Position numbers and translations under genes: made by a program. Shown piece by piece: positions 1 through 64,000 of a stretch of 64,000 bases of DNA. The notes beneath the pieces are model-generated. The model saw only the letters and a program-made list of their open reading frames with translations. It did no database searches and was not told where the DNA came from. The DNA is from Rhizobium sp. Q54. Its GTDB lineage: Bacteria > Pseudomonadota > Alphaproteobacteria > SMXS01. The stretch covers positions 1 to 64,000 of the forward strand of contig CAMDTB010000007.1 of NCBI GenBank assembly GCA_945907245.1, read 5' to 3'. How positions within the stretch are numbered: the stretch's first letter is position 1; every line of letters starts with the position of its first letter.

Positions 1-366
1 CATGGCTTGCAGGAAAAAGAACGAGCCCTTGAACTGCAGCGCGATCAGCTTGTCCAGATCCTCTTCGCCGAATTCCTCGAACGGACCGCCGACAGCGATG
101 CCGTTGGAGTTCACCGCGATGTCCACCTTGCCGAACTTCTGTTTCGTAAACTCCGCGAGGGCGAACACATCGGCCTTCTTCGTCAGGTCGCACACCGTCG
201 AGGCGCCGCCGATTTCACGGGCAAAGGCGTCGAGTTCCGCGCCGCGCCGGCTGGTGACCACGACATCCGCGCCTTCGCTGCGGAACCGGCGGGCGATCGC
301 CTGCCCCATGTTGCCTTCGCCAGCCGCGCCGATGACGATCGCGACCTTGCCTTCGAGCCGTCCCAT
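1..366 (-). CDS. Short-chain dehydrogenase/reductase, N-terminal part (runs off window)
   Basis: The reading frame is open from an ATG at 366 down to base 1, giving the first 122 residues of an SDR. It begins MGRLEGKVAIVIGAAGEGNM: the beta1-turn-alpha1 nucleotide-binding loop is GAAGEGNMG at about residues 13-21, a variant of TGxxxGxG. A short acidic CDLT segment follows, then a VNSNGIA stretch at the place of the usual NNAG motif. The catalytic Ser/Tyr/Lys lies beyond the edge. A GGGGAGAG ribosome site precedes the ATG. The gene diverges from the TetR gene at 559 and shares its promoter region, so it is a probable target of that regulator. SDR membership is firm; substrate unknown. Confidence 0.85.
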   Translation of the reverse strand, partial: MGRLEGKVAIVIGAAGEGNMGQAIARRFRSEGADVVVTSRRGAELDAFAREIGGASTVCDLTKKADVFALAEFTKQKFGKVDIAVNSNGIAVGGPFEEFGEEDLDKLIALQFKGSFFFLQAM

Positions 367-401
367 TTTCTCTCTCCCCGGAAAAGTAAGTATCTGCATA
401 G

Positions 402-418
402 TTCGGTCTAACGACCAA
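402..418. promoter_or_regulatory. Putative TetR operator in the SDR/TetR divergent promoter
   Basis: Read on the minus strand this is TTGGTCGTTAGACCGAA, an imperfect palindrome. A 19-base stretch containing it matches 15 of 19 positions of the stretch around 1238-1254, just upstream of the SnoaL-like gene. One operator in the divergent promoter and one before the next gene is what an autoregulated local TetR repressor would show. This is inferred from sequence only. Confidence 0.5.
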
Positions 419-558
419 TCTAGACATGTCCGCAGGCCGGTGCAACGGGCTCGGAGGCGTCTGGTCAACCGTCAGAAATGTCTGCCGAATAAGCCGCCGC
501 ACCTGCTAAAAGGGTGACGCCGGATCGACCGGTCGATGCCCGATCAACGACATCCTCG

Positions 559-1212
559 ATGGCCACGCCAAGGCACACGCAATCATCTCCTGACCGGATA
601 CTGGACGCGGCGGAACAGCTGTTCTCGCGGCGCGGCTTCTACGGCGCGTCGCTGCGCGACATCGCCAGGCAGGCGAGCGTCCAGATGAGCCTGGTCAACT
701 ACCATTTCGGGCCGAAGGAAGACCTGTTCCGGCAGGTGGTGCGTCGCCGGGCCGACGAGCATGCCAGTGCCATCGCCGTTTCGCTGCAAACACTACTGGA
801 CGAGCAGCAGCGCCGTCCCGTCACCATCGAGGACGTCATCCTAGCGCTGTTGACGCCGATCATCGACCGCTACATCCATGGCGGCGAGGGCTGGCGCGAT
901 TACATCCAGTTGCTGTCGCGCGCATCGCACCAGCATCAGGACGCCAATTTCATCGCGCCCTTCGTCGAGACCTACCAGCCGATCATGGACCGCTACACCA
1001 ACGAGTTCCTGCTGCTGTTCCCCGATGCCGACAAGGCCGACGTGTTCTGGTCCATCGTGTTCCTCGAGGCCGCGCTCGCCAACATCCTGCTGCAAAGCAC
1101 GCTGGCCGAGCGCGTCTCGCAGGGCGCCTTCACCGCCACCGACCTGTCGGGCGTATTGGAGCGCATGGTGCGGTTCTTCAGCGCCGGCTTCCGCGAGTTG
1201 GCGAGGCCCTGA
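559..1212 (+). CDS. TetR/AcrR family transcriptional regulator
   Basis: Residues 10-60 form a typical TetR helix-turn-helix: DRILDAAEQLFSRRGFYGAS followed by LRDIARQASVQMSLVNYHFG. The rest is the helical ligand-binding and dimerisation domain, about 217 residues in all, a normal length. The start is uncertain. An in-frame GTG at 514 would add 15 residues but has its purine-rich stretch touching the start codon. The ATG at 559 places the helix-turn-helix at the usual distance from the N-terminus but has no clear ribosome site. The gene diverges from an SDR and is followed by SnoaL and ABM genes. The matching palindromes at 402-418 and 1238-1254 suggest it controls this cluster and itself. Confidence 0.85.
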   Translation: MATPRHTQSSPDRILDAAEQLFSRRGFYGASLRDIARQASVQMSLVNYHFGPKEDLFRQVVRRRADEHASAIAVSLQTLLDEQQRRPVTIEDVILALLTPIIDRYIHGGEGWRDYIQLLSRASHQHQDANFIAPFVETYQPIMDRYTNEFLLLFPDADKADVFWSIVFLEAALANILLQSTLAERVSQGAFTATDLSGVLERMVRFFSAGFRELARP

Positions 1213-1237
1213 GCGGGTTTGCCGATATCCATTGAAA

Positions 1238-1254
1238 TTGGTCGATCGATCTAA
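1238..1254. promoter_or_regulatory. Putative TetR operator before the SnoaL-like gene
   Basis: TTGGTCGATCGATCTAA is a near-perfect palindrome centred on CGATCG, 40 bases before the SnoaL-like start. It resembles the site at 402-418. It lies in the 81-base gap after the TetR gene, implying a separate regulated promoter for the SnoaL/ABM pair. Confidence 0.5.
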
Positions 1255-1293
1255 CACCCTGTCCGCGGGGAAGCCACGGAACGGGAGAGTCGC

Positions 1294-1749
1294 ATGACCA
1301 TCGAGGAACTGCTCGAGATCGAGGAAATCAAGAACCTGCGCCATCTGTATGCGCTCTACCTGGACAGCGGCGAGATCAGGAAGATGGTCGACCTGTTCCT
1401 GCCGGACGCCGTCGCCGAATGGCCCGAGCACATGGGCGGCTACTGGACCGGGCACGACCAGATGTTCGAGAACTGGACCAAGGTCTACAAGGATGCCGAC
1501 CTGCCCTTCGCGCATCTGCACATCGCCACCAATCCGTTCATCCGCATCACGGGACCCGATACGGCGAACGGCCGGTATTACGCCATGTCGCTGCACACCA
1601 CCGAGAAGGAGATCGGCGACTGCATCAGCGTCATCGGCGTCCATGACGACGTATACCGCAAGATCGACGGCAAGTGGTTCTTCGAGAAGACCCGCTACGA
1701 CTTCCTGTGGCCGGTGCGCCGGTACCAGGGTTTCCGGACCCCGATCTGA
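1294..1749 (+). CDS. SnoaL-like / NTF2-fold protein
   Basis: A 151-residue protein with the alpha+beta cone pattern of the SnoaL/NTF2 superfamily: an N-terminal helix (EELLEIEEIKNLRHLYALYL), the DLFLPDAVAEW segment, and alternating strands ending in WFFEKTRYDFLWPVRRY. Family members include polyketide cyclases, ketosteroid isomerases, dehydratases and non-catalytic subunits, so the reaction cannot be fixed. GGGAGAG lies just before the ATG. The next gene, an ABM-domain protein, starts 8 bases after the stop, so the two are probably co-transcribed. A second SnoaL-like gene at 5470 shares the fold but is clearly different in sequence. Confidence 0.8.
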   Translation: MTIEELLEIEEIKNLRHLYALYLDSGEIRKMVDLFLPDAVAEWPEHMGGYWTGHDQMFENWTKVYKDADLPFAHLHIATNPFIRITGPDTANGRYYAMSLHTTEKEIGDCISVIGVHDDVYRKIDGKWFFEKTRYDFLWPVRRYQGFRTPI

Positions 1750-1757
1750 GGCATGTC

Positions 1758-2054
1758 ATGGGCAAGATGATCGCGGTGATCGCCAAGGTGCGCGCCAGGG
1801 ACGGCATGGCCGAGGCCTTCGAGGAGATGGTGACCGGCGTCGCGCGCAACGTCGAGACGGTGGAGCCGGGCAACGTGTTCTACCGCGCCTATCGGACGCC
1901 GGATCCGCGGACCTTCGTCGCCATCGAGGTTTATGCCGACAAGGCCGCGCACGAGGCGCATATGAATTCGGACCACCGCGCAAAGGCGGCATCCAAGGTG
2001 GTCGAATTGCTCGAGGGCGGCATCGAGGCAGACCGGCTGGAGCAGGTCTGGTAG
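1758..2054 (+). CDS. Antibiotic biosynthesis monooxygenase (ABM) domain protein
   Basis: A 98-residue single-domain protein with the dimeric alpha/beta-barrel pattern: first strand MIAVIAKVRARDGM, then a helix, GNVFYRAYRTPDPRTFVAIE, and YADKAAHEAHMNSDHRAKA. ABM/YgiN proteins are small cofactor-independent oxygenases or quinol-oxidising enzymes; several have no known reaction. The ATG at 1758 follows a GAGG site inside the stop region of the SnoaL gene, indicating translational coupling. The gene ends just before a strong hairpin at 2062-2099, so it is probably last in the operon. Confidence 0.8.
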   Translation: MGKMIAVIAKVRARDGMAEAFEEMVTGVARNVETVEPGNVFYRAYRTPDPRTFVAIEVYADKAAHEAHMNSDHRAKAASKVVELLEGGIEADRLEQVW

Positions 2055-2061
2055 CCGGAGC

Positions 2062-2099
2062 GCTTTCAGGCAAGGCGCATCGCCTTGCCGCCTGAAAGC
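2062..2099. terminator. Bidirectional hairpin between convergent genes
   Basis: Arms GCTTTCAGGC+AAGGCG and CGCCTT+GCC+GCCTGAAAGC pair around a CAT loop with a three-base bulge. The hairpin lies between the ABM gene and the convergent TetR gene. Neither side has a long T run, so termination may be weak, but the position is typical. Confidence 0.65.
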
Positions 2100-2115
2100 C
2101 TCGACGAAAATCGCC

Positions 2116-2787
2116 CTACGGTTCGTAAACACCCGTGGCGAACAGGGTCGAAACGTTGAGGATCATCTTCTCCGCGTCGATCTCGGCGCCCCTGAAATTG
2201 TGGTCCATGACCAGCGCCAGATAGGCGCCGACGCCAATCATCTGCAGGAACTGCGGGTCCAGGTCCTGGTTGCGGCGGCGTCCGCCATAGGACTGGCGGA
2301 TGCTGGGGACCAGCGACTGGAACCAGGGGTAAAGGTGGTCGCGGTAGAACTGCCGTCCCCGCTCGCTGTCCGAGAACAACGCGGTCATCAGCAGCGGATA
2401 GATCTCGCGGATGGTGTCTAGAAGCCGCCGGTGCGCCTCGATGTTCAGCTGCTGCTGCGCTTCCTGCGATGTCGCGCGTCGGTAGCTGTCGTCGATGTTC
2501 ATCTCCTTCTCGACCAGGCGTTCCAGCGGCTCGACCACGGCGGCGTCGAACAGCTCTTCCTTGGTCTTGAAGTGAGTGAACAGCGTGGCTTCGTTGACGC
2601 CGGCCTCCTGCGCCAGCTCCCGCGTGCGCGAGCCGCCGAGACCGCTGCGGATGAACACCCGTTGCGCAGCCTTCAGGATCTGCTCGCGCCGTTCCGGAGC
2701 CGCCAGCCGCTTGCGGCGCGGCGGGCGCCCGCCCGCCGCGAGAGCCTCCACGTCCTCGTCGCCCTTGGCTGTCGATGGCTTGCTCAT
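2116..2787 (-). CDS. TetR/AcrR family transcriptional regulator
   Basis: A 223-residue protein. After a charged N-terminal tail of about 30 residues comes a TetR helix-turn-helix (APERREQILKAAQRVFIRSG, then TRELAQEAGVNEATLFTHFK, about residues 29-72). The C-terminal ligand-binding domain is helical. The gene lies 75 bases downstream of the Rieske oxygenase at 2863 on the same strand, so it may be read with it and also from its own promoter. The inverted repeat TTACC-N4-GGTAA at 2806-2819, 19 bases upstream of the ATG, is a candidate autoregulatory operator. The natural target would be the Rieske/LLM divergent promoter, whose palindrome differs; that link is inference. Confidence 0.88.
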   Translation of the reverse strand: MSKPSTAKGDEDVEALAAGGRPPRRKRLAAPERREQILKAAQRVFIRSGLGGSRTRELAQEAGVNEATLFTHFKTKEELFDAAVVEPLERLVEKEMNIDDSYRRATSQEAQQQLNIEAHRRLLDTIREIYPLLMTALFSDSERGRQFYRDHLYPWFQSLVPSIRQSYGGRRRNQDLDPQFLQMIGVGAYLALVMDHNFRGAEIDAEKMILNVSTLFATGVYEP

Positions 2788-2805
2788 GGCATCTCGTTTA
2801 CTGAT

Positions 2806-2819
2806 TTACCCAGCGGTAA
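2806..2819. promoter_or_regulatory. Inverted repeat upstream of TetR gene
   Basis: TTACCCAGCGGTAA reads TTACC-N4-GGTAA and sits 19 bases upstream of the minus-strand TetR start, where an autoregulatory operator would be expected. Short arms make this a modest call. Confidence 0.35.
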
Positions 2820-2862
2820 CTATAACCTGGCAGCCGCTGCGCGGGAGGTCGAGTTCGACATC

Positions 2863-4149
2863 TCAGGCCTCGATGTACTTCATCAGCGTATGGTGCATGT
2901 GCCGGATGCGGCGTTCCTGGCTTGAAATCCACAAGCCCTCGAACGCGGCCGAGTTCATGCCCTTCTGGACATGGGGCAGGTTGACGGCGTCCTGGTCGAG
3001 CACCAGCCCGAGCGACCGTTCGCCGAAGGCGACGTGCTCGTGATCGGGCATGGGCGGACGCGGCTGATTGTCCGGTACCCGGACATGCACGGTGACGTCG
3101 TAATACATCTTGTTCGGATCGGTCTCATGCGGCCGCTGACGGAACAGCATCATCCGGTCCGAGAAGATGTTGAGCGTCAGGTTCGGGAAGATCATGTAGT
3201 GGTAGTTGTCGGTCAGCTGGTCGTCGTTCAGTTCGGAATAGTCGACGCCGCGCTCCTGCTGCGTCCGCCGCTTGTAGTCCTGCATGGCGCTGCGGATCTC
3301 GCCGACGCGGCCGATATAGTCGTCCGGGTTCATGCCCACCGCCTTGAGCTGGTTCGACAGGATTTCCGGCACCTCATGGGGCTCGTAGCCCAGCCGCGGA
3401 CTGTAGGTGTGATACGGCACCAGGTAGCGGTTGTGCCGGTCGTAGAGGTCGATCTGCACGTCGACGTCGTCGATGGTGTAGGACAGCTCCGGATGGATGC
3501 ACTGGACGTGATAGACCTCATTGAACGCGTCGACCGAGGTCTTCCAGTTGCAGTCGGATTCCACGGTGACGTTCATCACCATGGCCATGCGGTCGAAATG
3601 ATACGGACCGAGGTGGTAAGGGATGATGCCCAGATACTCCTGCAGCGACTCGCCCTCCGGGTCCAGGCTGAACCACACCCAGCCACCCCAGACATCGGTG
3701 CGGATGGTCTTCAGGCTGAGCTGGTCCTTCGGGCAACCCTGGGTGAAGTCCTGCTCGTCGGGCACGCTCACCAGCCTGCCGGTCAGGTCGTATTCCCAGA
3801 AATGGTAGGCGCACTGAAGCGTGCGGGAATTGCCGGAGTGATCGAACTTCACCTGGTTTCCCCGGTGATTGCAGACATTGTAGAAGGTCCGCGCCTTGCC
3901 GTCCTCCCCGCGCACGATCAGCAGGCTCTCGGTGCCGATGTCGGTGGTGAGGTAGTCGCCGGTCTCCGGGATTTCGTCCTCGCGGCAGCCGACCAGCCAC
4001 ACCTTGGTCCACAGCTTCTCCCATTCCAGCGCCATGAACTCGGGCGTCGTATAGCGCTGCTTCGGAATGAGCTCCGATCCCAGGTTGGGCTCGGGCGCCT
4101 TTTCCGCCGGCGTGATGACGCTTTGCTTGACCCGTGTAATCGCAACCAT
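2863..4149 (-). CDS. Rieske non-haem iron oxygenase, alpha subunit
   Basis: A 428-residue ring-hydroxylating oxygenase large subunit. The Rieske [2Fe-2S] ligands are C93-x-H95 (NVCNHRGNQ) and C113-x2-H116 (CAYHFWEY). The mononuclear iron His pair is H214 and H219 in EVYHVQCIH. The residue three before H214, which bridges the two metal centres, is Glu211 rather than the Asp of naphthalene dioxygenase. The ATG at 4149 is preceded by GGGAAAG; an upstream in-frame start at 4212 would add a low-complexity tail and is less likely. It diverges from the LLM oxidoreductase across a palindromic promoter and precedes a TetR gene. No beta subunit, ferredoxin or reductase is nearby. Substrate unknown. Confidence 0.92.
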   Translation of the reverse strand: MVAITRVKQSVITPAEKAPEPNLGSELIPKQRYTTPEFMALEWEKLWTKVWLVGCREDEIPETGDYLTTDIGTESLLIVRGEDGKARTFYNVCNHRGNQVKFDHSGNSRTLQCAYHFWEYDLTGRLVSVPDEQDFTQGCPKDQLSLKTIRTDVWGGWVWFSLDPEGESLQEYLGIIPYHLGPYHFDRMAMVMNVTVESDCNWKTSVDAFNEVYHVQCIHPELSYTIDDVDVQIDLYDRHNRYLVPYHTYSPRLGYEPHEVPEILSNQLKAVGMNPDDYIGRVGEIRSAMQDYKRRTQQERGVDYSELNDDQLTDNYHYMIFPNLTLNIFSDRMMLFRQRPHETDPNKMYYDVTVHVRVPDNQPRPPMPDHEHVAFGERSLGLVLDQDAVNLPHVQKGMNSAAFEGLWISSQERRIRHMHHTLMKYIEA

Positions 4150-4218
4150 GATCGTCTTTCCCGTTCCATCCGCCGCCGCCGCGGCTCTGGGGCGGAAATA
4201 TAGAATAATCACTTACTA

Positions 4219-4238
4219 TGTTGTAGAGATAAACAACA
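4219..4238. promoter_or_regulatory. Palindrome in the Rieske/LLM divergent promoter
   Basis: TGTTGT-N8-ACAACA is a perfect 6-base inverted repeat in an A/T-rich island between two divergent starts, 30 bases before the LLM ATG and 70 before the Rieske ATG. A dimeric repressor, perhaps the nearby TetR at 2116, could bind here and control both genes. Confidence 0.5.
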
Positions 4239-4267
4239 CACGTTGCACAAACCGGGGAAGGTCATCC

Positions 4268-5236
4268 ATGTCGCGCAAGAAGCCGTTCCGTTTTTCCTGG
4301 CAAGCCTATGATGCCGAGACGCCCGAGGACTGGCGCCGCAAGGTGCAGACTGCCGAGGCGCAGGGCTTTTCCGCGTTTCACCTGGCCGACCACTATCTGG
4401 GCCCCGGCCCCGCCGCGTCCGGCCATCCGCCGCAGGATCTGGCCGCCGTGCCCGCCATGGCCATGGCGGCGGAAGCAACGTCGACGCTGAAGATCGGCTG
4501 CCGGGTATTCTGCACCGGCTACCGGCCCGCCGCGGTTCTGGTCAAGGAAGCCATGACCATCGACTTCCTGTCGAACGGCCGGCTGGAACTCGGCCTCGGC
4601 GCGGGCTGGATCGAGGGCGAGTACAAGGCCATGGGCGTGCCCTACGATCCCATCGGCCGCCGCATCGACCGGCTGGAGGAGACCATCCAGGTCGCCAAGG
4701 CGCACCGTGCCGGCGGCATCATGAACGTGGCCGGCAAGCAGGCCCAGGCGATCGGCTACGAGGGCACGCCGCGGCCGCGCGGTCCGGTGCCGATCATGAT
4801 CGGCGGGGGTTCGCCCCGCGTGCTGCGCCTCGCCGGCCGCGAGGCCGACATCGCCAGCCTCAACTTCAACAACAAGGCCGGCAGGATGGATTCAACCAAC
4901 ATCGCCGCCTTCTCCTCCGCCGACGGCACCATGGACAAGATCAACTGGATCCGCGAAGGCGCCGGCGACCGGTTCGACGACATCGAGATCGAGATCGGCA
5001 TCTATTACGGCGCGGTCACCGACAACCAGCGGTCGACCGCCGAGGCCATGGCGCGAGAGATGGACATGGATACCGATGCGTTCCTCGCGTTTCCGCACGC
5101 CCTGGTCGGCTCGGTCGACTACATCTGCGAGGAACTGGAGCGCCGCCGTGAACTCTACGGCTTCTCCTATGTCAGCATCCTGGACCGCTGCGTCGACGGT
5201 TTCGCGCCGGTGGTGGAGCGGTTGACGGGAGAATAG
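4268..5236 (+). CDS. LLM class oxidoreductase, probably F420-dependent (TIGR03621-like)
   Basis: A 322-residue luciferase-like TIM-barrel protein. Visible family features are the N-terminal FRFSWQAYDAETPEDWRRKV strand and helix, FHLADHYLGPGP, LVKEAMTIDFLSNGRLELGL followed by GAGWIEGEYKAMGVPY, and PVPIMIGGGSPRVLRLAGRE. These fit the subgroup usually annotated as F420-dependent; FMN use cannot be excluded by eye. Such enzymes reduce or oxidise carbonyl and alkene groups or act as monooxygenases. The ATG at 4268 follows GGGGAAGG. It is divergent from a Rieske oxygenase, suggesting a shared pathway. Confidence 0.82.
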   Translation: MSRKKPFRFSWQAYDAETPEDWRRKVQTAEAQGFSAFHLADHYLGPGPAASGHPPQDLAAVPAMAMAAEATSTLKIGCRVFCTGYRPAAVLVKEAMTIDFLSNGRLELGLGAGWIEGEYKAMGVPYDPIGRRIDRLEETIQVAKAHRAGGIMNVAGKQAQAIGYEGTPRPRGPVPIMIGGGSPRVLRLAGREADIASLNFNNKAGRMDSTNIAAFSSADGTMDKINWIREGAGDRFDDIEIEIGIYYGAVTDNQRSTAEAMAREMDMDTDAFLAFPHALVGSVDYICEELERRRELYGFSYVSILDRCVDGFAPVVERLTGE

Positions 5237-5307
5237 AGGGTAGCCGCGAAGGTTGGTTCGCCGACGGCTATTTGAGCAGCCCGCCCACCATGAACCGCTT
5301 CGCGGTC

Positions 5308-5417
5308 CCCCTCATCCTGACCTTCTCCCCGGCGGGGAGAAGGGAGTTGGCTGGTGCCTCGACGAAGCCCTTCTCCCCGCCGGGGAGAAGGTGCCGCGAA
5401 GCGGCGGATGAGGGGTG
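5308..5417. repeat. Paired intergenic palindromic repeats (REP-like)
   Basis: Two copies of CCTTCTCCCC-N3-GGGGAGAAGG, at 5321-5343 and 5369-5391, are bounded by CCCTCATCC on the left and GGATGAGGG on the right, so the whole element is itself an inverted repeat. Elements of this kind are common between genes in alphaproteobacteria. It lies between the convergent ends of the LLM and SnoaL-like genes and may also stop transcription. The other intergenic bases from 5237 to 5469 show nothing I can identify. Confidence 0.8.
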
Positions 5418-5469
5418 AGCCGCGCCAGCGGCTTGCCACCCGGACGACCCAACCTGACCGGCTTTCGCG

Positions 5470-5925
5470 CTAGTCGCGGCCGTGGATGCCGGTGAGCGAT
5501 TCCGGGAGCGGCATCAGGCCGCTCTCGGCGAACCGGCTCAGCTTCCACCCTGACGGCGTGCGGACATAGTCGAGGAAGTATTTCACGTAGACCAGCACGC
5601 TCTGGCCGTCGCGGGCAACGCCCATGCCCATCACATAGGCGGTGCAGGTCGCCGTATCGCCGTCCATCCGGGCAACCGTGAAGTTGCTGATGAAGTGGGC
5701 GTGATGGGTCATGTCCTCGAAAACCTGGGTGAAGAAATAGCGGATTCCCGCATGCCCATCGAAGCGCGGCAGATTGATGCCCCCCAGGTCGAGGACCGCG
5801 TCCTCGGTGAAGCACGCCAGCAGGCCGTCCATGTCGGACAGCGAGTCGATGGCCGCGCAATAGGCGTTCAGCACGTCCTCCAGCGCCAGACGGTCCTCGA
5901 TCTTCTTCCAGCGTTCTTCCGACAT
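5470..5925 (-). CDS. SnoaL-like / NTF2-fold protein
   Basis: A 151-residue protein beginning with the helix IEDRLALEDVLNAYCAAIDS and continuing DMDGLLACFTEDAVLDLGGI, then HHAHFISNFTVARMDGDTAT and WKLSRFAESGLMPLP. This pattern is common among nuclear-transport-factor-2-like proteins near aromatic or steroid catabolic genes. No unambiguous catalytic Asp/His pair can be assigned. The ATG at 5925 follows GGGGAGGG. It is the third gene, same strand, after the GMC dehydrogenase and flavin monooxygenase, but a 77-base gap with its own palindrome suggests a separate promoter. Confidence 0.8.
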   Translation of the reverse strand: MSEERWKKIEDRLALEDVLNAYCAAIDSLSDMDGLLACFTEDAVLDLGGINLPRFDGHAGIRYFFTQVFEDMTHHAHFISNFTVARMDGDTATCTAYVMGMGVARDGQSVLVYVKYFLDYVRTPSGWKLSRFAESGLMPLPESLTGIHGRD

Positions 5926-5982
5926 GCGGTCCCTCCCCGTTTCGCAGAAAAATACCATGCCCTTCAGGGACGTGGCGGGTCA

Positions 5983-5996
5983 ACTGAACAAACAGT
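5983..5996. promoter_or_regulatory. Inverted repeat upstream of SnoaL-like gene
   Basis: ACTG-AACAAA-CAGT is a 4-base inverted repeat in an A/T-rich patch just after the flavin monooxygenase stop and about 57 bases before the SnoaL-like start. It has the look of a TetR half-site pair. The evidence is weak because the arms are short. Confidence 0.3.
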
Positions 5997-6002
5997 CATT
6001 TT

Positions 6003-7142
6003 TCAGCGGCGGGTCAGCGCCTGCCCGATCAGCCGCGCCGACGTGCGCGCCGAGATGGTGAAGGCGAAGAACGGCCCGAAATCCCGTGTCGCCGGCATGG
6101 AGGTGATGTACAGGCCGGGAATGCTGGTCTGGAAATGTTCGTCGAGCACCGGGAAGCCATCAACGACTTCCATCTGTCCCTGCAGGTCGGCGAGAAATGG
6201 CACCCGCGCGATCCGCACCCGGTAACCGGTCGCGAAGATGACGTGATCGACCTGCAGCGTCGCGCCGCTGTCCAGGGTCACCGCGAGGCCGTCACCGGTT
6301 TCCGCGGAGGATACGAGGTTGGTGCGCGGCCACAGGCTGATGCCCGGCCGCATCACCCGGCTTTCCAGCCACGGCTCGACCTTGGACCGGCCTTCGATCC
6401 AGAGGCGCTTCGCCAGACCGTCCTGTTCTTCCTTCGACAGGCCGCGGAACCAGCCGGGATCGTCGACCATCGCATCGACCAATGGGTTCACCCACGACCA
6501 GTCCGACGCCTCGAAGGCAGGGGAGTCGTGCCGGTGCGACACGTGGACCTGGGCCGCACCCTCGTCGGCCAGGATCGCCGCCCATTCGAACGCGCTCTGG
6601 CGGCCGCCGACGATCAGCACCCGCTTGTTCTTGAACCGCGCAAGGTCTGCCGGGTAGCCGGTATGCGACCAGCGGCCGGGCGGCAGCATCCGCGCCAGTT
6701 CTGCCGGGAGGTTCGCGAAGTTGCCGAAGCCCACCGCCACGGCCACGTTGCGCGCCCTGATGAAGGAAACGGTGTCCAGCGTTGCGACAAAGCCGTCGGG
6801 AGTCCGCTCGAGCGCCCTTACCATGCCGGGACGCGGCTCGATGCCCTTTTGCTGGCGGAACCACTCCGCATATTCCAGGTAGACATCGCGCGACAGCGGC
6901 TCCACGTCGCCCGGCGCCTGTCCCCGCGTGGCGAGAAACGCCTCGATGGTATGCTCGCCATCGGCGTCCAGATGCCAGTCGCAGGCCGAACGCAGAACCA
7001 TGCCCTGCGGCATGTTGTCCTTCCAGAAACCCATGGGCTTGCCGACGACCACCGTCTCCAGACCCAGCGCGCGGGCATGGGCGGCCAGCGACAGCCCGAA
7101 CGGGCCGGCGCCGATGACCAGCAAGTCGGCCGGCGCGGTCAT
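6003..7142 (-). CDS. FAD-dependent monooxygenase-like protein (NAD(P)/FAD oxidoreductase)
   Basis: A 379-residue flavoprotein with an N-terminal FAD site GAGPFG (residues 11-16), a second dinucleotide site in VLIVGGRQSAFEWAAIL, and the IFATGYRV segment common to flavin-containing and N-hydroxylating monooxygenases. A clear Baeyer-Villiger FxGxxxHxxxW signature is not seen; the equivalent region reads WSHTGYPADL. It could hydroxylate a substrate or insert oxygen. Its ATG overlaps the stop of the upstream GMC dehydrogenase as ATGA, so the two are translationally coupled. An alcohol oxidised by the GMC enzyme could then be oxygenated here; that order is inference. Confidence 0.8.
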   Translation of the reverse strand: MTAPADLLVIGAGPFGLSLAAHARALGLETVVVGKPMGFWKDNMPQGMVLRSACDWHLDADGEHTIEAFLATRGQAPGDVEPLSRDVYLEYAEWFRQQKGIEPRPGMVRALERTPDGFVATLDTVSFIRARNVAVAVGFGNFANLPAELARMLPPGRWSHTGYPADLARFKNKRVLIVGGRQSAFEWAAILADEGAAQVHVSHRHDSPAFEASDWSWVNPLVDAMVDDPGWFRGLSKEEQDGLAKRLWIEGRSKVEPWLESRVMRPGISLWPRTNLVSSAETGDGLAVTLDSGATLQVDHVIFATGYRVRIARVPFLADLQGQMEVVDGFPVLDEHFQTSIPGLYITSMPATRDFGPFFAFTISARTSARLIGQALTRR

Positions 7143-8803
7143 GCGGTGCGCCGTTCAGGAACATCGCCGAACACGGGAACCTCTTCCGGCGCCGGCGGCG
7201 CGCGGCCCAGGATCATGTCGGCGGCCTTTTCCGCGATCATGATCGTCGGCGCGTTGGTGTTGCCGCCGATCAGCGTCGGCATGACCGACGCATCGACCAC
7301 CCGCAGACCGGTCAACCCCATCACCTTGAGCGTGTCATCCACCACGGCCAGAGGATCGCCGGGCAGACCCATGCGGCAGGTGCCGACCGGATGATAGATC
7401 GTCTCGGCAGCGCGGGTGATCCAGGCGTCGATCTGGTCGTCGTCCTGGACGTCGATGCCCGGATTGAGTTCCGGTCCGTGCAGGCCGTCGAGCGCAGGCT
7501 GGGCGATGACGTGGCGCAGCATGCGGATGCCGTCTCGCATGGACCGGCGGTCGTTGTCCGACGCCAGGTAGTTGCCCCGGATCGCCGGATCGTCGAACGG
7601 GTCGGCCGTACGCAGCCCGACGCTGCCCCGACTCTCCGGTCGCAGCTGGCAGACATGGACCGAGAAGCCGTCACGGTCCATGGGCACCCGGCCATGATCC
7701 TGCATCAGCGCCAGCACGCAGTGGAGTTGCAGATCGGGCAGGTCGAGGTCCGGCCGCGACTTTAGGAACGCGCCGGCCTCGAGGAAGTTCTGCCGCCCGG
7801 GCCCCTGCCCGCGCAGCAGGTAGTTGAGCCCTGTGGCCAGCTTGGCGAGCCCCCGGTTATGCGTGAACGCGGTGATCGGCCTGGGGCATTCCCACGCCAG
7901 GATGACGTCGAGGTGATCCTGCAGGTTCTGCCCGACACCCTTGAGCGCATGCACCGACTCGATGCCCGCCGCCGCCAGCGCCTCGGGGTCGCCGATACCG
8001 GACAGCTGCAGGATGTGGGGCGACTGCACCGCGCCGGCGCAGAGCAGCACCTCGGCGTTCGCGTGGACCATGCGGCGCCGCCGGTCCTTGCCCTGGGCGA
8101 ACTCGACGCCGGTCGCGCGGCCGCCGTCGACCAGGATGCGGGTGGTTCGCGCGTCGATTTCCGTGAACAGGTTCGGCCGCTTGCCCAGGATCGGGCGCAA
8201 ATATGCGGCCGACGCGCTCCAGCGCCGGCCATCGCGGATGTTGAGCTGGTACGGGCCGAAGCCTTCCTGCTGGTAGCCGTTGAAGTCAGCGGTCCGCCGG
8301 TGGCCGGCCTGCTCGCCCGCGGCGATGAACCCCTGGAAGATCGGGTTGGGTGTCGCGGCGCTGGAGATGTGCAGCGGGCCGTCGGCGCCATGATAGGCAT
8401 CACCGCCGCCTTCCAGCGCCTCGGAGCGCTTGAAATAGGGCAGCACCTCGGCATAGGACCAGCCGCGCAGCCCCAGCTGCCGCCAATGGTCGTAGTCCCG
8501 CGCATGACCGCGGATATAGATCATGCCGTTGATGGAGGACGAGCCGCCCCAACCCCTGCCGCGCGGCCACCATAACCGACGGTTGCCCAGGCACGGTTCA
8601 GGCTCGGTCCAGAAGCCCCAATTGTAGGGCCCTTTTGCCTTGATCAGCTGACCGGCGCCCGCCGGCATGCGCACCAGCAGCGAATCGTCCCGGCCGCCCG
8701 CCTCGAGCAGCAGCACCGTGGTTTTGCCGTCCTGCGTCAGCCGGTTGGCCAGCACGCAGCCGGCCGACCCCGCGCCGATGACGATGTAATCGTAGCGGTC
8801 CAT
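7139..8803 (-). CDS. GMC family oxidoreductase (choline/alcohol dehydrogenase type)
   Basis: A 554-residue FAD enzyme. The N-terminus carries the Rossmann motif GAGSAG within MDRYDYIVIGAGSAGCVLAN and LLLEAGG; the GMC signature region reads WWPRGRGWGGSSSINGMIY. Near the C-terminus YHPVGTCRMG supplies the catalytic His, followed by the conserved SVMPTLIGGNTNAPTIMIAE stretch. GMC enzymes oxidise alcohols to aldehydes or ketones. The ATG at 8803 follows GGAGG; a longer frame to 8893 lacks support. It overlaps the downstream flavin monooxygenase by four bases. A second GMC gene lies at 48507. Substrate unknown. Confidence 0.92.
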   Translation of the reverse strand: MDRYDYIVIGAGSAGCVLANRLTQDGKTTVLLLEAGGRDDSLLVRMPAGAGQLIKAKGPYNWGFWTEPEPCLGNRRLWWPRGRGWGGSSSINGMIYIRGHARDYDHWRQLGLRGWSYAEVLPYFKRSEALEGGGDAYHGADGPLHISSAATPNPIFQGFIAAGEQAGHRRTADFNGYQQEGFGPYQLNIRDGRRWSASAAYLRPILGKRPNLFTEIDARTTRILVDGGRATGVEFAQGKDRRRRMVHANAEVLLCAGAVQSPHILQLSGIGDPEALAAAGIESVHALKGVGQNLQDHLDVILAWECPRPITAFTHNRGLAKLATGLNYLLRGQGPGRQNFLEAGAFLKSRPDLDLPDLQLHCVLALMQDHGRVPMDRDGFSVHVCQLRPESRGSVGLRTADPFDDPAIRGNYLASDNDRRSMRDGIRMLRHVIAQPALDGLHGPELNPGIDVQDDDQIDAWITRAAETIYHPVGTCRMGLPGDPLAVVDDTLKVMGLTGLRVVDASVMPTLIGGNTNAPTIMIAEKAADMILGRAPPAPEEVPVFGDVPERRTA

Positions 8804-8908
8804 ACCAGGCGGCCTCCCCTCCGGTCGCCGGAGCAGCCTATGCCGCGCCCTCACCAATTGTCGAGCGCCCGCGGCATCGAAGAACCGACGCACTTGGTCG
8901 CAGGGCGG

Positions 8909-9196
8909 CTACTTGAATCGCGACGCCGCCGCCTTGACCGCCTCGCCCATGTCGTCCCACGCCTTTTCCATGCCGGCCCGCATCTCGGACCATGCGTCCT
9001 CGCTCGCCCGCCGGAGCAGATCCAGCTGGAGTTTCGCCTGCTCCGATCTGGCACGAAGCGCCTCGATCTGCGCCTGATACACGGCCTTAGCCTCGGCCTG
9101 GGCCTTGCGCGTCCGGCCTTCGAGCGCGTCGACTTCCGCATTCCATGCATCGAGTTGCGATTTCAGCTTCTCGACATACGCGTCTCTCGTACTCAT
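8909..9196 (-). CDS. Small coiled-coil protein (sll1863-like stress-response family)
   Basis: A 95-residue, highly helical protein with a long heptad-like segment (YVEKLKSQLDAWNAEVDALE through RARSEQAKLQLDLLRRASED) and the conserved tail GMEKAWDDMGEAVKAAASRF. It lacks a signal peptide and membrane segment. It resembles small cytoplasmic proteins annotated as sll1863-type stress proteins or apolipoprotein-like coiled coils; their role is poorly defined. The ATG at 9196 is preceded by CGGAGT. It lies between the catabolic cluster and the SWIM/MoxR operon, in line with both but separated by gaps of 105 and 197 bases. Confidence 0.75.
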   Translation of the reverse strand: MSTRDAYVEKLKSQLDAWNAEVDALEGRTRKAQAEAKAVYQAQIEALRARSEQAKLQLDLLRRASEDAWSEMRAGMEKAWDDMGEAVKAAASRFK

Positions 9197-9393
9197 CTGT
9201 CGATACTCCGGTTGAGTGGCTGCGCGGCAGGACGCTGCCATGCCTGCACCGGCACTCTTCTAGCCTGACGCCGGCGATCGCGGTGTGATCTGGATCAACG
9301 CCGCACCGTACGCCGGCTGGCGCTTGGAGCCTTACGCCGCCGGGCCGCCAGTGCGACACACCGATCACTGGAAGGTCGGGTGCGGCGGCCGTC

Positions 9394-10587
9394 TCACTTG
9401 CCGTCGGCCTGATAGGCACGGATGGTCTTGATGTCGTTATCGGCGGCCCAGGCGTCGATGTCCTCGCGGCGCAGCGCCGTCGCCATCAAGTCGGGAAACT
9501 GGTCCGGCGTGCAGGCAAACGCCGGAATTCCGAGCGCCGCGACCTTGGCGGTCAGCGACGGATCGTAGGATGGCCGGCCCGTATCGGTCAGCGCCAGGAG
9601 TACGATGACGTTGACGCCGGCCGCAACGAGCCGCGACAGCCTCTCCAGCAGTTCAGCGGCGTTGCCGCCTTCATACATGTCGGAGATCAGGATCAGATGG
9701 CTTTTCGCCGGCCGTTCGATCCGGTCGGCGCAGTAGGCGATGGCCTGGTTGATGTCCGTGCCACCGCCGAGCTGAATCCCAAACAGTACCTCGACCGGGT
9801 CGGCCAGTTCGTCGGTCAGGTCGAAGATCGCCGTATCGAAGCACACGAGACGGGTGGCGACCACTGGCAGCGATGCCATGACGGCGGCGAAGATCGAGGC
9901 ATAAACAACCGATGCGGCCATGGACCCCGACTGGTCGACGCAAAGCACCACCTCGTCGAGGTCGACCAGCCGTCGCTGATGGCGCATGAAACCCGTCAGG
10001 CGTTCGGGCACGATAGTGCGGTATTTCGGCTGGTAGTGACGCAGGTTGGCCTGGATGGTGCGCGGCCAGTCGATGTCGGCGAAGCGCGGGCGGCGGGTTC
10101 TCCGCGACCGGTCCAGCGCGCCGCGGATCGCCTCGGCGGTGCGGCGCTCCAGCCGCTCCATCAGCTGCGCGACCACCTTACCGATCACCATGCGCGCGGT
10201 TTCCTTGGTGGCAGCCGGCATTACCCCGCGCAGGCTGACCAGATCAGCGACCAGGTTGACGTCCGCTTCGACGGTGGCGAGCAACTCCGGTTCCAGCAGC
10301 ATCCGCCGAAGCCCCTTCCGCTCGAACGCATCGCGCTGGATGATCTGCACCACCGGTGACGGGAAGAACTCGCGGATGTCGCCCAGCCATTTCGCCACCT
10401 TCGGTGCCGAGCCGCCGAGGCCGCCCCGTCCCTTCTTCCTGCCGGCATTCTGATCGCCGGTGTCGCCGTAAAGCGCATCGAGCGCTGCCGACATGCGGCG
10501 GTCGTTTTCCGATAGCCTTTCGTCACCATCGTCATCGACGCCCAGCGCCAGCGCCCAGCGGCGTTCGCGTTCCGGATCGGTACTCAC
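9394..10587 (-). CDS. VWA domain protein (YehP-like), last gene of the MoxR operon
   Basis: A 397-residue protein from a GTG start preceded by GGGGAGG. The GTG overlaps the upstream TGA as GTGA, which fixes the start. Residues 60-205 are helical and basic. A von Willebrand A domain covers about 212-390 with a complete MIDAS motif: D218-Q-S-G-S222 (VDQSGSM), the Thr of GGGTD at 277 and an Asp at 251 (CFDTAI). VWA partners of MoxR ATPases usually act as metal-dependent adaptors that bring a substrate or cofactor step to the ATPase. Length and gene order match E. coli YehP. No signal peptide is seen, so it is probably cytoplasmic. Confidence 0.88.
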   Translation of the reverse strand: MSTDPERERRWALALGVDDDGDERLSENDRRMSAALDALYGDTGDQNAGRKKGRGGLGGSAPKVAKWLGDIREFFPSPVVQIIQRDAFERKGLRRMLLEPELLATVEADVNLVADLVSLRGVMPAATKETARMVIGKVVAQLMERLERRTAEAIRGALDRSRRTRRPRFADIDWPRTIQANLRHYQPKYRTIVPERLTGFMRHQRRLVDLDEVVLCVDQSGSMAASVVYASIFAAVMASLPVVATRLVCFDTAIFDLTDELADPVEVLFGIQLGGGTDINQAIAYCADRIERPAKSHLILISDMYEGGNAAELLERLSRLVAAGVNVIVLLALTDTGRPSYDPSLTAKVAALGIPAFACTPDQFPDLMATALRREDIDAWAADNDIKTIRAYQADGK

Positions 10588-12815
10588 CGGCGCCTCCCCG
10601 CTTCTAGAAGTGCCAGGAGCCTGGGGAACTGCGCCGACCACACGGCGTCCGCGTCGGGTACCAGCGAGAGACCACCTGACTCGGCCCGGCGACGGACGAA
10701 CAGCGCATCCATGAGACGTCTGCGCTCCGATCGGTCGAGAGCCGAGAACACCCGCCGGAACAGGGGCAGATGGGCGACGAAATCCGCCTCTTCCAACTGC
10801 AGCAGCCATGCATCCACGGCGGCGCGCAAGCCTTGGTCGTGAACCAGCCGGTTGCCCACCCCTTCGAAGAATCCCTCGAAGAAGCCGGCAGCGTCGGTCA
10901 CCTGTGTGCCCGGCGACAGCATCCGGGCCAGCAATGTCGCCGCCTCTTCGGCGTCCAGATGCTGCGCCTCATAGAGAAGTTGGGCCGTCGAGCCCGCCAC
11001 GAGCGTCGTGGTCTGCGAGTCCTCAAGGGTGTGGCGCAGGGCTCGATGCCAGCCATCGAGAACGTCGCCATCCATCTGGGCGAGCCGGATCGCGCCGTCT
11101 GCCTGCCGGATCTCGCCGGACAAGGTGACCGACGCCGCGGCGTCCAGATTGCGAGCGGCGTAAGGCAAGGCCAGCGCCGCCTGCACGACCATGCGCGGCA
11201 TGAGTTCGCCAAGCTTTTCCGCCGCGCCGGCCCGGGCCTCGCCGTAGCGCACCACATCGGCCATCGGCGGAAGCGCCCGCAACAGCGCGCCGCATTCGCT
11301 GGTCAGCGCCGCCTGATGGCTGAGCGCCTCGATACCGATGCTGGACGCCCTGGGCAAGTCGGCGACCATCGCGCTTCGCACCAGTCCAGCCAGCGCGTCC
11401 AGGCTCGGCTCCGCGCCCATCGCCTCGCTGATCCGCGTGGACGCCGCTTCCTCGATGGTCGAGCCATAGACAAGGTTCTCCACCAGCCGCACGGCGTATT
11501 CCGGCTCCCAGCAGATCACCCACTTTTCCCGAAACGTGCCTCTGCTGGCGCCGGCGTCCGTCAATCGGCCCCACGGGACATCGATTGCGTTCAACCGATG
11601 CAGCAACGTGGAACGGAGCAGCCCGCTCTCGCTGCGCAGGTCGACGGACAGCTCGCGCTCCAGCGCCTCCGGTTTGAGGCGTGTCGCGCGTTGCTGGCGC
11701 TGCAGGTCATCGAGCAGCGGCGCCAGCGGCATGGTTTCGGGAATTGCGCCGACTCGCGCGCCGATCAGCAGGTCGCTCGCGATCTGCTCCCACAAGATGC
11801 GCTCGCCGAAGCACAGGCAGGAGATCGACGCATCGCGCCATTCCTCGAATCCCGGCGCCGGCCGGCCGCGAAGTGCCGCGAGCGCGATGCCGAGACGATG
11901 CGTCTCGATCACCGAGGCGGTGGATACGAAGTGACCGTGATCGCGCATCAGCTGAGCGATGCGCGCGAGCCATATGCCGTCGCGCTCGGGTAGAGCGGCG
12001 GTGCGCCATAGATGCGTGCACCACGCCGGCGCGACGACACCGGCGCCGTAACCGCTCGACCGCGCGAGGCGAGCTTCCGTCCAAGGCGCCCAGGTCGCCT
12101 TGATCCTGGTCCTGGGCCGGCCTTTCAGCAGCCGCCGGTCCGCTGCCATCGTGTGCGTCTCGGTCAGCGCGGGCACGTGCCACGCACCGCAAACCACCGC
12201 GACCTGACCGTCGAACTCATTCACGGCGCGGGCGATTTCGAGCCGCATATGGGCCTCGCGCGCGGCTTCGTCGCGGTTTGGCTGCCCCGCTTCGGAGCGT
12301 AGCGCCGCCATAGCGTCGGCGACCGCTGCGAAGACCGGTCCGGGCGACGGATTCTCCTCGATGACGTCGCGCCACCAGGATTCGCCATCGTCATAGCCGG
12401 CAGCGCGCGCCAGCACGCCGATCGGATCGTGGATGAGCGGATCGGCATCGCCATCCGGGCCTTCCACAGGCGTATCGACATCCGGCCGTTCCGGGGCGAG
12501 CCGGTCCTGGGCCGGCAGGTCGATGAACCGCAAGGCCGCGCCATGCCGCACCGCCCAGAGCGCCGCCTGGTACTCGGGAGAGTATTCCTCGAACGGAAGG
12601 AACAACGCGTTGGCCGGATCGTCCTCGGCATAGGCAAGCAGCGCGACCGGCGTCACCATGGCCGGATCGGCCAGCAACGGCAGCATATCCGACAGGTCGG
12701 AGGGGCCCTCGATCAGCACGGCGGTGGGCGACAAGGAGTCCAGCACCTCGACGAGCCGGCGCGCGGAGCCCGGCCCGTGATGGCGAATGCCGAAAATGGA
12801 GACCGTGCCCGTCAC
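10584..12815 (-). CDS. DUF5682 family protein (YehM-like)
   Basis: A 743-residue protein starting MTGTVSIFGIRHHGPGSARR, the hallmark opening of DUF5682. The N-terminal third has features reminiscent of TraB/ChaN/TIKI-type domains: GIRHHGPGSA at 9-18, AVLIEGPSD at 32-40, RFIDLP near 96-101 and VVCGAWHVPAL at 207-217. These conserved His and Glu residues could form an active site; that is my inference. The rest is a long helical region. It overlaps the VWA gene by four bases and follows the MoxR gene by seven. Length and position match E. coli YehM (about 760 residues). Function is not established. Confidence 0.85.
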   Translation of the reverse strand: MTGTVSIFGIRHHGPGSARRLVEVLDSLSPTAVLIEGPSDLSDMLPLLADPAMVTPVALLAYAEDDPANALFLPFEEYSPEYQAALWAVRHGAALRFIDLPAQDRLAPERPDVDTPVEGPDGDADPLIHDPIGVLARAAGYDDGESWWRDVIEENPSPGPVFAAVADAMAALRSEAGQPNRDEAAREAHMRLEIARAVNEFDGQVAVVCGAWHVPALTETHTMAADRRLLKGRPRTRIKATWAPWTEARLARSSGYGAGVVAPAWCTHLWRTAALPERDGIWLARIAQLMRDHGHFVSTASVIETHRLGIALAALRGRPAPGFEEWRDASISCLCFGERILWEQIASDLLIGARVGAIPETMPLAPLLDDLQRQQRATRLKPEALERELSVDLRSESGLLRSTLLHRLNAIDVPWGRLTDAGASRGTFREKWVICWEPEYAVRLVENLVYGSTIEEAASTRISEAMGAEPSLDALAGLVRSAMVADLPRASSIGIEALSHQAALTSECGALLRALPPMADVVRYGEARAGAAEKLGELMPRMVVQAALALPYAARNLDAAASVTLSGEIRQADGAIRLAQMDGDVLDGWHRALRHTLEDSQTTTLVAGSTAQLLYEAQHLDAEEAATLLARMLSPGTQVTDAAGFFEGFFEGVGNRLVHDQGLRAAVDAWLLQLEEADFVAHLPLFRRVFSALDRSERRRLMDALFVRRRAESGGLSLVPDADAVWSAQFPRLLALLEAGRRR

Positions 12816-12822
12816 CAGCGCC

Positions 12823-13899
12823 TCAGATCTGGTCGATCAGCGACTTGTAATACCGCTCGTAGCCGGCGCGCTTCTTCAGCACCGTCTCGAGATATTCGCC
12901 CAGGACGATCTTGTCCTGCACCGGGTCCTTGACCACCGCGCCGATCATGTTGCTGGCCAGGCTGTCGGGGGTCAGATCGCCTTTGTTGAAGAACGTCGCA
13001 TGACTGATCCCGCCGACCATTACCGCGATGGCCTCGGCGGTCGACAGGCCGCCCGAAGGCGTCTTCAGCGCCACCTTGCCATCCTCGGTCGAGCCCGCTC
13101 TCAGTTCGCGGAAGATGGCGACAACGCGAGCCACTTCCTCGGCCACGTTCCTGGGCAGCGGAAGGTCGAGGTTCTGGGCCATTTCGCCGACCCGCTTGAC
13201 GACGATGGCGACTTCTTCCCTGGGATCGCTTGGCAACGGCAGCACGACCACGTTGAACCGGCGCTTCAGCGCCGACGACAGTTCGTTGACGCCCTTGTCC
13301 CGGTTGTTGGCGGTAGCGATGATGTTGAAGCCGCGCGCCGCGAACACCAGCTGGTTGAGTTCCGGGATCGGCATCATCATTTCCGACAGCACGGTAATCA
13401 GCGTGTCCTGGACGTCGCTGCCCATGCGCGTCAGTTCCTCGAGGCGGCAGAGCCTGCCGGTTTCCATCGCCCGCATCAGCGGCGTAGCGACCAGCGCTTC
13501 GCGGCTGGGGCCATTGGCCAGCAGCTGCGCGTAGTTCCAGCCATACCGGATCTGATTCTCGTCGGTGCCGGCCGTGCATTGCACTACCAGTGTCGAATCC
13601 CCCGAAATCGCCGCCGACAGGTGCTCAGATACCCAGGATTTCGCCGTGCCGGGCACACCCAGCAGCAGCAGCGCCCGGTCCGTCGCCAGAGTCGAAACGG
13701 CGGTTTCGATCAGCCGGCGGTCGCCCACATATTTCGGGCTGATCGCGGTGCCGTCCGCCGCCTTGCCACCCATCAGGTAGGTCACCACCGCGCGAGGCGT
13801 CATGGCCCAGCCGGGCGGCTTGCCGCCACCTTCCTTGCCGAGGGCCGCGAGTTCCGCGCCGTAGCGTTCCTCCGCGGGCAGCCTGAGTTTCTCGCTCAT
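12823..13899 (-). CDS. MoxR-type AAA+ ATPase (YehL-like)
   Basis: A 358-residue AAA+ protein. Walker A is GVPGTAKS at 81-88. The Walker B region reads LCRLEELTRMG (150-160), with Glu where the usual DE Asp stands. Sensor-1 is the Asn pair in IIATANNRD (193-200), and an arginine finger is likely in LKRRFN (210-215). MoxR ATPases are chaperone-like machines that work with VWA proteins in complex maturation. This sequence fits the YehL branch, which is encoded with DUF5682, VWA and SWIM genes. It overlaps the upstream DUF5691 gene by four bases. GCCACC precedes the ATG and no strong ribosome site is visible, consistent with coupling. Confidence 0.9.
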   Translation of the reverse strand: MSEKLRLPAEERYGAELAALGKEGGGKPPGWAMTPRAVVTYLMGGKAADGTAISPKYVGDRRLIETAVSTLATDRALLLLGVPGTAKSWVSEHLSAAISGDSTLVVQCTAGTDENQIRYGWNYAQLLANGPSREALVATPLMRAMETGRLCRLEELTRMGSDVQDTLITVLSEMMMPIPELNQLVFAARGFNIIATANNRDKGVNELSSALKRRFNVVVLPLPSDPREEVAIVVKRVGEMAQNLDLPLPRNVAEEVARVVAIFRELRAGSTEDGKVALKTPSGGLSTAEAIAVMVGGISHATFFNKGDLTPDSLASNMIGAVVKDPVQDKIVLGEYLETVLKKRAGYERYYKSLIDQI

Positions 13900-15320
13900 T
13901 CGGTGGCTCCATTTTCTTTCAGTGCAGCGTTGAGGCGCAGCATGTCCAGGCGGGCATCCGCGCTGACGATGCCTGCAGCGGCGAGACGGTCCAGGGCCAC
14001 CCGCGCGCCGTCGCGGGAAACCAGCATCCCCAGGGCGTACAGCTCCTGGTTCAAGGTCATGTTCGCGGTGGTGTTGGATTGCGCATCCGCCAGCGCCTTG
14101 AGCAGACTTCGCCCGGCCCTCGTGTCCAGTGCACCGTCGAGGCCCAGACCGGCCCCAAGGTCCAGCGCGATCGCGAAACTGCCCCCGTCGGCCTCCAGCG
14201 CGCGGCGCATCACCGCATGCTTCTGCCTCATGGTCATACGCCCGGCGAGCGAGATAAACAGCGGAACAGTGATTGTCCTCTGGGCCGAGAGCCGGTCGAG
14301 GCAGAGTGCGACGACCTCGTCGGGCGCCGAGCGGGCGGCCATCGCCATCAGGAGGCCGTCTGCCTCTTGGTCGTCGCCCAGCGGCCAGCTCGCAACCAAC
14401 TCCTGTGGGGTCATCTGTAAGGCAGCCGCGAAGGCCGCGAGATCAATCTCGCCGAACAGCGTGGCGCGTCTGGACCGCTGTGCCGGCGTCTTGACCTGAC
14501 GGGCCGCGGCGGTCCGGGTCCGCCGCAGGAACCCTGACGTCCGCACCTCGAAGAATTCGGCCAGCTCGGTGATATCTGCGGCCGCTCCCACGCCGCCATG
14601 GCCGAGGCGGGAGAGGTAGGCCGACGCCATAGCCTTGATGCGCGGCGACCGGTCCGCAAGCAGGCTCTCCAGATAGGGCCGGTCGCGATCCGACAGGCCG
14701 GCCGCCAGCAAGTCGATCAGCTTGAGCCGTATTTCCGCACTCTCCCCGCTGGCTCTGGCGGCGAGCAACTCGACGGCGCGGCCCGGATTCCGCTGGCGCA
14801 GGGCAGCGAACGCGATGCGCCGCGCCGTGGGAAAGTAATCGTCCCAGCTTTCCTCGGAGAGCTCGTCTGCCGGCGGCGCCAGGCGCGTCCGCTCCGAGGC
14901 CGCTCGGTCCCACCAGTCGCGCCAGGGGGCATAGGCGTCGGGCAGAATGTCGTCGCCACGCGATGGCAGCCAGTCCTCGGGGTGAATCACCACGCCCCGC
15001 GCTGCCAGGAAGAACAGCAGCCTGGCATCCCGGTATTGCTCCATCAGCCGGCGCGCGGTGCCGCGCTGCCGCTGCGGCAGGGTTGGAAGACCCAGAGGCG
15101 GCAGATCGGGCAGCGCCCGGAGCGTCTCCGGTGTACTGGCGCGCACCGTGACATCCAGGAACTGCGCAGCCAGCACCAGCAGCCGCAGTTCCGCCTCGTC
15201 GTCGTCGACCCCCTCGAGCGCAGGGCGCCAGTCGCCGGGCGCCGTGCCGGCGGCCCGCCCGCCGACAGTCCACCGGATCGCGACCGGCTCGAGCATCTTG
15301 AGGATCGCGTCAGCCGTCAC
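13896..15320 (-). CDS. DUF5691 family helical-repeat protein
   Basis: A 474-residue protein, starting at a GTG (15320) that follows GGGGGAGG and overlaps the end of the SWIM gene by 11 bases. A longer open frame exists upstream to 15596, but that part is Arg/Pro/Cys-rich and antisense-like in composition, so it is rejected. The sequence is rich in short amphipathic helices with HEAT-like character, for example LIDLLAAGLSDRDRPYLESL and RSPRIKAMASAYLSRLG. There are no recognisable catalytic motifs. It sits between SWIM and MoxR genes, where DUF5691 genes are typically found; a scaffold or substrate-binding role is plausible but unproven. Confidence 0.8.
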   Translation of the reverse strand: MTADAILKMLEPVAIRWTVGGRAAGTAPGDWRPALEGVDDDEAELRLLVLAAQFLDVTVRASTPETLRALPDLPPLGLPTLPQRQRGTARRLMEQYRDARLLFFLAARGVVIHPEDWLPSRGDDILPDAYAPWRDWWDRAASERTRLAPPADELSEESWDDYFPTARRIAFAALRQRNPGRAVELLAARASGESAEIRLKLIDLLAAGLSDRDRPYLESLLADRSPRIKAMASAYLSRLGHGGVGAAADITELAEFFEVRTSGFLRRTRTAAARQVKTPAQRSRRATLFGEIDLAAFAAALQMTPQELVASWPLGDDQEADGLLMAMAARSAPDEVVALCLDRLSAQRTITVPLFISLAGRMTMRQKHAVMRRALEADGGSFAIALDLGAGLGLDGALDTRAGRSLLKALADAQSNTTANMTLNQELYALGMLVSRDGARVALDRLAAAGIVSADARLDMLRLNAALKENGATE

Positions 15321-16707
15321 AGCCGATCCTCCCCCAGTGCGTCTCCGCCGCCAGCAGGTCCAGCCTGCCTGCCGACCAGATTGCCGCCGCCCGGTGCAGA
15401 TCGGTGGCGCGCGCCAACGCTCCCGGATCGCCGGCGAGCGGGAGCACCGTATCGCCGCCGCGCCACCACAGACGGTCGGCGCCGTCGAGGGCAAGGCGGC
15501 CGGCCGGCAGCAGGACCAGGGTTTCGACTTGCCACGGTTCCTCGGTGGCCTGTCGCTGGACGGCAGCGAGCACGCTGCAAGGTTCAGCGGATTCATCCAC
15601 CGGCCATTTCAGCCTTGCGGCGCCCTCGGCCATCGGCGTGCGGCTGACCAGCAAGGCGCGCATCGGCAGGCGCGCTGGATAGAACGCGATTTCGGCGTGA
15701 AACTGTTCGCCGGCAGAAAAGCTGGACAGCCGCCGGCCGGCGGTCGCCGGGTAGTGATCGACCAGAACCGCGAAACGTGGATCGTTCGAGGTCAGGTTGA
15801 GAAGCCACGTGGTCTGCGACACCAGGCCATCCCGCCTGGTCTCGATACGTTCACCGAGCACCTCCCACGTCGCCATAACTCGTGGAGCAGCCGGATCCTC
15901 GAGTACGGCATCGCGTGATTCCGCGGCAGCGATGCAACGCCTGACCTCGGCATCGCCGGGGCGCGCTCGGTAGGCCCGCGCCAGCAGCACCAGCTTGCCC
16001 AACTCGACGACCGCCGCGCGGACGCGGTCGCCCGTGGGCAGCGCCAGAAGGCGCGACGGCAGTTCATCGAGCCGGCCCGCCAGCACGGGCGCCTTGCCGT
16101 CGACCAGCCGCGCGGCGATACGCCGGCACCGGCCCACGGCGTCATCGACGAACCCTGAAAGCCCGAGACGCAACTGATCCCCGACCCATTGTTCGAGCGC
16201 CTCGAGCGCGTCCAGGATCGCGCGGTCCGTTTCGGCCGCCCGCTTCTGAGCAGCCGCCGCGCGGCGCTCGGCAGCCTTGGGATCCTCGGCCGCCTCCGGT
16301 TCGGCCTGGCGCGCTTCATCGAGGCTCTTGCGCGGCGCCATCGTTCCGTCGGCAGCGTCGGCGGGCTTGCCCGTCTTGCGACGGCGGCCCAGCCAGTCGG
16401 TTACCCACTCGGGAATGTCCGCGGCCGGGAACGGCGCGGCGCTGTCAGCCCGCATCCACATCAGCGCGATGGCGTGCTTGCATGGAAATTTGCGCGATGG
16501 GCAGGTGCATTTGCTGCCCATGTCGCCCAGATCCGCCATGACCCGATAAGGATTGGCGCCGGATCCGGCGCACTCGCCCCAGACGAACTGGCCGTCGTGG
16601 CTGGATCCGATCCCGGACCACTTGGCCGGCTTCATCAAGCCGGCGGCTGCCTTCAACGAAGACTGATCGGGTGCGAGCGCGGCTATGGCATCCGGGTCAA
16701 TCTTCAT
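15310..16707 (-). CDS. SWIM zinc-finger protein (YehQ-like), first gene of the operon
   Basis: A 465-residue protein with a perfect SWIM signature, C67-x-C69-x6-C76-x-H78 (CTCPSRKFPCKH), expected to bind zinc and take part in nucleic-acid or protein binding. An acidic/Ala-rich linker follows (residues about 120-160), then a helical C-terminal half. I place the start at the ATG 16707; a TTG three codons upstream is possible and neither has a strong ribosome site. This is the first of five overlapping or abutting genes (SWIM, DUF5691, MoxR, DUF5682, VWA), an order related to E. coli yehQ/yehLMP. Its promoter must lie in 16708-16841. Confidence 0.88.
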   Translation of the reverse strand: MKIDPDAIAALAPDQSSLKAAAGLMKPAKWSGIGSSHDGQFVWGECAGSGANPYRVMADLGDMGSKCTCPSRKFPCKHAIALMWMRADSAAPFPAADIPEWVTDWLGRRRKTGKPADAADGTMAPRKSLDEARQAEPEAAEDPKAAERRAAAAQKRAAETDRAILDALEALEQWVGDQLRLGLSGFVDDAVGRCRRIAARLVDGKAPVLAGRLDELPSRLLALPTGDRVRAAVVELGKLVLLARAYRARPGDAEVRRCIAAAESRDAVLEDPAAPRVMATWEVLGERIETRRDGLVSQTTWLLNLTSNDPRFAVLVDHYPATAGRRLSSFSAGEQFHAEIAFYPARLPMRALLVSRTPMAEGAARLKWPVDESAEPCSVLAAVQRQATEEPWQVETLVLLPAGRLALDGADRLWWRGGDTVLPLAGDPGALARATDLHRAAAIWSAGRLDLLAAETHWGRIGCDG

Positions 16708-16841
16708 GGCGTCCAATAAGGGTCTCGAAACGGAATGAGGAGATTATTGCAAGCGGCCAATGCGATCCAGCCGGCTTGCACATCCACTGGAAACACGGCG
16801 CGCTTGTCACTATCGTCCGGCAGAACCGACAGGAGAATACC

Positions 16842-17156
16842 ATGGAAATCGACGTGCTGAAGCTGAAGGAAATGCGCGACGGCGGCGAGAGCGTCACCTT
16901 GCTCGACGTGCGCGAGCCGCACGAGGTCGCCATCTGCAACGTCGCCGGCTCGGTCGACATTCCGATGCAGCAAGTGCCGCAGCGCCTGTCGGAGCTGCCC
17001 AGGGAAGGCGCCCTCGTTGTCATGTGCCACCATGGCGGGCGCAGCCGCATGGTCACCAACTTCCTGCGCCAGAACGGCTATGGCAACGCGGTCAACCTGG
17101 CGGGCGGCATCGACGCGTGGGCCCAGGCCTGCGAGCCCGGCATGGCACGCTACTGA
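16842..17156 (+). CDS. Rhodanese domain protein
   Basis: A 104-residue single-domain rhodanese. The active-site loop is C62HHGGRS68 and the domain opens with the LLDVREPHEV motif at 20-29. The C-terminal NLAGGIDAWA is also typical. Such proteins carry sulfane sulfur on the Cys in sulfur-transfer or detoxification reactions. The loop sequence resembles GlpE- and PspE-type small rhodaneses; there is no signal peptide, so it is cytoplasmic. The ATG at 16842 follows AGGAG. It diverges from the SWIM operon, and no sulfur-metabolism genes flank it. Confidence 0.88.
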   Translation: MEIDVLKLKEMRDGGESVTLLDVREPHEVAICNVAGSVDIPMQQVPQRLSELPREGALVVMCHHGGRSRMVTNFLRQNGYGNAVNLAGGIDAWAQACEPGMARY

Positions 17157-17207
17157 TCGATCTCGGCGGCGGCCAACGCCGAGAGGCGTCGAACATCCGC
17201 GCCGGCG

Positions 17208-17996
17208 TCACCGGCCGCCCGAGACCATGATGCACTCGCCGGTGATCCATTCGGCTGCGGGCGACGCCAGGTAGAGCGCCGCCGCGGCGATGTCGTCCGG
17301 CCGGCCGATCCGGCCAACCGGCGCGGCGAAGGGCTGGAACGCCTGCAGTCCCTCCGGCGTCAGGTCGGTCAGCCCTAGGCGCACGGCCGCATGCGCCTTC
17401 AGGTAGTCGGTCTCGACCACGCCCGGCGCGATGCAGTTCACCGTGATCCTGCGCGGCCCCAGCTCCACCGCCATGGTCTTCGTCATGGCGACGATGCCGG
17501 CGTTGCCCGCGGCGTAGGCGCCGCTCCCCGGCGTCGCCGAGACGACGGCGCGCGACACCACGTTGATGATCCGTCCTCCTTCGCCCATGCGTCTTGCCGC
17601 CTGGCTCGAGCCCCAGAACTTGTGGCGCATGTTGTGGGCAAGCAGCTCGTCCCACTTCTCCAGCGACATCTCGGCCACCGGATGGGCAAGCCCGTCCGGA
17701 TTGCCGCCCGCGTTGTTGACCATGATGTGCAGCCCGCCCAGCTCGGCGATCACCCGGTCGAGCGCGTCTGGAATGGTGCGCTCCAGCGTGAGGTCGCCGG
17801 TGATCGCCAGCGACCGTCTGCCCATGGCGGCAATCTCTGCCGCCACGGCGTCCACATCGGGCTGGCGGCGCGCCATCACTGCCACGTCGGCGCCGGCTTC
17901 GGCAAAGGCGAGTGCGATGGCCCGGCCGATTCCCCTGCCACCGCCGGTGACCACCGCCACCTTGCCGGCAAGGCTGAATTTCTCGTATACGCCCAT
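17208..17996 (-). CDS. SDR family protein lacking the catalytic lysine
   Basis: A 262-residue classical SDR by fold: TGGGRGIG at 18-25, NNAG at 94-97, active-site region Asn122 and Ser148 (VVSRA), Tyr161, and a C-terminal GRIGRPDDIA plus WITGECIMVSGG. The YxxxK motif reads Y161-A-A-G-N165, so the catalytic Lys is Asn. The bases read AAC on the coding strand, so this is not a translation artefact. Either chemistry is altered or the protein is a binding or non-catalytic partner. The ATG at 17996 follows GGGGAGG. It diverges from the Rieske gene at 18133, with a palindrome between them. Confidence 0.85.
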   Translation of the reverse strand: MGVYEKFSLAGKVAVVTGGGRGIGRAIALAFAEAGADVAVMARRQPDVDAVAAEIAAMGRRSLAITGDLTLERTIPDALDRVIAELGGLHIMVNNAGGNPDGLAHPVAEMSLEKWDELLAHNMRHKFWGSSQAARRMGEGGRIINVVSRAVVSATPGSGAYAAGNAGIVAMTKTMAVELGPRRITVNCIAPGVVETDYLKAHAAVRLGLTDLTPEGLQAFQPFAAPVGRIGRPDDIAAAALYLASPAAEWITGECIMVSGGR

Positions 17997-18066
17997 GATG
18001 GATCCTCCCCGCGACAAGCTTAGACCGGCGCGGAAATCTGCGCCATTGCCGAGCCTCCCATCTTAA

Positions 18067-18084
18067 ACTAACATTATTGTCAGT
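18067..18084. promoter_or_regulatory. Imperfect palindrome in SDR/Rieske divergent promoter
   Basis: ACTAACA-TTAT-TGTCAGT pairs six of seven bases per arm and sits in an A/T-rich island 49 bases before the Rieske ATG. It is likely an operator or overlaps the promoters. No TetR gene is adjacent, so the regulator is unknown. Confidence 0.4.
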
Positions 18085-18132
18085 ATTGGCGTGCGACACG
18101 TGCGGCCTTGCTTTCCGAAATGGAGAGAGATC

Positions 18133-19467
18133 ATGGGACTTCCGACCATTCATCCGATGGCGCTCGACGGCGGCGACATTCGCAACGTGCGCGGCGACCC
18201 CATCACCGGCGACCGGTTCTGGTCGAAGGAATTCGCGCAGAAGGAATGGGACCACATGTGGAAGCGCGTCTGGCACATCGCCGGCCGCACCAGCCAGCTG
18301 CAGGAGCCGGGCGACTATGTGATCCACGACTTCATGCACGAGTCGGTGATCTGCGTGATGCAGGACGACCGCTCGATCCGCGCGTTCTACAACGCCTGCC
18401 GCCACCGCGGGCAGCGGCTGGTGTGGGACGACGGCTGCCAGGACGCCTTCACCTGCCCCTATCACGGCTGGGTCTGGGGCAAGGACGGCCTGCTGCTCGA
18501 CGCGCCCGATCCGGAGACGTTCCCGCAAGGCGATCCCGTCCGCACACTACGGCTCAAGGAGCTGCAGTGCGACACCTGGGGCGGCTTCATCTGGTACAGC
18601 ATGGACCCCAACGCGATCCCGCTGCTGGAGTATCTCGCGCCCATTCCCGAGCTGTACAAGAACTGGCCGTGGGAGAAGCTGGTCCGGGTCACCAACCTGA
18701 CCATCGAGATGGAATGCAACTGGAAGTTCGCCAGCGAGAACTTCTCGGAATCCTACCACACCCGCACCGCCCATCCGCAGGTGCCGGCCTGGATCGACCA
18801 GGACCACTGGACCTCGGTGTTCGAGATGTTCCCGATGGGTCACGGCCGCATCGTCCAGCCGGGCCGTCCGTCATTGCGCGACGTGCCGCCGGAAGGCGAG
18901 GCCGCGCCGTTCGACGCCTTTCTGACGCCGTGGGACATCGACCCGTCGAAATACACGTCCTACGAGGACAAGGTGAACCGGGGCTACAAGGACCTGATCG
19001 AGGCCAAGAAGCGCCTGTGGCGCGAGAAGGGCTATCTGCACTACGAGAACCTGGTCGACGGCGAACTGGTCGACAGCCCGCACAACGTGGTGTTCCCCAA
19101 CGTGACCCTGTCGGTGCTGCCCGACGACGTGATCTTCTTCCGCACCGAGCCGCACCCGGACAATCCCGAGAAGTGCACTTTCGACCTTTGGCACATGGTG
19201 TTCCCGGTCGAGGGCGTCACCAATGTCGAGACCATGCACGGACCGCGCAAGGTCGAGGACGCAGCCTATGAACGCCGGGCCTTCGACCGCGGCCGCGGCG
19301 TGCCCGAGATGCATGGCCAGATCGTGTTCCAGGACCTGAGCCTGGCCGAGGGGCAGCAGCGCGGCTGGCGCTCGCAGGGCTACGAGGACGCCTACCTGTC
19401 CAGTCAGGAAGTCCGGGTCCGCCGCTGGCACGAGGTGCTGAACGACTATCTGGAAGGACGGCGGTAA
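18133..19467 (+). CDS. Rieske non-haem iron oxygenase, alpha subunit
   Basis: A 444-residue oxygenase. Rieske ligands are C89-x-H91 (YNACRHRGQR) and C108-x2-H111 (TCPYHGW). The mononuclear His pair is H209 and H214 in ESYHTRTAH; the bridging residue at -3 is Glu206. TGGAGAGAG precedes the ATG at 18133. Two EthD-like genes follow on the same strand (gaps 109 and 10 bases), suggesting one transcription unit. No electron-transfer partner is encoded nearby. It is clearly distinct from the tandem triplet at 34.6-38.7 kb: the spacing between the Rieske halves is 16 rather than 22 residues. Confidence 0.93.
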   Translation: MGLPTIHPMALDGGDIRNVRGDPITGDRFWSKEFAQKEWDHMWKRVWHIAGRTSQLQEPGDYVIHDFMHESVICVMQDDRSIRAFYNACRHRGQRLVWDDGCQDAFTCPYHGWVWGKDGLLLDAPDPETFPQGDPVRTLRLKELQCDTWGGFIWYSMDPNAIPLLEYLAPIPELYKNWPWEKLVRVTNLTIEMECNWKFASENFSESYHTRTAHPQVPAWIDQDHWTSVFEMFPMGHGRIVQPGRPSLRDVPPEGEAAPFDAFLTPWDIDPSKYTSYEDKVNRGYKDLIEAKKRLWREKGYLHYENLVDGELVDSPHNVVFPNVTLSVLPDDVIFFRTEPHPDNPEKCTFDLWHMVFPVEGVTNVETMHGPRKVEDAAYERRAFDRGRGVPEMHGQIVFQDLSLAEGQQRGWRSQGYEDAYLSSQEVRVRRWHEVLNDYLEGRR

Positions 19468-19576
19468 CGGTTAAGGGAATCAGTCCTTCCAAGTCTCGGT
19501 CGGCGCCGCCCGGGAACACGTCCGGGGTGACAACTGGCGAAGGGCATGAAATGATCCCCGGCGGGGAGACACCGCC

Positions 19577-20449
19577 ATGTTCAAGGTTTTCGCTTTTCTC
19601 AAGCGCAACGTCCGGCTGACGCACGACGAATACCGGGCGGGGCACATCGGCTACCATTCCGGCCATTCGCGGCGCATGAAGGGCATGCGCGGCTATTGCG
19701 TGAACGTCTGGGCCAACCGCGACCTGAAGCAGGCGCTGGGGACGTTGCACGACCAGATCGTCCGCGGCGCGCCGGCCGGCTTCCTCGACCAGTGGGACGG
19801 CTTCCCCTGCGTCCATTTCGACAGCAACGCCACCTGGATCGGCTCGAGCGAACCGGAGAAGACCCGCGCCACCGCCGAGGGCCTGGCCGTCGATCCGGAC
19901 CGCACCCCCGACGACGGACCGTACCTGTTCGACGAAATCCCGGACTCGGGCGGCGACTTCCGCTCGCACCATCTGCGCATGGACGAGCACGTCATGCTGC
20001 CGGTCGAGCGGGTGGAGTACAAGCAGACCAAGCTGGTTCAGTTCTTCCGCCGGAATCCCGCCGTTCCCGAGAATGCCTTCCGCGCCGGCGTGCTGACCCG
20101 GCACGCCCCGCTCGCCGCGAAGATGAAGGGCCTGAACGGCTACATCGCCAATTTCCGCGACCCGGACCAGGAAGCCGCCATCCGCGGCTTCTACCCCGAT
20201 GGCAGCTGGCGTTTCAGCGCCGAGGGCCGCGCCTTCAGCGAGGCGTTCTGCTCGCTGTGGGACGGCGCCAACGAGCTGTGGTTCGACAGCCTCGACGCAT
20301 TCAAGGCCGCTCGCACCGACCCGGACATCGCCCCCGAGATGGACGCCCTGGAGCGCCACCTGTTCGAGGCGGTCTGGCTGGTGGAAGTGGACGAGAGCGT
20401 GATCGTCATGCCGAACCGGGACCCCGCGCCCGCTTTCTATTACCGGTAG
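19577..20449 (+). CDS. Two-domain EthD-like (dimeric alpha/beta-barrel) protein
   Basis: A 290-residue protein made of two similar halves. The first starts MFKVFAFLKRNVRLTHDEYR and contains MKGMRGYCVNVW; the second starts KLVQFFRRNPAVPENAFRAG and contains MKGLNGYIANFRD. Each half ends with a WxxF/ELWFD segment and a DEHV/DESV strand. EthD proteins are normally about 100-residue homodimers of the ABM-like fold; this appears to be a fused pseudo-dimer. Family members act near oxygenase or P450 systems, often with unknown chemistry. The gene follows the Rieske oxygenase and is 10 bases before a paralogue at 20460. Confidence 0.8.
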   Translation: MFKVFAFLKRNVRLTHDEYRAGHIGYHSGHSRRMKGMRGYCVNVWANRDLKQALGTLHDQIVRGAPAGFLDQWDGFPCVHFDSNATWIGSSEPEKTRATAEGLAVDPDRTPDDGPYLFDEIPDSGGDFRSHHLRMDEHVMLPVERVEYKQTKLVQFFRRNPAVPENAFRAGVLTRHAPLAAKMKGLNGYIANFRDPDQEAAIRGFYPDGSWRFSAEGRAFSEAFCSLWDGANELWFDSLDAFKAARTDPDIAPEMDALERHLFEAVWLVEVDESVIVMPNRDPAPAFYYR

Positions 20450-20459
20450 GAGAACGGGG

Positions 20460-21308
20460 ATGCTGAAGGTCTTCGGCTTCGTCCGCCGCAACGCCAAACT
20501 CACCCACGACGAGTACCGCGCGGCCCATGTGGGCTACCACAATTCCTATGGTCGCCGCCTTCCCGGCATCCGCGGCTACATCCTCAATGTCTGGTCCAAC
20601 ACGCCGGTGAGCGAGCGCCTGGGACCGTTGGCCGCCCGCATCACCCGGAACGAGCCCGCCGGCTTCGACGCGATGACCGACGGCTGGGGCCAGCTGATGT
20701 TCGACGACCTGACCGAGTATCTGGCCGGCAAGAGCCCGTCCCGCGACCGCGCCGGGCCGAACGGTCTCGCCGACGATCCCAAGGTGGGCGACGTCGGCGG
20801 CGACGGCGACTACCTCTATGACGGCTCGCCGTTCCAGTTCCACATCGACGAGCATGTGGCCAAGCCGGTGCGCCGGCCGGAGAGAAAATCGTTCAAGCTG
20901 GTGCAGCTCGGCAAGCGCCCGGACGGCATGTCGCCCGAGGAATTCCGCGCCATATGGACCGGCCGCTACGCGGCGCATATCAACACCATCCCTGGACTGC
21001 GCGGCCATATCGTGAATTTCCGCACCGGGCTCGACGCCATGACCGGCTTCTTCCCGCCCAGCTCGGAAGCCTTCACCGAAGCGGGCGCCGTTCGCCGCCA
21101 GACGTTCTTCGACACCTTCGACGGCATCGCCGAGCTGTGGTTCGACCGGCCCGAGCAGTTCATCGCCGGCCGCGCCGATCCGACGCTCGGCCAGAAGCTC
21201 GACGCGCTGGAGCGGAAACTGTTCGCCAGCGTGTTCTACCGCGAGGTGGACGAGACCATCGCCGTCCTGCCCAACCGGGCTCCGGCGCCGGATTTCTATT
21301 ACCGCTAG
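20460..21308 (+). CDS. Two-domain EthD-like protein, paralogue
   Basis: A 282-residue protein with the same two-half design as its neighbour: MLKVFGFVRRNAKLTHDEYR with LPGIRGYILNVW in half one, and SFKLVQLGKRPDGMSPEEFR with IPGLRGHIVNFRT in half two. GWGQLMFDDL and GIAELWFDRP are equivalent segments of the two halves. The ending NRAPAPDFYYR almost repeats the ending of the preceding protein. AGGAGAACGGGG before the ATG gives strong translation 10 bases after the upstream stop. It is closer to the third copy at 22922 than to the one at 19577 by eye. No reaction can be assigned. Confidence 0.8.
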   Translation: MLKVFGFVRRNAKLTHDEYRAAHVGYHNSYGRRLPGIRGYILNVWSNTPVSERLGPLAARITRNEPAGFDAMTDGWGQLMFDDLTEYLAGKSPSRDRAGPNGLADDPKVGDVGGDGDYLYDGSPFQFHIDEHVAKPVRRPERKSFKLVQLGKRPDGMSPEEFRAIWTGRYAAHINTIPGLRGHIVNFRTGLDAMTGFFPPSSEAFTEAGAVRRQTFFDTFDGIAELWFDRPEQFIAGRADPTLGQKLDALERKLFASVFYREVDETIAVLPNRAPAPDFYYR

Positions 21309-21446
21309 GCACGCCGCCGCTTTCCGCCGCCCGCCATCCCGTGCCCGACACCAGCAAGGGCACAGTCAAGACTGACTTTCACGAAATCGTTATGGTCGGG
21401 TAAGGGGATACTCACGTATCCTGTGATGGGCAAACAGGAGGAACAG

Positions 21447-21998
21447 ATGCGCAAGACAATCGTGGCGGGGCTCATGGCGTCGCTCGTCATGGCCGGCATG
21501 GGGAGCGCTCCGGCGCACGCCCAGTACGGCCCGCGAGACGCCAAGCAGATGTGCAAGCAGGCCGTCCGTGACCGGGGCGCCTACGACACCAGCGGCGTCA
21601 ACGTCGATTCGCTGGGTGGCAGCAAATACAACGTGACCGGTTACGCGCAGCGCCGCGGCGGCAGTTCCTGGTTCACCTGCCGGGTGAACAATGGCGATGT
21701 GCGCCGGGTCGACATCGACAACTGGGGCGGCGGCAGCAGCGGCAACAACAGCGGCGCCTCGACCGCGGCGGCCGTTGTCGGCACGGCGATCGTAATCGGC
21801 GCCATCGCGGCGGCTGCATCGTCGGACAAGCGCCACAGCGACTACGACCGCTACGACGAGTACCGCCACGGCACCCGCCCGAACTACGACCAGTATAGTC
21901 CCGCGCCCGGCGTGGTCTGCTACCGCTGGCAGCGCACCTGCTACAAGGACGGCAAGGGCTACGCGCCCAACTGGACCGCCCGCGAGTTCGGTTATTGA
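21447..21998 (+). CDS. Secreted protein of unknown function with C-terminal Cys pair
   Basis: A 183-residue protein with a signal peptide (MRKTIVAGLMASLVMAGMGS, likely cut after AHA at residue 25). The mature part has a small domain around KYNVTGYAQRRGGSSWFTCR, then a Gly/Ser/Asn linker, a hydrophobic Ala-rich stretch (AAAVVGTAIVIGAIAAAA) that may span the inner membrane, and a Tyr/Asp/Arg-rich tail ending VVCYRWQRTCYKDGKGY. The ATG at 21447 follows AGGAGG; an upstream ATG at 21426 lacks such a site. It is followed at once by another exported protein. I do not recognise a family with a defined role. Confidence 0.75.
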   Translation: MRKTIVAGLMASLVMAGMGSAPAHAQYGPRDAKQMCKQAVRDRGAYDTSGVNVDSLGGSKYNVTGYAQRRGGSSWFTCRVNNGDVRRVDIDNWGGGSSGNNSGASTAAAVVGTAIVIGAIAAAASSDKRHSDYDRYDEYRHGTRPNYDQYSPAPGVVCYRWQRTCYKDGKGYAPNWTAREFGY

Positions 21999-22009
21999 GG
22001 GGAATGGCG

Positions 22010-22474
22010 ATGAAACCGACGATCCGTACCGCGGCAGCCGCCGCGCTCCTGCTCGCGTCCCCGCTGCTGGCCGCGGCGCCCGCCGCCGCCCAGCCCCGCG
22101 AGGAAGCCGCATGGAAATGGCTGGACCAGGCCATGGCGCCGACCCTGAACCATGAGCAGCGCGCCAAGCTGCTCTGGGCCGCCTACAACAACGCCGCCGG
22201 CTCGCTGTGCCATGAGGTGACGGTGGACGACGCCAAGCTCGGCGCCATTCTGGCGTCCCTGCTGCCGACCGCCGCCGACAATGCGACGGCTGAGCAGACC
22301 CGCCACCTGGAAGGCTCCGTGCTGGTGCATCTGGGCGCGGCCACCGGCATTTTCGCCGCCGAGAACGCGGACAACCTGACCGAGTTCTGCGCCGAAGCCG
22401 TCGCCCTGCGCGACGCCCCCGATGGCACAAGCCTGTTCCTGCCCAAGGAAGAGCTGGAGCCCGCGAAGAAATAG
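22010..22474 (+). CDS. Small exported protein of unknown function
   Basis: A 154-residue protein starting MKPTIRTAAAAALLLASPLL with a clear signal peptide cut near AAAQP. The mature part is helical, has two cysteines (SLCHEV and EFCAEA) that could form a disulfide, and ends PKEELEPAKK. GAGGGGA is well spaced for the ATG at 22010, less so for the one at 22004. It begins 11 bases after the previous secreted-protein gene, so the two form a unit placed between EthD-like genes. No family is recognised. Confidence 0.7.
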   Translation: MKPTIRTAAAAALLLASPLLAAAPAAAQPREEAAWKWLDQAMAPTLNHEQRAKLLWAAYNNAAGSLCHEVTVDDAKLGAILASLLPTAADNATAEQTRHLEGSVLVHLGAATGIFAAENADNLTEFCAEAVALRDAPDGTSLFLPKEELEPAKK

Positions 22475-22513
22475 CGGGATCCTTCCCTCTCGAATTCGAA
22501 CCACAACACTTGG

Positions 22514-22548
22514 CGCTTCCCTTCTCCCGTCGCGGGAGAGGGGAAGCG
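22514..22548. terminator. Hairpin after the secreted-protein pair
   Basis: CGCTTCCCTTCTCCCG and CGGGAGAGGGGAAGCG pair around a three-base loop with one mismatched pair of bases. It lies 40 bases after the stop of the exported-protein gene. It could be a terminator or a relative of the CTTCTCCCC repeats at 5.3 kb. Confidence 0.55.
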
Positions 22549-22628
22549 TCAGTATTGCCACGTCCGGGACGCACGAAAGACTCGCGCCACGCCAGCGCGG
22601 CGCGCTCGCACCCTCGGTCGAAAAGATG

Positions 22629-22718
22629 CTATGCCGTGAGCGACGGCCCCCAGATCAGCAGGGCGGACAGTGTCGCAATCAGGGCGGTGGCGATGGCCAC
22701 CATGACAATCGGACGCAT
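22629..22718 (-). CDS. Predicted 29-residue single-span membrane peptide
   Basis: An ATG at 22718 preceded by GGGAGAAG opens a 29-codon frame whose product begins MRPIVMVAIATALIATLSAL and ends LIWGPSLTA. A positively charged N-terminus followed by about 22 hydrophobic residues is a standard single membrane span. The frame fits a real small protein, but short frames are easily produced by chance and conservation is needed. It lies on the minus strand in the 447-base gap between the exported-protein gene and the third EthD-like gene; apart from the hairpin at 22514 I see nothing else there. Confidence 0.45.
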   Translation of the reverse strand: MRPIVMVAIATALIATLSALLIWGPSLTA

Positions 22719-22921
22719 CGGACTTCTCCCGTTTCCAGGCTCCCCAGCCTGTATTCGCTCGTCAGTCCGCGGCACCCTCTCCCCAGGCATACGTTGCGAC
22801 TGCTTGCAGATGCATGGGATTATCGCCCATTCCCGGCGGCGGGACAAGAAAAACCGTCACCCGTGCTTGAAATCCGCTAGGGTCTTGGTCCGTTCACACG
22901 CCACGCCGCGAGGACCTGCCG

Positions 22922-23734
22922 ATGCTGAAAGTGTTCGGTTTCGTCCGGCGCAATCCGCGCCTGACCCACGAAGAATACGCCGCCGCCCATGCGGGCCATC
23001 ACGCCTCCTACGGGCGGCGGCTGACCGGCATCCGCGGCTATGTGCTGAACGTGCGCGCCAGCCGGCCGCTTGCGGACGCGATCGGCGCCGACCTGGCCGC
23101 CCGCCTGACCGTCAACGAGCCCGAGGGCTTCGACGACGCCTGGGACGGCTGGGGCCAGCTGATGTTCGACGACCTGCCCGCCTATCTGGCCGCCCGCACC
23201 CCCGTCCCCGACCGCGCCGGCCCCGACGGCCTGGAGATCGACCCGCTGGTCGCCCAGGTGGGCGGCGACGGCCCCTATCTCTACAGCGGCTCGGCCATGC
23301 AGTTCGCGGTGGAGGAGCACGTGCTCGTCCCGGTGCTGCGCCCCGAGCGCAAGCTGTTCAAGCTGGTGCAGTTCGCCAAACGCCGTGACGGCTTGAGCAT
23401 GGAGGACTTCAAGGCCGCCTGGACCGGCGCGCACGCCGCCCGGGTCGCCGGCCTGCGCGGGCAGATCATCAACTTCCGTACCGATCTCGATGTGCTGACC
23501 GGCTTCGTCAACCTCAGCGCCGAAGGCTTCACACAAGCCGGGATCGCGCGGCGGGAGACATTCTATGGCTGGTGGGACGGCATCGCCGAACTCTGGTTCG
23601 ATACGCCTGAGCAGCTTGCCGCCGGTGTGCGAGCCGGCGCATTCGACCGTCTACCCGCCGACGCGGGATTCTGCCGCGAAGTCGGCGAAACGGTCGTGGT
23701 CGCCCCGGACAGGTCTGCCAGCAGCTCCAGGTGA
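22922..23734 (+). CDS. Two-domain EthD-like protein, third copy
   Basis: A 270-residue paralogue of the protein at 20460: MLKVFGFVRRNPRLTHEEYA with LTGIRGYVLNVR in the first half, LFKLVQFAKRRDGLSMEDFK with VAGLRGQIINFRT in the second, and matching GWGQLMFDDL and GIAELWFDTP segments. The C-terminus differs: it ends VVVAPDRSASSSR instead of the PAPDFYYR ending of the other two. AGGACC precedes the ATG. The stop lies five bases from the convergent P450 gene. Its separation from the other two copies by two secreted-protein genes suggests insertion or rearrangement. Confidence 0.8.
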   Translation: MLKVFGFVRRNPRLTHEEYAAAHAGHHASYGRRLTGIRGYVLNVRASRPLADAIGADLAARLTVNEPEGFDDAWDGWGQLMFDDLPAYLAARTPVPDRAGPDGLEIDPLVAQVGGDGPYLYSGSAMQFAVEEHVLVPVLRPERKLFKLVQFAKRRDGLSMEDFKAAWTGAHAARVAGLRGQIINFRTDLDVLTGFVNLSAEGFTQAGIARRETFYGWWDGIAELWFDTPEQLAAGVRAGAFDRLPADAGFCREVGETVVVAPDRSASSSR

Positions 23735-23739
23735 AATGA

Positions 23740-24987
23740 TTACCGCCTGTCGAACCGGATCACCAACTCCCGCATCGGCAGCCAGTGCAGGCTCTGCCGG
23801 TGCACCGGATCCGGCAATTCCCGCGCCAGTTCGATCCGCTCCAGCCGGTCGAGCAGTGCCGTGAACGCCACGTTCATCTCCAGCCGCGCCAGCGTCGCGC
23901 CGACGCAGAAATGGGTGCCCGAGCCATAGGCCAGATGCGCGCCAACATTCGGGCGGTCGATGTCGAAGGCATGTGGGCAGGCGAATTTTTCCGGGTCGCG
24001 GTTGGCGGCGCCGTAGCGGGCGAGGATCAGGCTGCCTTCGGGGATCAGGGTGCCGCCCAGCTCCACGTCGCACGTGGCGCGGCGCATCAGGCTCTGCACC
24101 GGGCTCTCGGCGCGGATCACCTCCTCGCAGAACCGCTTGATGGCGGCCGTGTCGCCGCGCAGCCGGTCCTGCAGCGCCGGGTGGCGCACGAGCTGCCACA
24201 TGCCGTGGCCGAGCGCGCTCTGCACCGTCTCGTAGCCGCCGGCGATGAGCTGGCCCATGACGCTCTGCAGCTCCTCCATGGACAGCGGCTCGCCCTCATG
24301 GGCGTGGACCAGGTCCGACAGCATGTCGTCGGCCGGATGGGCGCGGCGCTTCTCCAGCTCGGCGGCGATGAAGTGCTGCATCTCCAGCGTGGTCTCGGCG
24401 CTGCGGCGCACCTCGTCCTCGCTCTGCGGCGTGGCGGCGACGGTCAGCAGATTATCGGCCCAGCGCTTGAAGGTGCCGATGTCCTCGCGCGGCAGGCCCA
24501 TCTGCTCGGCGGTGATGATACCGGGCAGCTTCATAGCGAACCGGGCGTTGAAGTCGCACTGGCCGTCGCCGATCCAGTCGTCGATCAGCTCGTGGGTGAC
24601 CTCCTCCACATGCGGCTTCATGGCGTTCATGCGCTTGCCGAAGAATACCGCGTCCAGCACCTTGCGGTAGCGGGCATGGGCGGGCGGATCAGTGGACTGC
24701 AGCGTGTCGACGTGGCGCCAGCCGCTTTCCGCCACCAGCCGCTCGTAGAGTTCGCCCAGGTCGCCCTTCAGCGCGCGGCGGCTGGGCAGGCTGTTGCTGA
24801 AGGTCCTGGTGTCGATCAGCACCTTGCGCAGATCGTCGTACCTGGTGACCACGTAGAAGCCGGTTTCCGGCATGCGGTAGACCGGGCAGTGCTCGTGCAG
24901 CAGGGCGTGGAAGTCGTAGGGATCGCTCTGGACCGCGTGGTCCATGAGGCTGTAGCGCGCCAGCGCGTCGTCGGTGTCCCGGTCCAT
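23740..24987 (-). CDS. Cytochrome P450
   Basis: A 415-residue bacterial class I P450. The haem-binding loop is AYGSGTHFCVGATLAR with Cys361 as thiolate ligand. The I-helix oxygen-activation motif reads AGGYETVQS (249-257), with Glu-Thr at the acid-alcohol pair. The ExxR motif is E289-V-I-R292. No signal or membrane segment is present, so it is soluble and needs a ferredoxin and reductase, neither of which is encoded here. The ATG at 24987 follows GGGGAGCTTCC. It is convergent with the third EthD gene. Substrate unknown; sequence resembles soluble P450s acting on terpenes, steroids or fatty acids. Confidence 0.93.
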   Translation of the reverse strand: MDRDTDDALARYSLMDHAVQSDPYDFHALLHEHCPVYRMPETGFYVVTRYDDLRKVLIDTRTFSNSLPSRRALKGDLGELYERLVAESGWRHVDTLQSTDPPAHARYRKVLDAVFFGKRMNAMKPHVEEVTHELIDDWIGDGQCDFNARFAMKLPGIITAEQMGLPREDIGTFKRWADNLLTVAATPQSEDEVRRSAETTLEMQHFIAAELEKRRAHPADDMLSDLVHAHEGEPLSMEELQSVMGQLIAGGYETVQSALGHGMWQLVRHPALQDRLRGDTAAIKRFCEEVIRAESPVQSLMRRATCDVELGGTLIPEGSLILARYGAANRDPEKFACPHAFDIDRPNVGAHLAYGSGTHFCVGATLARLEMNVAFTALLDRLERIELARELPDPVHRQSLHWLPMRELVIRFDRR

Positions 24988-25083
24988 CGGAAGCTCCCCA
25001 TATCCGAAGGAGACAGGGTGACACCGGGCGCGGCAGAAGGCCAGCTGTCAGATGCCGCGGGACACCGTGGGCCGGAACGACAA

Positions 25084-25108
25084 TCGGCCGCCCCGGTGGA
25101 GCGGCCGA
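25084..25108. terminator. Hairpin downstream of the Flp pilin gene
   Basis: TCGGCCGC and GCGGCCGA pair around a nine-base loop, 30 bases after the Flp pilin stop on the minus strand. There is no T tract. It may also insulate the downstream P450 promoter. Confidence 0.45.
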
Positions 25109-25138
25109 CTGATTGGCGGGGCGGAGGGGCCGGCCCCG

Positions 25139-25300
25139 TCAGACCGTCGTCGAAACCGTCGTGAAAAGCGTGTTCAGTTTGGTGCCGACCGTGCCGAGAA
25201 TGGTCGCCAGCGCCACCGCGATCAGCGCCGCGATCAGGCCGTATTCGATCAGGGTCACGCCCTTGACGTCGGAAGCAAAATTTTGAAGCGCCTTGCGCAT
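25139..25300 (-). CDS. Flp/Fap-type pilin subunit
   Basis: A 53-residue prepilin: MRKALQNFASDVKG leader, then VTLIEYGLIAALIAVALATI. Cleavage by a TadV/CpaA-type prepilin peptidase would follow Gly14, placing the conserved Glu at mature position 5 and Tyr at 6, as in Flp pilins. The hydrophobic segment covers about residues 22-41. The ATG at 25300 follows GGAGAG. Flp pilins form Tad adhesive pili, but no tad/cpa assembly gene is in this window, so it is either an orphan copy or serves machinery encoded elsewhere. Confidence 0.85.
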   Translation of the reverse strand: MRKALQNFASDVKGVTLIEYGLIAALIAVALATILGTVGTKLNTLFTTVSTTV

Positions 25301-25397
25301 GTCCGCTCTCCAGTGATGATGCCCAATTGTCCGGACGGTAATCCCGCCTGACAAGGGTAGGTATAGGAGCACCGGTGGCATTAATCAATACTTTTTG

Positions 25398-25409
25398 TTC
25401 AAATTTGAA
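25398..25409. promoter_or_regulatory. Palindrome in A/T-rich Flp / enoyl-CoA hydratase promoter region
   Basis: TTCAAATTTGAA is a perfect 12-base palindrome in the most A/T-rich patch of this part of the window (about 25375-25425), between the divergent Flp pilin and enoyl-CoA hydratase genes. It probably marks promoter and operator elements. Confidence 0.4.
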
Positions 25410-25525
25410 ATATATTCATCTCTGCCGGTCTGGCAACTCGCGGGCCATGCCTCGGCACCCGCAGAAAATGCTGCCCGCGGACCGGTTTGCGACTAGCCTG
25501 TCGTCACGAGAACGGAGGCAGGACC

Positions 25526-26317
25526 ATGACCGACACCGACGACATCCTCTACGACGTGGCCGACAAGGTCGCCACCATCACCCTGAACCGGCCCGACAAG
25601 ATGAACGCGTGGAGCCCGGACATGGAGGTCGCCTTCCGCGCCGCCATCGACCGGGCCGCCGCCGACGACGGGGCGCGCGCCATTGTCGTCACCGGCGCGG
25701 GCAAGGGGTTCTGCGCCGGGGCCGACCTCGCGCCCGGGCCGGACGGCAAGCCAAGGCCGCGCATCGTGCCGCCGTTCAGCGCCGACGATTTCGGCCAGCG
25801 CTATTCCTACATGCTGGGCGTGGAGAAGCCGATCGTCGCCGGCATCAACGGCGCCTGCGCCGGCGTGGGGCTGTGCCTCGCGCTCTATGCCGATATGCGC
25901 TACATGGCCGAAGGCGCGAAGATGACGACGGCGTTCGTGCGCCGCGGCCTGATCGCCGAGCACGGCAGCGCCTGGATGCTGCCGCGGCTGATCGGCACCA
26001 TGAACGCCATGGACCTGCTGCTGACCGGCCGCACCATCGACGCCGCCGAGGCCGAGCGCCTCGGCCTGGTGCGCATGCTGGCGAAGGAGGGTTTCGCCGA
26101 GGCGGTGCACGCGGTCGCCGCCGAGCTGGCGTCGCTGTCGTCGCCGCGCGCCATGGGCCTGATCAAGCGCCAGGTCTATATGGGCTATGCCCAGTCGCTG
26201 GCCGCCGCGACCCAGATGGCCAATGACGAGCAGCAGAAATGCTTCACCTCGGAAGACTATGCCGAGGGTGTCGCCAGCTTCAGGGAAAAGCGCGCGCCGC
26301 AGTTCACCGGGCGGTAG
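25526..26317 (+). CDS. Enoyl-CoA hydratase/isomerase family protein
   Basis: A 263-residue crotonase-fold protein. Both oxyanion-hole segments are present: GKGFCAGADL (59-68) and INGACAGVGL (107-116). Acidic residues in the LIAEHGSAW segment (E145) are candidates for the catalytic Glu. The C-terminus FREKRAPQFTGR is the usual ending. It should hydrate or isomerise an enoyl-CoA ester in the cytoplasm. The ATG at 25526 follows GGAGGCAGG. A peroxiredoxin gene follows 107 bases later. A second crotonase gene lies at 46815 beside a CoA-transferase. Confidence 0.9.
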   Translation: MTDTDDILYDVADKVATITLNRPDKMNAWSPDMEVAFRAAIDRAAADDGARAIVVTGAGKGFCAGADLAPGPDGKPRPRIVPPFSADDFGQRYSYMLGVEKPIVAGINGACAGVGLCLALYADMRYMAEGAKMTTAFVRRGLIAEHGSAWMLPRLIGTMNAMDLLLTGRTIDAAEAERLGLVRMLAKEGFAEAVHAVAAELASLSSPRAMGLIKRQVYMGYAQSLAAATQMANDEQQKCFTSEDYAEGVASFREKRAPQFTGR

Positions 26318-26424
26318 GGCCCAAACAGCTCTTCTCCGTGATTCTGCGCGCGAAGCAAAATCACGGAGGTTTGTGTTTCGGAATCCGCTATCCTCACCCT
26401 CCAACCGAACCGGGGAGTAACATC

Positions 26425-27015
26425 ATGCGCCGCCTGCTGCTGACCGCCGCCATCGTCCTTGCCGCCGCCCTGCCCGCCCATGCGGCGCTGAAGACCGGCA
26501 CCGCCGCGCCCGACTTCACGGCGCCTGCGTCGCTGGCCGGCAAGCAGTTCGAGTTCTCGCTGGCCGAGGCGCGCAAGACCGGGCCAGTGGTCGTCTATTT
26601 CTATCCGTCGGCGTATACCGGCGGCTGCAACGTGCAGGCCCGCGCCTTCGCCGAGGAGGCCGACCACTACAAGGCGGCGGGCGCGACCATCATCGGCGTG
26701 TCGCAGGACAGCATCGCGCGGCTGAACGGCTTCTCGGCCGACCCGGAATATTGCGCCGGCAAGTTCCCGGTCGCCTCCGACGCCGACGGCGCCATCAGCA
26801 AGTCGTTCGACCTGAAAACCATGCAGGGGAAGCCCGGCATGAAAGATACGCGCGGCACCGAAATCGACCACGCCTTCACTGAACGCACCACCTTCGTCAT
26901 CGCCGGCGACGGCAAGATCGCCGCGGTGCTGTCGACCACCGATGACAAGATCGCGCCGGTCGATCATGCCGCCAAGGCGCTGGAGATCGTCAAGGGCATG
27001 AAGAAGACGCCCTGA
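26425..27015 (+). CDS. Periplasmic peroxiredoxin (AhpC/TSA, BCP-like)
   Basis: A 196-residue thioredoxin-fold peroxidase. The N-terminus MRRLLLTAAIVLAAALPAHA is a signal peptide, so it works in the periplasm. The peroxidatic motif is P61-x3-T65-x2-C68 (PSAYTGGC). A further Cys in EYCAGKF could be the resolving residue. It should reduce peroxides with electrons from a periplasmic thiol system. GGGGAG precedes the ATG at 26425. It is followed 86 bases later by a small cytochrome c, so a link to periplasmic redox stress is plausible. Confidence 0.9.
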   Translation: MRRLLLTAAIVLAAALPAHAALKTGTAAPDFTAPASLAGKQFEFSLAEARKTGPVVVYFYPSAYTGGCNVQARAFAEEADHYKAAGATIIGVSQDSIARLNGFSADPEYCAGKFPVASDADGAISKSFDLKTMQGKPGMKDTRGTEIDHAFTERTTFVIAGDGKIAAVLSTTDDKIAPVDHAAKALEIVKGMKKTP

Positions 27016-27101
27016 CTTGCGGGAGATCAATGTCCGGGCGACAGTCCGGGTGCAGTGTTTCGTCTCGGCGCGGTGTCTCCGCGCGCGTAGGGGAGCTTGC
27101 A

Positions 27102-27491
27102 ATGAGACTGTTACCCATGCTGGTTATCGGCCTTGGACTTGCCGCGTGGGCCAGTGCCGCCACGGCCCAGGTCGATAATGGTCAACCGGACCATATGAAG
27201 ACGCCGCTCGACCAGTGGGACCGTAAACCCGCGGAACCGCGCATCGGCCCTGGCCCAGCGCCCATGGACTGGGGCGGGCTGAAACCTGACCGGGGCCGCG
27301 AGGAAGTCTTCTATTTCTGCGCGCCCTGTCATTCGGATACCCGCATCAAGGCCGCCAGCAAGACCCGTGAACAATGGGAGGCGCTGGTCGAACGTATGCT
27401 GAAGACCTATCCGGAATACAGGCGGCTGGAACCGGACGAGCGCGAGACCATCCTGGGCTATCTGACCCGTCAGTACGGTCCGCGCCACTAG
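27102..27491 (+). CDS. Small periplasmic c-type cytochrome
   Basis: A 129-residue protein with signal peptide (MRLLPMLVIGLGLAAWASAA, cut near TAQ) and one haem attachment site C73-A-P-C76-H77. The following helix contains a Met in EALVERMLKTYPEY that could be the distal ligand, and the C-terminal helix ERETILGYLTRQYGP is typical of short monohaem cytochromes found as partners of periplasmic dehydrogenases. GGGGAG precedes the ATG. The quinohaemoproteins at 30-34 kb carry their own haem but might donate to a cytochrome like this one; no direct link is shown. Confidence 0.87.
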   Translation: MRLLPMLVIGLGLAAWASAATAQVDNGQPDHMKTPLDQWDRKPAEPRIGPGPAPMDWGGLKPDRGREEVFYFCAPCHSDTRIKAASKTREQWEALVERMLKTYPEYRRLEPDERETILGYLTRQYGPRH

Positions 27492-27555
27492 CCCATCGAA
27501 AAGGGCTCCGGTTTCTGCCAAGCTGACCGTCCCGGAACCCAGGGGAGACGGTTCG

Positions 27556-27756
27556 GTGGGATGGACCCATGACGCCAGGTGCTTGCTATCGCGCTATCAA
27601 GTCGATCCGGCGCGATGGGGAGACTTCATCGCGCCGGGGAAAGAGTTGTTCGCGTTCGCCGGCATGAAGAACGGCCGCGCGGTGTTCGGTCAGTATCCGC
27701 CGGGCCGCTCGGATATCTACCAGCCCCGTGGTTCGCTCGGCATGAGATTCCTCTAG
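27556..27756 (+). CDS. Hypothetical 66-residue protein
   Basis: A GTG at 27556 preceded by AGGGGAGAC opens a 66-codon frame beginning VGWTHDARCLLSRYQ and ending PRGSLGMRFL. The next gene starts three bases after its stop. I recognise no family. The good ribosome site and tight spacing favour a real gene; the odd composition and lack of motifs leave open a gene fragment or a non-coding leader. Confidence 0.4.
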   Translation: MGWTHDARCLLSRYQVDPARWGDFIAPGKELFAFAGMKNGRAVFGQYPPGRSDIYQPRGSLGMRFL

Positions 27757-27759
27757 GCC

Positions 27760-28227
27760 ATGGAAAAGCGGCTGATCAGGTTCCTGCTGAGCAGGCGGGG
27801 CATGGCGTTCGACCTTTTGCTGGTGCGCCTGTTCGGCCGCTCGCTGCTCAACGCGCTGATGGGCAGGCGCCAGGGCTTCACGCCCCAGCCCATGCTGATC
27901 CTGAGCACCAAGGGGACCAGAAGCGGCCAGTGGCGCGAGGCGGCACTGCCCTATTTCCAGCTGGGCGAGGTCTACATCGTGGTCGGATCGAAGGGCGGCG
28001 CGCCGGACGATCCCGCCTGGGTCACCAACCTGCGCCAGAACCCCGACGCCGAGCTGTCGATTCGCGGCAAGCGCCGCCAGGTGACGGCGCACATCGCCGC
28101 CGGCGACGAGCGGGCCGCGCTGTGGGACCACGTCACCCGCGTCATGGCGGTCTACACTCGTTACCAGAAGAGGACCGAGCGGGAAATTCCGGTGGTGGTA
28201 TTCGAGGATCGGCTCGCCTTGTCCTGA
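27760..28227 (+). CDS. Nitroreductase/deazaflavin-dependent oxidoreductase family (DDN-like)
   Basis: A 155-residue protein with the split beta-barrel layout of the F420H2-dependent quinone/nitro-reductase family: basic N-terminal helix, then MLILSTKGTRSGQWREAALP, VYIVVGSKGGAPDDPAWVTN and LRQNPDAELSIRGKRRQVTA. The STKGTRSGxxR and NLRxNPxAE segments are family hallmarks. Mycobacterial relatives use F420; whether this organism makes F420 cannot be told from this window. It may pair in pathway terms with the LLM oxidoreductase at 4268 and the flavoprotein that follows. Substrate unknown. Confidence 0.83.
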   Translation: MEKRLIRFLLSRRGMAFDLLLVRLFGRSLLNALMGRRQGFTPQPMLILSTKGTRSGQWREAALPYFQLGEVYIVVGSKGGAPDDPAWVTNLRQNPDAELSIRGKRRQVTAHIAAGDERAALWDHVTRVMAVYTRYQKRTEREIPVVVFEDRLALS

Positions 28228-28332
28228 GGTTTATCCGTAACCTGCGTTGGAAAACCTGCCCGGCCTCATTGACGCCCCCCGGCCGTTCTGCAATCGTGCA
28301 GAAATTCTCTGCTGATGGGGAGACGCGGAGCC

Positions 28333-30285
28333 ATGGCGCTTTATGACAATCTGTTCGAGCCGATCAAGGTCGGCCCGGTCACCATCCCGAACCGCATCGT
28401 GCGATCGGCGCACGGCACCCATCTGGGCGGCGAGGACCTGATCGCCTACCATGAGGCGCGGGCCAGGGGCGGCGTCGGCATGTCGACGCTGGAAGCGACC
28501 GGCGTGCATCACAGCGCCCGGACCCACCTGCCGCTCCACTCGGACGCCATCCTGCCGTTCTATGAACAGATCAGCAGCCGGGTGCACAAGCACGGCATGA
28601 AGCTGTTCCAGCAGATCTACCACTCCGGTGCCAGCGGCGGCGGCACGCCGGATTCCTGGTCGGTCAGCGGCGTGCCCAACCCGATGATCCAGGTCATGCC
28701 CTTCGTGCTGACCAAGATGCAGATCGACGACCTGGTCGACGCGTTCGCCAAGGCGGCGCGGCGGGTGCGCGACGGCGGGCTGGACGGCGTCGACATCCAC
28801 GCCTCGTCGGGCTACCTGATTCACGAGTTCCTGTCGCCCGCGCTCAACAAGCGCGAGGACGAGTATGGCGGCAGCCGCGAGAACCGGATGCGGTTCATGA
28901 TGGAGGTGATCGCCGCGATCCGCGCCGAGGTCGGCAACGACATCGCCGTCGGCGTGCGCCTGCCCAACGAGGACTACGTGCCGGGCGGCCTCGACGCCGC
29001 CGAGAACGCGGCCATCGCCGCGCTGGTCGACCCGCATGTGGACTATGTGTCGCTGCATATGGGCGCCTACTGGCGGTTCCACAAGCTGATCGCGCCGTCC
29101 GACGACCCGCTCGGCGTCGAGATGAAGCCCAACAGCGTCATCACCAAGGTGGTGACCAAGCCGACCATCGTCGTCGGCCGCATCATGACCATCGACCACG
29201 CCAGCTCGATCATCGCCAATGGCGAGGCCGACATGGTCTCCATGGTGCGCGCGCTGATCGCCGACCCGGAGATGCCCAACAAGGCGCGCCGGCTGGAGGA
29301 GCACAAGATCCGCCCATGCATCGGCACCAACATGGGCTGCGTCGGTCAACTGATGACCCGCGGCGTGATCAGCTGCGTGGTCAACGTGGCGGCGGCGCAG
29401 GAAGCCCGCGTGAGTTTCGACCCCGAGGACAAGGTGACGCAGCCGAAGACGCTGCTGATTGTCGGCGGCGGCCCCGCCGGTCTCGAGGCGGCGCGCACCG
29501 CCGCCATGCGCGGCCACAAGGTGGTGCTGCACGAGGCCATGCGCCGCCTGGGCGGCCAGGTGGCGCTGGCGGCCGACGCGCCGCACCGGGCAGACGTCGG
29601 CACCATCACCCGCTGGCTGTCAGACGAGATCGACAATCTGGGCGTCGAGGTGCACCTCAATTCCATGGTCGACGCCGACATGGTGGCCGAGATCGCGCCC
29701 GACGAGGTGATCATCGCCACCGGCACCACGCCACGTTACGACGGCTTCCAGGTGTCGACACCGTCGGTGCCGATCCCCGGCTTCGACCTGCCGCACGTCC
29801 ACAATTCGTGGGAGATGTTCGGCGTCGGCGGCCAGGTCGATATCCAGGGTCCAGCCGTGGTGTTCGACGACACCGGCACCTTCGAGGCAATCTCGGTGGC
29901 CGACGTGCTGCTCAAGGCGGGCATCCACGTCACCATGGTCTCGCGCATGGAACAGCTGGGCCAGAACGTGCCGTTCCCGCCGGTCACCGTCGGCGCGGCG
30001 CGCGAGCGCCTGATGTCGGCCGACTTCGACTTCGTCGGCGGCCATTATCTCCGCGGGATCAAGCCGGATTCGGTGGAGATCGGCGTGCTGTTCACCGACC
30101 GTGTCCGCACGCTCCCGGCGAAGACCGTGGTGCTGGTCAGCTTCAACGAGCCCAACCGCGACCTGGCCAACGAGCTCACCGCCCGCTTCTCCAACGTCAA
30201 GATCCACATGATCGGCGACGTGAAGGGCCGCAACAGCATGATGACCGCGATCCACGAGGCGGCCGAGCTGGCGCGGGCGATCTGA
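28333..30285 (+). CDS. NADH:flavin oxidoreductase of the 2,4-dienoyl-CoA reductase type
   Basis: A 650-residue OYE-like multidomain flavoenzyme. The N-terminal TIM barrel (about 1-325) binds FMN (DNLFEPIKVGPVTIPNRIVR; GVDIHASSGYLIHEFLSPA). A Fe-S segment follows, then an FAD/NAD(P) domain with GGGPAGLEA at 378-386. In DadH/FadH-type enzymes four Cys hold a 4Fe-4S cluster with spacing 0, +3, +7, +19. Here these are C329, Thr332, C336 and C348, so one ligand is missing. The protein may hold a 3Fe-4S or labile cluster, or use Thr. Likely role: reduction of a C=C bond. A strong terminator follows at 30299. Confidence 0.9.
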   Translation: MALYDNLFEPIKVGPVTIPNRIVRSAHGTHLGGEDLIAYHEARARGGVGMSTLEATGVHHSARTHLPLHSDAILPFYEQISSRVHKHGMKLFQQIYHSGASGGGTPDSWSVSGVPNPMIQVMPFVLTKMQIDDLVDAFAKAARRVRDGGLDGVDIHASSGYLIHEFLSPALNKREDEYGGSRENRMRFMMEVIAAIRAEVGNDIAVGVRLPNEDYVPGGLDAAENAAIAALVDPHVDYVSLHMGAYWRFHKLIAPSDDPLGVEMKPNSVITKVVTKPTIVVGRIMTIDHASSIIANGEADMVSMVRALIADPEMPNKARRLEEHKIRPCIGTNMGCVGQLMTRGVISCVVNVAAAQEARVSFDPEDKVTQPKTLLIVGGGPAGLEAARTAAMRGHKVVLHEAMRRLGGQVALAADAPHRADVGTITRWLSDEIDNLGVEVHLNSMVDADMVAEIAPDEVIIATGTTPRYDGFQVSTPSVPIPGFDLPHVHNSWEMFGVGGQVDIQGPAVVFDDTGTFEAISVADVLLKAGIHVTMVSRMEQLGQNVPFPPVTVGAARERLMSADFDFVGGHYLRGIKPDSVEIGVLFTDRVRTLPAKTVVLVSFNEPNRDLANELTARFSNVKIHMIGDVKGRNSMMTAIHEAAELARAI

Positions 30286-30298
30286 GGCTTTCGAACGG

Positions 30299-30332
30299 AA
30301 AGGGGCGCGGCCGATGACGGCCGCGCCCCTTT
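30299..30332. terminator. Strong bidirectional terminator
   Basis: A perfect 15-base stem, AAAGGGGCGCGGCCG and CGGCCGCGCCCCTTT, around an ATGA loop, with A and T flanks. It separates the OYE-like gene from the convergent quinohaemoprotein gene and can serve both strands. Confidence 0.9.
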
Positions 30333-30349
30333 CTTGTTCCGGTTCGCTT

Positions 30350-32320
30350 CTACTCGACCTCGAATACCAGCAGCACGTTGCCGGGCATCTTGCCGGCGAA
30401 GCCGTAGCCCGAGTTCATGATCAGCATGCCGTCATGGGCCAGCGGCGCCGTGCCGCCGCCCATGGAGCCGCCGCGCGCGGTCGCGCCGTTGACCGTCCTG
30501 AAGTCGGTCACGGTGTCGTACTCCCACAGCACCTTGCCATTCGCGCCGTCGAAGATGCGGATGAAGCCGTCATTGGCGCCTGCCAGCACCAGGTCCTCGG
30601 TGGCGGTGATGGCACCCGAATAGCCGGGATGGCAGAACGGCTTGCCGCCGCAGACGTTCTCGGAAGGCGCCTGCCACTTGTACTCGCCCGTCAGGATGTC
30701 GAGCGCGTACATGCCAGGGCGCGGATGGTCGCCCTCAGGATAGCGGTTCCCGTCCGGCACGTCGGATACGGGCGCGAACACCGTGTCACCCGAGACGGCG
30801 ATGCCGAAATGGATGCCGGCGACGACGCCGCCGCGGCCGACCTTGTTCTTCCACAGCAGTTTGCCATCCTCGGCATCGAAGCCGTACATGATCGACGACT
30901 TCTGGCCCGCGAGCACGACGTCGCGGCCGTCCTTGACGGTGGCCAGGATCGGGCCGGCGCCGAAGTCGAAATCGGGGCCGTCCTCCTCCGGGCAGTTGGT
31001 CTTGTCGGCGGCTTCGCAGGCACCGTTCCAGACGTCGTCCTCGAGCACCTGGTGCGACCAGATGATCTTGCCGGTGTCGAGGTCCATGGCGATGACGGCA
31101 TCGCTGTGCTCGGTGGCGGGCGACGAATAGTTGTCGCCGGTGGCGATGTTGAGCCGGTTGCGCTTCTCGTCGATGGCCGGCGTGTTCCAAAGCGCCACGC
31201 CCGACGGGCCGAATTTCTTCGCCCCCACCGCATTGACGCCCTGCTCCTTCGGCTCGTCGACCACGTATGTCTGCCAGAGCTGGTCGCCGGTCGCCGGATC
31301 GAGCGCCACCATATTGCCGCGGAAGGTGCAGCACTCGTATTTCGGGTCGATCCGCGCCTCTTCCAGCGACGAGACCGGCACGATGAGCTTGTTCTTGTAC
31401 AGCACCGGCGCGGCGGTGATCGTCAGGTTCGGATGGTCGCCCGGCCGCACCTTCCAGACCTGCTCGCCGGTCTTCGCCTTCACCGCGTAAACGTTGCCCA
31501 CCAGGTCGCCGAAATACATCAGCGGATCGGCTGCGGCGTCGCCTTTGGTCCACGGGGCGACGACGATGCCGGTGCGCACCTCCGCGCCGGCATGGAACGT
31601 CCAGCGCGCGCAGCCCGTGGCGCGGTCGAGAGCGAATACGGTGCCGTCATGGCTGCCGACGAAGACCGCCCCACCGGCCAGCGCCGGCTGCGAGCGCGCG
31701 CGCAAAGCGTTGGGGAACGCCAGCGACCATTTCAGCTTGAGCTTGCCGACGTTCGTGCGGTCGATGCCGGCCGTCCTGTTGTCGATGAAGTGGCTGTTAC
31801 GCCGGTCGAGGCCCCAGCCTTCGAACACCGGCGGCTCGCCCGCGTCGAACGCGGACGTACCGGCCGCGCACATCTTCGGCGCATAATCGGCGGCGGCACC
31901 CAGCTTGCGCTTGGCAAGGAACTCCGCGACCGCCTTCTTGTCGTCGTCGGTCAGTTCGGCGGCCTCGGCCTGCTCCTTCATCACACCGGCCGTCAAGGCG
32001 CGGTAGATGGATTCCGGCGTCATCAGCGACAGCATGGCACGCTGCGGTGCGCGGTTGAGGCCCGTGTCGTGGCACGCCGCGCACAGGCCGTTATAGACGT
32101 CGCCGCCCTTCCCCGCGGCAGCCGGATCGAGCTCCTTGAAGTCGCCGCCGCTCCGATAGGCCTGGTCGGCCGATGCCTTGCCGCCACCCGCCACCGACGG
32201 CGCGGCCTGCTCGACATGCGGCGACGCCGGCGTGTCCATCGCCGCGAACGCGCTTGCCGAAACAGTTGCCATTGTCGCGCCGGCCAGTGCGATGCCGGCC
32301 AGGATGCCCTTGAACCTCAT
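30350..32320 (-). CDS. Periplasmic quinohaemoprotein dehydrogenase (haem c + PQQ propeller; PVA-dehydrogenase-like)
   Basis: A 656-residue exported protein. A signal peptide ends near SAFA (26). A cytochrome c domain carries C80-A-A-C83-H84. The remaining 500 residues are a PQQ-type beta-propeller with W-motif-like repeats (VFALDRATGCARWTFHAGAE; MYALDILTGEYKW). Adjacent cysteines in KYECCTFRGN may be the vicinal disulfide that contacts PQQ in quinoprotein alcohol dehydrogenases. Domain order haem-then-propeller matches polyvinyl-alcohol dehydrogenase (cytochrome). It should oxidise secondary alcohols or polymers and pass electrons to its own haem. A close paralogue lies directly upstream, 57 bases away. 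Confidence 0.88.
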   Translation of the reverse strand: MRFKGILAGIALAGATMATVSASAFAAMDTPASPHVEQAAPSVAGGGKASADQAYRSGGDFKELDPAAAGKGGDVYNGLCAACHDTGLNRAPQRAMLSLMTPESIYRALTAGVMKEQAEAAELTDDDKKAVAEFLAKRKLGAAADYAPKMCAAGTSAFDAGEPPVFEGWGLDRRNSHFIDNRTAGIDRTNVGKLKLKWSLAFPNALRARSQPALAGGAVFVGSHDGTVFALDRATGCARWTFHAGAEVRTGIVVAPWTKGDAAADPLMYFGDLVGNVYAVKAKTGEQVWKVRPGDHPNLTITAAPVLYKNKLIVPVSSLEEARIDPKYECCTFRGNMVALDPATGDQLWQTYVVDEPKEQGVNAVGAKKFGPSGVALWNTPAIDEKRNRLNIATGDNYSSPATEHSDAVIAMDLDTGKIIWSHQVLEDDVWNGACEAADKTNCPEEDGPDFDFGAGPILATVKDGRDVVLAGQKSSIMYGFDAEDGKLLWKNKVGRGGVVAGIHFGIAVSGDTVFAPVSDVPDGNRYPEGDHPRPGMYALDILTGEYKWQAPSENVCGGKPFCHPGYSGAITATEDLVLAGANDGFIRIFDGANGKVLWEYDTVTDFRTVNGATARGGSMGGGTAPLAHDGMLIMNSGYGFAGKMPGNVLLVFEVE

Positions 32321-32377
32321 GCGTCTTCCCCGTCGTACGGACCGGATGATCCCGGTCCGGGTCGCCTGTCACGTCTC

Positions 32378-34312
32378 TTACGGCGCGACCTCGAATACCA
32401 GCAGCACGTTGCCGGGCATCTTGCCGGCGAAGCCATAGCCCGAGTTCATGATCAGCATGCCGTCATGGGCCAGCGGCGCCGTGCCGCCGCCCATGGAGCC
32501 GCCGCGTGCCGTGGTGCCGTTGACCGTCTTGAACTCGGCCGCGGTATTGAACTCCCACACCACCTTGCCGGTCGCCACGTCGTAGAAGCGCAGGAAGCCG
32601 TCATTGGCGCCCGCCATCACCAGTTCCTCGGTGGCGGTGATCGCGCCCGAATAGCCGGGATGGCAGAACTCCTTTCCGGCGCAGGTATCGGCCGACGGCG
32701 CCTTCCAGACATACTCTCCGGTCTTTACGTCTAGGCCGTACATGCCCGGCCGCGCTTCTTCCGGATACGGGTTGCCGTCCGGCACGTCGCTGACCGGCGC
32801 GAAGACGGTGTCCCCGCTAGCGGCGATACCGAAATGGATGCCGGCGACCACGCCGCCGCGGCCGACCTTCTGGGTCCACAGATGCTTGCCGGTGTCCGGA
32901 TCGACAGCGTGCATGGCGCCCGACTTCTGGCCCGCAACCACGTAGTCCTTGCCGTTCGAGGCATGCACCAGCATGGTGCCGGCGCCGAAATCGAAGTCCG
33001 GACCGTCCTCCTTCGGGCAATTCGTCTTGTCCGCCCGTTCGCAGGCGGTGTTCCAGGCGTCATTCGGCGTCGCCTGCCACACCCACTTCTTCTTCCCGGT
33101 CTTCATGTCGAAGGCGATGATGGCGTCGCTGGTGCCGGTCGCGGGCGACGAATAGTTCTCGCCGGTGCCCACATAGAGCTGGCCGCGCTTCTCGTCGACC
33201 GAGGCGGTGTTCCAGATCGGCGCGCCGGACGGCCCGGTGAGGTCGAGCCCGGCCGAGTTCTTGCCGGTCGGCGCCGGGACCTCGTCGATGGTGTAGGACC
33301 GCCACTTCTCGGTGCCCTTGGCGGCGTCGAGCGCCACCAGCGAGCCCCGGAAGCTGCAGCACGGATGGGTCGGATCGGCGACGGCCGCGACCTCGAGCGA
33401 CGACACCGACACGTAGAGCGTGCCCTTGTGCAGCGCCGGCGCGGCGGTGATGGTGACGTTGGGATGCTCGTCGGCCTTGAAGCGCCAGGCTTCCTCGCCG
33501 GTGCGGGCCTTGAGCGCATAGACGTTGCCGATCAGGTCGCCGAAATACAGCAACGGATCTGCGCCGGCGTCGCCCGCCGTCCACGGGGCAACGACGATGC
33601 CCGTCCGCACCTCGGCGCCAGCGTGGTACGTCCAGCGGGCGCAGCCGGTCTCCCGGTCGAGCGCGAACACGGTGCCGTCATGGCTGCCGACGAAGATGGC
33701 CCCGCCCGCCAGCGCGGGCTGGGAGCGGGCGCGCAGCGCGTTGGGGAATGCCAGCGCCCATTTCAGCTTCAGCGTCGCCGCGTTGGCCTTGTCGATGCCG
33801 GCGGCCGCGGTGCTGATGAAATGGTTGCTTTCCGGCTGGAGGCCCCAGCCGGCGAACACAGGGGTCTGGTTCACGTCGAACGGCTTGGCGCCCTCGGCGC
33901 ACATCAGCGGCGGCGCGATGCTGCCGGCGGCGCCCATCTTCCGGTTCGCCAGATATTCGGAGACGGCGACCTTCTCCTCGGCCGAGAGGCCGGCGGCCTG
34001 CTCCTGCATGACGCCCTCGGTGAGCGCCCGGTGAATCGACTCCGGCGTCATCAGCGACAGCATGGCCCGCTGCGGGGCCCGGTTGAGGCCCTTGTCGTGG
34101 CACGCCGCGCAGACCGAGGCATAGACCTCGCCGCCCTTGCCGGCCGCCGCCGGATCGATCACCTCGAAGTCGCCCGCCCTGCTGTAGGCGTCGGCCGGCG
34201 CGGCCTTCGTATCCTCGGGCGGAGGCACGACCTTATCCTCGGTCTTGCCGCAGCCCGTCAAAAAGATCATGCCCGCCAGCGCAAGGCCAGCAACGATGCC
34301 GTTCAGCTTCAC
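32378..34312 (-). CDS. Lipoprotein quinohaemoprotein dehydrogenase, tandem paralogue
   Basis: A 644-residue paralogue of the next gene, with the same haem c (C68-A-A-C71-H72) and PQQ-propeller layout and the vicinal Cys pair in THPCCSFRGS. The key difference is the N-terminus: MKLNGIVAGLALAGMIFLTG followed by C21 is a lipoprotein signal, so this copy is membrane-anchored while the other is soluble. Many internal segments are identical (for example LNRAPQRAMLSLMTPESI), indicating a tandem duplication. PVA-dehydrogenase-like function is the best guess; no PQQ synthesis or oxidised-PVA hydrolase genes are in the window. Confidence 0.88.
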   Translation of the reverse strand: MKLNGIVAGLALAGMIFLTGCGKTEDKVVPPPEDTKAAPADAYSRAGDFEVIDPAAAGKGGEVYASVCAACHDKGLNRAPQRAMLSLMTPESIHRALTEGVMQEQAAGLSAEEKVAVSEYLANRKMGAAGSIAPPLMCAEGAKPFDVNQTPVFAGWGLQPESNHFISTAAAGIDKANAATLKLKWALAFPNALRARSQPALAGGAIFVGSHDGTVFALDRETGCARWTYHAGAEVRTGIVVAPWTAGDAGADPLLYFGDLIGNVYALKARTGEEAWRFKADEHPNVTITAAPALHKGTLYVSVSSLEVAAVADPTHPCCSFRGSLVALDAAKGTEKWRSYTIDEVPAPTGKNSAGLDLTGPSGAPIWNTASVDEKRGQLYVGTGENYSSPATGTSDAIIAFDMKTGKKKWVWQATPNDAWNTACERADKTNCPKEDGPDFDFGAGTMLVHASNGKDYVVAGQKSGAMHAVDPDTGKHLWTQKVGRGGVVAGIHFGIAASGDTVFAPVSDVPDGNPYPEEARPGMYGLDVKTGEYVWKAPSADTCAGKEFCHPGYSGAITATEELVMAGANDGFLRFYDVATGKVVWEFNTAAEFKTVNGTTARGGSMGGGTAPLAHDGMLIMNSGYGFAGKMPGNVLLVFEVAP

Positions 34313-34480
34313 TCGACTTCCCCATTTTCCCCAGGCCCTGTTTCCCGGACCCTTGGCGACTTAAAATTTCACCCGGACCGAGCCTCGTACGGTGAAGGGC
34401 TCGACCGGGTGGAAGTGGATATCTTCAACACCCGCAGCTTCGGCTTGCAAGCGTGATTCGTAGAAGCAGTTCCGCTTCTG

Positions 34481-34585
34481 TCAGGCAGTTGCTTCGAATC
34501 GAGGCTTACCTCGGATTTCCTCGGGCGTGATGGCAAGCCCGCGTTCAAGCAGCGCGGTGCACCCGGGCGAGAAGGGCTGCTGCAG
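34481..34585 (-). pseudogene. Possible C-terminal gene remnant
   Basis: Between the lipoprotein and Rieske genes the minus strand encodes a protein-like tail reading LQQPFSPGCTALLERGLAIT then PEEIRGKPRFEATA and a stop. Its composition looks coding, yet no start is available because its upstream part would overlap the Rieske gene in another frame. It may be the leftover end of a deleted gene. A small hairpin, AGAAGC-N6-GCTTCT, lies just beyond the stop. The rest of 34313-34586 shows no gene. Confidence 0.25.
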
Positions 34586-34586
34586 C

Positions 34587-35939
34587 CTACGCCTTCAGAT
34601 ATTTGTCCAGAGTCAGGTGCACCTGGCGGATGCGGGCCTCCTGGTAGTTGGCCAGCGACTGGGCGCGCTTGCCCGAGGCCTTGAAGCCGCGCTGCTGGCG
34701 CTCCAGGTTCGACGTGTCCTGTTCGTAGATGGCGGCAAGCCCCGGGTCCATGTTCGGGACCCGGTCATAGGTCTCGGTCAGGCCCAGTTTCACCACGCGC
34801 GGCGGCTCGGGATGCTCCTCGCCGTCCTTCAGCGGACGCAGGAACAGCAGGTCGAACCAGCAGCTGTCCACGTCGTTCCCGGCCGGGCGGAAGCGGTAAA
34901 TCATCGGCAGGGTGATACCGGGGAAGATGAACATGTTCGGGAACAGGAAATACTCGATGGAATCGAGCATTTCGCTTTCCGAGAACCGGCTCATGTCGAC
35001 GCCGTATTTCGGCTGCAGCCGGTCGCGGTTGGCCTGCGCCGCCATGATGCGCTCGGCCATGGCGTTGGCAATGTCCTCCTCGGTTTCCGGCTCGGGCCAA
35101 GTCGGCGTCGGGTAGCCGATGGTATGGATGAACCGGTTCACATTGTCGCCGAAGATGTCGTACTGGGCGTTGGTGCAGGCGTTGCCGATCGTCGTGCCGC
35201 CCAGATGCGTCTCGCGCGAATGGTAGGCTTCGAGGAACGCCTCCATGCCGGCCTTCCAGTTGCACGGCAGGGTGCGGCGCAGATGCACCTCGATGTAGCG
35301 GCGATCGAGGGGGAAGAAATGTTTGAAGTGCTCCGGCAGCACCTCGAGGTGCTGCTCCAGCGGCGTGGCGTCCGGGTCCATGTTGATGAACACGAAGCCG
35401 CCCCACAGGCCGACCTTGGCCTCGGGCAGGTTCATCTTCGCCTTGTCCATATGCGGGAAGTCCCAGTCGCAGGGGAGGTCCTTCAAGGTGCCGTCCATGT
35501 TCCAGATCCAGGCATGGAACGGGCAGCGGAAATCGTTGCCCGAGAGCGGATAGCCTTCCTCGTCGCGGCCGGGACGAAGCTGGGTGCCACGGTGCAGGCA
35601 GGAATTGTAGAAAGCCTTCACCTCGCCGCTGTCCGTGCGGGTGATGATGAACGAGTAGTCGCCGATCTCGTAGACCATGTGGTCGCCCGGCTCCGGGATG
35701 TGCTCCTCGCGGCACACCCATTGCCAGACCTTCGGCCACAGCTTCTTCATCTCCAGGTCGTGGAACTCGCGCGACGTGTAGCGGTCGAACGGAATGTCCG
35801 CGTCGCCGATGAACTCGTACTGCTCGGCGACCAGCGGCCACGGCGCCGGATTGGGGTCGCGCAGGATGACTTCCTTGGTGCTCTGGCCCGGCGTGCGGGC
35901 CTCGCCCGGCTTCAGGCTCTTCGGTGTCTCGATGTTCAT
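34587..35939 (-). CDS. Rieske non-haem iron oxygenase, tandem copy 3
   Basis: A 450-residue oxygenase alpha subunit, third in a run of three paralogues read from 38702 downward. Rieske ligands: C114-x-H116 (NSCLHRGTQ) and C139-x2-H142 (CPFHAW), with 22 residues between the halves. Mononuclear iron His pair H240 and H245 in EAYHSRETH; bridging residue Glu237. The N-terminus KPGEARTPGQSTKE and C-terminus VHLTLDKYLKA are shared with the two upstream copies. GGGGGAGACGCGGG precedes the ATG, and the gap to copy 2 is 22 bases, so they are one operon. No electron-transfer partner nearby. Substrate unknown. Confidence 0.92.
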   Translation of the reverse strand: MNIETPKSLKPGEARTPGQSTKEVILRDPNPAPWPLVAEQYEFIGDADIPFDRYTSREFHDLEMKKLWPKVWQWVCREEHIPEPGDHMVYEIGDYSFIITRTDSGEVKAFYNSCLHRGTQLRPGRDEEGYPLSGNDFRCPFHAWIWNMDGTLKDLPCDWDFPHMDKAKMNLPEAKVGLWGGFVFINMDPDATPLEQHLEVLPEHFKHFFPLDRRYIEVHLRRTLPCNWKAGMEAFLEAYHSRETHLGGTTIGNACTNAQYDIFGDNVNRFIHTIGYPTPTWPEPETEEDIANAMAERIMAAQANRDRLQPKYGVDMSRFSESEMLDSIEYFLFPNMFIFPGITLPMIYRFRPAGNDVDSCWFDLLFLRPLKDGEEHPEPPRVVKLGLTETYDRVPNMDPGLAAIYEQDTSNLERQQRGFKASGKRAQSLANYQEARIRQVHLTLDKYLKA

Positions 35940-35961
35940 CCCGCGTCTCCCCCCGTGCCCG

Positions 35962-37314
35962 TCAGGCCTTCAGATACTTGTCCAGAGTCATATGCACCTG
36001 GCGGATGCGGGCCTCCTGGTAGTTGGCCAGCGATTCCGCCTTCTTGGCCGACGCCTTGAAGCCGCGCTGCTGGCGCTCCAGGTTCGACGTGTCCTGTTCG
36101 TATACCGCCGCCAGGCCCTGGTCCATGTTCGGGACCCTGTCATAGGTCTCATGCACATCGAGCTTCACCACCCGCGGCGGCTCGGGATGCTCGGCGCCCT
36201 CCTTCAGCGGACGCAGGAACAGCAGGTCGAACCAGCAGCTGTCGACGTCGTTCCCGGCCGGGCGGAAGCGGTAGATCATCGGCAGGGTGATGCCGGGGAA
36301 GATGAACATGTTCGGGAACAGGAAATACTCGATCGAATCGAGCATTTCGCTCTCCGAATAGCCGCTGAGGTCGACGCCGTATTTCGGCTCCAGCCGGTCG
36401 CGGTTCTTTTGCGCCGCCATGATGCGCACGGCCATGGCGTTGGCGATGTCCTCCTCGGTCTCCCGCTCGGGCCAGGTCGGCGTCGGGTAGCCGATCGTAT
36501 GAATGAACCGGTTCACGTTGTCGCCGAAGATGTCGTACTGGGCGTTGGTGCAGGCGTTGCCGATCGGATCGCCGCCCGCGTGGGTCTCGCGGACGTGATA
36601 GGCCTCGAGGAACGCCTCCATGCCGGCCTTCCAGTTGCACGGCAGGGTGCGGCGCAGATGCACCTCGATGTAGCGGCGATCGAGCGGGAAGAAGTGCTTG
36701 AAGTGCTCTGGCAGCACCTCGAGGTGCTGCTCCAGCGGCTTGGCGTCCGGGTCCATGTTGATGAACACGAAGCCACCCCAAAGGCCCACCTTGGCCTCCG
36801 GCAGGCACAGCTTTTCCTTGTCCAGATGCGGGAAGTCCCAGTCGCAGGGCAGGTCCTTCAGCGTGCCGTCCATGTTCCAGATCCAGGCATGGAACGGGCA
36901 GCGGAAATCGTTGCCCGACAGCGCATAGCCTTCCTCGTCCCGGCCCGGGCGCAACTGCGTGCCGCGGTGCAGGCACGAGTTGTAGAACGCCTTCACCTCG
37001 CCGCTGTCCGTGCGGGTGATGATGAACGAGTAGTCGCCGATCTCGTAGACCATGTGGTCGCCAGCCTCGGGAATATGCTCCTCGCGGCATACCCACTGCC
37101 ACACCTTCGGCCACAGCTTCTTCATCTCCAGGTCGTGGAACTCGCGCGACGTGTAGCGGTCGAACGGAATGTCCGCGTCGCCGATGAACTCATACTGCTC
37201 GGTGACCAGCGGAACCGGCGCCGCGTTGGGGTCACGCAGGATGATGTCCTTGGTGCTCTGGCCCGGCGTGCGGGCCTCGCCTGGTTTCATCGCATTCGGA
37301 TTCTGAACGTTCAT
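35962..37314 (-). CDS. Rieske non-haem iron oxygenase, tandem copy 2
   Basis: A 450-residue paralogue with the same metal ligands and numbering as copies 1 and 3 (C114, H116, C139, H142; Glu237, H240, H245 in EAYHVRETH). It is visibly closest to copy 3 over most of its length, but its N-terminal MNVQNPNAMKPGEARTPGQ is nearly that of copy 1. Differences cluster around residues 244-280 and 290-330, the catalytic-domain part likely to line the substrate pocket. CAGGAGACG precedes the ATG at 37314; an upstream in-frame start at 37347 would overlap the previous gene and is less likely. Confidence 0.92.
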   Translation of the reverse strand: MNVQNPNAMKPGEARTPGQSTKDIILRDPNAAPVPLVTEQYEFIGDADIPFDRYTSREFHDLEMKKLWPKVWQWVCREEHIPEAGDHMVYEIGDYSFIITRTDSGEVKAFYNSCLHRGTQLRPGRDEEGYALSGNDFRCPFHAWIWNMDGTLKDLPCDWDFPHLDKEKLCLPEAKVGLWGGFVFINMDPDAKPLEQHLEVLPEHFKHFFPLDRRYIEVHLRRTLPCNWKAGMEAFLEAYHVRETHAGGDPIGNACTNAQYDIFGDNVNRFIHTIGYPTPTWPERETEEDIANAMAVRIMAAQKNRDRLEPKYGVDLSGYSESEMLDSIEYFLFPNMFIFPGITLPMIYRFRPAGNDVDSCWFDLLFLRPLKEGAEHPEPPRVVKLDVHETYDRVPNMDQGLAAVYEQDTSNLERQQRGFKASAKKAESLANYQEARIRQVHMTLDKYLKA

Positions 37315-37343
37315 CCCACGTCTCCTGATCTGTCCCTGCGGTA

Positions 37344-38702
37344 TCAATCCGCCGCGTTGAGGTACTTGTCCAGCGTGATGTGCAGCTGCCGGACCCGGAC
37401 CTCCTGGTAGTTCGCCAGGGATTGAGCCCCCTTCGCCGACGACTTGAAGCCGCGCTGCTGGCGTTCCAGGTTGGAGGTGTCCTGTTCGTAGATCACCGCC
37501 AGCGGCCCGTCCATGTTGGGCACCTGGGAGTAGGTCTCGTGCACGTCGAGCTTCACCACGCGGGGCGGCTCGGGATGCTCCTCTCCGTCGTTCAGCGGGC
37601 GCAGGAACATCAGGTCGAACCAGCAGGTATCGACGTCGGTGCCCGCCGGCCGGAAGCGGTAGATCATCGGCAGGCCGATGCCCGGGAACAGGAACATGTT
37701 CGGGAACAGGAAATACTCGATGGAATCGAGCATCTCGCTCTCCGAGAACCGGCTCATGTCCACCTTGTATTTCGGCGCCAGCTCCTTGCGCTTGGCCTCG
37801 GCCATCATGATGCGCTCGGCCATCGAGTTGGCGATGTCCTCCTCGGTCTCAGGCGCGGGCCACTTCGGCGCCAGATAGCCGCGGGTGTGGATGAACCGGG
37901 TGACGTTGTCGCCGAAGATGTCGTACTGGGCATTGGTCTGGGCGTTGCCGATCTCGCTGCCGCCCATGTGGGTCTCGCGCACGTGATAGGCCTCGATGAA
38001 CGCCTCGGCGGCGGCCTTCCAGTTGCACGGCAGGGTGCGGCGCAAATGCACCTCGATATAGCGGCGATCGACCGGGAAGAAGTGCTTGAAGTGCTCCGGC
38101 AGCACCTCGAGATGCTCGGCGAGCGGCTTGCAGTCCGGGTCCATGTTCATGAACACGAAGCCGCCCCAGGTGTCGACCTTCGCCTCGGGCAGGTTCAGCT
38201 TGTCCTTGTCGAGGTGCGGGAAGTCCCAGTCGCAGGGCAGGTCCTTGAGCGTACCGTCGATGTTCCAGATCCAGGCGTGGAACGGGCAGCGGAAGTCGGT
38301 GCCCGACAGCGCATAACCTTCCTCGTCGCGGCCGGGGCGCAACTGCGTGCCCCGGTGCAGGCAGGAATTGTAGAACGCCTTGATCGCGCCCGTGTCGGTG
38401 CGGGTGATGATGAAGGAATAGTCGCCGATCTCGTAGACGATGTGATCGCCCGGCTCCGGAATGTGCTCCTCGCGGCAGACGAACTGCCAGACCTTCGGCC
38501 ACAGCTTCTTCATCTCAAGGTCGAAGAATTCGCGCGAGGTGTAGCGGTCGAACGGGATGTCCGAGTCTCCGAGATATTCGTATTTCTCGGTGACGATCGG
38601 TTGGGGCGCGGCGATCGGATCGCGCAGGATGATGTCCTTGGTGGTCTGGCCCGGTGTGCGCGCCTCGCCCGGCTTCATCACGTTGGGGTTCTGAACGTTC
38701 AT
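37344..38702 (-). CDS. Rieske non-haem iron oxygenase, tandem copy 1 (promoter-proximal)
   Basis: A 452-residue oxygenase alpha subunit, the first gene behind the palindromic promoter at 38782. Ligands: C114-x-H116, C139-x2-H142, H240 and H245 (EAYHVRETHMGG), bridging Glu237. It is the most divergent of the three, with an extra Ala-Asp at the C-terminus (KYLNAAD). CAGGAGACG precedes the ATG. Only alpha subunits occur here, so they may be homotrimers without a beta subunit. The dienelactone-hydrolase-like gene diverges from the same promoter. Substrate unknown. Confidence 0.92.
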   Translation of the reverse strand: MNVQNPNVMKPGEARTPGQTTKDIILRDPIAAPQPIVTEKYEYLGDSDIPFDRYTSREFFDLEMKKLWPKVWQFVCREEHIPEPGDHIVYEIGDYSFIITRTDTGAIKAFYNSCLHRGTQLRPGRDEEGYALSGTDFRCPFHAWIWNIDGTLKDLPCDWDFPHLDKDKLNLPEAKVDTWGGFVFMNMDPDCKPLAEHLEVLPEHFKHFFPVDRRYIEVHLRRTLPCNWKAAAEAFIEAYHVRETHMGGSEIGNAQTNAQYDIFGDNVTRFIHTRGYLAPKWPAPETEEDIANSMAERIMMAEAKRKELAPKYKVDMSRFSESEMLDSIEYFLFPNMFLFPGIGLPMIYRFRPAGTDVDTCWFDLMFLRPLNDGEEHPEPPRVVKLDVHETYSQVPNMDGPLAVIYEQDTSNLERQQRGFKSSAKGAQSLANYQEVRVRQLHITLDKYLNAAD

Positions 38703-38781
38703 CCGTCGTCTCCTGGTCTTTCCCGTTTGCGGCCTCGGCTGCAGGCGGCCACACTACCGCCCAAGCCGATTTCATACAATA

Positions 38782-38795
38782 CAGCACGCGTGCTG
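38782..38795. promoter_or_regulatory. Perfect palindrome operator between Rieske triplet and hydrolase
   Basis: CAGCACGCGTGCTG is a perfect 14-base palindrome; it extends to 20 bases, ATACAGCACGCGTGCTGAAT, with one mismatched pair. It sits 80 bases before the Rieske copy 1 start and 55 before the hydrolase start, ideal for joint control. The form is typical of TetR-family operators. No regulator gene is adjacent. Confidence 0.6.
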
Positions 38796-38849
38796 AATCT
38801 CTCGCCGGCCATGCTATGCTGCCGCGCGATTGCATGATGGGAGACTGCG

Positions 38850-39566
38850 ATGACCAGGGAAATGATTACGATCAAGACTGCCGACGGCACGGTCGACGGC
38901 TATTTCTTCCACGGGGACGAACCGGCACCGGCCGTGATCATCTACATGGACGGCATCGGCCTGCGGCCGGCGCTGTACGACTTCGCCGACCGGCTGGTCG
39001 ACAACGGCTATTCGGTGCTGCTGCCCAACATGTTCTACCGCTTCGGCCCGGCCAAGCCGCTGAAACTGCCCGACGACCGCGACGAGATGATGAAGATGGT
39101 CGTCACGGTCACACCCACGACCTCCAAGCGCGACACCGCCGCCTTCCTCGACTTCCTGTCGGGCCGGCCCGAGGTGAAGGGCGACAAGGTGGGCACTACC
39201 GGCTACTGCATGGGCGGCGCCCAGGCGCTGACCGCCGCTGCCGAATTCCCAGAGCGGGTCGTGGCCGCCGCCGCCTTCCATGCGGGCGCCCTGGCGACGG
39301 ACCGCCCCGACAGCCCGCACAGGCATGTCGGCAAGATCACCGGCGACGTCTATGTCGCGGTCGCCGGCATCGACCCGTTCCTCGGCCCGAACGAGACCGA
39401 CGAGATCAAGGCCGCGCTCGAGGCCGCCAGCCCGCGCCACAGGCTGGAGATCTATCCCGACGTGCAGCACGGCTGGACCATGCCGGACCTGCCGATCTAC
39501 GACAAACCGGCCGCCGAGCGGCACTGGGACAACATGCTGGCGCTGTTCAAGCGGAAGCTGAAATAG
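38850..39566 (+). CDS. Dienelactone hydrolase family protein
   Basis: A 238-residue alpha/beta hydrolase with the DLH triad: nucleophile Cys120 in GYCMGG, Asp175 in AGIDPF and His207 in DVQHGWT. The early segment IIYMDGIGLRPALYDFADRL and the DKVGTTGYCMGG strand-turn are typical. It should hydrolyse lactones or esters; classical DLHs open dienelactones in chloroaromatic breakdown. It diverges from the Rieske triplet across a palindromic operator, suggesting it handles a downstream product. GGGAGACTGCG precedes the ATG. It ends three bases from a convergent MDR reductase. Confidence 0.9.
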   Translation: MTREMITIKTADGTVDGYFFHGDEPAPAVIIYMDGIGLRPALYDFADRLVDNGYSVLLPNMFYRFGPAKPLKLPDDRDEMMKMVVTVTPTTSKRDTAAFLDFLSGRPEVKGDKVGTTGYCMGGAQALTAAAEFPERVVAAAAFHAGALATDRPDSPHRHVGKITGDVYVAVAGIDPFLGPNETDEIKAALEAASPRHRLEIYPDVQHGWTMPDLPIYDKPAAERHWDNMLALFKRKLK

Positions 39567-39569
39567 CGC

Positions 39570-40595
39570 CTATCCGGCGACGTCGGACACCTTGACCAGC
39601 TGGACACCGAAATGGTCGCCGCTCAGCGTGTTGCCGAGCGCGACCGGCGCCTTGTCCAGGCCGTCATGGATGTCCTCGGCGTATTTCAGCGTGCCGGCGA
39701 CGACCATAGGCGCCAGCCGTGACACCGCCTCCTCGTAGCGGGCGGCGAAGTTGCCGACGTAGAAGCCCGACATGGTCGCCTGCTTGTAGACCAGGTTGAA
39801 GTAGTTCTTCGGCGCATACCAATCCGAATCGTGGCTGTACTGCGAGGTCGCGCCGCACAGCACCACGCGCGCGCCCTGCGCCAGTTGGCCCATGGCCGCG
39901 TCGAGGGTCTCGCCGCCTACATTGTCGAAGAAGATGTCGATGCCCTTGGGGCACAGCGCGGCGAGCTGCTTCGCCAGGTCGCCTTCCTTGTAGTTGATGG
40001 CGCCCTCGCAGCCGAGCTCGTCCGTCAGCCAGTCGCATTTGCGCTGGCTGCCGGCGATGCCGATGACCCGGCAGCCCTGCATCCTCGCCAGCTGCGCCAG
40101 GATCGAGCCCACATTGCCGGCCGCGCCGGAGATCACCATGGTGTCGCCCAGCTTGGGCCTGCAGAACTCGGTGAGGCCGAAATAGGCGGTCCGGCCGCCG
40201 CTGCCCAGCACATGCAGCAGCGCGCTGGTCGAGACGCCGTCGCGTCGGGACACCTTCACAACCGGCGTCTTGTCGGTACCGTTGGAGACGGCGAATTTCT
40301 GCCAGCCCAGGTCGCCGTTGACCAGCTGGCCCACCGGCCAGGCTGGATTGTTCGACTTGATGATGCTGCCCATGCCGCCGCAGCGCATCAGCGCGCCGGG
40401 CTCCAGCGGCTTGCCGCCCATGCCGCCGGTGGTCAGCCACATCAGCAGCGGCGGCGTCACGATGGAATAGGCGATCTCGATCAGGAACTCGCCGTCGCCG
40501 ATTTCCGGTATCGGGGCCGTTTCCATCCGGAAGTTCTGCCCGCTCACCACGCCGTCAACCGGCCGAGATGCAACCAACCACTTGCTATTTTCCAT
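39570..40595 (-). CDS. MDR family NADP-dependent oxidoreductase (double-bond reductase type)
   Basis: A 341-residue zinc-free medium-chain dehydrogenase/reductase. The Rossmann motif is GAAGNVGSILAQLA near residue 155, followed by the conserved VIGIAGSQRKCDWLTDELGC and GIDIFFDNVGGETLDAAMGQ segments of the leukotriene B4 dehydrogenase / CurA-like branch. No Cys/His zinc ligands are seen. These enzymes reduce alpha,beta-unsaturated ketones with NADPH. It follows the GST gene on the same strand after a hairpin. A second member is at 56167; the two share the GIDVFFDNVGG motif but differ elsewhere. Confidence 0.9.
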   Translation of the reverse strand: MENSKWLVASRPVDGVVSGQNFRMETAPIPEIGDGEFLIEIAYSIVTPPLLMWLTTGGMGGKPLEPGALMRCGGMGSIIKSNNPAWPVGQLVNGDLGWQKFAVSNGTDKTPVVKVSRRDGVSTSALLHVLGSGGRTAYFGLTEFCRPKLGDTMVISGAAGNVGSILAQLARMQGCRVIGIAGSQRKCDWLTDELGCEGAINYKEGDLAKQLAALCPKGIDIFFDNVGGETLDAAMGQLAQGARVVLCGATSQYSHDSDWYAPKNYFNLVYKQATMSGFYVGNFAARYEEAVSRLAPMVVAGTLKYAEDIHDGLDKAPVALGNTLSGDHFGVQLVKVSDVAG

Positions 40596-40622
40596 GCGCC
40601 TGACTCCCCTGTATCGATGAAA

Positions 40623-40643
40623 GGGCCGGCAACGAGCCGGCCC
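40623..40643. terminator. Hairpin after the GST gene
   Basis: GGGCCGGC and GCCGGCCC pair around a five-base loop; on the minus strand the stem is followed by TTTCATC. It lies between the GST stop and the MDR start and probably reduces read-through. Confidence 0.6.
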
Positions 40644-40650
40644 CGAATTC

Positions 40651-41271
40651 CTAGAGCGCCGCCGCCGCCGCGAGAGCCGGGCGCGCCATGCAGGCCTCGA
40701 ACCACTGCTTCACGTGCGGATAGGGCGAATAGTCGAAGTCCACGATCCGCGACATCGACATGACACCCGCCACGTTGACGTCGGCAACGGTGAAGCGGTC
40801 GCCCAGCATGTTCCTGTTCTTCGACAGGTGCTGCTCCAGCACCTTCAGCGGCCGCTCGAGCTTGGTGCGCATGTCCGCCTCGACCTTGGGGTCCGGCGGC
40901 ATGAACGCGATCTTTGGATGGCGGACCAGGATGGCGATGAAGGCGTCTTCCAGTTCGGTCAGCGCCCACATGCTCCACTGCACCGCCTTGCCCTCTTCCC
41001 TGGCGTCCTTTGGTGCCAGGCTCCCGCCCGCCTTCTTCGCCAGATAGAGGTTGATCGCGAGCGACTCGAACAGGATGTAGCCATCGTCGTCCATGGCCGG
41101 CACGCGGCCATTGGGATTGATCGCCAGATAGTCCGGCTTCTTGGCGTCGTTCATGAAATGCGTGGGCACCATCTCGTAGGCGAGGCCGGTTTCCCGCTTC
41201 AGCTCCTCGGCCAGCCAGAGGGTCCGGTTGGCCCGCGATCCCGGTGTGCCGTATATCTTCACAACGCTCAT
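40651..41271 (-). CDS. Glutathione S-transferase
   Basis: A 206-residue cytosolic-type GST. The N-terminal thioredoxin-like domain has YGTPGSRANRTLW (possible Ser catalytic residue), INPNGRVPAMDDDG with the cis-Pro, and the ESLAINLYLA glutathione gamma-Glu contact. The C-terminal helical domain has the GDRFTVADVNVAG N-capping motif. It may conjugate glutathione to an electrophile or work as an isomerase in breakdown of aromatic compounds. The ATG at 41271 follows GGGGAGACGAG. It diverges from the cupin-like gene at 41394. Confidence 0.92.
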   Translation of the reverse strand: MSVVKIYGTPGSRANRTLWLAEELKRETGLAYEMVPTHFMNDAKKPDYLAINPNGRVPAMDDDGYILFESLAINLYLAKKAGGSLAPKDAREEGKAVQWSMWALTELEDAFIAILVRHPKIAFMPPDPKVEADMRTKLERPLKVLEQHLSKNRNMLGDRFTVADVNVAGVMSMSRIVDFDYSPYPHVKQWFEACMARPALAAAAAL

Positions 41272-41393
41272 GTCTCGTCTCCCCGGAGAATGTGACCCGC
41301 ACGCTGGCATTCCCGCGCGGCCTCGACAACCCGAAAGTTTGCGTTTGCCGGTCGCGGCGGCTAACACATCCAAGGGAACCCAAGGAGAACAGC

Positions 41394-42020
41394 ATGGCCG
41401 AGCCGGCGCCGCATTACGTTTCCGTGCATGACGAGCCCATGCACCGCTTCCGGTTCAGGAACGACTACGCATTCGTCTACGATGTCTGCATCCCCGTTTC
41501 GGCGATCACCCTCTACCACAGCCATGACGAGGACTCGCTCTACGTGGCGATCAACGGGGTGCATTGCTGCACCCAGGACCTGGGCCAGGAACCGGTGACC
41601 AGCCAAATCGACAAGGGCACGATCATGGTCGCGCCGTTCCGCTCGAAGCCGCTGATTCACCAGGTGACCAATGTAGGCCGCGAGGAGATGCGGATGATCG
41701 GCGCCGAGATCCTGGCATCACCGCCGGTGACCGCCGCCGAGCCGCTCAGTGCGCCGGGCGTGACCCTGCTGGCGGACAAGGCGCGCATCCGCACCTACAA
41801 GATCGAGCTGGCGCCGGGCGAGAGCACCGGCGACCTCCGGTGCGACTTCTCGGGCATCCTGATCGTCATGGCGGGCACCAGCCTGGAGATCGCCGGCCGC
41901 GAGGCGCGCACCCTGTCGGTGGTGCCGGGCGACGCGATCTGGCACGACGGCCCGCTTACCCAGCGCTTCACCAACCCCGGCCGCACGCCGTTCGAGGCGG
42001 TTCTGGGCGAGTGGCGGTAG
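41394..42020 (+). CDS. Cupin-like protein, two half-barrels
   Basis: A 208-residue protein with two cupin-type segments: SAITLYHSHDEDSLYVAING with His/Glu-like metal candidates in the first half, and IELAPGESTGDLRCDFSGIL plus VVPGDAIWHDGPLTQRFTNP in the second. The first cupin motif (HxHxxxxE) is only partly matched. AAGGAGAAC precedes the ATG at 41394. It diverges from GST and ends two bases from the convergent radical SAM gene. A metal-binding enzyme or sensor are both possible; no specific role can be given. Confidence 0.72.
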   Translation: MAEPAPHYVSVHDEPMHRFRFRNDYAFVYDVCIPVSAITLYHSHDEDSLYVAINGVHCCTQDLGQEPVTSQIDKGTIMVAPFRSKPLIHQVTNVGREEMRMIGAEILASPPVTAAEPLSAPGVTLLADKARIRTYKIELAPGESTGDLRCDFSGILIVMAGTSLEIAGREARTLSVVPGDAIWHDGPLTQRFTNPGRTPFEAVLGEWR

Positions 42021-42021
42021 C

Positions 42022-43764
42022 CTACCGCGTTTCCGGCGACATCGCCGATTGCGCCGCCAGCACCCTCGGATGCCGCGCCGCCTTCGGCAGCTTCCGGTCG
42101 GCGAAATGCTCGGTGACGCCGGGCGTGCTCGCCTCGTCGCGGTAATCGAGCGACGCCGGGTCTTTCCAGATGCGCCGCGCCATCCGCCAGTAGCGGGCGA
42201 GCAGCCCGAGATAGCGCGCGTGCTTGACGGCGGTTTCGCAGGCGAACCGGGCGTGGAACACCACCGCATTCTCGCGCGGCAGCTCGGGCCGGCGCTCGTC
42301 GCGGCTGCGCTGGCGGAACCAGCCCGCATCCAGCGGATGGAGGTTCTCGATGTTCCTGCAGCCGTTGAACCACAGCGCCATGGCGATGATGTGCTTCCAG
42401 CTGATGCCGCTGGCCCGCGCCCGCCTCAGCAGGGTGCGGACGTGCTCGGGCGTGTAGTAGGTCCGCCAGGCCGTCTCGTAGGCCTCCCACCACTGGCTTG
42501 AGGACATACTGCCCGAATGGGCCGTGGTGACATGGTTCAGGACGTACTTGTTCAGGTCCGGGTCCATCCAGGCGCCCTTGCCGAACAGCTTCTGGTGATC
42601 CTCGGAGCCGGGCAGCGGCGTCAGGATGAAGAACTCCAGGATGTCGAGCGGCAGCTCGCGCTTGATGATTTCCACGTCGCGGCGCACCGATTCCGGCGTG
42701 TCCGTCGGGAAGCCGATGATGTAGCCGGCGAAGATGATGATCCGGTGATCGTGCCAGGCCTGCATCATCTGCCGGTATTCGTCGATGTGGTTCTGCCGCT
42801 TGCCCGCCGCCAGCAGCGAGTCCGGATTGATGCTTTCCAGCCCGATGAACACCTTGTTGCAGCCCGCGCGTGCCGCCTTGTCGATGAAGTTCTCGATCCG
42901 GTGGCACAGCGTGTCCACCTGCATGGTGAACTTGATCTCGATGCCGCCCTGCTCGCGCAGCAGGATCAGGCGGTCGAAGATCTCCTCCCAGTCCTTGTTG
43001 CGGGCGAAATTGTCGTCGGTGATGAAGAAGTCGTGGATGCCCTGCTCGACATTGACCCGGATGATGCGCTCCACGTCGTCGGCGCCGCGGCGGCGCGACT
43101 TGCGGCCCTGCACGTTGATGATGGTGCAGAAACTGCACTGGAACGGACAGCCGCGCCCGGCGTCGAAGCTGGTCTGCATGCCCATGCTGCGCACGATCCG
43201 GTCGCGCGGCAGGAACGGCACCGGCTCGTGGCCGATGTCGGGCAGGTCGTTGAGATAGTTGTAGACCGGCTGCAGCATGCCGCTGCGCGCATCGCGCAGC
43301 AGGTCGTCCATGCGGCTTTCGGCCTCGCCGGCGAACAGGGTGATCCCCAGGTCGAGCGCCTGCTGCAGTTCGGGCTGGATGCCGGGCAGCATGGACAGGC
43401 TGCCGCTGACGTGGAAGCCGCCGATCACCACAGGCACATCCGCCGCGCGAAAGCGCCGCGCCAGGTCCATGGCGCGCGGAAACTGGTTCGACTGCACGCC
43501 GACCAGACCGACGAAGCCGCAGCCCGCCGAATGGATGCGGCCGATGATCGCCTTGACGTCGACCTTGGTGTTGGTCTCGTCGATGGCGTCGCAGGTGATG
43601 GGAATGTCGAGCACGTCGCGGTCGGCGCAGTCCATCACAAGGCCGTAGACCGCGGCCAGGCTGTTCGACGGAATCACCGAGCGCCGCCAGCGGATGACGT
43701 AACCGTCGTCATCGTAGTGGGACGGCTTGATCAGGATGACAGGAAAGGTTCCTGCGTCGTGCAT
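42022..43764 (-). CDS. B12-binding-type radical SAM protein
   Basis: A 580-residue protein. The 4Fe-4S/SAM motif is C206-x3-C210-x2-C213 (GCPFQCSFCTI). The N-terminal 150 residues have the alternating pattern of a cobalamin-binding domain (GFVGLVGVQSNQFPRAMDLA; PVVIGGFHVSG), although a clear DxHxxG is not seen. VFIGLESINPDSL and GYIIGFPTDTPESVRRDVEI are typical of the BchE/HpnP/HpnR-type group. The C-terminal 150 residues are helical. The ATG at 43764 follows GGGAGAG. Such enzymes do methylation, cyclisation or hydroxylation of lipids and cofactors; substrate unknown. Confidence 0.88.
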   Translation of the reverse strand: MHDAGTFPVILIKPSHYDDDGYVIRWRRSVIPSNSLAAVYGLVMDCADRDVLDIPITCDAIDETNTKVDVKAIIGRIHSAGCGFVGLVGVQSNQFPRAMDLARRFRAADVPVVIGGFHVSGSLSMLPGIQPELQQALDLGITLFAGEAESRMDDLLRDARSGMLQPVYNYLNDLPDIGHEPVPFLPRDRIVRSMGMQTSFDAGRGCPFQCSFCTIINVQGRKSRRRGADDVERIIRVNVEQGIHDFFITDDNFARNKDWEEIFDRLILLREQGGIEIKFTMQVDTLCHRIENFIDKAARAGCNKVFIGLESINPDSLLAAGKRQNHIDEYRQMMQAWHDHRIIIFAGYIIGFPTDTPESVRRDVEIIKRELPLDILEFFILTPLPGSEDHQKLFGKGAWMDPDLNKYVLNHVTTAHSGSMSSSQWWEAYETAWRTYYTPEHVRTLLRRARASGISWKHIIAMALWFNGCRNIENLHPLDAGWFRQRSRDERRPELPRENAVVFHARFACETAVKHARYLGLLARYWRMARRIWKDPASLDYRDEASTPGVTEHFADRKLPKAARHPRVLAAQSAMSPETR

Positions 43765-43947
43765 CGTGGCTCTCCCGGCTGATACAAATCCGGTGCGCAA
43801 ACCCCCGTTGCCTCGCCCGGACAGTGTGTCACAGATGGGGCAACTTTTAAACCCGGCGCCGCAATTCCGGTTCCCGCCCGCTTATTGGCTTGACGTTTCG
43901 CCAGGCGGACTGAAAAGGCTAGGGCGGAACTGACGGGTACCAACGGC

Positions 43948-44610
43948 ATGTGCGGTCGCTTCACCAACACGCTCACCTGGGAGCAGATCTACCGGCTGTA
44001 CCAGCTGACGCTGGACGCGCCGATGAACCTGCGTCCCCGCTACAACATCGCGCCGACCCAGGACGTGCTGACCGTCATCGGCACCGAGGAAGGCCGCCGC
44101 GCGGTGATGATGCGCTGGGGGCTGGTGCCGTTCTGGGCGAAGGAGATGCCCAAGGCGTCGACGTTCAATGCCCGGGCCGAAAACATCGCCGACAAGCCCA
44201 TGTGGCGCGACCCGTTCCGCAAGCGCCGCTGCATCGTGGTCGCCGACGGCTTCTATGAATGGACCGGCAAGGCCACCGACCGCCAGCCCAACTACTTCAC
44301 CCGCGCCGACGGCCAGCCCCTCAGCTTCGCCGGGCTATGGGACCGGAACACGGCGTTGGACACCGTGTCGTGCACCATCGTCATCACCGAGGCCAACAAG
44401 CAGATGCGCGCCTTTCACGACCGCATGCCGGTGGTGCTCGAAGAAGGCGACATCGGCCGATGGCTCGCCGAGCCCGACGCGAGCCTGCTGAAACCGTCCA
44501 AGGCCGAGCTGCACATCCATCCGGTGTCGAAAGCTGTGAACAACGTCAGGAATGACGGCCCCGATCTGACCGAGCCCATGGGACAGGATTTGCTGCCGGG
44601 ACTGATATGA
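43948..44610 (+). CDS. yedK: SRAP domain protein (HMCES/YedK family)
   Basis: A 220-residue protein with all SRAP catalytic features: N-terminal MCGRF giving Cys2 after Met removal, Asn74 in FNARAE, Glu104 in GFYEW and His157 in AFHDRMP. YedK/HMCES form a stable thiazolidine crosslink with abasic sites in single-stranded DNA, protecting replication. No LexA box was recognised upstream, although a CTTGAC -35-like element is at 43889-43894. The stop overlaps the ATG of the next gene as ATGA, coupling it to an endonuclease/phosphatase-family membrane protein. Confidence 0.93.
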   Translation: MCGRFTNTLTWEQIYRLYQLTLDAPMNLRPRYNIAPTQDVLTVIGTEEGRRAVMMRWGLVPFWAKEMPKASTFNARAENIADKPMWRDPFRKRRCIVVADGFYEWTGKATDRQPNYFTRADGQPLSFAGLWDRNTALDTVSCTIVITEANKQMRAFHDRMPVVLEEGDIGRWLAEPDASLLKPSKAELHIHPVSKAVNNVRNDGPDLTEPMGQDLLPGLI

Positions 44611-45530
44611 GGGTGCTCCGCCGCGTAACGTTCATCATCCTGCTCGTGCTGTTGGCGTGCAGCGGGATCGGCCTGCTGGGCGGGTTGAACTGGTTCCTCG
44701 ACCTTTTCAACAGTTTCCGCCCGCAAGCGGTATGTGTGGCCGCTCTGCTGATGATCTATGCCGTGTACTTCCGCTGGCGCTCCTGCATAGCCGTTGGCCT
44801 GGTCGTCATCGTTCTGAACGGCAGCCTGATGGCCGCGCGCATGATCGCGTTTGGTGGCGCCGAGGAGGCGGATCAAGCGGCAAAGCCGGTAAAGCTGATC
44901 TCCGCCAATGTGCTCGCAAGCAACAGTCAGTGGTCGAGCGTGATGAATCTCGTCGCGCGCGAACGGCCGGATATCATTGTCGTCGTGGAAGTGACCCATG
45001 AGTGGGCAGACGCGCTCAAGCTGCTACCCAAAGACTACACGCATAGTCTGGTGGAGGCCCGTTTCGGCGTATTCGGCATGGCGGCCTATTCCCGCCTGCC
45101 CTTTACCGGTCATGTCCTCCGTGTGGGCGCGCGGGAGTTGCCGCTGTTCTATATGGATTTCGGATCGTTCGTGCTGATGGCGGCGCATCCACCCCCGCCC
45201 GTGACCAACGAACTCGCCACCGAACACCGCCTGTACATTGAGGAGATCGCCGATCGCGCCAGGCACGCGGCCAAGCCAGTGATCGTGGCCGGCGACTTCA
45301 ACGGCACCCTGTGGAACAACAGTATGCGCCCCCTGAATAAGGCTGGTCTGCGCTCGAGCCATCCGTCAGGTCTGGCCTGGACCTGGCCAACAGGCTTCGC
45401 GCCGTTCGCCATGCAGATCGATCATGTACTCGTGCGCGACGCGGCGGTGAGGGACTTCCGGGTACTGATGGATATCGGTTCCGATCATCGTCCGATCAGG
45501 ACGTCGTTCGTGCCGTTGACCGGTCGCTGA
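44607..45530 (+). CDS. Membrane-anchored endonuclease/exonuclease/phosphatase (EEP) family protein
   Basis: A 307-residue protein. Three hydrophobic segments lie in the first 85 residues (VTFIILLVLLACSGIGLLGG; AVCVAALLMIYAVYF; SCIAVGLVVIVLNGSLMA). The EEP domain follows from about 95: metal and catalytic residues are visible in ISANVLASN, DIIVVVEVT, GDFNGTLWN, IDHVLVRD and GSDHRPI. The topology would place the domain outside the cytoplasm, so a periplasmic phosphodiesterase or phosphatase is more likely than a DNA nuclease. It overlaps the SRAP gene by four bases. By eye its GC content is lower than that of its neighbours. Confidence 0.87.
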   Translation: MRVLRRVTFIILLVLLACSGIGLLGGLNWFLDLFNSFRPQAVCVAALLMIYAVYFRWRSCIAVGLVVIVLNGSLMAARMIAFGGAEEADQAAKPVKLISANVLASNSQWSSVMNLVARERPDIIVVVEVTHEWADALKLLPKDYTHSLVEARFGVFGMAAYSRLPFTGHVLRVGARELPLFYMDFGSFVLMAAHPPPPVTNELATEHRLYIEEIADRARHAAKPVIVAGDFNGTLWNNSMRPLNKAGLRSSHPSGLAWTWPTGFAPFAMQIDHVLVRDAAVRDFRVLMDIGSDHRPIRTSFVPLTGR

Positions 45531-45602
45531 AATCGCGCAGGTTTGGGCGCTTGACCAACCAAAGCCGGTCCCCCAAACTCCGCCCGGTGGAGAAAGTTAC
45601 GC

Positions 45603-46790
45603 ATGAATAAAATCCGGGCTTCGGCCGCCCTGTCGCGGTTCACGGTGATCGACCTGACCCGCGCGCGGGCCGGACCGACCTGCGTGCGGCAGCTGGCCGA
45701 CTGGGGCGCCGACGTCATCAAGGTCGAGATGCCGCCGTCCGCCGGCGAGCCGCAGGACTTCGCCAACCGGGCCGACTCGGACTTCCAGAACCTGCACCGC
45801 AACAAGCGCAGTCTGACGCTGAACCTGAAGACCGCCGAAGGTGTCGCCGTGCTGAAGCGGCTGGTCGAGACCGCCGACATCCTGGTCGAGAACTACCGGC
45901 CCGACGTCAAGACGCGGCTCGGCATCGACTACGAGGCCATGCGGCAGGTGAACCCGCGCCTGGTCTATGCCAGCATCTCCGGCTTCGGCCAGGACGGCCC
46001 CTACGCCGACCGGCCCGGCCTCGATCAGATCGCCCAGGGCATGGGCGGGCTGATGTCAATCACCGGCGAGCCGGGCCGCGGCCCGATGCGCGTCGGCATC
46101 GCCATCGCCGACGTGGCCTCGGGCATCCTGGCCGCCTCCGGCGTCCTGACGGCGCTGCTGGAGCGGGAGGTGTCGGGCGAAGGCCAGTGGGTCACCACCT
46201 CGCTGCTGGAATCGCAGATCTTCATGCTGGATTTCCAGGCGGTGCGCTGGCTGATGAAGCAGGACGTGCCGGGCCAGGTCGGCAACGACCATCCGACGGC
46301 CGTGCCCATGGGCTGCTTCCGCACCTCGGACGGACACGTCAACATCGCCCCCATGCCGGGCGCCTGGGGCAAGTTCTGCACGGTCCTGGGCCTCGATCAT
46401 CTGGCCGGGGACGAGAATTTCAGCTCGCCCGGCCGCCGGGTGCGCAACCGCGACACGGTCAACCAGCTGGTCGAGGCGGTCACCGTGACCCGGACCAGCG
46501 CCGAGTGGATCGACCTGCTGAACAAGGCGGGGATTCCGTGCGGCCCGATCTATGCCATCGACGAGACCTTCGACGATCCGCAGGTGCGTCACCTGGGCAT
46601 CGCCCAGACGGTGCAGTCGCCCACGCTGGGCGCGCAGACGCTGGTCGGCCAGGCGTTCCATCTGAGCCGCACCGACAGCAGCCTCGTCAGCGCCACCCCG
46701 GAGCTGGGCGAGCACACCGACGACATCCTGGCCGCAATCGGCTACTCGGCCGCCGAGATCGCCGGCCTGCACGAGCGCAACATCATATGA
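45603..46790 (+). CDS. Class III CoA-transferase (CaiB/BaiF family)
   Basis: A 395-residue CoA-transferase. The active-site Asp is D170 in VGIAIADVASGILAA, which forms the acyl-aspartyl intermediate in formyl-CoA transferase. Other family segments are LADWGADVIKVEMP, NKRSLTLNLKTAEG and SISGFGQDGPY. It should move CoA between a donor acyl-CoA and a carboxylic acid, activating the acid without ATP. It is the first of three close genes (CoA-transferase, enoyl-CoA hydratase, SDR) with gaps of 24 bases and an overlap, a likely operon for beta-oxidation-like breakdown. GGAG is 8 bases before the ATG. Confidence 0.93.
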   Translation: MNKIRASAALSRFTVIDLTRARAGPTCVRQLADWGADVIKVEMPPSAGEPQDFANRADSDFQNLHRNKRSLTLNLKTAEGVAVLKRLVETADILVENYRPDVKTRLGIDYEAMRQVNPRLVYASISGFGQDGPYADRPGLDQIAQGMGGLMSITGEPGRGPMRVGIAIADVASGILAASGVLTALLEREVSGEGQWVTTSLLESQIFMLDFQAVRWLMKQDVPGQVGNDHPTAVPMGCFRTSDGHVNIAPMPGAWGKFCTVLGLDHLAGDENFSSPGRRVRNRDTVNQLVEAVTVTRTSAEWIDLLNKAGIPCGPIYAIDETFDDPQVRHLGIAQTVQSPTLGAQTLVGQAFHLSRTDSSLVSATPELGEHTDDILAAIGYSAAEIAGLHERNII

Positions 46791-46814
46791 GGTATCCCCC
46801 ATCATGAGGTTCCA

Positions 46815-47597
46815 ATGACCGAGCACGTCCTGACCCGCCGCGACGGCGCCGTGCGCTGGCTGATCTTCAACAAGCCGGAGAAGCACAACGCCTTGTCGCT
46901 GGAGATGAACGAGAAGGCGCTGGAGGTGATCGAGGCGTTCGCCGCCGCGCCGGACGAGCGGGTGCTGGTGGTGGCCGGCGCCGGCGACAAGGCATTCGTG
47001 TCGGGCGCCGACATCTCGGAGTTCGAGGACCGGCGCTCCAATGCCGAGAAGGCCGACGAGTACGGCCGCCTGACCCAGCGCATGTTCTTTGCCCTGCGCG
47101 ACGTCGAGAAGCCGACCGTCGCCATGATCCGGGGCTATTGCCTGGGCGGCGGCATGGCGCTCGCCACCTGCTGCGACATCCGCATCGGCGCGGAGGCTTC
47201 GGTCTACGGCATCCCGGCGGCGCGCCTCGGCATCGGCTACAGCGCCGATTTCATCAAGCTGCTGGCCGACCTGGTCGGGCCGTCGCGCGCCAAGGAATTC
47301 CTCTATACCGCCCGCCGCTATTCACCCGCCGAGGCCTATGACATGGGCCTGCTGAACCGGGTCGTGCCGACAGAGGAGCTGGAAGCCTACGTGGCCGAAT
47401 ACGCGGCCACCATGGCGGCCAACGCCCCGCTGACCCAGCGCGCCACCAAGATCGTCGTCTCGGAGTTGCTGGCCGATCCGGTTGGCGACGGCGCGCGCGG
47501 CCGCAAGGCCGTCGCCGACTGCGCCAACAGCGAGGATTTCCGCGACGCCCGCCGCGCCTTCATGGAAAAGCGCAAACCCGTATTCCACGGCCGATGA
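46815..47597 (+). CDS. Enoyl-CoA hydratase/isomerase family protein
   Basis: A 260-residue crotonase-fold protein. Oxyanion-hole segments are DKAFVSGADISEF and IRGYCLGGGMALA. AARLGIGYSADFIKLLADLV occupies the place of the second catalytic Glu region, where no clear Glu is present, so an isomerase or ring-opening activity is possible. The C-terminus MEKRKPVFHGR is typical. A GAGG site precedes the ATG. It follows the CoA-transferase by 24 bases and its stop overlaps the SDR start as ATGA. Together they would handle CoA activation, hydration and dehydrogenation of one substrate. Confidence 0.9.
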   Translation: MTEHVLTRRDGAVRWLIFNKPEKHNALSLEMNEKALEVIEAFAAAPDERVLVVAGAGDKAFVSGADISEFEDRRSNAEKADEYGRLTQRMFFALRDVEKPTVAMIRGYCLGGGMALATCCDIRIGAEASVYGIPAARLGIGYSADFIKLLADLVGPSRAKEFLYTARRYSPAEAYDMGLLNRVVPTEELEAYVAEYAATMAANAPLTQRATKIVVSELLADPVGDGARGRKAVADCANSEDFRDARRAFMEKRKPVFHGR

Positions 47598-48361
47598 TGG
47601 GCACGCTGGAGAGTTTCCGTCTCGACGGCCAGGTCGCCGTCATCACCGGCGGCGGACGCGGCCTCGGCGAGGCCATGGCACGGGCCCTGGCCGAGGCGGG
47701 CGCCGCCGTGGTCGTGGCGGCGCGCCGGGCGGCCGAGGTCGAGGCCGTCGCCGCGTCGATCAACGCAAGCGGCGGGCGCGCACTCGGCGTCGCCGCCGAC
47801 GTTACCGATCCCGAGGCCGTCGAGGCGCTCGCGCAGGCGGCCGTGGACACGTTCGGCAGCCTGTCGATCTGGATCAACAATGCCGGCGGCTCGCGCTATT
47901 TCGGCCCGCTGGGCGGCATCTCCGCCAGGGACTGGGACGATTGCGTGGCGCTCAACATCACCGCGGTCGTCACCGGCACCAACGCGGCGGCGCGGCGGAT
48001 GACGAATGGCGGGTCGATCGTCAACATCTCGTCGCTGTCCGCGCAGGGCGCGGCGCCCGGCAGCGGCCACTACGGCGCCGCCAAGGCCGCCGTGAACAGC
48101 CTGACCAAAACCTATTCGCGCGAGCTGGCGCCAAGCATCCGGGTCAACGCCATCCAGCCGTCGACCATCCCGACCGAAACCTACATGGACGCGCTCAGCC
48201 TGGGCGACGACGACCTGCCCGCCCTGCTCGAGCGCAAGAAGGTGCCGCTCGGCCGTCTCGGCCGCCCCGCCGACGTGGCCGGCGTGACGGTGTTCCTGTG
48301 CTCCCCGGCGGCAAGCTGGATCACCGGCGAGGTCTGGACGGTCTCCGGCGGGCTCATGTAG
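47594..48361 (+). CDS. SDR family oxidoreductase
   Basis: A 255-residue classical SDR. TGGGRGLG is at 18-25, NNAGG follows, and the catalytic set is Ser in NISSLSAQG and Tyr/Lys in HYGAAKAAV, so unlike the SDR at 17208 this one is intact. The GRPADVAG and WITGEVWTVSGG C-terminal motifs are normal. It could act as a 3-hydroxyacyl-CoA dehydrogenase following the enoyl-CoA hydratase with which it overlaps. Starts at 47594 and 47597 are both possible; the first gives the ATGA overlap. Confidence 0.92.
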   Translation: MMGTLESFRLDGQVAVITGGGRGLGEAMARALAEAGAAVVVAARRAAEVEAVAASINASGGRALGVAADVTDPEAVEALAQAAVDTFGSLSIWINNAGGSRYFGPLGGISARDWDDCVALNITAVVTGTNAAARRMTNGGSIVNISSLSAQGAAPGSGHYGAAKAAVNSLTKTYSRELAPSIRVNAIQPSTIPTETYMDALSLGDDDLPALLERKKVPLGRLGRPADVAGVTVFLCSPAASWITGEVWTVSGGLM

Positions 48362-48390
48362 ACGCGCCGTCCAGCGCCCCGGCCACGACA

Positions 48391-48477
48391 AGCCATAAAG
48401 GCGGCGCGCTTGGTCCGGGCATGGTGTTCGGCTATCTTTCCGGCAAGCACGCAGCGGAACGGCTGACCAACCGGTAA
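48391..48477 (+). pseudogene. Remnant of an FAD-dependent dehydrogenase C-terminus
   Basis: After the SDR stop the + strand encodes SHKGGALGPGMVFGYLSGKH then AAERLTNR and a stop. The GGALGPGMVFGYLSGKHAA pattern is the usual C-terminal FAD-binding end of fumarate-reductase/3-ketosteroid-dehydrogenase-like flavoproteins (GPAMVFGYLAGxHAA). No upstream flavoprotein body is present, so this looks like the tail left by a deletion. The identification rests on pattern memory over 19 residues. Confidence 0.45.
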
Positions 48478-48506
48478 GAAAGCCGGCAGCCGAACGGGGA
48501 AACGGA

Positions 48507-50117
48507 ATGGATGCCTTCGACTACATTATCGTCGGAGCCGGCTCGGCCGGTTGCGTCCTCGCCAACCGGCTGTCGCAGAACCCGGCGCACAGGGTGCTGC
48601 TGCTGGAAGCCGGCGGCGAGGACACCAGCCCGCTGATCGGCATGCCCAAGGGCATCGGCAAGCTGGTGAAGGATCCGCAGCACGCCTGGCACTTCAAGGT
48701 CGACCAGGAGCGCGTCCCCGGCGTGCCGTCGCGCGAGATCTGGGTGCGCGGCAAGGTGCTGGGCGGCTCCAGTTCGATCAACGGTATGATCTATTCGCGC
48801 GGCCACCCCAACGACTACGAGGACTGGGAGACGCTGGGCGGCGCGGGCTGGGGCTGGTCCGACATGAAATCGGCGTTCAAGGCCATCGAGGACCACGATC
48901 TGGGCGCCACCGACTATCGCGGCGCCGGCGGCCCGCTGCATGTGAGCGCGGGCAAGTTCCGCTATGCCGCGACCAGGGCCATGATGGAGGCCGGCACCCA
49001 GATGGGCCTGCCGGAGCGCGACGAGCTCAACCATCCGGAACTGGAAGGCGTCGGCTACTATTCGCACACCATCCGCAATGGCCGGCGCATCAGCTCGGCG
49101 CGCGCCTTCCTCGACCCGGCGCGCAGCCGGCCGAACCTGCGGATCGAGACCGGCGTGATGGTCGACCGTATCCTGTTCGAGGACAAGCGCGCCATCGGCG
49201 TCGCCGCGCGCCAGAACGGCCGCCCGGTGGAATTCCGCTCGGCGGGCGAGATCATCGTCTCGGCCGGCGCCATCATGTCGCCGGTGATCCTGCAGCGCTC
49301 TGGCATCGGTCCCGCCGCCGACCTCAAGGCGGTGGGCATCGACGTGGTCGCCGACAGCCCGGACTGCGGCCGGCGCATGCGCGAGCATGTGGGCTATGGC
49401 ATGCCGCACCGGCTCAAGGGCATCAAGGGCCTCAACCACCGCTACCAGGGCATCGGCCTCGCCCTCAGCCTGCTGCAGTACTACGCCTTCCACAACGGGC
49501 CGATGGCGACCGGCCCCTATGAGATCGGTGCCTTCGCCCGCAGCACGCCGGAGCGGGACCGGCCCGACATGCAGCTGTTCATGGGCGCGTTCACCTTCGC
49601 CCGCACCGCCGACAATTTCCCGGTGCCGCTCTCGCACCCGGCCAAGGTGCCGGGTTTCAACATCTACGGCCAGCTGCTGCAGGCGACCAGCGAGGGCAGC
49701 ATCACAGTAAGGTCCGCCGATCCGGACGCGCCGCCGAGCATCGAGCCCAACTGGCTGAGCACCGCCTACGACCAGGAAACGGTCGTGCGCATGGTCCGCT
49801 ACATGCGCGAGTATGTGCGTCGACCGGCGCTGCAGCCCTATGTGGGCGAGGAAGTGATCCCCGGCGAGAAGGCGCAGTCGGACGAGGACATCCTGATGTC
49901 GGCGCGGCGCATGTCCACCAGCGGCCTGCACGCCACCGGCACCTGCCGCATGGGCCGCGACAATTCCGCCGTGGTCGACAACGAACTCAGGGTCAAGGGC
50001 GTCGAGGGTCTTAGGATCGCCGACTGCTCGGTAATGCCGGGCCTGGTCTCCGGCAACACCAACGGCCCCGCCATGGCGCTGGGCTGGCGCGCGTCGGATG
50101 TTATCCGGGGGCGGTAG
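48507..50117 (+). CDS. GMC family oxidoreductase (choline/alcohol dehydrogenase type)
   Basis: A 536-residue FAD enzyme. N-terminal MDAFDYIIVGAGSAGCVLAN gives the FAD Rossmann motif; VRGKVLGGSSSINGMIYSRG is GMC signature 1; LHATGTCRMG contains the catalytic His region, followed by SVMPGLVSGNTNGPAMALGW. It oxidises an alcohol, with electrons going to a quinone or other acceptor. It shares the domain plan with the gene at 7139 but is clearly distinct. GGGGAAACGG precedes the ATG. It is in the same direction as the CoA-transferase/hydratase/SDR set, 145 bases after it, with a flavoprotein remnant in between. Confidence 0.93.
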   Translation: MDAFDYIIVGAGSAGCVLANRLSQNPAHRVLLLEAGGEDTSPLIGMPKGIGKLVKDPQHAWHFKVDQERVPGVPSREIWVRGKVLGGSSSINGMIYSRGHPNDYEDWETLGGAGWGWSDMKSAFKAIEDHDLGATDYRGAGGPLHVSAGKFRYAATRAMMEAGTQMGLPERDELNHPELEGVGYYSHTIRNGRRISSARAFLDPARSRPNLRIETGVMVDRILFEDKRAIGVAARQNGRPVEFRSAGEIIVSAGAIMSPVILQRSGIGPAADLKAVGIDVVADSPDCGRRMREHVGYGMPHRLKGIKGLNHRYQGIGLALSLLQYYAFHNGPMATGPYEIGAFARSTPERDRPDMQLFMGAFTFARTADNFPVPLSHPAKVPGFNIYGQLLQATSEGSITVRSADPDAPPSIEPNWLSTAYDQETVVRMVRYMREYVRRPALQPYVGEEVIPGEKAQSDEDILMSARRMSTSGLHATGTCRMGRDNSAVVDNELRVKGVEGLRIADCSVMPGLVSGNTNGPAMALGWRASDVIRGR

Positions 50118-50202
50118 GTGCCGCCCACGTTTGCTTAGGGTGCAAGGCGGACGTACTGAAGGCGAATCTTGGCCGCCTGCAAAACCGCTCTGGAGTAGCT
50201 CC

Positions 50203-50529
50203 ATGATCCCTATGGTTGTTTGCGGTAATTATGGCGCGTATCCGCCTCAGGGGTTCGTAGTCGCTGGTCTGATCGTACTAGCGAGCGTCATCGCCGGCTG
50301 GAATGCTCCCAAGTGCGCCCGTTTGCCTGTCCGATGGCTGGCCTTTGCGATCTTCATACTTGTGCCATGCTCCGCGCTTTTTGGGATTTGGCCCTTCGAC
50401 CCCACCTGGCGCAGTGACTGTGGCGCGACACCCAGCCCTAATATCCTACCGATTTACTCTGCAATCGTGTCTCCGCTAATTTTTGCGATCACTTACCTGC
50501 TGTCTACGCAACGGCTTCGTGCTGAATAA
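50203..50529 (+). CDS. Small three-span membrane protein, unknown
   Basis: A 108-residue protein, start at ATG 50203 with GGAG eight bases upstream. Hydrophobic spans are GFVVAGLIVLASVIAGW, WLAFAIFILVPCSALFGIWP and YSAIVSPLIFAITYLLS. A cysteine-containing loop (WRSDCGATP) lies between the last two. The codon use is less GC-biased than in neighbouring genes, with many T-ending codons, suggesting recent acquisition or relaxed selection. No family is recognised and neither neighbour gives a clue. Confidence 0.65.
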   Translation: MIPMVVCGNYGAYPPQGFVVAGLIVLASVIAGWNAPKCARLPVRWLAFAIFILVPCSALFGIWPFDPTWRSDCGATPSPNILPIYSAIVSPLIFAITYLLSTQRLRAE

Positions 50530-50640
50530 CCGCTGCAAGGTCTGCCATACCTTTCGCTCACCGGAGCGACGATGGAACCACAGATGGTGGCGAGACCCGC
50601 GCCGCCGGGCTATAGATCGGCCGGGGACAAGGGGAAGCAC

Positions 50641-51447
50641 ATGGAACAGGCCGCTGATTTCCGCGACGAGAGCGATGCGATCTTCGCCTTGCTGGAGCCG
50701 CTGGGCGACGCCGACTGGGTTCGCGCGACCCAGTTCAAGGGCTGGACGATCAACGACGTCATCGCCCATCTGCACATGTGGAACTACGCCGCCTGCCTCA
50801 CACTGGCGGACGCCGACGCCTTCCTGAAGTTCCGCCGCGAGCTGGCCGACTACGTCAGGGCCGGCGGCACCCACCTGCGGTTCAACCATGCCTGGCTGGG
50901 CGGGATCAGGGGGCGTGCCCTGCTGGCGCGCTGGCGCGACCTCTACCGCGACACCGCCGATCAGTTCGCCGTCGCCGACCCGAAGCTGCGGGTGAAATGG
51001 GGCGGCCCGGACATGTCCGCCCGCTCCTGCATCACCGCGCGGCTGATGGAGACGTGGTCCCACGCGCAGGCGGTTTATGACCTGCTCGGCGTCGAGCGCA
51101 TCGACGCCGACCGCATCCGCAACGTGGCGGTGATCGGCATCAACACCTATGGCTGGACCTTCGCGAACCGCAAGCTCGACGTGCCCGCCGAGCCGCCCTA
51201 TGTGCGGCTGACCGCGCCGTCGGGCGCGATCTGGGAGTGGCACGAGCCCAACGACTCCAACCGCATCGAGGGCACGGCCACCGCGTTCTGCCAGGTGGTC
51301 ACCCAGGTTCGCAACGTGGCCGACACCGGGCTGAAGGCGACCGGCGATACCGCCACCCGCTGGATGGCCATGGCCCAGTGCTTCGCCGGCCCGCCCGAGG
51401 ACCCGCCGCCGCCCGCCACGCGGTTCGTGCAGCGGCAGGTTGCCTGA
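50641..51447 (+). CDS. DinB-fold protein of the TIGR03084 / maleylpyruvate-isomerase-like family
   Basis: A 268-residue protein beginning with a four-helix DinB/MDMPI domain. Metal-binding His candidates are in WTINDVIAHLHMW and in METWSHAQAVYDLLGV. The C-terminal part (PPYVRLTAPSGAIWEWHEPN) is the SCP2-like domain seen in TIGR03084 proteins. Relatives in actinobacteria include mycothiol-dependent enzymes; this organism presumably uses another thiol or none. GGGGAAGCAC precedes the ATG at 50641; a start at 50572 is possible but lacks this. Substrate unknown. Confidence 0.8.
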   Translation: MEQAADFRDESDAIFALLEPLGDADWVRATQFKGWTINDVIAHLHMWNYAACLTLADADAFLKFRRELADYVRAGGTHLRFNHAWLGGIRGRALLARWRDLYRDTADQFAVADPKLRVKWGGPDMSARSCITARLMETWSHAQAVYDLLGVERIDADRIRNVAVIGINTYGWTFANRKLDVPAEPPYVRLTAPSGAIWEWHEPNDSNRIEGTATAFCQVVTQVRNVADTGLKATGDTATRWMAMAQCFAGPPEDPPPPATRFVQRQVA

Positions 51448-51521
51448 CCGAAAAACCCGGGTACCCCGAAACCGATTTCATGCCACCATGATGCCGCCGG
51501 AATCGCCGGCAGCCACGGTGG

Positions 51522-53342
51522 ATGATGACCGACAGCATCCTGATCGAGATCGCCCTGTTCCTCGCCGCCTCGGTGTTCGCCGCGCCGATCGCGCGCCGGC
51601 TGGGCATCGGCTCGGTGCTGGGCTATCTGCTGGCCGGCATCGTCATCGGGCCGTTCGGCCTGGGCCTGATCTATTCGGTGTATCAGGTCGAGACCATCCT
51701 GCACTTCGCCGAGTTCGGCGTGGTGCTGCTGCTGTTCATCATCGGCCTGGAGCTGCGGCCCAAGCGGCTGTGGACCATGCGCATCCCCGTGTTCGGCCTG
51801 GGCAGCGCACAGGTCGCGCTGACCGGCGCGGCGCTGGCGGGGCTGGGCGTGCTGGCCGGCCTGCCGTTCCTGACCGCGCTGCTGATCGGCCTGACCCTGT
51901 CGCTGTCCTCGACCGCCTTCGCCTTGCAGGTGCTGGAGGAGCAGAAGGAGCTGACCGCCCGGCACGGCCGCACCGCGTTCTCGATCCTGCTGTTCCAGGA
52001 CCTTGCGGCGATCCCGCTGATCGCGCTGCTGCCGCTGTTCGCGCTGGGCGGGATGGGCGCGGTCGGCATGTCGACCCTCGACGCCCTCAAGGCCATCGGC
52101 TTCATCGCACTGGTGGTCGTCGGCGGCAGGCTGCTGCTGAACCGGGTGTTCCCGCTGGTCGCGCGCTCCGGCGTGCGCGAGGCGATGACCGCGGCCGCGC
52201 TGCTGACCGTGGTGACCGCCGCGCTGCTGATGGAGCTGGGCGGGCTGACCGCCGGGCTGGGCGCGTTCATCGCCGGCGCGCTGCTGTCGGAATCCGACTA
52301 CCGCCACGAGCTGCAGGCCGACATCGCGCCGTTCGAGGGGCTGCTGCTGGGCCTGTTCTTCACTGCCATCGGCATGTCGCTCAACCTGGCGCTGTTCCTC
52401 GACAAGCCGCTGCTGATCCTCGGCCTCGTCCTGCTACTGCTGGCGGTCAAGGCAGTGGTGCTCTACGCCCTCGGCCGCTTCAGCGGGCTGGGCGACCGGC
52501 CGTCACGGCGGCTGGCGCTCGCCATCTCCCAGGGCGGCGAGTTCGGCTTCGTCATCCTGACGGCGGCGACCGCGCAGAAGATCATGCCGGCCGAGACCGC
52601 GAGCCTGCTGAGCGTGGTCGTCACCCTGTCGATGATGGCGACGCCGCTGCTGCTGCGCCTCGACACCCTGTTCGCGCCGCCCAAGGCCGCGGCGAAGACC
52701 GACTTCGACGAGATGCCCGAGCGCGAGGCGGGCTTCGTAGTGATCGCCGGGCTGGGACGCTTCGGCCAGATCGTCGGCCGCGTGCTGCGGGCGCGGGGCA
52801 TTCCGTTCACCGCGCTCGACGCCAGCGTCGAGCAGGTCGACTTCGTGCGCCGGTTCGGCAACGAGATCTATTACGGCGACGCGTCGCGGCCGGACATTCT
52901 GCATGCCGCAAGAGTCGGCGATGCCAGGGCGTTCGTGCTGGCGATCGATGACCCGGAAGCGGCCGTGCGGACGGCGCAGATCGTCCGCACCAATTTCCCG
53001 CACGTGCCGATCTTTGCCCGCGCCCGCGACCGAAACAACGCCCACGCGCTGATGGAACTGGGCGTCACCAGCATCCGCCGCGAGACCTTTCATTCGGCGC
53101 TCAAGCTGACCGAGGACCTGCTGCTGGGGCTGGGCCTGCCGCGCGGCCATGTGGACCGGACCATCGACACCTTCCGCCGCCACGACGAGCAGCGCCTGCA
53201 GAACGATTTCACCCTGGCCGGCGACGAGGAGCGGCTGAGCCAGCGCGCCCGCAAGGCCGCCGAGGAGCTCGAGCGCCTGTTCGCCCAGGACGCCGCCGAA
53301 CTGGACAACCTCGAGACCACCAAGAAGGAGGCCGCCGAATAG
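51522..53342 (+). CDS. CPA2 family monovalent cation:proton antiporter (KefC/KefB-like)
   Basis: A 606-residue protein. The first about 380 residues are 12 or so hydrophobic segments of a Na+/H+-exchanger fold (ILIEIALFLAASVFAAPIAR; LLFQDLAAIPLIALLPLFAL; GLTAGLGAFIAGALL). The LLFQD Asp and nearby residues mark the ion site. A TrkA-N/RCK domain follows with GLGRFGQIVGRVLRA near residue 405 and YYGDASRPDIL. The C-terminal 90 residues are charged and helical. Glutathione-gated KefC proteins have this layout; it would export K+ to control pH or electrophile stress. Starts 51522 and 51525 are equivalent. Confidence 0.92.
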   Translation: MMTDSILIEIALFLAASVFAAPIARRLGIGSVLGYLLAGIVIGPFGLGLIYSVYQVETILHFAEFGVVLLLFIIGLELRPKRLWTMRIPVFGLGSAQVALTGAALAGLGVLAGLPFLTALLIGLTLSLSSTAFALQVLEEQKELTARHGRTAFSILLFQDLAAIPLIALLPLFALGGMGAVGMSTLDALKAIGFIALVVVGGRLLLNRVFPLVARSGVREAMTAAALLTVVTAALLMELGGLTAGLGAFIAGALLSESDYRHELQADIAPFEGLLLGLFFTAIGMSLNLALFLDKPLLILGLVLLLLAVKAVVLYALGRFSGLGDRPSRRLALAISQGGEFGFVILTAATAQKIMPAETASLLSVVVTLSMMATPLLLRLDTLFAPPKAAAKTDFDEMPEREAGFVVIAGLGRFGQIVGRVLRARGIPFTALDASVEQVDFVRRFGNEIYYGDASRPDILHAARVGDARAFVLAIDDPEAAVRTAQIVRTNFPHVPIFARARDRNNAHALMELGVTSIRRETFHSALKLTEDLLLGLGLPRGHVDRTIDTFRRHDEQRLQNDFTLAGDEERLSQRARKAAEELERLFAQDAAELDNLETTKKEAAE

Positions 53343-53433
53343 CGGTCGTTGCGCCGGTGGAACCCGGCGCGGCCCGCCGCGTTAGCGCTTCGACCGCCCG
53401 CCGTCCGCCGGCACCGTATCCCTGGAGACTCCT

Positions 53434-54144
53434 ATGTTCCGCAAGCTGGCTGCCCTGGTCCTGTTCGGCTTGATCGCCGCGCCCGCCGCGCATGCCGAGG
53501 AGGCGCGCCTCACCATGGCGCCCGTCGAAGGCATTTTCTCGTTCACCCCCGGCCAGCTCGACCTCGCCGGCCAGTCCGGCGCTGGCCCCGTGCTGCGCGC
53601 CGGTCCTGCCGACGCCGGCAGGCTGGAAGCCTTCCTCGACGACAACGAGGCCAACACGCTGCTGATCGTGCGCGGCAACCGCGTGCTGCGCGAGGTATCC
53701 CAGGACGAAGACCTGTATGACGCCAACGGCATCATCCCGTTGGTCGAGAGCGGCGTGCCGATGGACGAGATGGACGCGCTGCAGGCGCCCGACCGCATCG
53801 ACATCTGGGCCGTCGGCACCTCCATCGACCTGTCCAGCGAGATCGAGGCCGTGGCCGAAGGCGAAAACATGCGCGGCGCCGCCGCAATCATGCTGAAGCT
53901 GAGCCCGGAGGGCCGCGACATGGTGGCCGCGCTGACGAGCGCCAATGCCGGCCGCCAGATCGCCACCCTGCTGGAGCGCAACATACTGGCCTCGCCGGTG
54001 GTGCAGGGCACCGTCGCCAGCGACGCCCTGGCCGTTTCGTTCGCCTCGCCCGAGGATCCGGCCCGCGAGCGCTGGGTAATGGACACGCTGCGCGCCATGG
54101 CGCAGGGTTCCGCCGGGCAGACGGCGCCCGCGCTGGAGCAGTAG
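53434..54144 (+). CDS. Exported protein with a SecD P1-head-like domain
   Basis: A 236-residue protein with signal peptide MFRKLAALVLFGLIAAPAAHA. The segment around residues 145-210 (AAIMLKLSPEGRDMVAALTS, NAGRQIATLLERNILASPVV, then QGTVASDALAVSFASPED) follows the pattern of the SecD periplasmic head, where the equivalent reads like GKxxAIxLDxxVxSAPxIxxxI. No membrane spans other than the signal are present, so it is a free periplasmic domain. The function of stand-alone SecD-like domains is unknown. It lies eight bases before yjbQ. Confidence 0.65.
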   Translation: MFRKLAALVLFGLIAAPAAHAEEARLTMAPVEGIFSFTPGQLDLAGQSGAGPVLRAGPADAGRLEAFLDDNEANTLLIVRGNRVLREVSQDEDLYDANGIIPLVESGVPMDEMDALQAPDRIDIWAVGTSIDLSSEIEAVAEGENMRGAAAIMLKLSPEGRDMVAALTSANAGRQIATLLERNILASPVVQGTVASDALAVSFASPEDPARERWVMDTLRAMAQGSAGQTAPALEQ

Positions 54145-54152
54145 GAGACCGG

Positions 54153-54569
54153 GTGAGGCAGGCCAGGACCACGCTTACAATCGACACGACCGGTCCCGGC
54201 CTGACCCCTTTCACGCGGCCCGTCTCCCGCTGGGTCGGAGAGCAGGCCATCGGCGACGGCCTGCTGACGCTGTTCATCCGGCACACGTCCGCCTCGCTGC
54301 TGATCCAGGAAAACGCCGATCCAGACGTGCTCGCCGACCTGCGCGACTTCTTCGCCCGGATCGCACCGAAGGCCGGCCCGTATCGCCATGACGCCGAAGG
54401 ACCGGACGACATGCCCGCGCACATCCGGGCGGCGCTGACCCAGACCCAGCTTTCGATTCCGGTGAGCGGCGGCAGGCTCGACCTCGGGACCTGGCAAGGC
54501 CTCTACGTCTTCGAGCACCGCGACCGGCCGCATCGCCGCGAGGTGGTGCTGCACCTGATCGGCGACTGA
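54153..54569 (+). CDS. yjbQ: YjbQ/UPF0047 family protein
   Basis: A 138-residue protein with GTG start preceded by AGGAGACC. Family motifs are FIRHTSASLLIQENADPDV, DDMPAHIRAAL and LGTWQGLYVFEHRDRP, with conserved His and Asp residues that form a putative active site. YjbQ is annotated as a secondary thiamine-phosphate synthase from suppressor activity; its physiological reaction is unsettled. It begins eight bases after the SecD-like gene, so the two are probably co-transcribed. Confidence 0.93.
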   Translation: MRQARTTLTIDTTGPGLTPFTRPVSRWVGEQAIGDGLLTLFIRHTSASLLIQENADPDVLADLRDFFARIAPKAGPYRHDAEGPDDMPAHIRAALTQTQLSIPVSGGRLDLGTWQGLYVFEHRDRPHRREVVLHLIGD

Positions 54570-54586
54570 GGCGGCGAACGCGCTGG

Positions 54587-55477
54587 TTACGCTGACGCCG
54601 TCTTCGCGTGCCGTCCGACCAGGGTCGCCAAGCGCAAGTTGAGCTGCGGCGGCAAATTGTGGCCCATGCCTTCGATCACCTCCAGCGCCGCGCCGGGTAT
54701 CAGCCGCGCCGTGTCGTGCGCGTGCTCGACGGGCAGCAGCGGGTCGGCGTCGCCGTGGATCACCAGCGTCGGCGCGGTGACGCCGGGCAGCCGCGCGTCT
54801 CGGCTGCCGGAGGACAGGATGGCCGCATAGTGCCGCGGCATGCCCTCCGGATAGAACGATCGGTCGTAGGTCCGTTCCGAGAAGGCGCGGACCTGCTCCT
54901 CCGGCACCGGATAGGCGGGGCTGCCGATCACGCCGGCGAGCATTACCGAATGATCGACGACCGACTTCCTGTCGCTGCCCGCGGGCCGCAGCAGGAGCTT
55001 CTCCATGGCCTCCGGCTTGCCCGGCGGCAAACCGTAGCGGCCGCTGGTCGACATGATCGAGGTGAGCGACGCCACCCGGCCCGGATGATGGATGGCGACG
55101 AGCTGGGCGATCATGCCGCCCATGCTGGCGCCGACGATGTGGGCCTCGGAGACCCCCAGCGCATCGAGCACACCGACCGCGTCGGCGGCCATGTCGTGCA
55201 GCTTGTAGGGGACCGGCAACGGCTTGCCCGACATCAGGCCTGCGATGATCTCCTTCACCTCCGGGACGGCCGCGCCGTCGAACTTCTGCGACAGGCCGAT
55301 GTCGCGGTTGTCGAACCGGATCACCCGGAAGCCCTGCCCCGCCAGCATGTCGCAGAACATCTCAGGCCAAAGCAGCATCTGGGCGCCCAGGCCCATGATC
55401 AGCAGGATGGCGGGATCTTCCTTGCAGCCGCGTTCGTCGTACTCGATGGACAGGCCGTTGGCGGTGATCTGGGGCAT
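54587..55477 (-). CDS. Alpha/beta hydrolase
   Basis: A 296-residue alpha/beta hydrolase: oxyanion segment LLIMGLGAQML, nucleophile Ser118 in GASMGG, Asp in VIHGDADPLLP and His273 in GMGHNLPP. The RFDNRDIGLS segment is common in the aclacinomycin methylesterase / 3-oxoadipate enol-lactone hydrolase group. It likely splits an ester or lactone. The ATG at 55477 follows GGAGACCC; an upstream start at 55564 is rejected. It is downstream of an EF-hand gene and convergent with yjbQ. Confidence 0.9.
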   Translation of the reverse strand: MPQITANGLSIEYDERGCKEDPAILLIMGLGAQMLLWPEMFCDMLAGQGFRVIRFDNRDIGLSQKFDGAAVPEVKEIIAGLMSGKPLPVPYKLHDMAADAVGVLDALGVSEAHIVGASMGGMIAQLVAIHHPGRVASLTSIMSTSGRYGLPPGKPEAMEKLLLRPAGSDRKSVVDHSVMLAGVIGSPAYPVPEEQVRAFSERTYDRSFYPEGMPRHYAAILSSGSRDARLPGVTAPTLVIHGDADPLLPVEHAHDTARLIPGAALEVIEGMGHNLPPQLNLRLATLVGRHAKTASA

Positions 55478-55533
55478 GGCTTGGGTCTCCGTCAGCGTCG
55501 GCCAGCATGGCATGGGCGCCGGACAAAAGGAAA

Positions 55534-55558
55534 GGGCGCCCGGCATGGCCGGACGCCC
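55534..55558. terminator. Hairpin terminator after the EF-hand gene
   Basis: GGGCG-C-CCGGC and GCCGG-A-CGCCC pair around ATG with one internal mismatch. On the minus strand the stem is followed by TTTCCTTTTG, an intrinsic-terminator-like tail. It ends the EF-hand transcript 22 bases after its stop. Confidence 0.75.
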
Positions 55559-55579
55559 CCCCAATCCCCATGGCGTGGA

Positions 55580-56092
55580 TTATTCGGCGGGCGGTGCGTC
55601 GTCGTCACCGTCCGAGCCATGATGGCCCCGGTGGCCGCCCTTGCCATGCCACTTCATCTCGTCGGCACTGATCTTGCCGTTGTTGTTCTTGTCCATCCTG
55701 TCGAACATGCCGGCGCCCTCGAACTCGTCCTGGGTCACCTTGCCGTCCTTGTTGGCGTCGAGCCGCTCATACATGCGCTTCTCGCGCTCGGCCTTGCGCT
55801 CGGCCATCTTCTTCTCGTGGAACGCCTTGAGCTCGGCCTGGGTGACGTTGCCGTCCTTGTTGGTGTCGGCGGCGGCGAAGTCGGCGGCGCGCTTGGCCTC
55901 GAACTCGGCCTTGCTGACGGCGCCGTCCTTGTCGGTGTCCAGCTTCTCGAGCATCATGCCGTGGCCGCCCCAGCCACGCCCGTCGCCGCGGCCCTGGTCA
56001 GCGCCCGCGAAGGCCGCGCCAATGCCGGTGAGTGTGCCCGTGGTCAGGGCCATGCCGGCCACCAGGGCGGTAATCAGGACTTTGTTAGCCAT
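55580..56092 (-). CDS. Exported four-EF-hand calcium-binding protein
   Basis: A 170-residue protein with signal peptide (MANKVLITALVAGMALTTGT, cut near residue 30). Four calcium loops are visible: DTDKDGAVSKAE (52-63), DTNKDGNVTQAE (76-87), DANKDGKVTQDE (112-123) and DKNNNGKISADE (134-145). Loop 4 has Asn at positions 5-6 but keeps the 1, 3, 12 acidic set. The tail is Gly/His/Asp-rich (GKGGHRGHHGSDGDDD), which may bind metals. A calcium buffer or signalling role in the periplasm is likely. Confidence 0.9.
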   Translation of the reverse strand: MANKVLITALVAGMALTTGTLTGIGAAFAGADQGRGDGRGWGGHGMMLEKLDTDKDGAVSKAEFEAKRAADFAAADTNKDGNVTQAELKAFHEKKMAERKAEREKRMYERLDANKDGKVTQDEFEGAGMFDRMDKNNNGKISADEMKWHGKGGHRGHHGSDGDDDAPPAE

Positions 56093-56166
56093 TTCATCTC
56101 TCTCCGTGATCGTCTGCTTGACAATGCCTTTAACGGAGGGGCCACGAAAATCCTTCGGCGAAAGAG

Positions 56167-57204
56167 TCAGCGTCCCGGATCGTCCGCGATCCTGACCAAC
56201 TGCTTGCCGGTATTGCGGCCCTCGAACTGCCCCAGCGCGGCGTCGGGGTATGCGTCGAATCCGTCAGCAACATCAAGCACTTCCTTGATCTTTCCGGACT
56301 TCAGCAGCGTCCCCAGCCGCTTCACGCCCTCGCCGAAACGGGCGATGTAGTCGAAGAAGAAGAATCCCGACATGGTGCAGGCCCGCATGGCCAGCGCCAT
56401 GTGGTTCTGCAGGCCCGGACCGGGAGAATTATAGGTGGCGATGCCGCCGCAGATCACGATGCGGCCACCATGGGCCATGTTGGCCAGTGCCGCGTCGAGG
56501 ATCGCGCCGCCTACATTGTCGAAGAACACGTCGATGCCGTCGGGACATAGCGCGGCCATCCGGCTCGGCACGTCCTCGGCCTTGTAGTCGATGGCCGCGT
56601 CGAACCCCAGGTCGCCGGTCAGCAGCGCGCACTTCCTGGGTCCACCGGCGATGCCGATCACCCGCGCGCCGGACAGCCTGGCGAGCTGGCCCGCAACACT
56701 GCCGATGGCACCCGCCGCGCCCGACACGACGACAGTGTCGCCCGGCTTCACATGGCCGAAGTCGCCCATGCCGAAATAGGCGCACAGACCGTTCATGCCC
56801 AGGGTGGCGAGGCCCGACGCCAGATCGAAGCCATCCGGGATCCGCTGCAGCGCGGTGCCGGTGCGGTCCATGGGGCCGGTGGCCACGTAGTCGGCGAACT
56901 CCATGAAGCCGGTCACCGCGTCGCCCGGCCTGAAGTCCGGGTGGCGCGACTTGACGACGCGGCCGGCGACGCCGCCGCACATGGGATCACCGATGGGGAT
57001 CGCCTTGAAGCGTTCCTCCAGACCCTTCACCCACGCATGGTTCATGGGATCGCAGGAGAAATAGACACTGCGCACCAGCATCTCGCCGTCGCCGATCTCG
57101 GGCACAGCGGTCTCGCGGTATTCGAACTGGTCCCGCGTCAGGCCCAGCCCGTTGCCGCCCGCCGCGTCCGCGACGACCCATTGCCGGTTCACGTCGTTCT
57201 TCAT
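56167..57204 (-). CDS. MDR family NADP-dependent oxidoreductase
   Basis: A 345-residue zinc-free MDR protein. The Rossmann motif GAAGAIGSVAGQLARL, then VIGIAGGPRKCALLTGDLGF and GIDVFFDNVGGAILDAALAN, places it in the same CurA/LTB4-dehydrogenase-like branch as the gene at 39570. It should use NADPH to reduce enones. Its ATG overlaps the stop of the acyl-CoA dehydrogenase gene by four bases, so the two are translationally coupled and may act on one CoA or ketone intermediate. Confidence 0.9.
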   Translation of the reverse strand: MKNDVNRQWVVADAAGGNGLGLTRDQFEYRETAVPEIGDGEMLVRSVYFSCDPMNHAWVKGLEERFKAIPIGDPMCGGVAGRVVKSRHPDFRPGDAVTGFMEFADYVATGPMDRTGTALQRIPDGFDLASGLATLGMNGLCAYFGMGDFGHVKPGDTVVVSGAAGAIGSVAGQLARLSGARVIGIAGGPRKCALLTGDLGFDAAIDYKAEDVPSRMAALCPDGIDVFFDNVGGAILDAALANMAHGGRIVICGGIATYNSPGPGLQNHMALAMRACTMSGFFFFDYIARFGEGVKRLGTLLKSGKIKEVLDVADGFDAYPDAALGQFEGRNTGKQLVRIADDPGR

Positions 57205-58355
57205 GCGCGGAACTCCTTGATCAGGTTGCGCGCGATCAGCAGCTGCTGGATCTGCGAGGTGCCCTCGTAGATGCGGAAGATGCGCACGTCACGGTAGAAG
57301 CGCTCCACCGCGTATTCCGACATGTAGCCGGCGCCGCCATGGATCTGGACGGCCCGGTCCGCCACGCGGCCGACCATCTCCGAGGCGAAATACTTGCAGG
57401 CGGCGATATCGCCGACGCTGCGGTTGCCGGCGTCGTAGTTGCGCGCGGCGTCGAGCACCATGCACTGGGCGGCGTAGGATTCGGTGCGGCTGTCGGCCAG
57501 CATGGCCTGGATCAGCTGGAACTCGGCGATCGCCTGGCCGAACTGCTTGCGGTCGATGGCGTAGCGCACCGACTCCTCGACCAGCCGCTGCGACACGCCG
57601 ACGCACAGCGCCGAGATGTGCAGGCGTCCCCGGTCCAGCGTCTTCATGGCGGTCTTGAAGCCCTGCCCCGGCACGCCGCCGATCAGGTTGGCGGCGGGCA
57701 CCCGGCAGTCCTCGAAGATCACGTCGTACACATTGGCGCCGGCCTGGCCCATCTTCTTGTTGGGCTTGCCGACGGTGAGGCCGGGGCTGTTCTTTTCGAC
57801 GATGAACGCCGAGACGCCGCCCGCGCCCTTGTTCGACGGATCGGTGCGCGCCATCAGGGTGAAGATCGAGGCGTCGGCCGCGTTGGTGATGTAGCGCTTG
57901 GTGCCGTTGACCACGTAATGGTCGCCGTCGAGGATGGCCGTCGTGCGGATGCTGGCCGCATCCGAGCCGGCGTCCGGCTCGGTCAGCGCGAAGGACGCGA
58001 CATATTCGCCGGCCGCCACCTTGGGCAGGAAGCGGGCCTTCTGCTCGGGCGTGCCGTCGATGACGATGCCCTGCGAGCCGATGCCGTTGTTGGTGCCGAT
58101 CTTCGACCGGAACGCGGGCGAGGCGCGGCCCAGCTCCATGATGATGTAGGCCTCTTCCTCGGTGGTCAGGCCCAGCCCGCCATATTCCTCCGGCACGGTC
58201 ATGCCGTAGAGGCCCATCTCGCGCATCTCCCGGAGGATCTCCGCCGGGACGGCGTTGTCCTCGACGACCCGGTCCTCGGCGGGGATCAGGCGTTCGTTGA
58301 CGAAGCGGCGGATGGTGTCGCGCAGCTGGTTGAAGATTTCCTGGTCGCGGATCAT
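57201..58355 (-). CDS. Acyl-CoA dehydrogenase
   Basis: A 384-residue ACAD. FAD-binding segments are FALTEPDAGSDAASIRT and the C-terminal RIYEGTSQIQQLLIARNLI; the catalytic base is Glu364 in the YEGTSQIQ motif. QIHGGAGYMSEYAVERFYRD is the conserved helix. It should introduce the alpha,beta double bond in an acyl-CoA, passing electrons to ETF. The ATG at 58355 follows CGGGAAG; the longer frame to 58436 is not supported. It is the first gene of a pair with the MDR reductase and diverges from the MgtC-like gene. Confidence 0.94.
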   Translation of the reverse strand: MIRDQEIFNQLRDTIRRFVNERLIPAEDRVVEDNAVPAEILREMREMGLYGMTVPEEYGGLGLTTEEEAYIIMELGRASPAFRSKIGTNNGIGSQGIVIDGTPEQKARFLPKVAAGEYVASFALTEPDAGSDAASIRTTAILDGDHYVVNGTKRYITNAADASIFTLMARTDPSNKGAGGVSAFIVEKNSPGLTVGKPNKKMGQAGANVYDVIFEDCRVPAANLIGGVPGQGFKTAMKTLDRGRLHISALCVGVSQRLVEESVRYAIDRKQFGQAIAEFQLIQAMLADSRTESYAAQCMVLDAARNYDAGNRSVGDIAACKYFASEMVGRVADRAVQIHGGAGYMSEYAVERFYRDVRIFRIYEGTSQIQQLLIARNLIKEFRA

Positions 58356-58392
58356 GGCATCTTCCCGGTTTCTGGGATTGTTGGTCGGGCTT

Positions 58393-58463
58393 CGCTTATA
58401 AAGCGTTCGCCGGACGCCGCAAACGGTACATGGCATGATACTAAGAGACTATGCGGTACCGTT
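58393..58463. promoter_or_regulatory. Divergent promoter region with two inverted repeats
   Basis: CGCTT-ATA-AAGCG at 58393-58405 overlaps a TATAAA-like -10 element. AACGGTAC (58422-58429) and GTACCGTT (58456-58463) are perfect 8-base arms 26 bases apart. They lie between the acyl-CoA dehydrogenase and MgtC-like genes. They could be operators or an RNA hairpin; which gene is controlled is unknown. Confidence 0.45.
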
Positions 58464-58488
58464 GTCCCCCAGCGCACAGACTGCCTGA

Positions 58489-59754
58489 ATGACTGACAAG
58501 CTTCAGCTCCTGGACCTCGCCATTGCGCTGGGAGTCGGCGCGATGATCGGCGTCGAGCGCGGCTGGTCGCAGCGCGAAATGCCGGAGGGCACGAGGGTCG
58601 CCGGCCTGCGCACCTTTTCGCTGTTCGGCCTGTTTGGCGGCGTCGCCGCCGCGATGGGAACCCTCTACGGCGTCGCCATCCTGGCCGCAGTGTCCCTTGG
58701 CGCCGCCGGCATCGTGGTCGCTTCGCTGGTCACCGGCCGAAGGGACCCGGCGAACCGGGACATCACCACCGAGGTCGCCCTGCTGCTGACATTCGCTCTT
58801 GGCGTACTGGCGGGCTTTGGCAGGCACACGGAGGCGGTGGCATGCGCTGTCGTGGTCACGGTGCTGCTTGGGCTCAAGCCGTCGCTGCACGGTTGGCTGA
58901 AGACCCTTGAACGGGAGGAGATGACGGCCGCGTTCCGGTTGCTGGTCATGTCGCTGGTAATCCTGCCGGTTCTCCCCAACAAGGGCTTTGGCCCATGGGA
59001 GGCGCTCAATCCCTATGTGATCTGGCTGATGGTGGTGCTGATCTCGGGGCTTTCCTTCGCCGGATACATAGCGGTGAAACATGCCGGGCCGCGCTGGGGG
59101 CTTATCGTCACCGGGCTGATGGGCGGACTGGCGTCGTCGACCGCCGTCGCCGTCACTATGGCGCGCCTCGGCAAGGCCAGCGGCGGCGTTCAGCCTGCGG
59201 CCGCCACTGCCACAGTCGCCAGCTCGACTGTCGTATACGGTCGGCTGCTTGTGGTGTCGGCGGCGTTCGCACCCTTGTTGGCGTGGAAGCTGGCGCCGGT
59301 GCTGGGCGCCATGGCGCTGACCGGTGCGGTGTGCGTCGCCATCATGTGGCCGCGCAACCAGCCCGCTGACGGCCAGGGCGCGCAGGCCCTGGACGACATC
59401 AAGCCGTTCAGCCTGGCGACGCCGCTTCGTTTCGCCGCCATCCTGGCCATCGTCATGGTGGCCTCCGCCGGACTGCAATCCTGGCTGGGCGACGGGGGCC
59501 TGCTGCTGGTTTCGGCCATTGCCGGCGTTACCGACGTGGACGCGCCGGCCCTCACCGTTGCAGGACGAGTCGCCGGAGGGCTCGACGCGGGTGTCGGCGC
59601 TCTCGCCATCCTGATCGCCGTGGCGGTGAATATCGTCGCCAAGTTCGTCATCATCGGATGGATCGGCGGCGCTGGCATGGCGAAGCGCGTCGCGCCGGGG
59701 CTGCTGCTGGCGTTGCCCGTCGGCGCCGCCGTCTGGTGGTTCTTCGCGCGGTAG
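58489..59754 (+). CDS. MgtC/SapB N-terminal plus DUF4010 membrane protein
   Basis: A 421-residue multi-span protein. Residues 1-135 match the MgtC/SapB domain (LAIALGVGAMIGVERGWSQR; EGTRVAGLRTFSLFGLFGGV). The rest is DUF4010, with about ten more hydrophobic segments (GPRWGLIVTGLMGGLASSTA; VNIVAKFVIIGWIGG). Full-length MgtC-DUF4010 proteins are poorly characterised inner-membrane proteins with a suspected role in ion or magnesium homeostasis. No ribosome site stronger than GACTGCC is seen. It is convergent with the CYTH-CHAD gene after seven bases. Confidence 0.9.
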   Translation: MTDKLQLLDLAIALGVGAMIGVERGWSQREMPEGTRVAGLRTFSLFGLFGGVAAAMGTLYGVAILAAVSLGAAGIVVASLVTGRRDPANRDITTEVALLLTFALGVLAGFGRHTEAVACAVVVTVLLGLKPSLHGWLKTLEREEMTAAFRLLVMSLVILPVLPNKGFGPWEALNPYVIWLMVVLISGLSFAGYIAVKHAGPRWGLIVTGLMGGLASSTAVAVTMARLGKASGGVQPAAATATVASSTVVYGRLLVVSAAFAPLLAWKLAPVLGAMALTGAVCVAIMWPRNQPADGQGAQALDDIKPFSLATPLRFAAILAIVMVASAGLQSWLGDGGLLLVSAIAGVTDVDAPALTVAGRVAGGLDAGVGALAILIAVAVNIVAKFVIIGWIGGAGMAKRVAPGLLLALPVGAAVWWFFAR

Positions 59755-59761
59755 AAAACCC

Positions 59762-61261
59762 TCAGTCCCGCCAGAACGGGTCGGCGCCGCGCAGGTCGGC
59801 CCAGGCCTTCGACAGCGCCTTGTCCGACACGTGGCCGCGCTGCTCGTGGAAGGTGACCAGCGTCGCCGTGCCCGAGGCCAGTTCCTCGTCGTCGTCGGCC
59901 GCCTCCATCAGCTGGCCGCACAGGCCCTGTGCCACGGTCAGATCATTGAGCTTGCCCAGCAGGTCGAGCATCTCGGTGAGCGCGTCGCGGAACTTCTTCA
60001 CGTCCTTGCGCGGATAGAGGCTGCGGAAGAACTCGCCCGCGTAGCGAAGCTTCTTCAGTGCGATGCGCACTTCGTGCTTGGCCTCGGCGTCGAGGCCGTC
60101 GAAATCGTCGCCCGCATCCAGCGCCCGGTGGTAAAGCCGGTCGAGCAGGCCGCCGGCATGGTCGGTCATCGGCCGCTTCATGGCCTTCATGCCGTCCTCG
60201 GACAGGCCGGCGCGCCAGCCGCGCCGCTCGACCCATCCGGCGAGGCGCAGGGCGAACACCGTATAGGCGGGCGAACTCATGGCGACCCGCGCCTCGGTAT
60301 AGCCCTCGTCCCGCATCCGCCGCGCGCCGTCGTACAGCGCGCGTAGCCCCCGGTGCTCGGGCCACAGTTCCATCACCGGCGGCAAGGTCTCCAGCAGGAA
60401 TACGTCCCAGTCGCGCGCCGGACCCAGGCTGCCCGCCGCCCATTTCGACTGGTCGCGGAACTCCTCGAGTGGCGGATCGGGGATGAAGTCCTTGAAGAAG
60501 TTGATCGCCGAGCGCAGCCGGCGCAGCGCCACCCGCATCTGGTGCACGCCTTCCGGGTCGCGGCCGTCGAACGCCGAAGCCTGGTTCGCCAGCCACTGCC
60601 GGATGCAGGCCTGCAGGCTGTCGCGCATGCCGTCTTCCAGCGTGACGTCGTCCGGGAATTCCAGCCTGTCGGCCTTGACCGACGGCGGCGGCGTGTCGTC
60701 GGCGAGCCGGAATCCACGCGCCGACTTGGCGTCGATGGAGAGCTGCAGCGGCACCATCTCGGCAAGCCGCGCGCCCAGGTCGAACAGGTCCGCCGCGGCG
60801 CCATCGAGCAACTCCAGTTCGACCTCGCAGACCGGCAGCTCGCGCCCGCCGGCGCGGATCACGCCGGTGTCCATGGCCAGCTCGATGCGGCTGGGATCGA
60901 ACCGCCAGGTAGGAAAGCTTGCCACCAGCTTGTCGCGGTCGATGTCGGTGACGAAGATCTCCCCGAGCCCTTCGGCATGGCCGTCCAGCTCGGGCGCGAA
61001 GGACGCGACCGGCTTTTCCCACTCGCCCCGGACGAACAGGCCGTCGCCTTCGGTCTTCACCGTCTGGATGAACCGCCGCCCGCTGCGTCGGACCCGCAGC
61101 GTCATCCCCTGGGTCTTCAGCGTCCGGCAAGGCGTGTCGTAATAGCGGCTCTCCAGCCGTTTCGCGGCCGGCGGTTCGACCACCGTCGCCACCTCGCCGA
61201 CGGCCCGCAAAATCGCGGGCAGGTCGGGGGGATGGGCCAGCAGCTTGATCTCGATTTCCAT
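59762..61261 (-). CDS. CYTH-CHAD domain protein
   Basis: A 499-residue protein. The N-terminal CYTH triphosphate-tunnel domain (about 1-200) starts MEIEIKLL with the ExExK signature and has MTLRVRRSGRRFIQTVKTEG and CEVELELLDG. The CHAD domain (about 215-490) is helical with conserved basic and His residues: GVHQMRVALRRLRSAINFFK and KHEVRIALKKLRYAGEFFRS. CHAD domains bind polyphosphate; CYTH domains hydrolyse inorganic triphosphate. It starts one base after the stop of a PPK2 gene, so the two form a polyphosphate operon. Confidence 0.93.
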   Translation of the reverse strand: MEIEIKLLAHPPDLPAILRAVGEVATVVEPPAAKRLESRYYDTPCRTLKTQGMTLRVRRSGRRFIQTVKTEGDGLFVRGEWEKPVASFAPELDGHAEGLGEIFVTDIDRDKLVASFPTWRFDPSRIELAMDTGVIRAGGRELPVCEVELELLDGAAADLFDLGARLAEMVPLQLSIDAKSARGFRLADDTPPPSVKADRLEFPDDVTLEDGMRDSLQACIRQWLANQASAFDGRDPEGVHQMRVALRRLRSAINFFKDFIPDPPLEEFRDQSKWAAGSLGPARDWDVFLLETLPPVMELWPEHRGLRALYDGARRMRDEGYTEARVAMSSPAYTVFALRLAGWVERRGWRAGLSEDGMKAMKRPMTDHAGGLLDRLYHRALDAGDDFDGLDAEAKHEVRIALKKLRYAGEFFRSLYPRKDVKKFRDALTEMLDLLGKLNDLTVAQGLCGQLMEAADDDEELASGTATLVTFHEQRGHVSDKALSKAWADLRGADPFWRD

Positions 61262-61262
61262 G

Positions 61263-62054
61263 TCAGGGTGCGATCAGGCCGTTTTCCACATAGACCGGAT
61301 CGTAGGTGAACACGATCGACGGATTGGGGCGGATCACCTTGGCTTTCTTGCCCTCGTAATCGAACCGCGTCAACAGGTCGGAGATCAGGTTGAGCCGCGC
61401 CGTCTTCTTGTCGTCGGCCTTGACGATGGTCCAGGGCGACGCGGGGCTGTGGGTGTGGACCAGCATGTCGTTACGCGCCGCGCTGTATTCCTTCCACAGC
61501 TTGTTGGCCACGGCGTCGATCGGGCTGATCTTCCACTGCTTGAGCGGGTCGCGCCGCCGGTCCTTCAGGCGCTTCTTCTGCTCGTTCTTCGATATGTCCA
61601 TGTAGTACTTGATCAGCACCAGACCGGAACGCTGCAGCAACTGCTCGAACGGGCCGACGGTCTCGTAGAACTCGCGCAATTCGTCCTCGGTGCAGAAGCC
61701 CATCACCCGCTCGACGCCGGCGCGGTTGTACCAGCTGCGGTTGAACAGCACGAATTCGTCGGCCGTGGGCAGATGCTCCACCCAGCGCTGGAAGTACCAG
61801 GCGGTCCTTTCCCGGTCGGTCGGCTTGCTGAGCGCCACGACCCGCGTCTCGCGCGGGCTCAGATGCTCGACGATGCGCTTGATGGTGCCGTCCTTGCCGG
61901 CGGCGTCGCGGCCCTCGACGATCACCAGCACCTTGCGGTCGTTGGCGATGTTGTGGCGCTGCAGCTTGACCAGCTCGATCTGCAGCTCCACGAGACGCTT
62001 CTTGTAGTCGGCGTCATCGACAATATGAGCCTGCTGCTGGTCCGGCTTTTTCAT
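61263..62054 (-). CDS. ppk2: Polyphosphate kinase 2 (PPK2)
   Basis: A 263-residue class I PPK2. Walker A is EGRDAAGKDG at 47-56; FNRSWYNRAGVERVMGFCTE is the highly conserved lid/Walker B region; RRRDPLKQWKISPID is the PPK2 signature. The enzyme transfers phosphate between polyphosphate and nucleoside diphosphates, usually making GTP or ATP from polyP. The ATG at 62054 follows GAGGC; a longer frame exists upstream but is not supported. One base separates its stop from the CYTH-CHAD start, so both are translated from one mRNA. Confidence 0.94.
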   Translation of the reverse strand: MKKPDQQQAHIVDDADYKKRLVELQIELVKLQRHNIANDRKVLVIVEGRDAAGKDGTIKRIVEHLSPRETRVVALSKPTDRERTAWYFQRWVEHLPTADEFVLFNRSWYNRAGVERVMGFCTEDELREFYETVGPFEQLLQRSGLVLIKYYMDISKNEQKKRLKDRRRDPLKQWKISPIDAVANKLWKEYSAARNDMLVHTHSPASPWTIVKADDKKTARLNLISDLLTRFDYEGKKAKVIRPNPSIVFTYDPVYVENGLIAP

Positions 62055-62230
62055 GGGGTCGCTGCCTCTGTCACGCTGGCTGGTAGGATCGTTGGCCGGG
62101 CGCAGTATGTCATAGAAACTTGCAGGCGCAAAAATCGGCGGAACCTGAAGCGCCGACTGCAAGGCGCGGGCGTTGTTTGCCGGCGCGAACACGGGCAAGC
62201 TGATAAGTGCCGAACGATCCTGACGGAGCC

Positions 62231-64000
62231 ATGATGCCGGAGCGCCTTGCCTATCGCGCGTGTCAATGGACGCGAACGCTGCATGCATGGCTGTTCGTCC
62301 TGCTGCTGGCCGGCGTCCCGGCCTTCGCCGCCGCGCCACCCGACCGGAAGTTCGATCCGGCGCAGCCCGACTGCGGCGTGGCGTCCGGCATGGAATGCGA
62401 TCGGACGCCGGCCGAAAACCCCGACGACGGCGTCCGGGAATGGATGGCGGTCAGCACCGCGTTCCAGGCCTACGACTACGCCATGACCTTGCGAGCCATC
62501 GACGCCCTCACCGCCAGGCAGCCGTTCAACGGCGACGCGGCGTTCATGCGCGGCTATGCGTTGATGCGCCAGCACAAGCCTGCCGAGGCCATCGCCGCCT
62601 TCGACAAGGCCGTCGCGCTCGATCCGCAGAACTCCGTGGCGCTGGCCCATCGCGGCCTGGTGCGCGCCGGTATGGGCGACACGGCACAGGGCCTCGCCGA
62701 CATCGACGCCGCGCTCGACATCGTCGGCGAGAATCCGGCAGCGCTGGCCTACAAGGGCCTGATCCTGCTGCGCGCCGGCAAGGAGAACGAAGGCCTGGCG
62801 CTGCTCGACAATGCGGCGTCGCTGGCGCCCGATTTCGTCTGGTTGCGGCTGGTCAAGGCGACGGCGCTGGCCGACCTGGGCCGCCTCGACGTGGCGGCGG
62901 CCGACGCCGAGAAGGCCGCCGAAGCGGCGCCGGACGATCCGTCGGTCTATGCCGTGCGGGCGCGCATCCGGCTCGACCGCCGCGACACGGACGGCGCGCT
63001 GGCCGACATCGACAAGGCGCTGTCGCTGGGCGGCCAAGACCCGTTCCTGATCGTGCTGCGCAGCCGCGCGAAAGCGGCGAAGGGCGACGCTGAGGGCGCT
63101 ATTGCCGACCTGGCGGCGCTGAGCCGGCAGCATCCGGGCGCCGATCCGGCGATGAAGGCCGAGCTGCCGTCGCTGTTCGGCGACGGCCCGGGCGATCCGC
63201 TGCCCCGGCTGATGCTGGCGGTGATCAAGATCGAGAAGGGCGATGCGAAAGGCGCCCGGGCCATCGCCGAGCAGATCCTGTCGACGACGCCCTGGGCGCG
63301 CCCGGCGGTACTGATGGTGCGCGCCTATGCCTCGCAGGCGCTGGGCGACTACAAGCTGGCGCTCGCCGACCTGGACGAGCTCGAATCCACCCTCGGCAAG
63401 ACCGCCGAGAGCCAGTACATCCGCGCCAAGGTGCTGTGGGGTAGCGGCGACCGCGAGGCGGCGATGAAGACCATCGAGGCCGCCATCGCCCTGTCGCCCA
63501 GCGACGAGATGTATCTGCAGACCCGCGCCACGTTCCGATACGAGAACGGCGACCTGGCCGGCGCGCTGCCAGACTTCGCCAGGCTGCGCACGTCGGAGGA
63601 ATATGGCGACTGGGCCTGGCAGATGCAGATCATCAGCCTCTATTTCCTCGACCGCAACGCCGAGGCAGGCGCGCAGGCGCTGCCCTATCTGCGCGGCAAC
63701 AAGCCGGCCGACGACACCCTGCTGCGGGCCGTGGCCGACATGGTGTGGCAACTCCAGTCCGGCGACACCTGGCAACTGGCCGACGACCTGCTGGCCGCCG
63801 CCGCGCCGCCGTCCCAGGGCGAGGATTTCGAGTTGTTTCTTAAGGGGCGCTCTCTGGTCCATGCCGGCAGGACCGCTGAGGCAGAGGCGCTGTTGGGCCG
63901 CATCGGCGCCCATGACGTGCTGCTGGCGGCGGCCGCCGACGCCGCCTACGCCCCGCTGTGGGACGCGCCGGTGCTGCGCCAGCCGCTCGACGGCGCGGCC
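62231..64000 (+). CDS. Exported TPR-repeat protein, N-terminal part (runs off window)
   Basis: The frame is open from the ATG at 62231 to the window end, 590 codons. The N-terminus MMPERLAYRACQWTRTLHAW followed by LFVLLLAGVPAFAAA is a signal peptide or anchor. From about residue 90, successive TPR units occur: PAEAIAAFDKAVALDPQNSV, GLADIDAALDIVGENPA, GALADIDKALSLGGQDP, and others to residue 560. TPR arrays mediate protein-protein contact; an envelope location is suggested by the signal. It diverges from the ppk2 operon. The C-terminal end is missing, so any extra domain is unknown. Confidence 0.85.
   Translation, partial: MMPERLAYRACQWTRTLHAWLFVLLLAGVPAFAAAPPDRKFDPAQPDCGVASGMECDRTPAENPDDGVREWMAVSTAFQAYDYAMTLRAIDALTARQPFNGDAAFMRGYALMRQHKPAEAIAAFDKAVALDPQNSVALAHRGLVRAGMGDTAQGLADIDAALDIVGENPAALAYKGLILLRAGKENEGLALLDNAASLAPDFVWLRLVKATALADLGRLDVAAADAEKAAEAAPDDPSVYAVRARIRLDRRDTDGALADIDKALSLGGQDPFLIVLRSRAKAAKGDAEGAIADLAALSRQHPGADPAMKAELPSLFGDGPGDPLPRLMLAVIKIEKGDAKGARAIAEQILSTTPWARPAVLMVRAYASQALGDYKLALADLDELESTLGKTAESQYIRAKVLWGSGDREAAMKTIEAAIALSPSDEMYLQTRATFRYENGDLAGALPDFARLRTSEEYGDWAWQMQIISLYFLDRNAEAGAQALPYLRGNKPADDTLLRAVADMVWQLQSGDTWQLADDLLAAAAPPSQGEDFELFLKGRSLVHAGRTAEAEALLGRIGAHDVLLAAAADAAYAPLWDAPVLRQPLDGAA

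Follow-up and report, generated by a model that had tools for sequence, protein, structure and literature searches.

What is the job of a five-gene set in which a MoxR ATPase and a VWA protein are accompanied by a SWIM zinc-finger protein and members of two uncharacterized families, DUF5691 and DUF5682? Such a set lies in the studied stretch of Rhizobium sp. Q54 DNA (contig CAMDTB010000007.1, positions 1 to 64,000; hereafter, the window of 64,000 nucleotides), and the original prediction regarded it as a dedicated system with no assigned role. In our literature search, no paper named DUF5682 or DUF5691, the genes yehL, yehM, yehP, and yehQ were found in strain descriptions or lists only, and neither the function of the Escherichia coli counterpart nor a five-gene machine was described, although wider literature could hold more. 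Our preferred reading, to which we give a probability of roughly 40%, is an ATP-dependent five-protein machine, in which a MoxR ring with a VWA adaptor would remodel a target to be cut by DUF5682, a putative hydrolase. New here are the putative enzyme domain of DUF5682 and its placement in a superfamily.

Operon Layout and Family Assignments

The five genes form a single minus-strand operon (9394–16707) transcribed in the order SWIM, DUF5691, MoxR, DUF5682, VWA. The predicted content is borne out, as all five products score over the Pfam cut-offs and all genes lie on one strand. The features are listed below.

15310–16707, minus strand: SWIM zinc-finger protein, 465 aa (PF04434, 33.8 bits)
13896–15320, minus strand: DUF5691 HEAT-like helical-repeat protein, 474 aa, GTG start (PF18944, about 58 bits; weak HEAT_2)
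12823–13899, minus strand: MoxR AAA+ ATPase assigned to the YehL branch, 358 aa (AAA_5 PF07728, 127.5 bits; alignment; tree)
10584–12815, minus strand: DUF5682 protein, 743 aa, GTG start (PF18934, 668 bits, 2.2e-200)
9394–10587, minus strand: VWA_CoxE protein, GTG start, intact MIDAS (PF05762, 183.7 bits against a cut-off of 26.4)
12030–12815, minus strand: putative enzyme domain of DUF5682 (invariant residues; AlphaFold2 model of the domain alone)
9299–16839, no strand: stretch missing at the matching site of three same-genus genomes (flanks adjacent)

The genes are joined by three overlaps (11, 4, and 4 bases) and one 7-base gap, between MoxR and DUF5682; such tight junctions make one shared transcript for all five genes likely. 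The four figures given originally are thus correct, with the seven being a gap and not an overlap. Promoter and terminator scans at the operon revealed nothing exceeding the shuffled expectation.

The SWIM protein has the motif CxCPSRKFPCxH close to its N-terminus, with Cys67, Cys69, Cys76, and His78 invariant in 65 sequences, and shows no Pfam match outside this zinc motif. In MoxR, Walker A (GxPGTAKS), Walker B (RxEE), and the sensor (ATAN) are all conserved in an alignment of 24 sequences, and the intact MIDAS of the VWA protein (DQSGS, T, D) is formed by Asp217, Ser219, Ser221, Thr251, and Asp302, invariant in 19 sequences.

Elsewhere in the window, two adjacent genes downstream of a Rieske-type oxygenase gene (19577–20449 and 20460–21308) form a tandem duplication, their products being clearly alike (MFKVFAFLKRN.../MLKVFGFVRRN...).

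Conservation of the Five-Gene Set

A DUF5682 alignment was used to scan one genome per species (about 85,000 species), and the best 80 loci were taken; being chosen as best DUF5682 matches, they favor the type of system present here, and their neighbors were not a selection criterion. According to the record titles, these loci span the Alpha-, Beta-, and Gammaproteobacteria, Actinomycetota, Bacteroidota, Cyanobacteriota, Chloroflexota, Planctomycetota, Verrucomicrobiota, Acidobacteriota, Deinococcota, and Desulfobacterota. Among those with enough flank, all five families stand together at 61 out of 62 loci from about ten phyla, with identical order and strand in 57 out of 62; in four streptomycete-type loci, the SWIM–DUF5691 pair is divergent. 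The exception is one cyanobacterium with DUF5682 apart from the other four genes and DUF5691 elsewhere in its genome. This is the co-occurrence across bacteria that had been proposed as a check, and because of it DUF5691 is a core part of a widespread five-gene type (type I), with that of E. coli as its sister. One gene order kept over about ten phyla implies a definite job for a five-part machine.

Broader samples agree. DUF5682 was found in seven out of 385 genomes of the class, and DUF5691 exceeded its cut-off in exactly the five type I genomes of these 385 and in no other; the phylum-wide sample yielded DUF5682 in 14 out of 398 genomes. In both samples together, ten out of ten type I genomes carry all five genes, or whatever part of the set the fetched stretch shows, and every type I locus fetched in full has the five genes in order. 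Pairwise distances correlate between the families (r from 0.85 to 0.92, at most 0.22 for the best of 500 permutations), with shared descent of the organisms contributing to this correlation. The 61 loci, the distance correlations, and the confinement of DUF5691 to type I genomes rule out chance neighbors, and in the best explanation the machine passes on as a single unit, both by descent and by transfer.

In two cyanobacterial loci (L081 and L027), DUF5682 stands alone, away from its four usual partners, with DUF5691 elsewhere in the same genomes. In a Verrucomicrobiaceae locus (L044, 4079–4801), a 241-aa protein without a Pfam match is encoded between MoxR and DUF5682.

The Sister Type and the HEAT-Repeat Protein

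The E. coli homologs are distant, with identities of 26% for YehM (DUF5682), 40% for YehL (MoxR), and 34% for YehP (VWA). E. coli and seven further genomes have the order DUF4132–MoxR–DUF5682–VWA–SWIM and no DUF5691; in an eighth further genome of the sister type, DUF4132 occupies another position. The operon had been described as matching yehLMPQ with DUF5691 added. The match holds for MoxR, DUF5682, VWA, and SWIM, which are common to both types, but DUF5691 is no mere addition, since the type that contains it is the widespread one, and in the sister YehI (DUF4132) fills its place. Alignment of YehQ with the type I SWIM profile is limited to the zinc motif, the proteins being barely alignable.

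The sister-type DUF4132 proteins carry HEAT repeats, as, weakly, does DUF5691; therefore, some HEAT-repeat protein seems to be needed in both types, the supplying family being DUF5691 in one and DUF4132 in the other. One genome (G586) has both types of system, and in two Bacteroidota loci (L046, 13418–16351; L076, 12430–15417) DUF4132 stands alongside the five-gene type, once between DUF5682 and VWA.

The MoxR Branch

Subfamilies of MoxR, YehL included, have been defined earlier (PMC3893208). The operon MoxR matches YehL with an E-value of 5.6e-72 at the 40% identity given above, compared with a BLAST E-value of 0.074 for RavA and values from about 1e-15 to 2e-6 for other MoxR paralogs, and the branch supports in the tree are 0.97–0.98. 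In ten operon-bearing genomes, the operon copy of MoxR shows 59–67% identity, and the next-best paralog at most 34%. Judged by sequence, the operon MoxR thus belongs to the YehL branch, away from RavA and the other paralogs, with SWIM, DUF5682, and VWA genes as neighbors. The suspected YehL membership is thereby confirmed; neither a lack of co-conservation nor a placement of MoxR in another branch was seen, and the co-occurrence of the families together with this grouping supports the view of a dedicated, self-contained system without an assigned role.

Neighboring Genes

Among 95 flanking ORFs of related loci, each family is represented four times at most, the commonest being a generic transporter. 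A conserved neighboring client was considered and ruled out, as the recurrence reflects just synteny inherited vertically among streptomycetes, plus a scatter of common families. In particular, no recurrent metalloenzyme that could be a client of the CoxD/CoxE kind is found among these ORFs. The flanking ORFs also include matches to the MADS defence system, namely two to mad3 and two to mad8.

Genes of RtcB lie near the operon in loci L051 (3976–5397), L067 (3234–5919, with RtcA), L050 (17959–19092), and L175 (17883–18992). In Variovorax sp. OK212 (L052, about 5700–9956), an HSP90-like gene and a gene of a TPR-like protein separate MoxR from DUF5682, and an HSP90 gene adjoins the operon in Variovorax sp. 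OV700 (L045, 3219–5261). A link to RNA repair via RtcB is possible; like the HSP90 neighbors, it was noticed post hoc and stands outside the main argument.

One could imagine a stress machine for protein quality or linked to RNA repair, which would clear away damaged complexes or remodel them and in which HSP90 and RtcB would take part occasionally. The four RtcB loci come from three phyla, 39 out of 44 operon-bearing genomes have RtcB, and HSP90 genes are beside or inside the operon in the two Variovorax loci. Yet RtcB is common anyway (nine out of 14 control genomes), neither RtcB nor HSP90 adjoins the operon at most loci, and both links were picked post hoc among many possible neighbor families. 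We consider this explanation quite improbable.

A Cassette With Probable Horizontal Spread

A further correction concerns the genomic context: three sequenced relatives lack the operon at the matching site, and it is probably an insertion. In this genome, it constitutes a cassette of about 7.5 kb, and DUF5682 is absent from six same-genus genomes examined. In three of them (G003, G001, and G005), the flanks are side by side at 82–91% identity, the unalignable sequence between them being 111, 77, and 73 bp long; the left flank extends to 9298 or about 8823, and the right one starts from 16840 or 16810. No repeats or mobility genes were identified at the cassette ends.

In the gene tree, the window copy groups with Sphingomonas and Bradyrhizobium copies, and copies from Akkermansiaceae, Bifidobacteriaceae, and Acidobacteriota fall among alphaproteobacterial ones. 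Plasmid records carry DUF5682 too, mostly large rhizobial and actinobacterial replicons. By these comparisons, horizontal gain of the cassette appears likelier than its loss in the relatives.

Patchy distribution, with seven genomes out of 385 in the class and none of the six same-genus ones, and probable insertion at sites empty in relatives are also what would be expected from a conflict or anti-phage system, and in conflict systems already described, effectors are under the control of MoxR–vWA pairs (PMC7159879); DUF5682 would then be an effector unleashed once a MoxR–VWA threshold is passed. Still, a PADLOC search gave no convincing match to a known defence system, the five genes having no match except marginal mad8 (MoxR, E-value 0.016; PADLOC-DB 2.0), and defence matches are few among the 95 flanking ORFs. 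Moreover, the partners are nearly invariant, with no variable effector, and the sister type occurs in 5,301 out of 5,426 complete E. coli genomes, unlike an accessory defence system. Hence, we regard a conflict system as unlikely.

The N-Terminal Domain of DUF5682

Full-length DUF5682 was modeled by AlphaFold2 with 83 homologs. The model (mean pLDDT 91.4) consists of an alpha/beta domain (residues 1 to ~250) and a helical-repeat tail (~263–743), whose repeats resemble HEAT and importin folds according to structure comparison. PDB matches of the full-length model were all helical-repeat proteins, stemming from the C-terminal half, and therefore the N-terminal domain was searched alone (AlphaFold2 pLDDT 89.5 when folded alone).

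The 13 best VIA-align rows are headed by one Tetrahymena complex IV subunit, present as three entries (Z 9.8–9.9), followed by ChaN (Z 8.3 over 159 residues, rmsd 5.6), HopBA1 (7.4), EreC and BcR135 (6.8–7.0), RRSP (5.4–6.3), and the C-terminal region of PMT (6.3); histidine phosphatases and other folds score at most 5.6, and Z near 8 is weak if taken alone. ChaN, HopBA1, BcR135, RRSP, and PMT have been grouped, together with the Ere family, as the TIKI superfamily (PMC6254334). Foldseek yielded no match of the N-terminal domain at E-values up to 0.001, the best one being EreC (0.09).

Comparison of profiles by hhalign with 17 TraB/PrgY/GumN proteins gave a probability of 83% (E-value 1e-6), and at most 0.1% for the control profiles (SWIM, MoxR, VWA). 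In the TraB/PrgY/GumN alignment, GIRHH falls on the first GxxH and GAWHVPA on the second. A Pfam scan of the consensus N-terminal domain neither matched the TraB model nor found a relative, and HMM searches of PDB sequences found none either.

The residues Arg11, His12, Glu36, Asp99, Arg173, Arg186, Glu187, Met190, Gly210, and His213 are unchanged in 84 out of 84 sequences, YehM included, and Gly9 is kept in 81. The motif G9xxH12 ends strand 1 and Glu36 ends strand 2, with Asp99, Arg186–Glu187, and G210xxH213 further on; 24 out of 34 fully invariant positions fall within the first third of the protein. The succession His, Glu, Arg, His matches the one seen in the superfamily, with spacing comparable to TraB and RRSP. 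Cleavage by VvRRSP requires two His, two Glu, and Arg (PMC6254334), and the second catalytic Glu has no obvious counterpart in DUF5682. Since the fold (with the ChaN match), the TraB profile match, and the invariant His12, Glu36, Arg186, and His213 agree, we assign the N-terminal domain (~1–250), as predicted and modeled, to the TIKI/TraB/EreA/ChaN superfamily, and it may be an active hydrolase. The original statement that no enzyme next to the operon looks like a client overlooked DUF5682 itself, which carries this enzyme-like domain.

A full-length DUF5682 (31% identity) is also encoded in the phage record MT835988.1 (10638–12755), a 14-kb fecal "Bacteriophage sp." that is possibly bacterial DNA.

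The same fold allows for a different interpretation, in which the operon encodes a MoxR–VWA maturation chaperone and DUF5682 is a metal or heme carrier, or the client, with no bond hydrolyzed. Among named proteins, the best structural match is ChaN, a heme binder, and thus a TIKI-type fold can bind heme instead of cutting bonds. The operon VWA protein is of the CoxE family, and pairs of MoxR and VWA proteins serve in the maturation of methanol dehydrogenase, NO reductase, and CO dehydrogenase (PMC3893208). Against this, the 95 flanking ORFs show no recurring metalloenzyme, and the four invariant residues reproduce the catalytic pattern of the superfamily, not a heme ligand set. On balance, a maturation chaperone seems rather doubtful, being nonetheless the strongest of the alternatives.

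The Proposed Machine

The architecture of the five-gene system is well supported; its chemistry, substrate, and role are proposed below in conditional terms. Gene order suggests that the five products may physically assemble. In the preferred reading of a hydrolytic machine, which is the most economical model, the SWIM and HEAT proteins would be the receptor recognizing or positioning the target, the VWA protein the adaptor, MoxR the motor, and DUF5682 the executor. MoxR would assemble as a hexameric ring, and its VWA adaptor might grip an acidic residue on the target, by analogy with CbbQ/CbbO acting on rubisco. ATP-driven remodeling by MoxR would then lay the target open to the active site of DUF5682, or switch the site on, and a peptide, ester, or amide bond would be cut solely once the whole complex has assembled. 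The hydrolysis, substrate, and trigger steps are those that we infer.

A more specific version, tentative and on the unlikely side, is a new class of ATP-gated hydrolases: a TIKI-fold protease or esterase loaded or activated by a MoxR ring with VWA and served by zinc and HEAT receptors, YehI–YehLMPQ being its E. coli form. If true, its logic would be analogous to that of AAA+ proteases, with unrelated catalytic parts. With candidate catalytic residues pinpointed and one HEAT protein exchanged for another between the types, the function becomes directly testable in E. coli K-12.

Comparison With Known Systems

RavA–ViaA is likewise a pair of MoxR and VWA proteins, but RavA belongs to a different MoxR branch, and the operon VWA protein scores 12.8 bits against the ViaA model, below the cut-off of 500. 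The rubisco activase CbbQO shares the MoxR ATPase and a VWA protein with MIDAS; there, a MoxR hexamer carries one VWA subunit, whose MIDAS binds an acidic residue of the target, with ATP-driven remodeling (PMC4660213). In contrast to the operon, CbbQO has two components and a known client, and no SWIM, HEAT, or TIKI-fold partner.

MoxR–vWA ternary conflict systems resemble the operon in having a MoxR–VWA core, extra partner proteins, and patchy spread; the logic is common, whereas the third components differ (PMC7159879). No VMAP, iSTAND, FtsH, or beta-propeller third component is found among the five genes, with bpMoxR scoring 23.1 bits against a cut-off of 27.

With TIKI/TraB/PrgY/GumN, EreA, and ChaN, the N-terminal domain of DUF5682 has in common the predicted fold and the His–Glu–Arg–His pattern; unlike them, it continues into a long helical-repeat tail and is linked to an AAA+ machine. 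In E. coli yehI–yehLMPQ, as here, genes of a YehL-branch MoxR, DUF5682, VWA, and SWIM are adjacent. The E. coli set differs in having DUF4132 (YehI) instead of DUF5691 and the SWIM gene last, and in being nearly universal in its species, whereas the present operon is a sporadic cassette.
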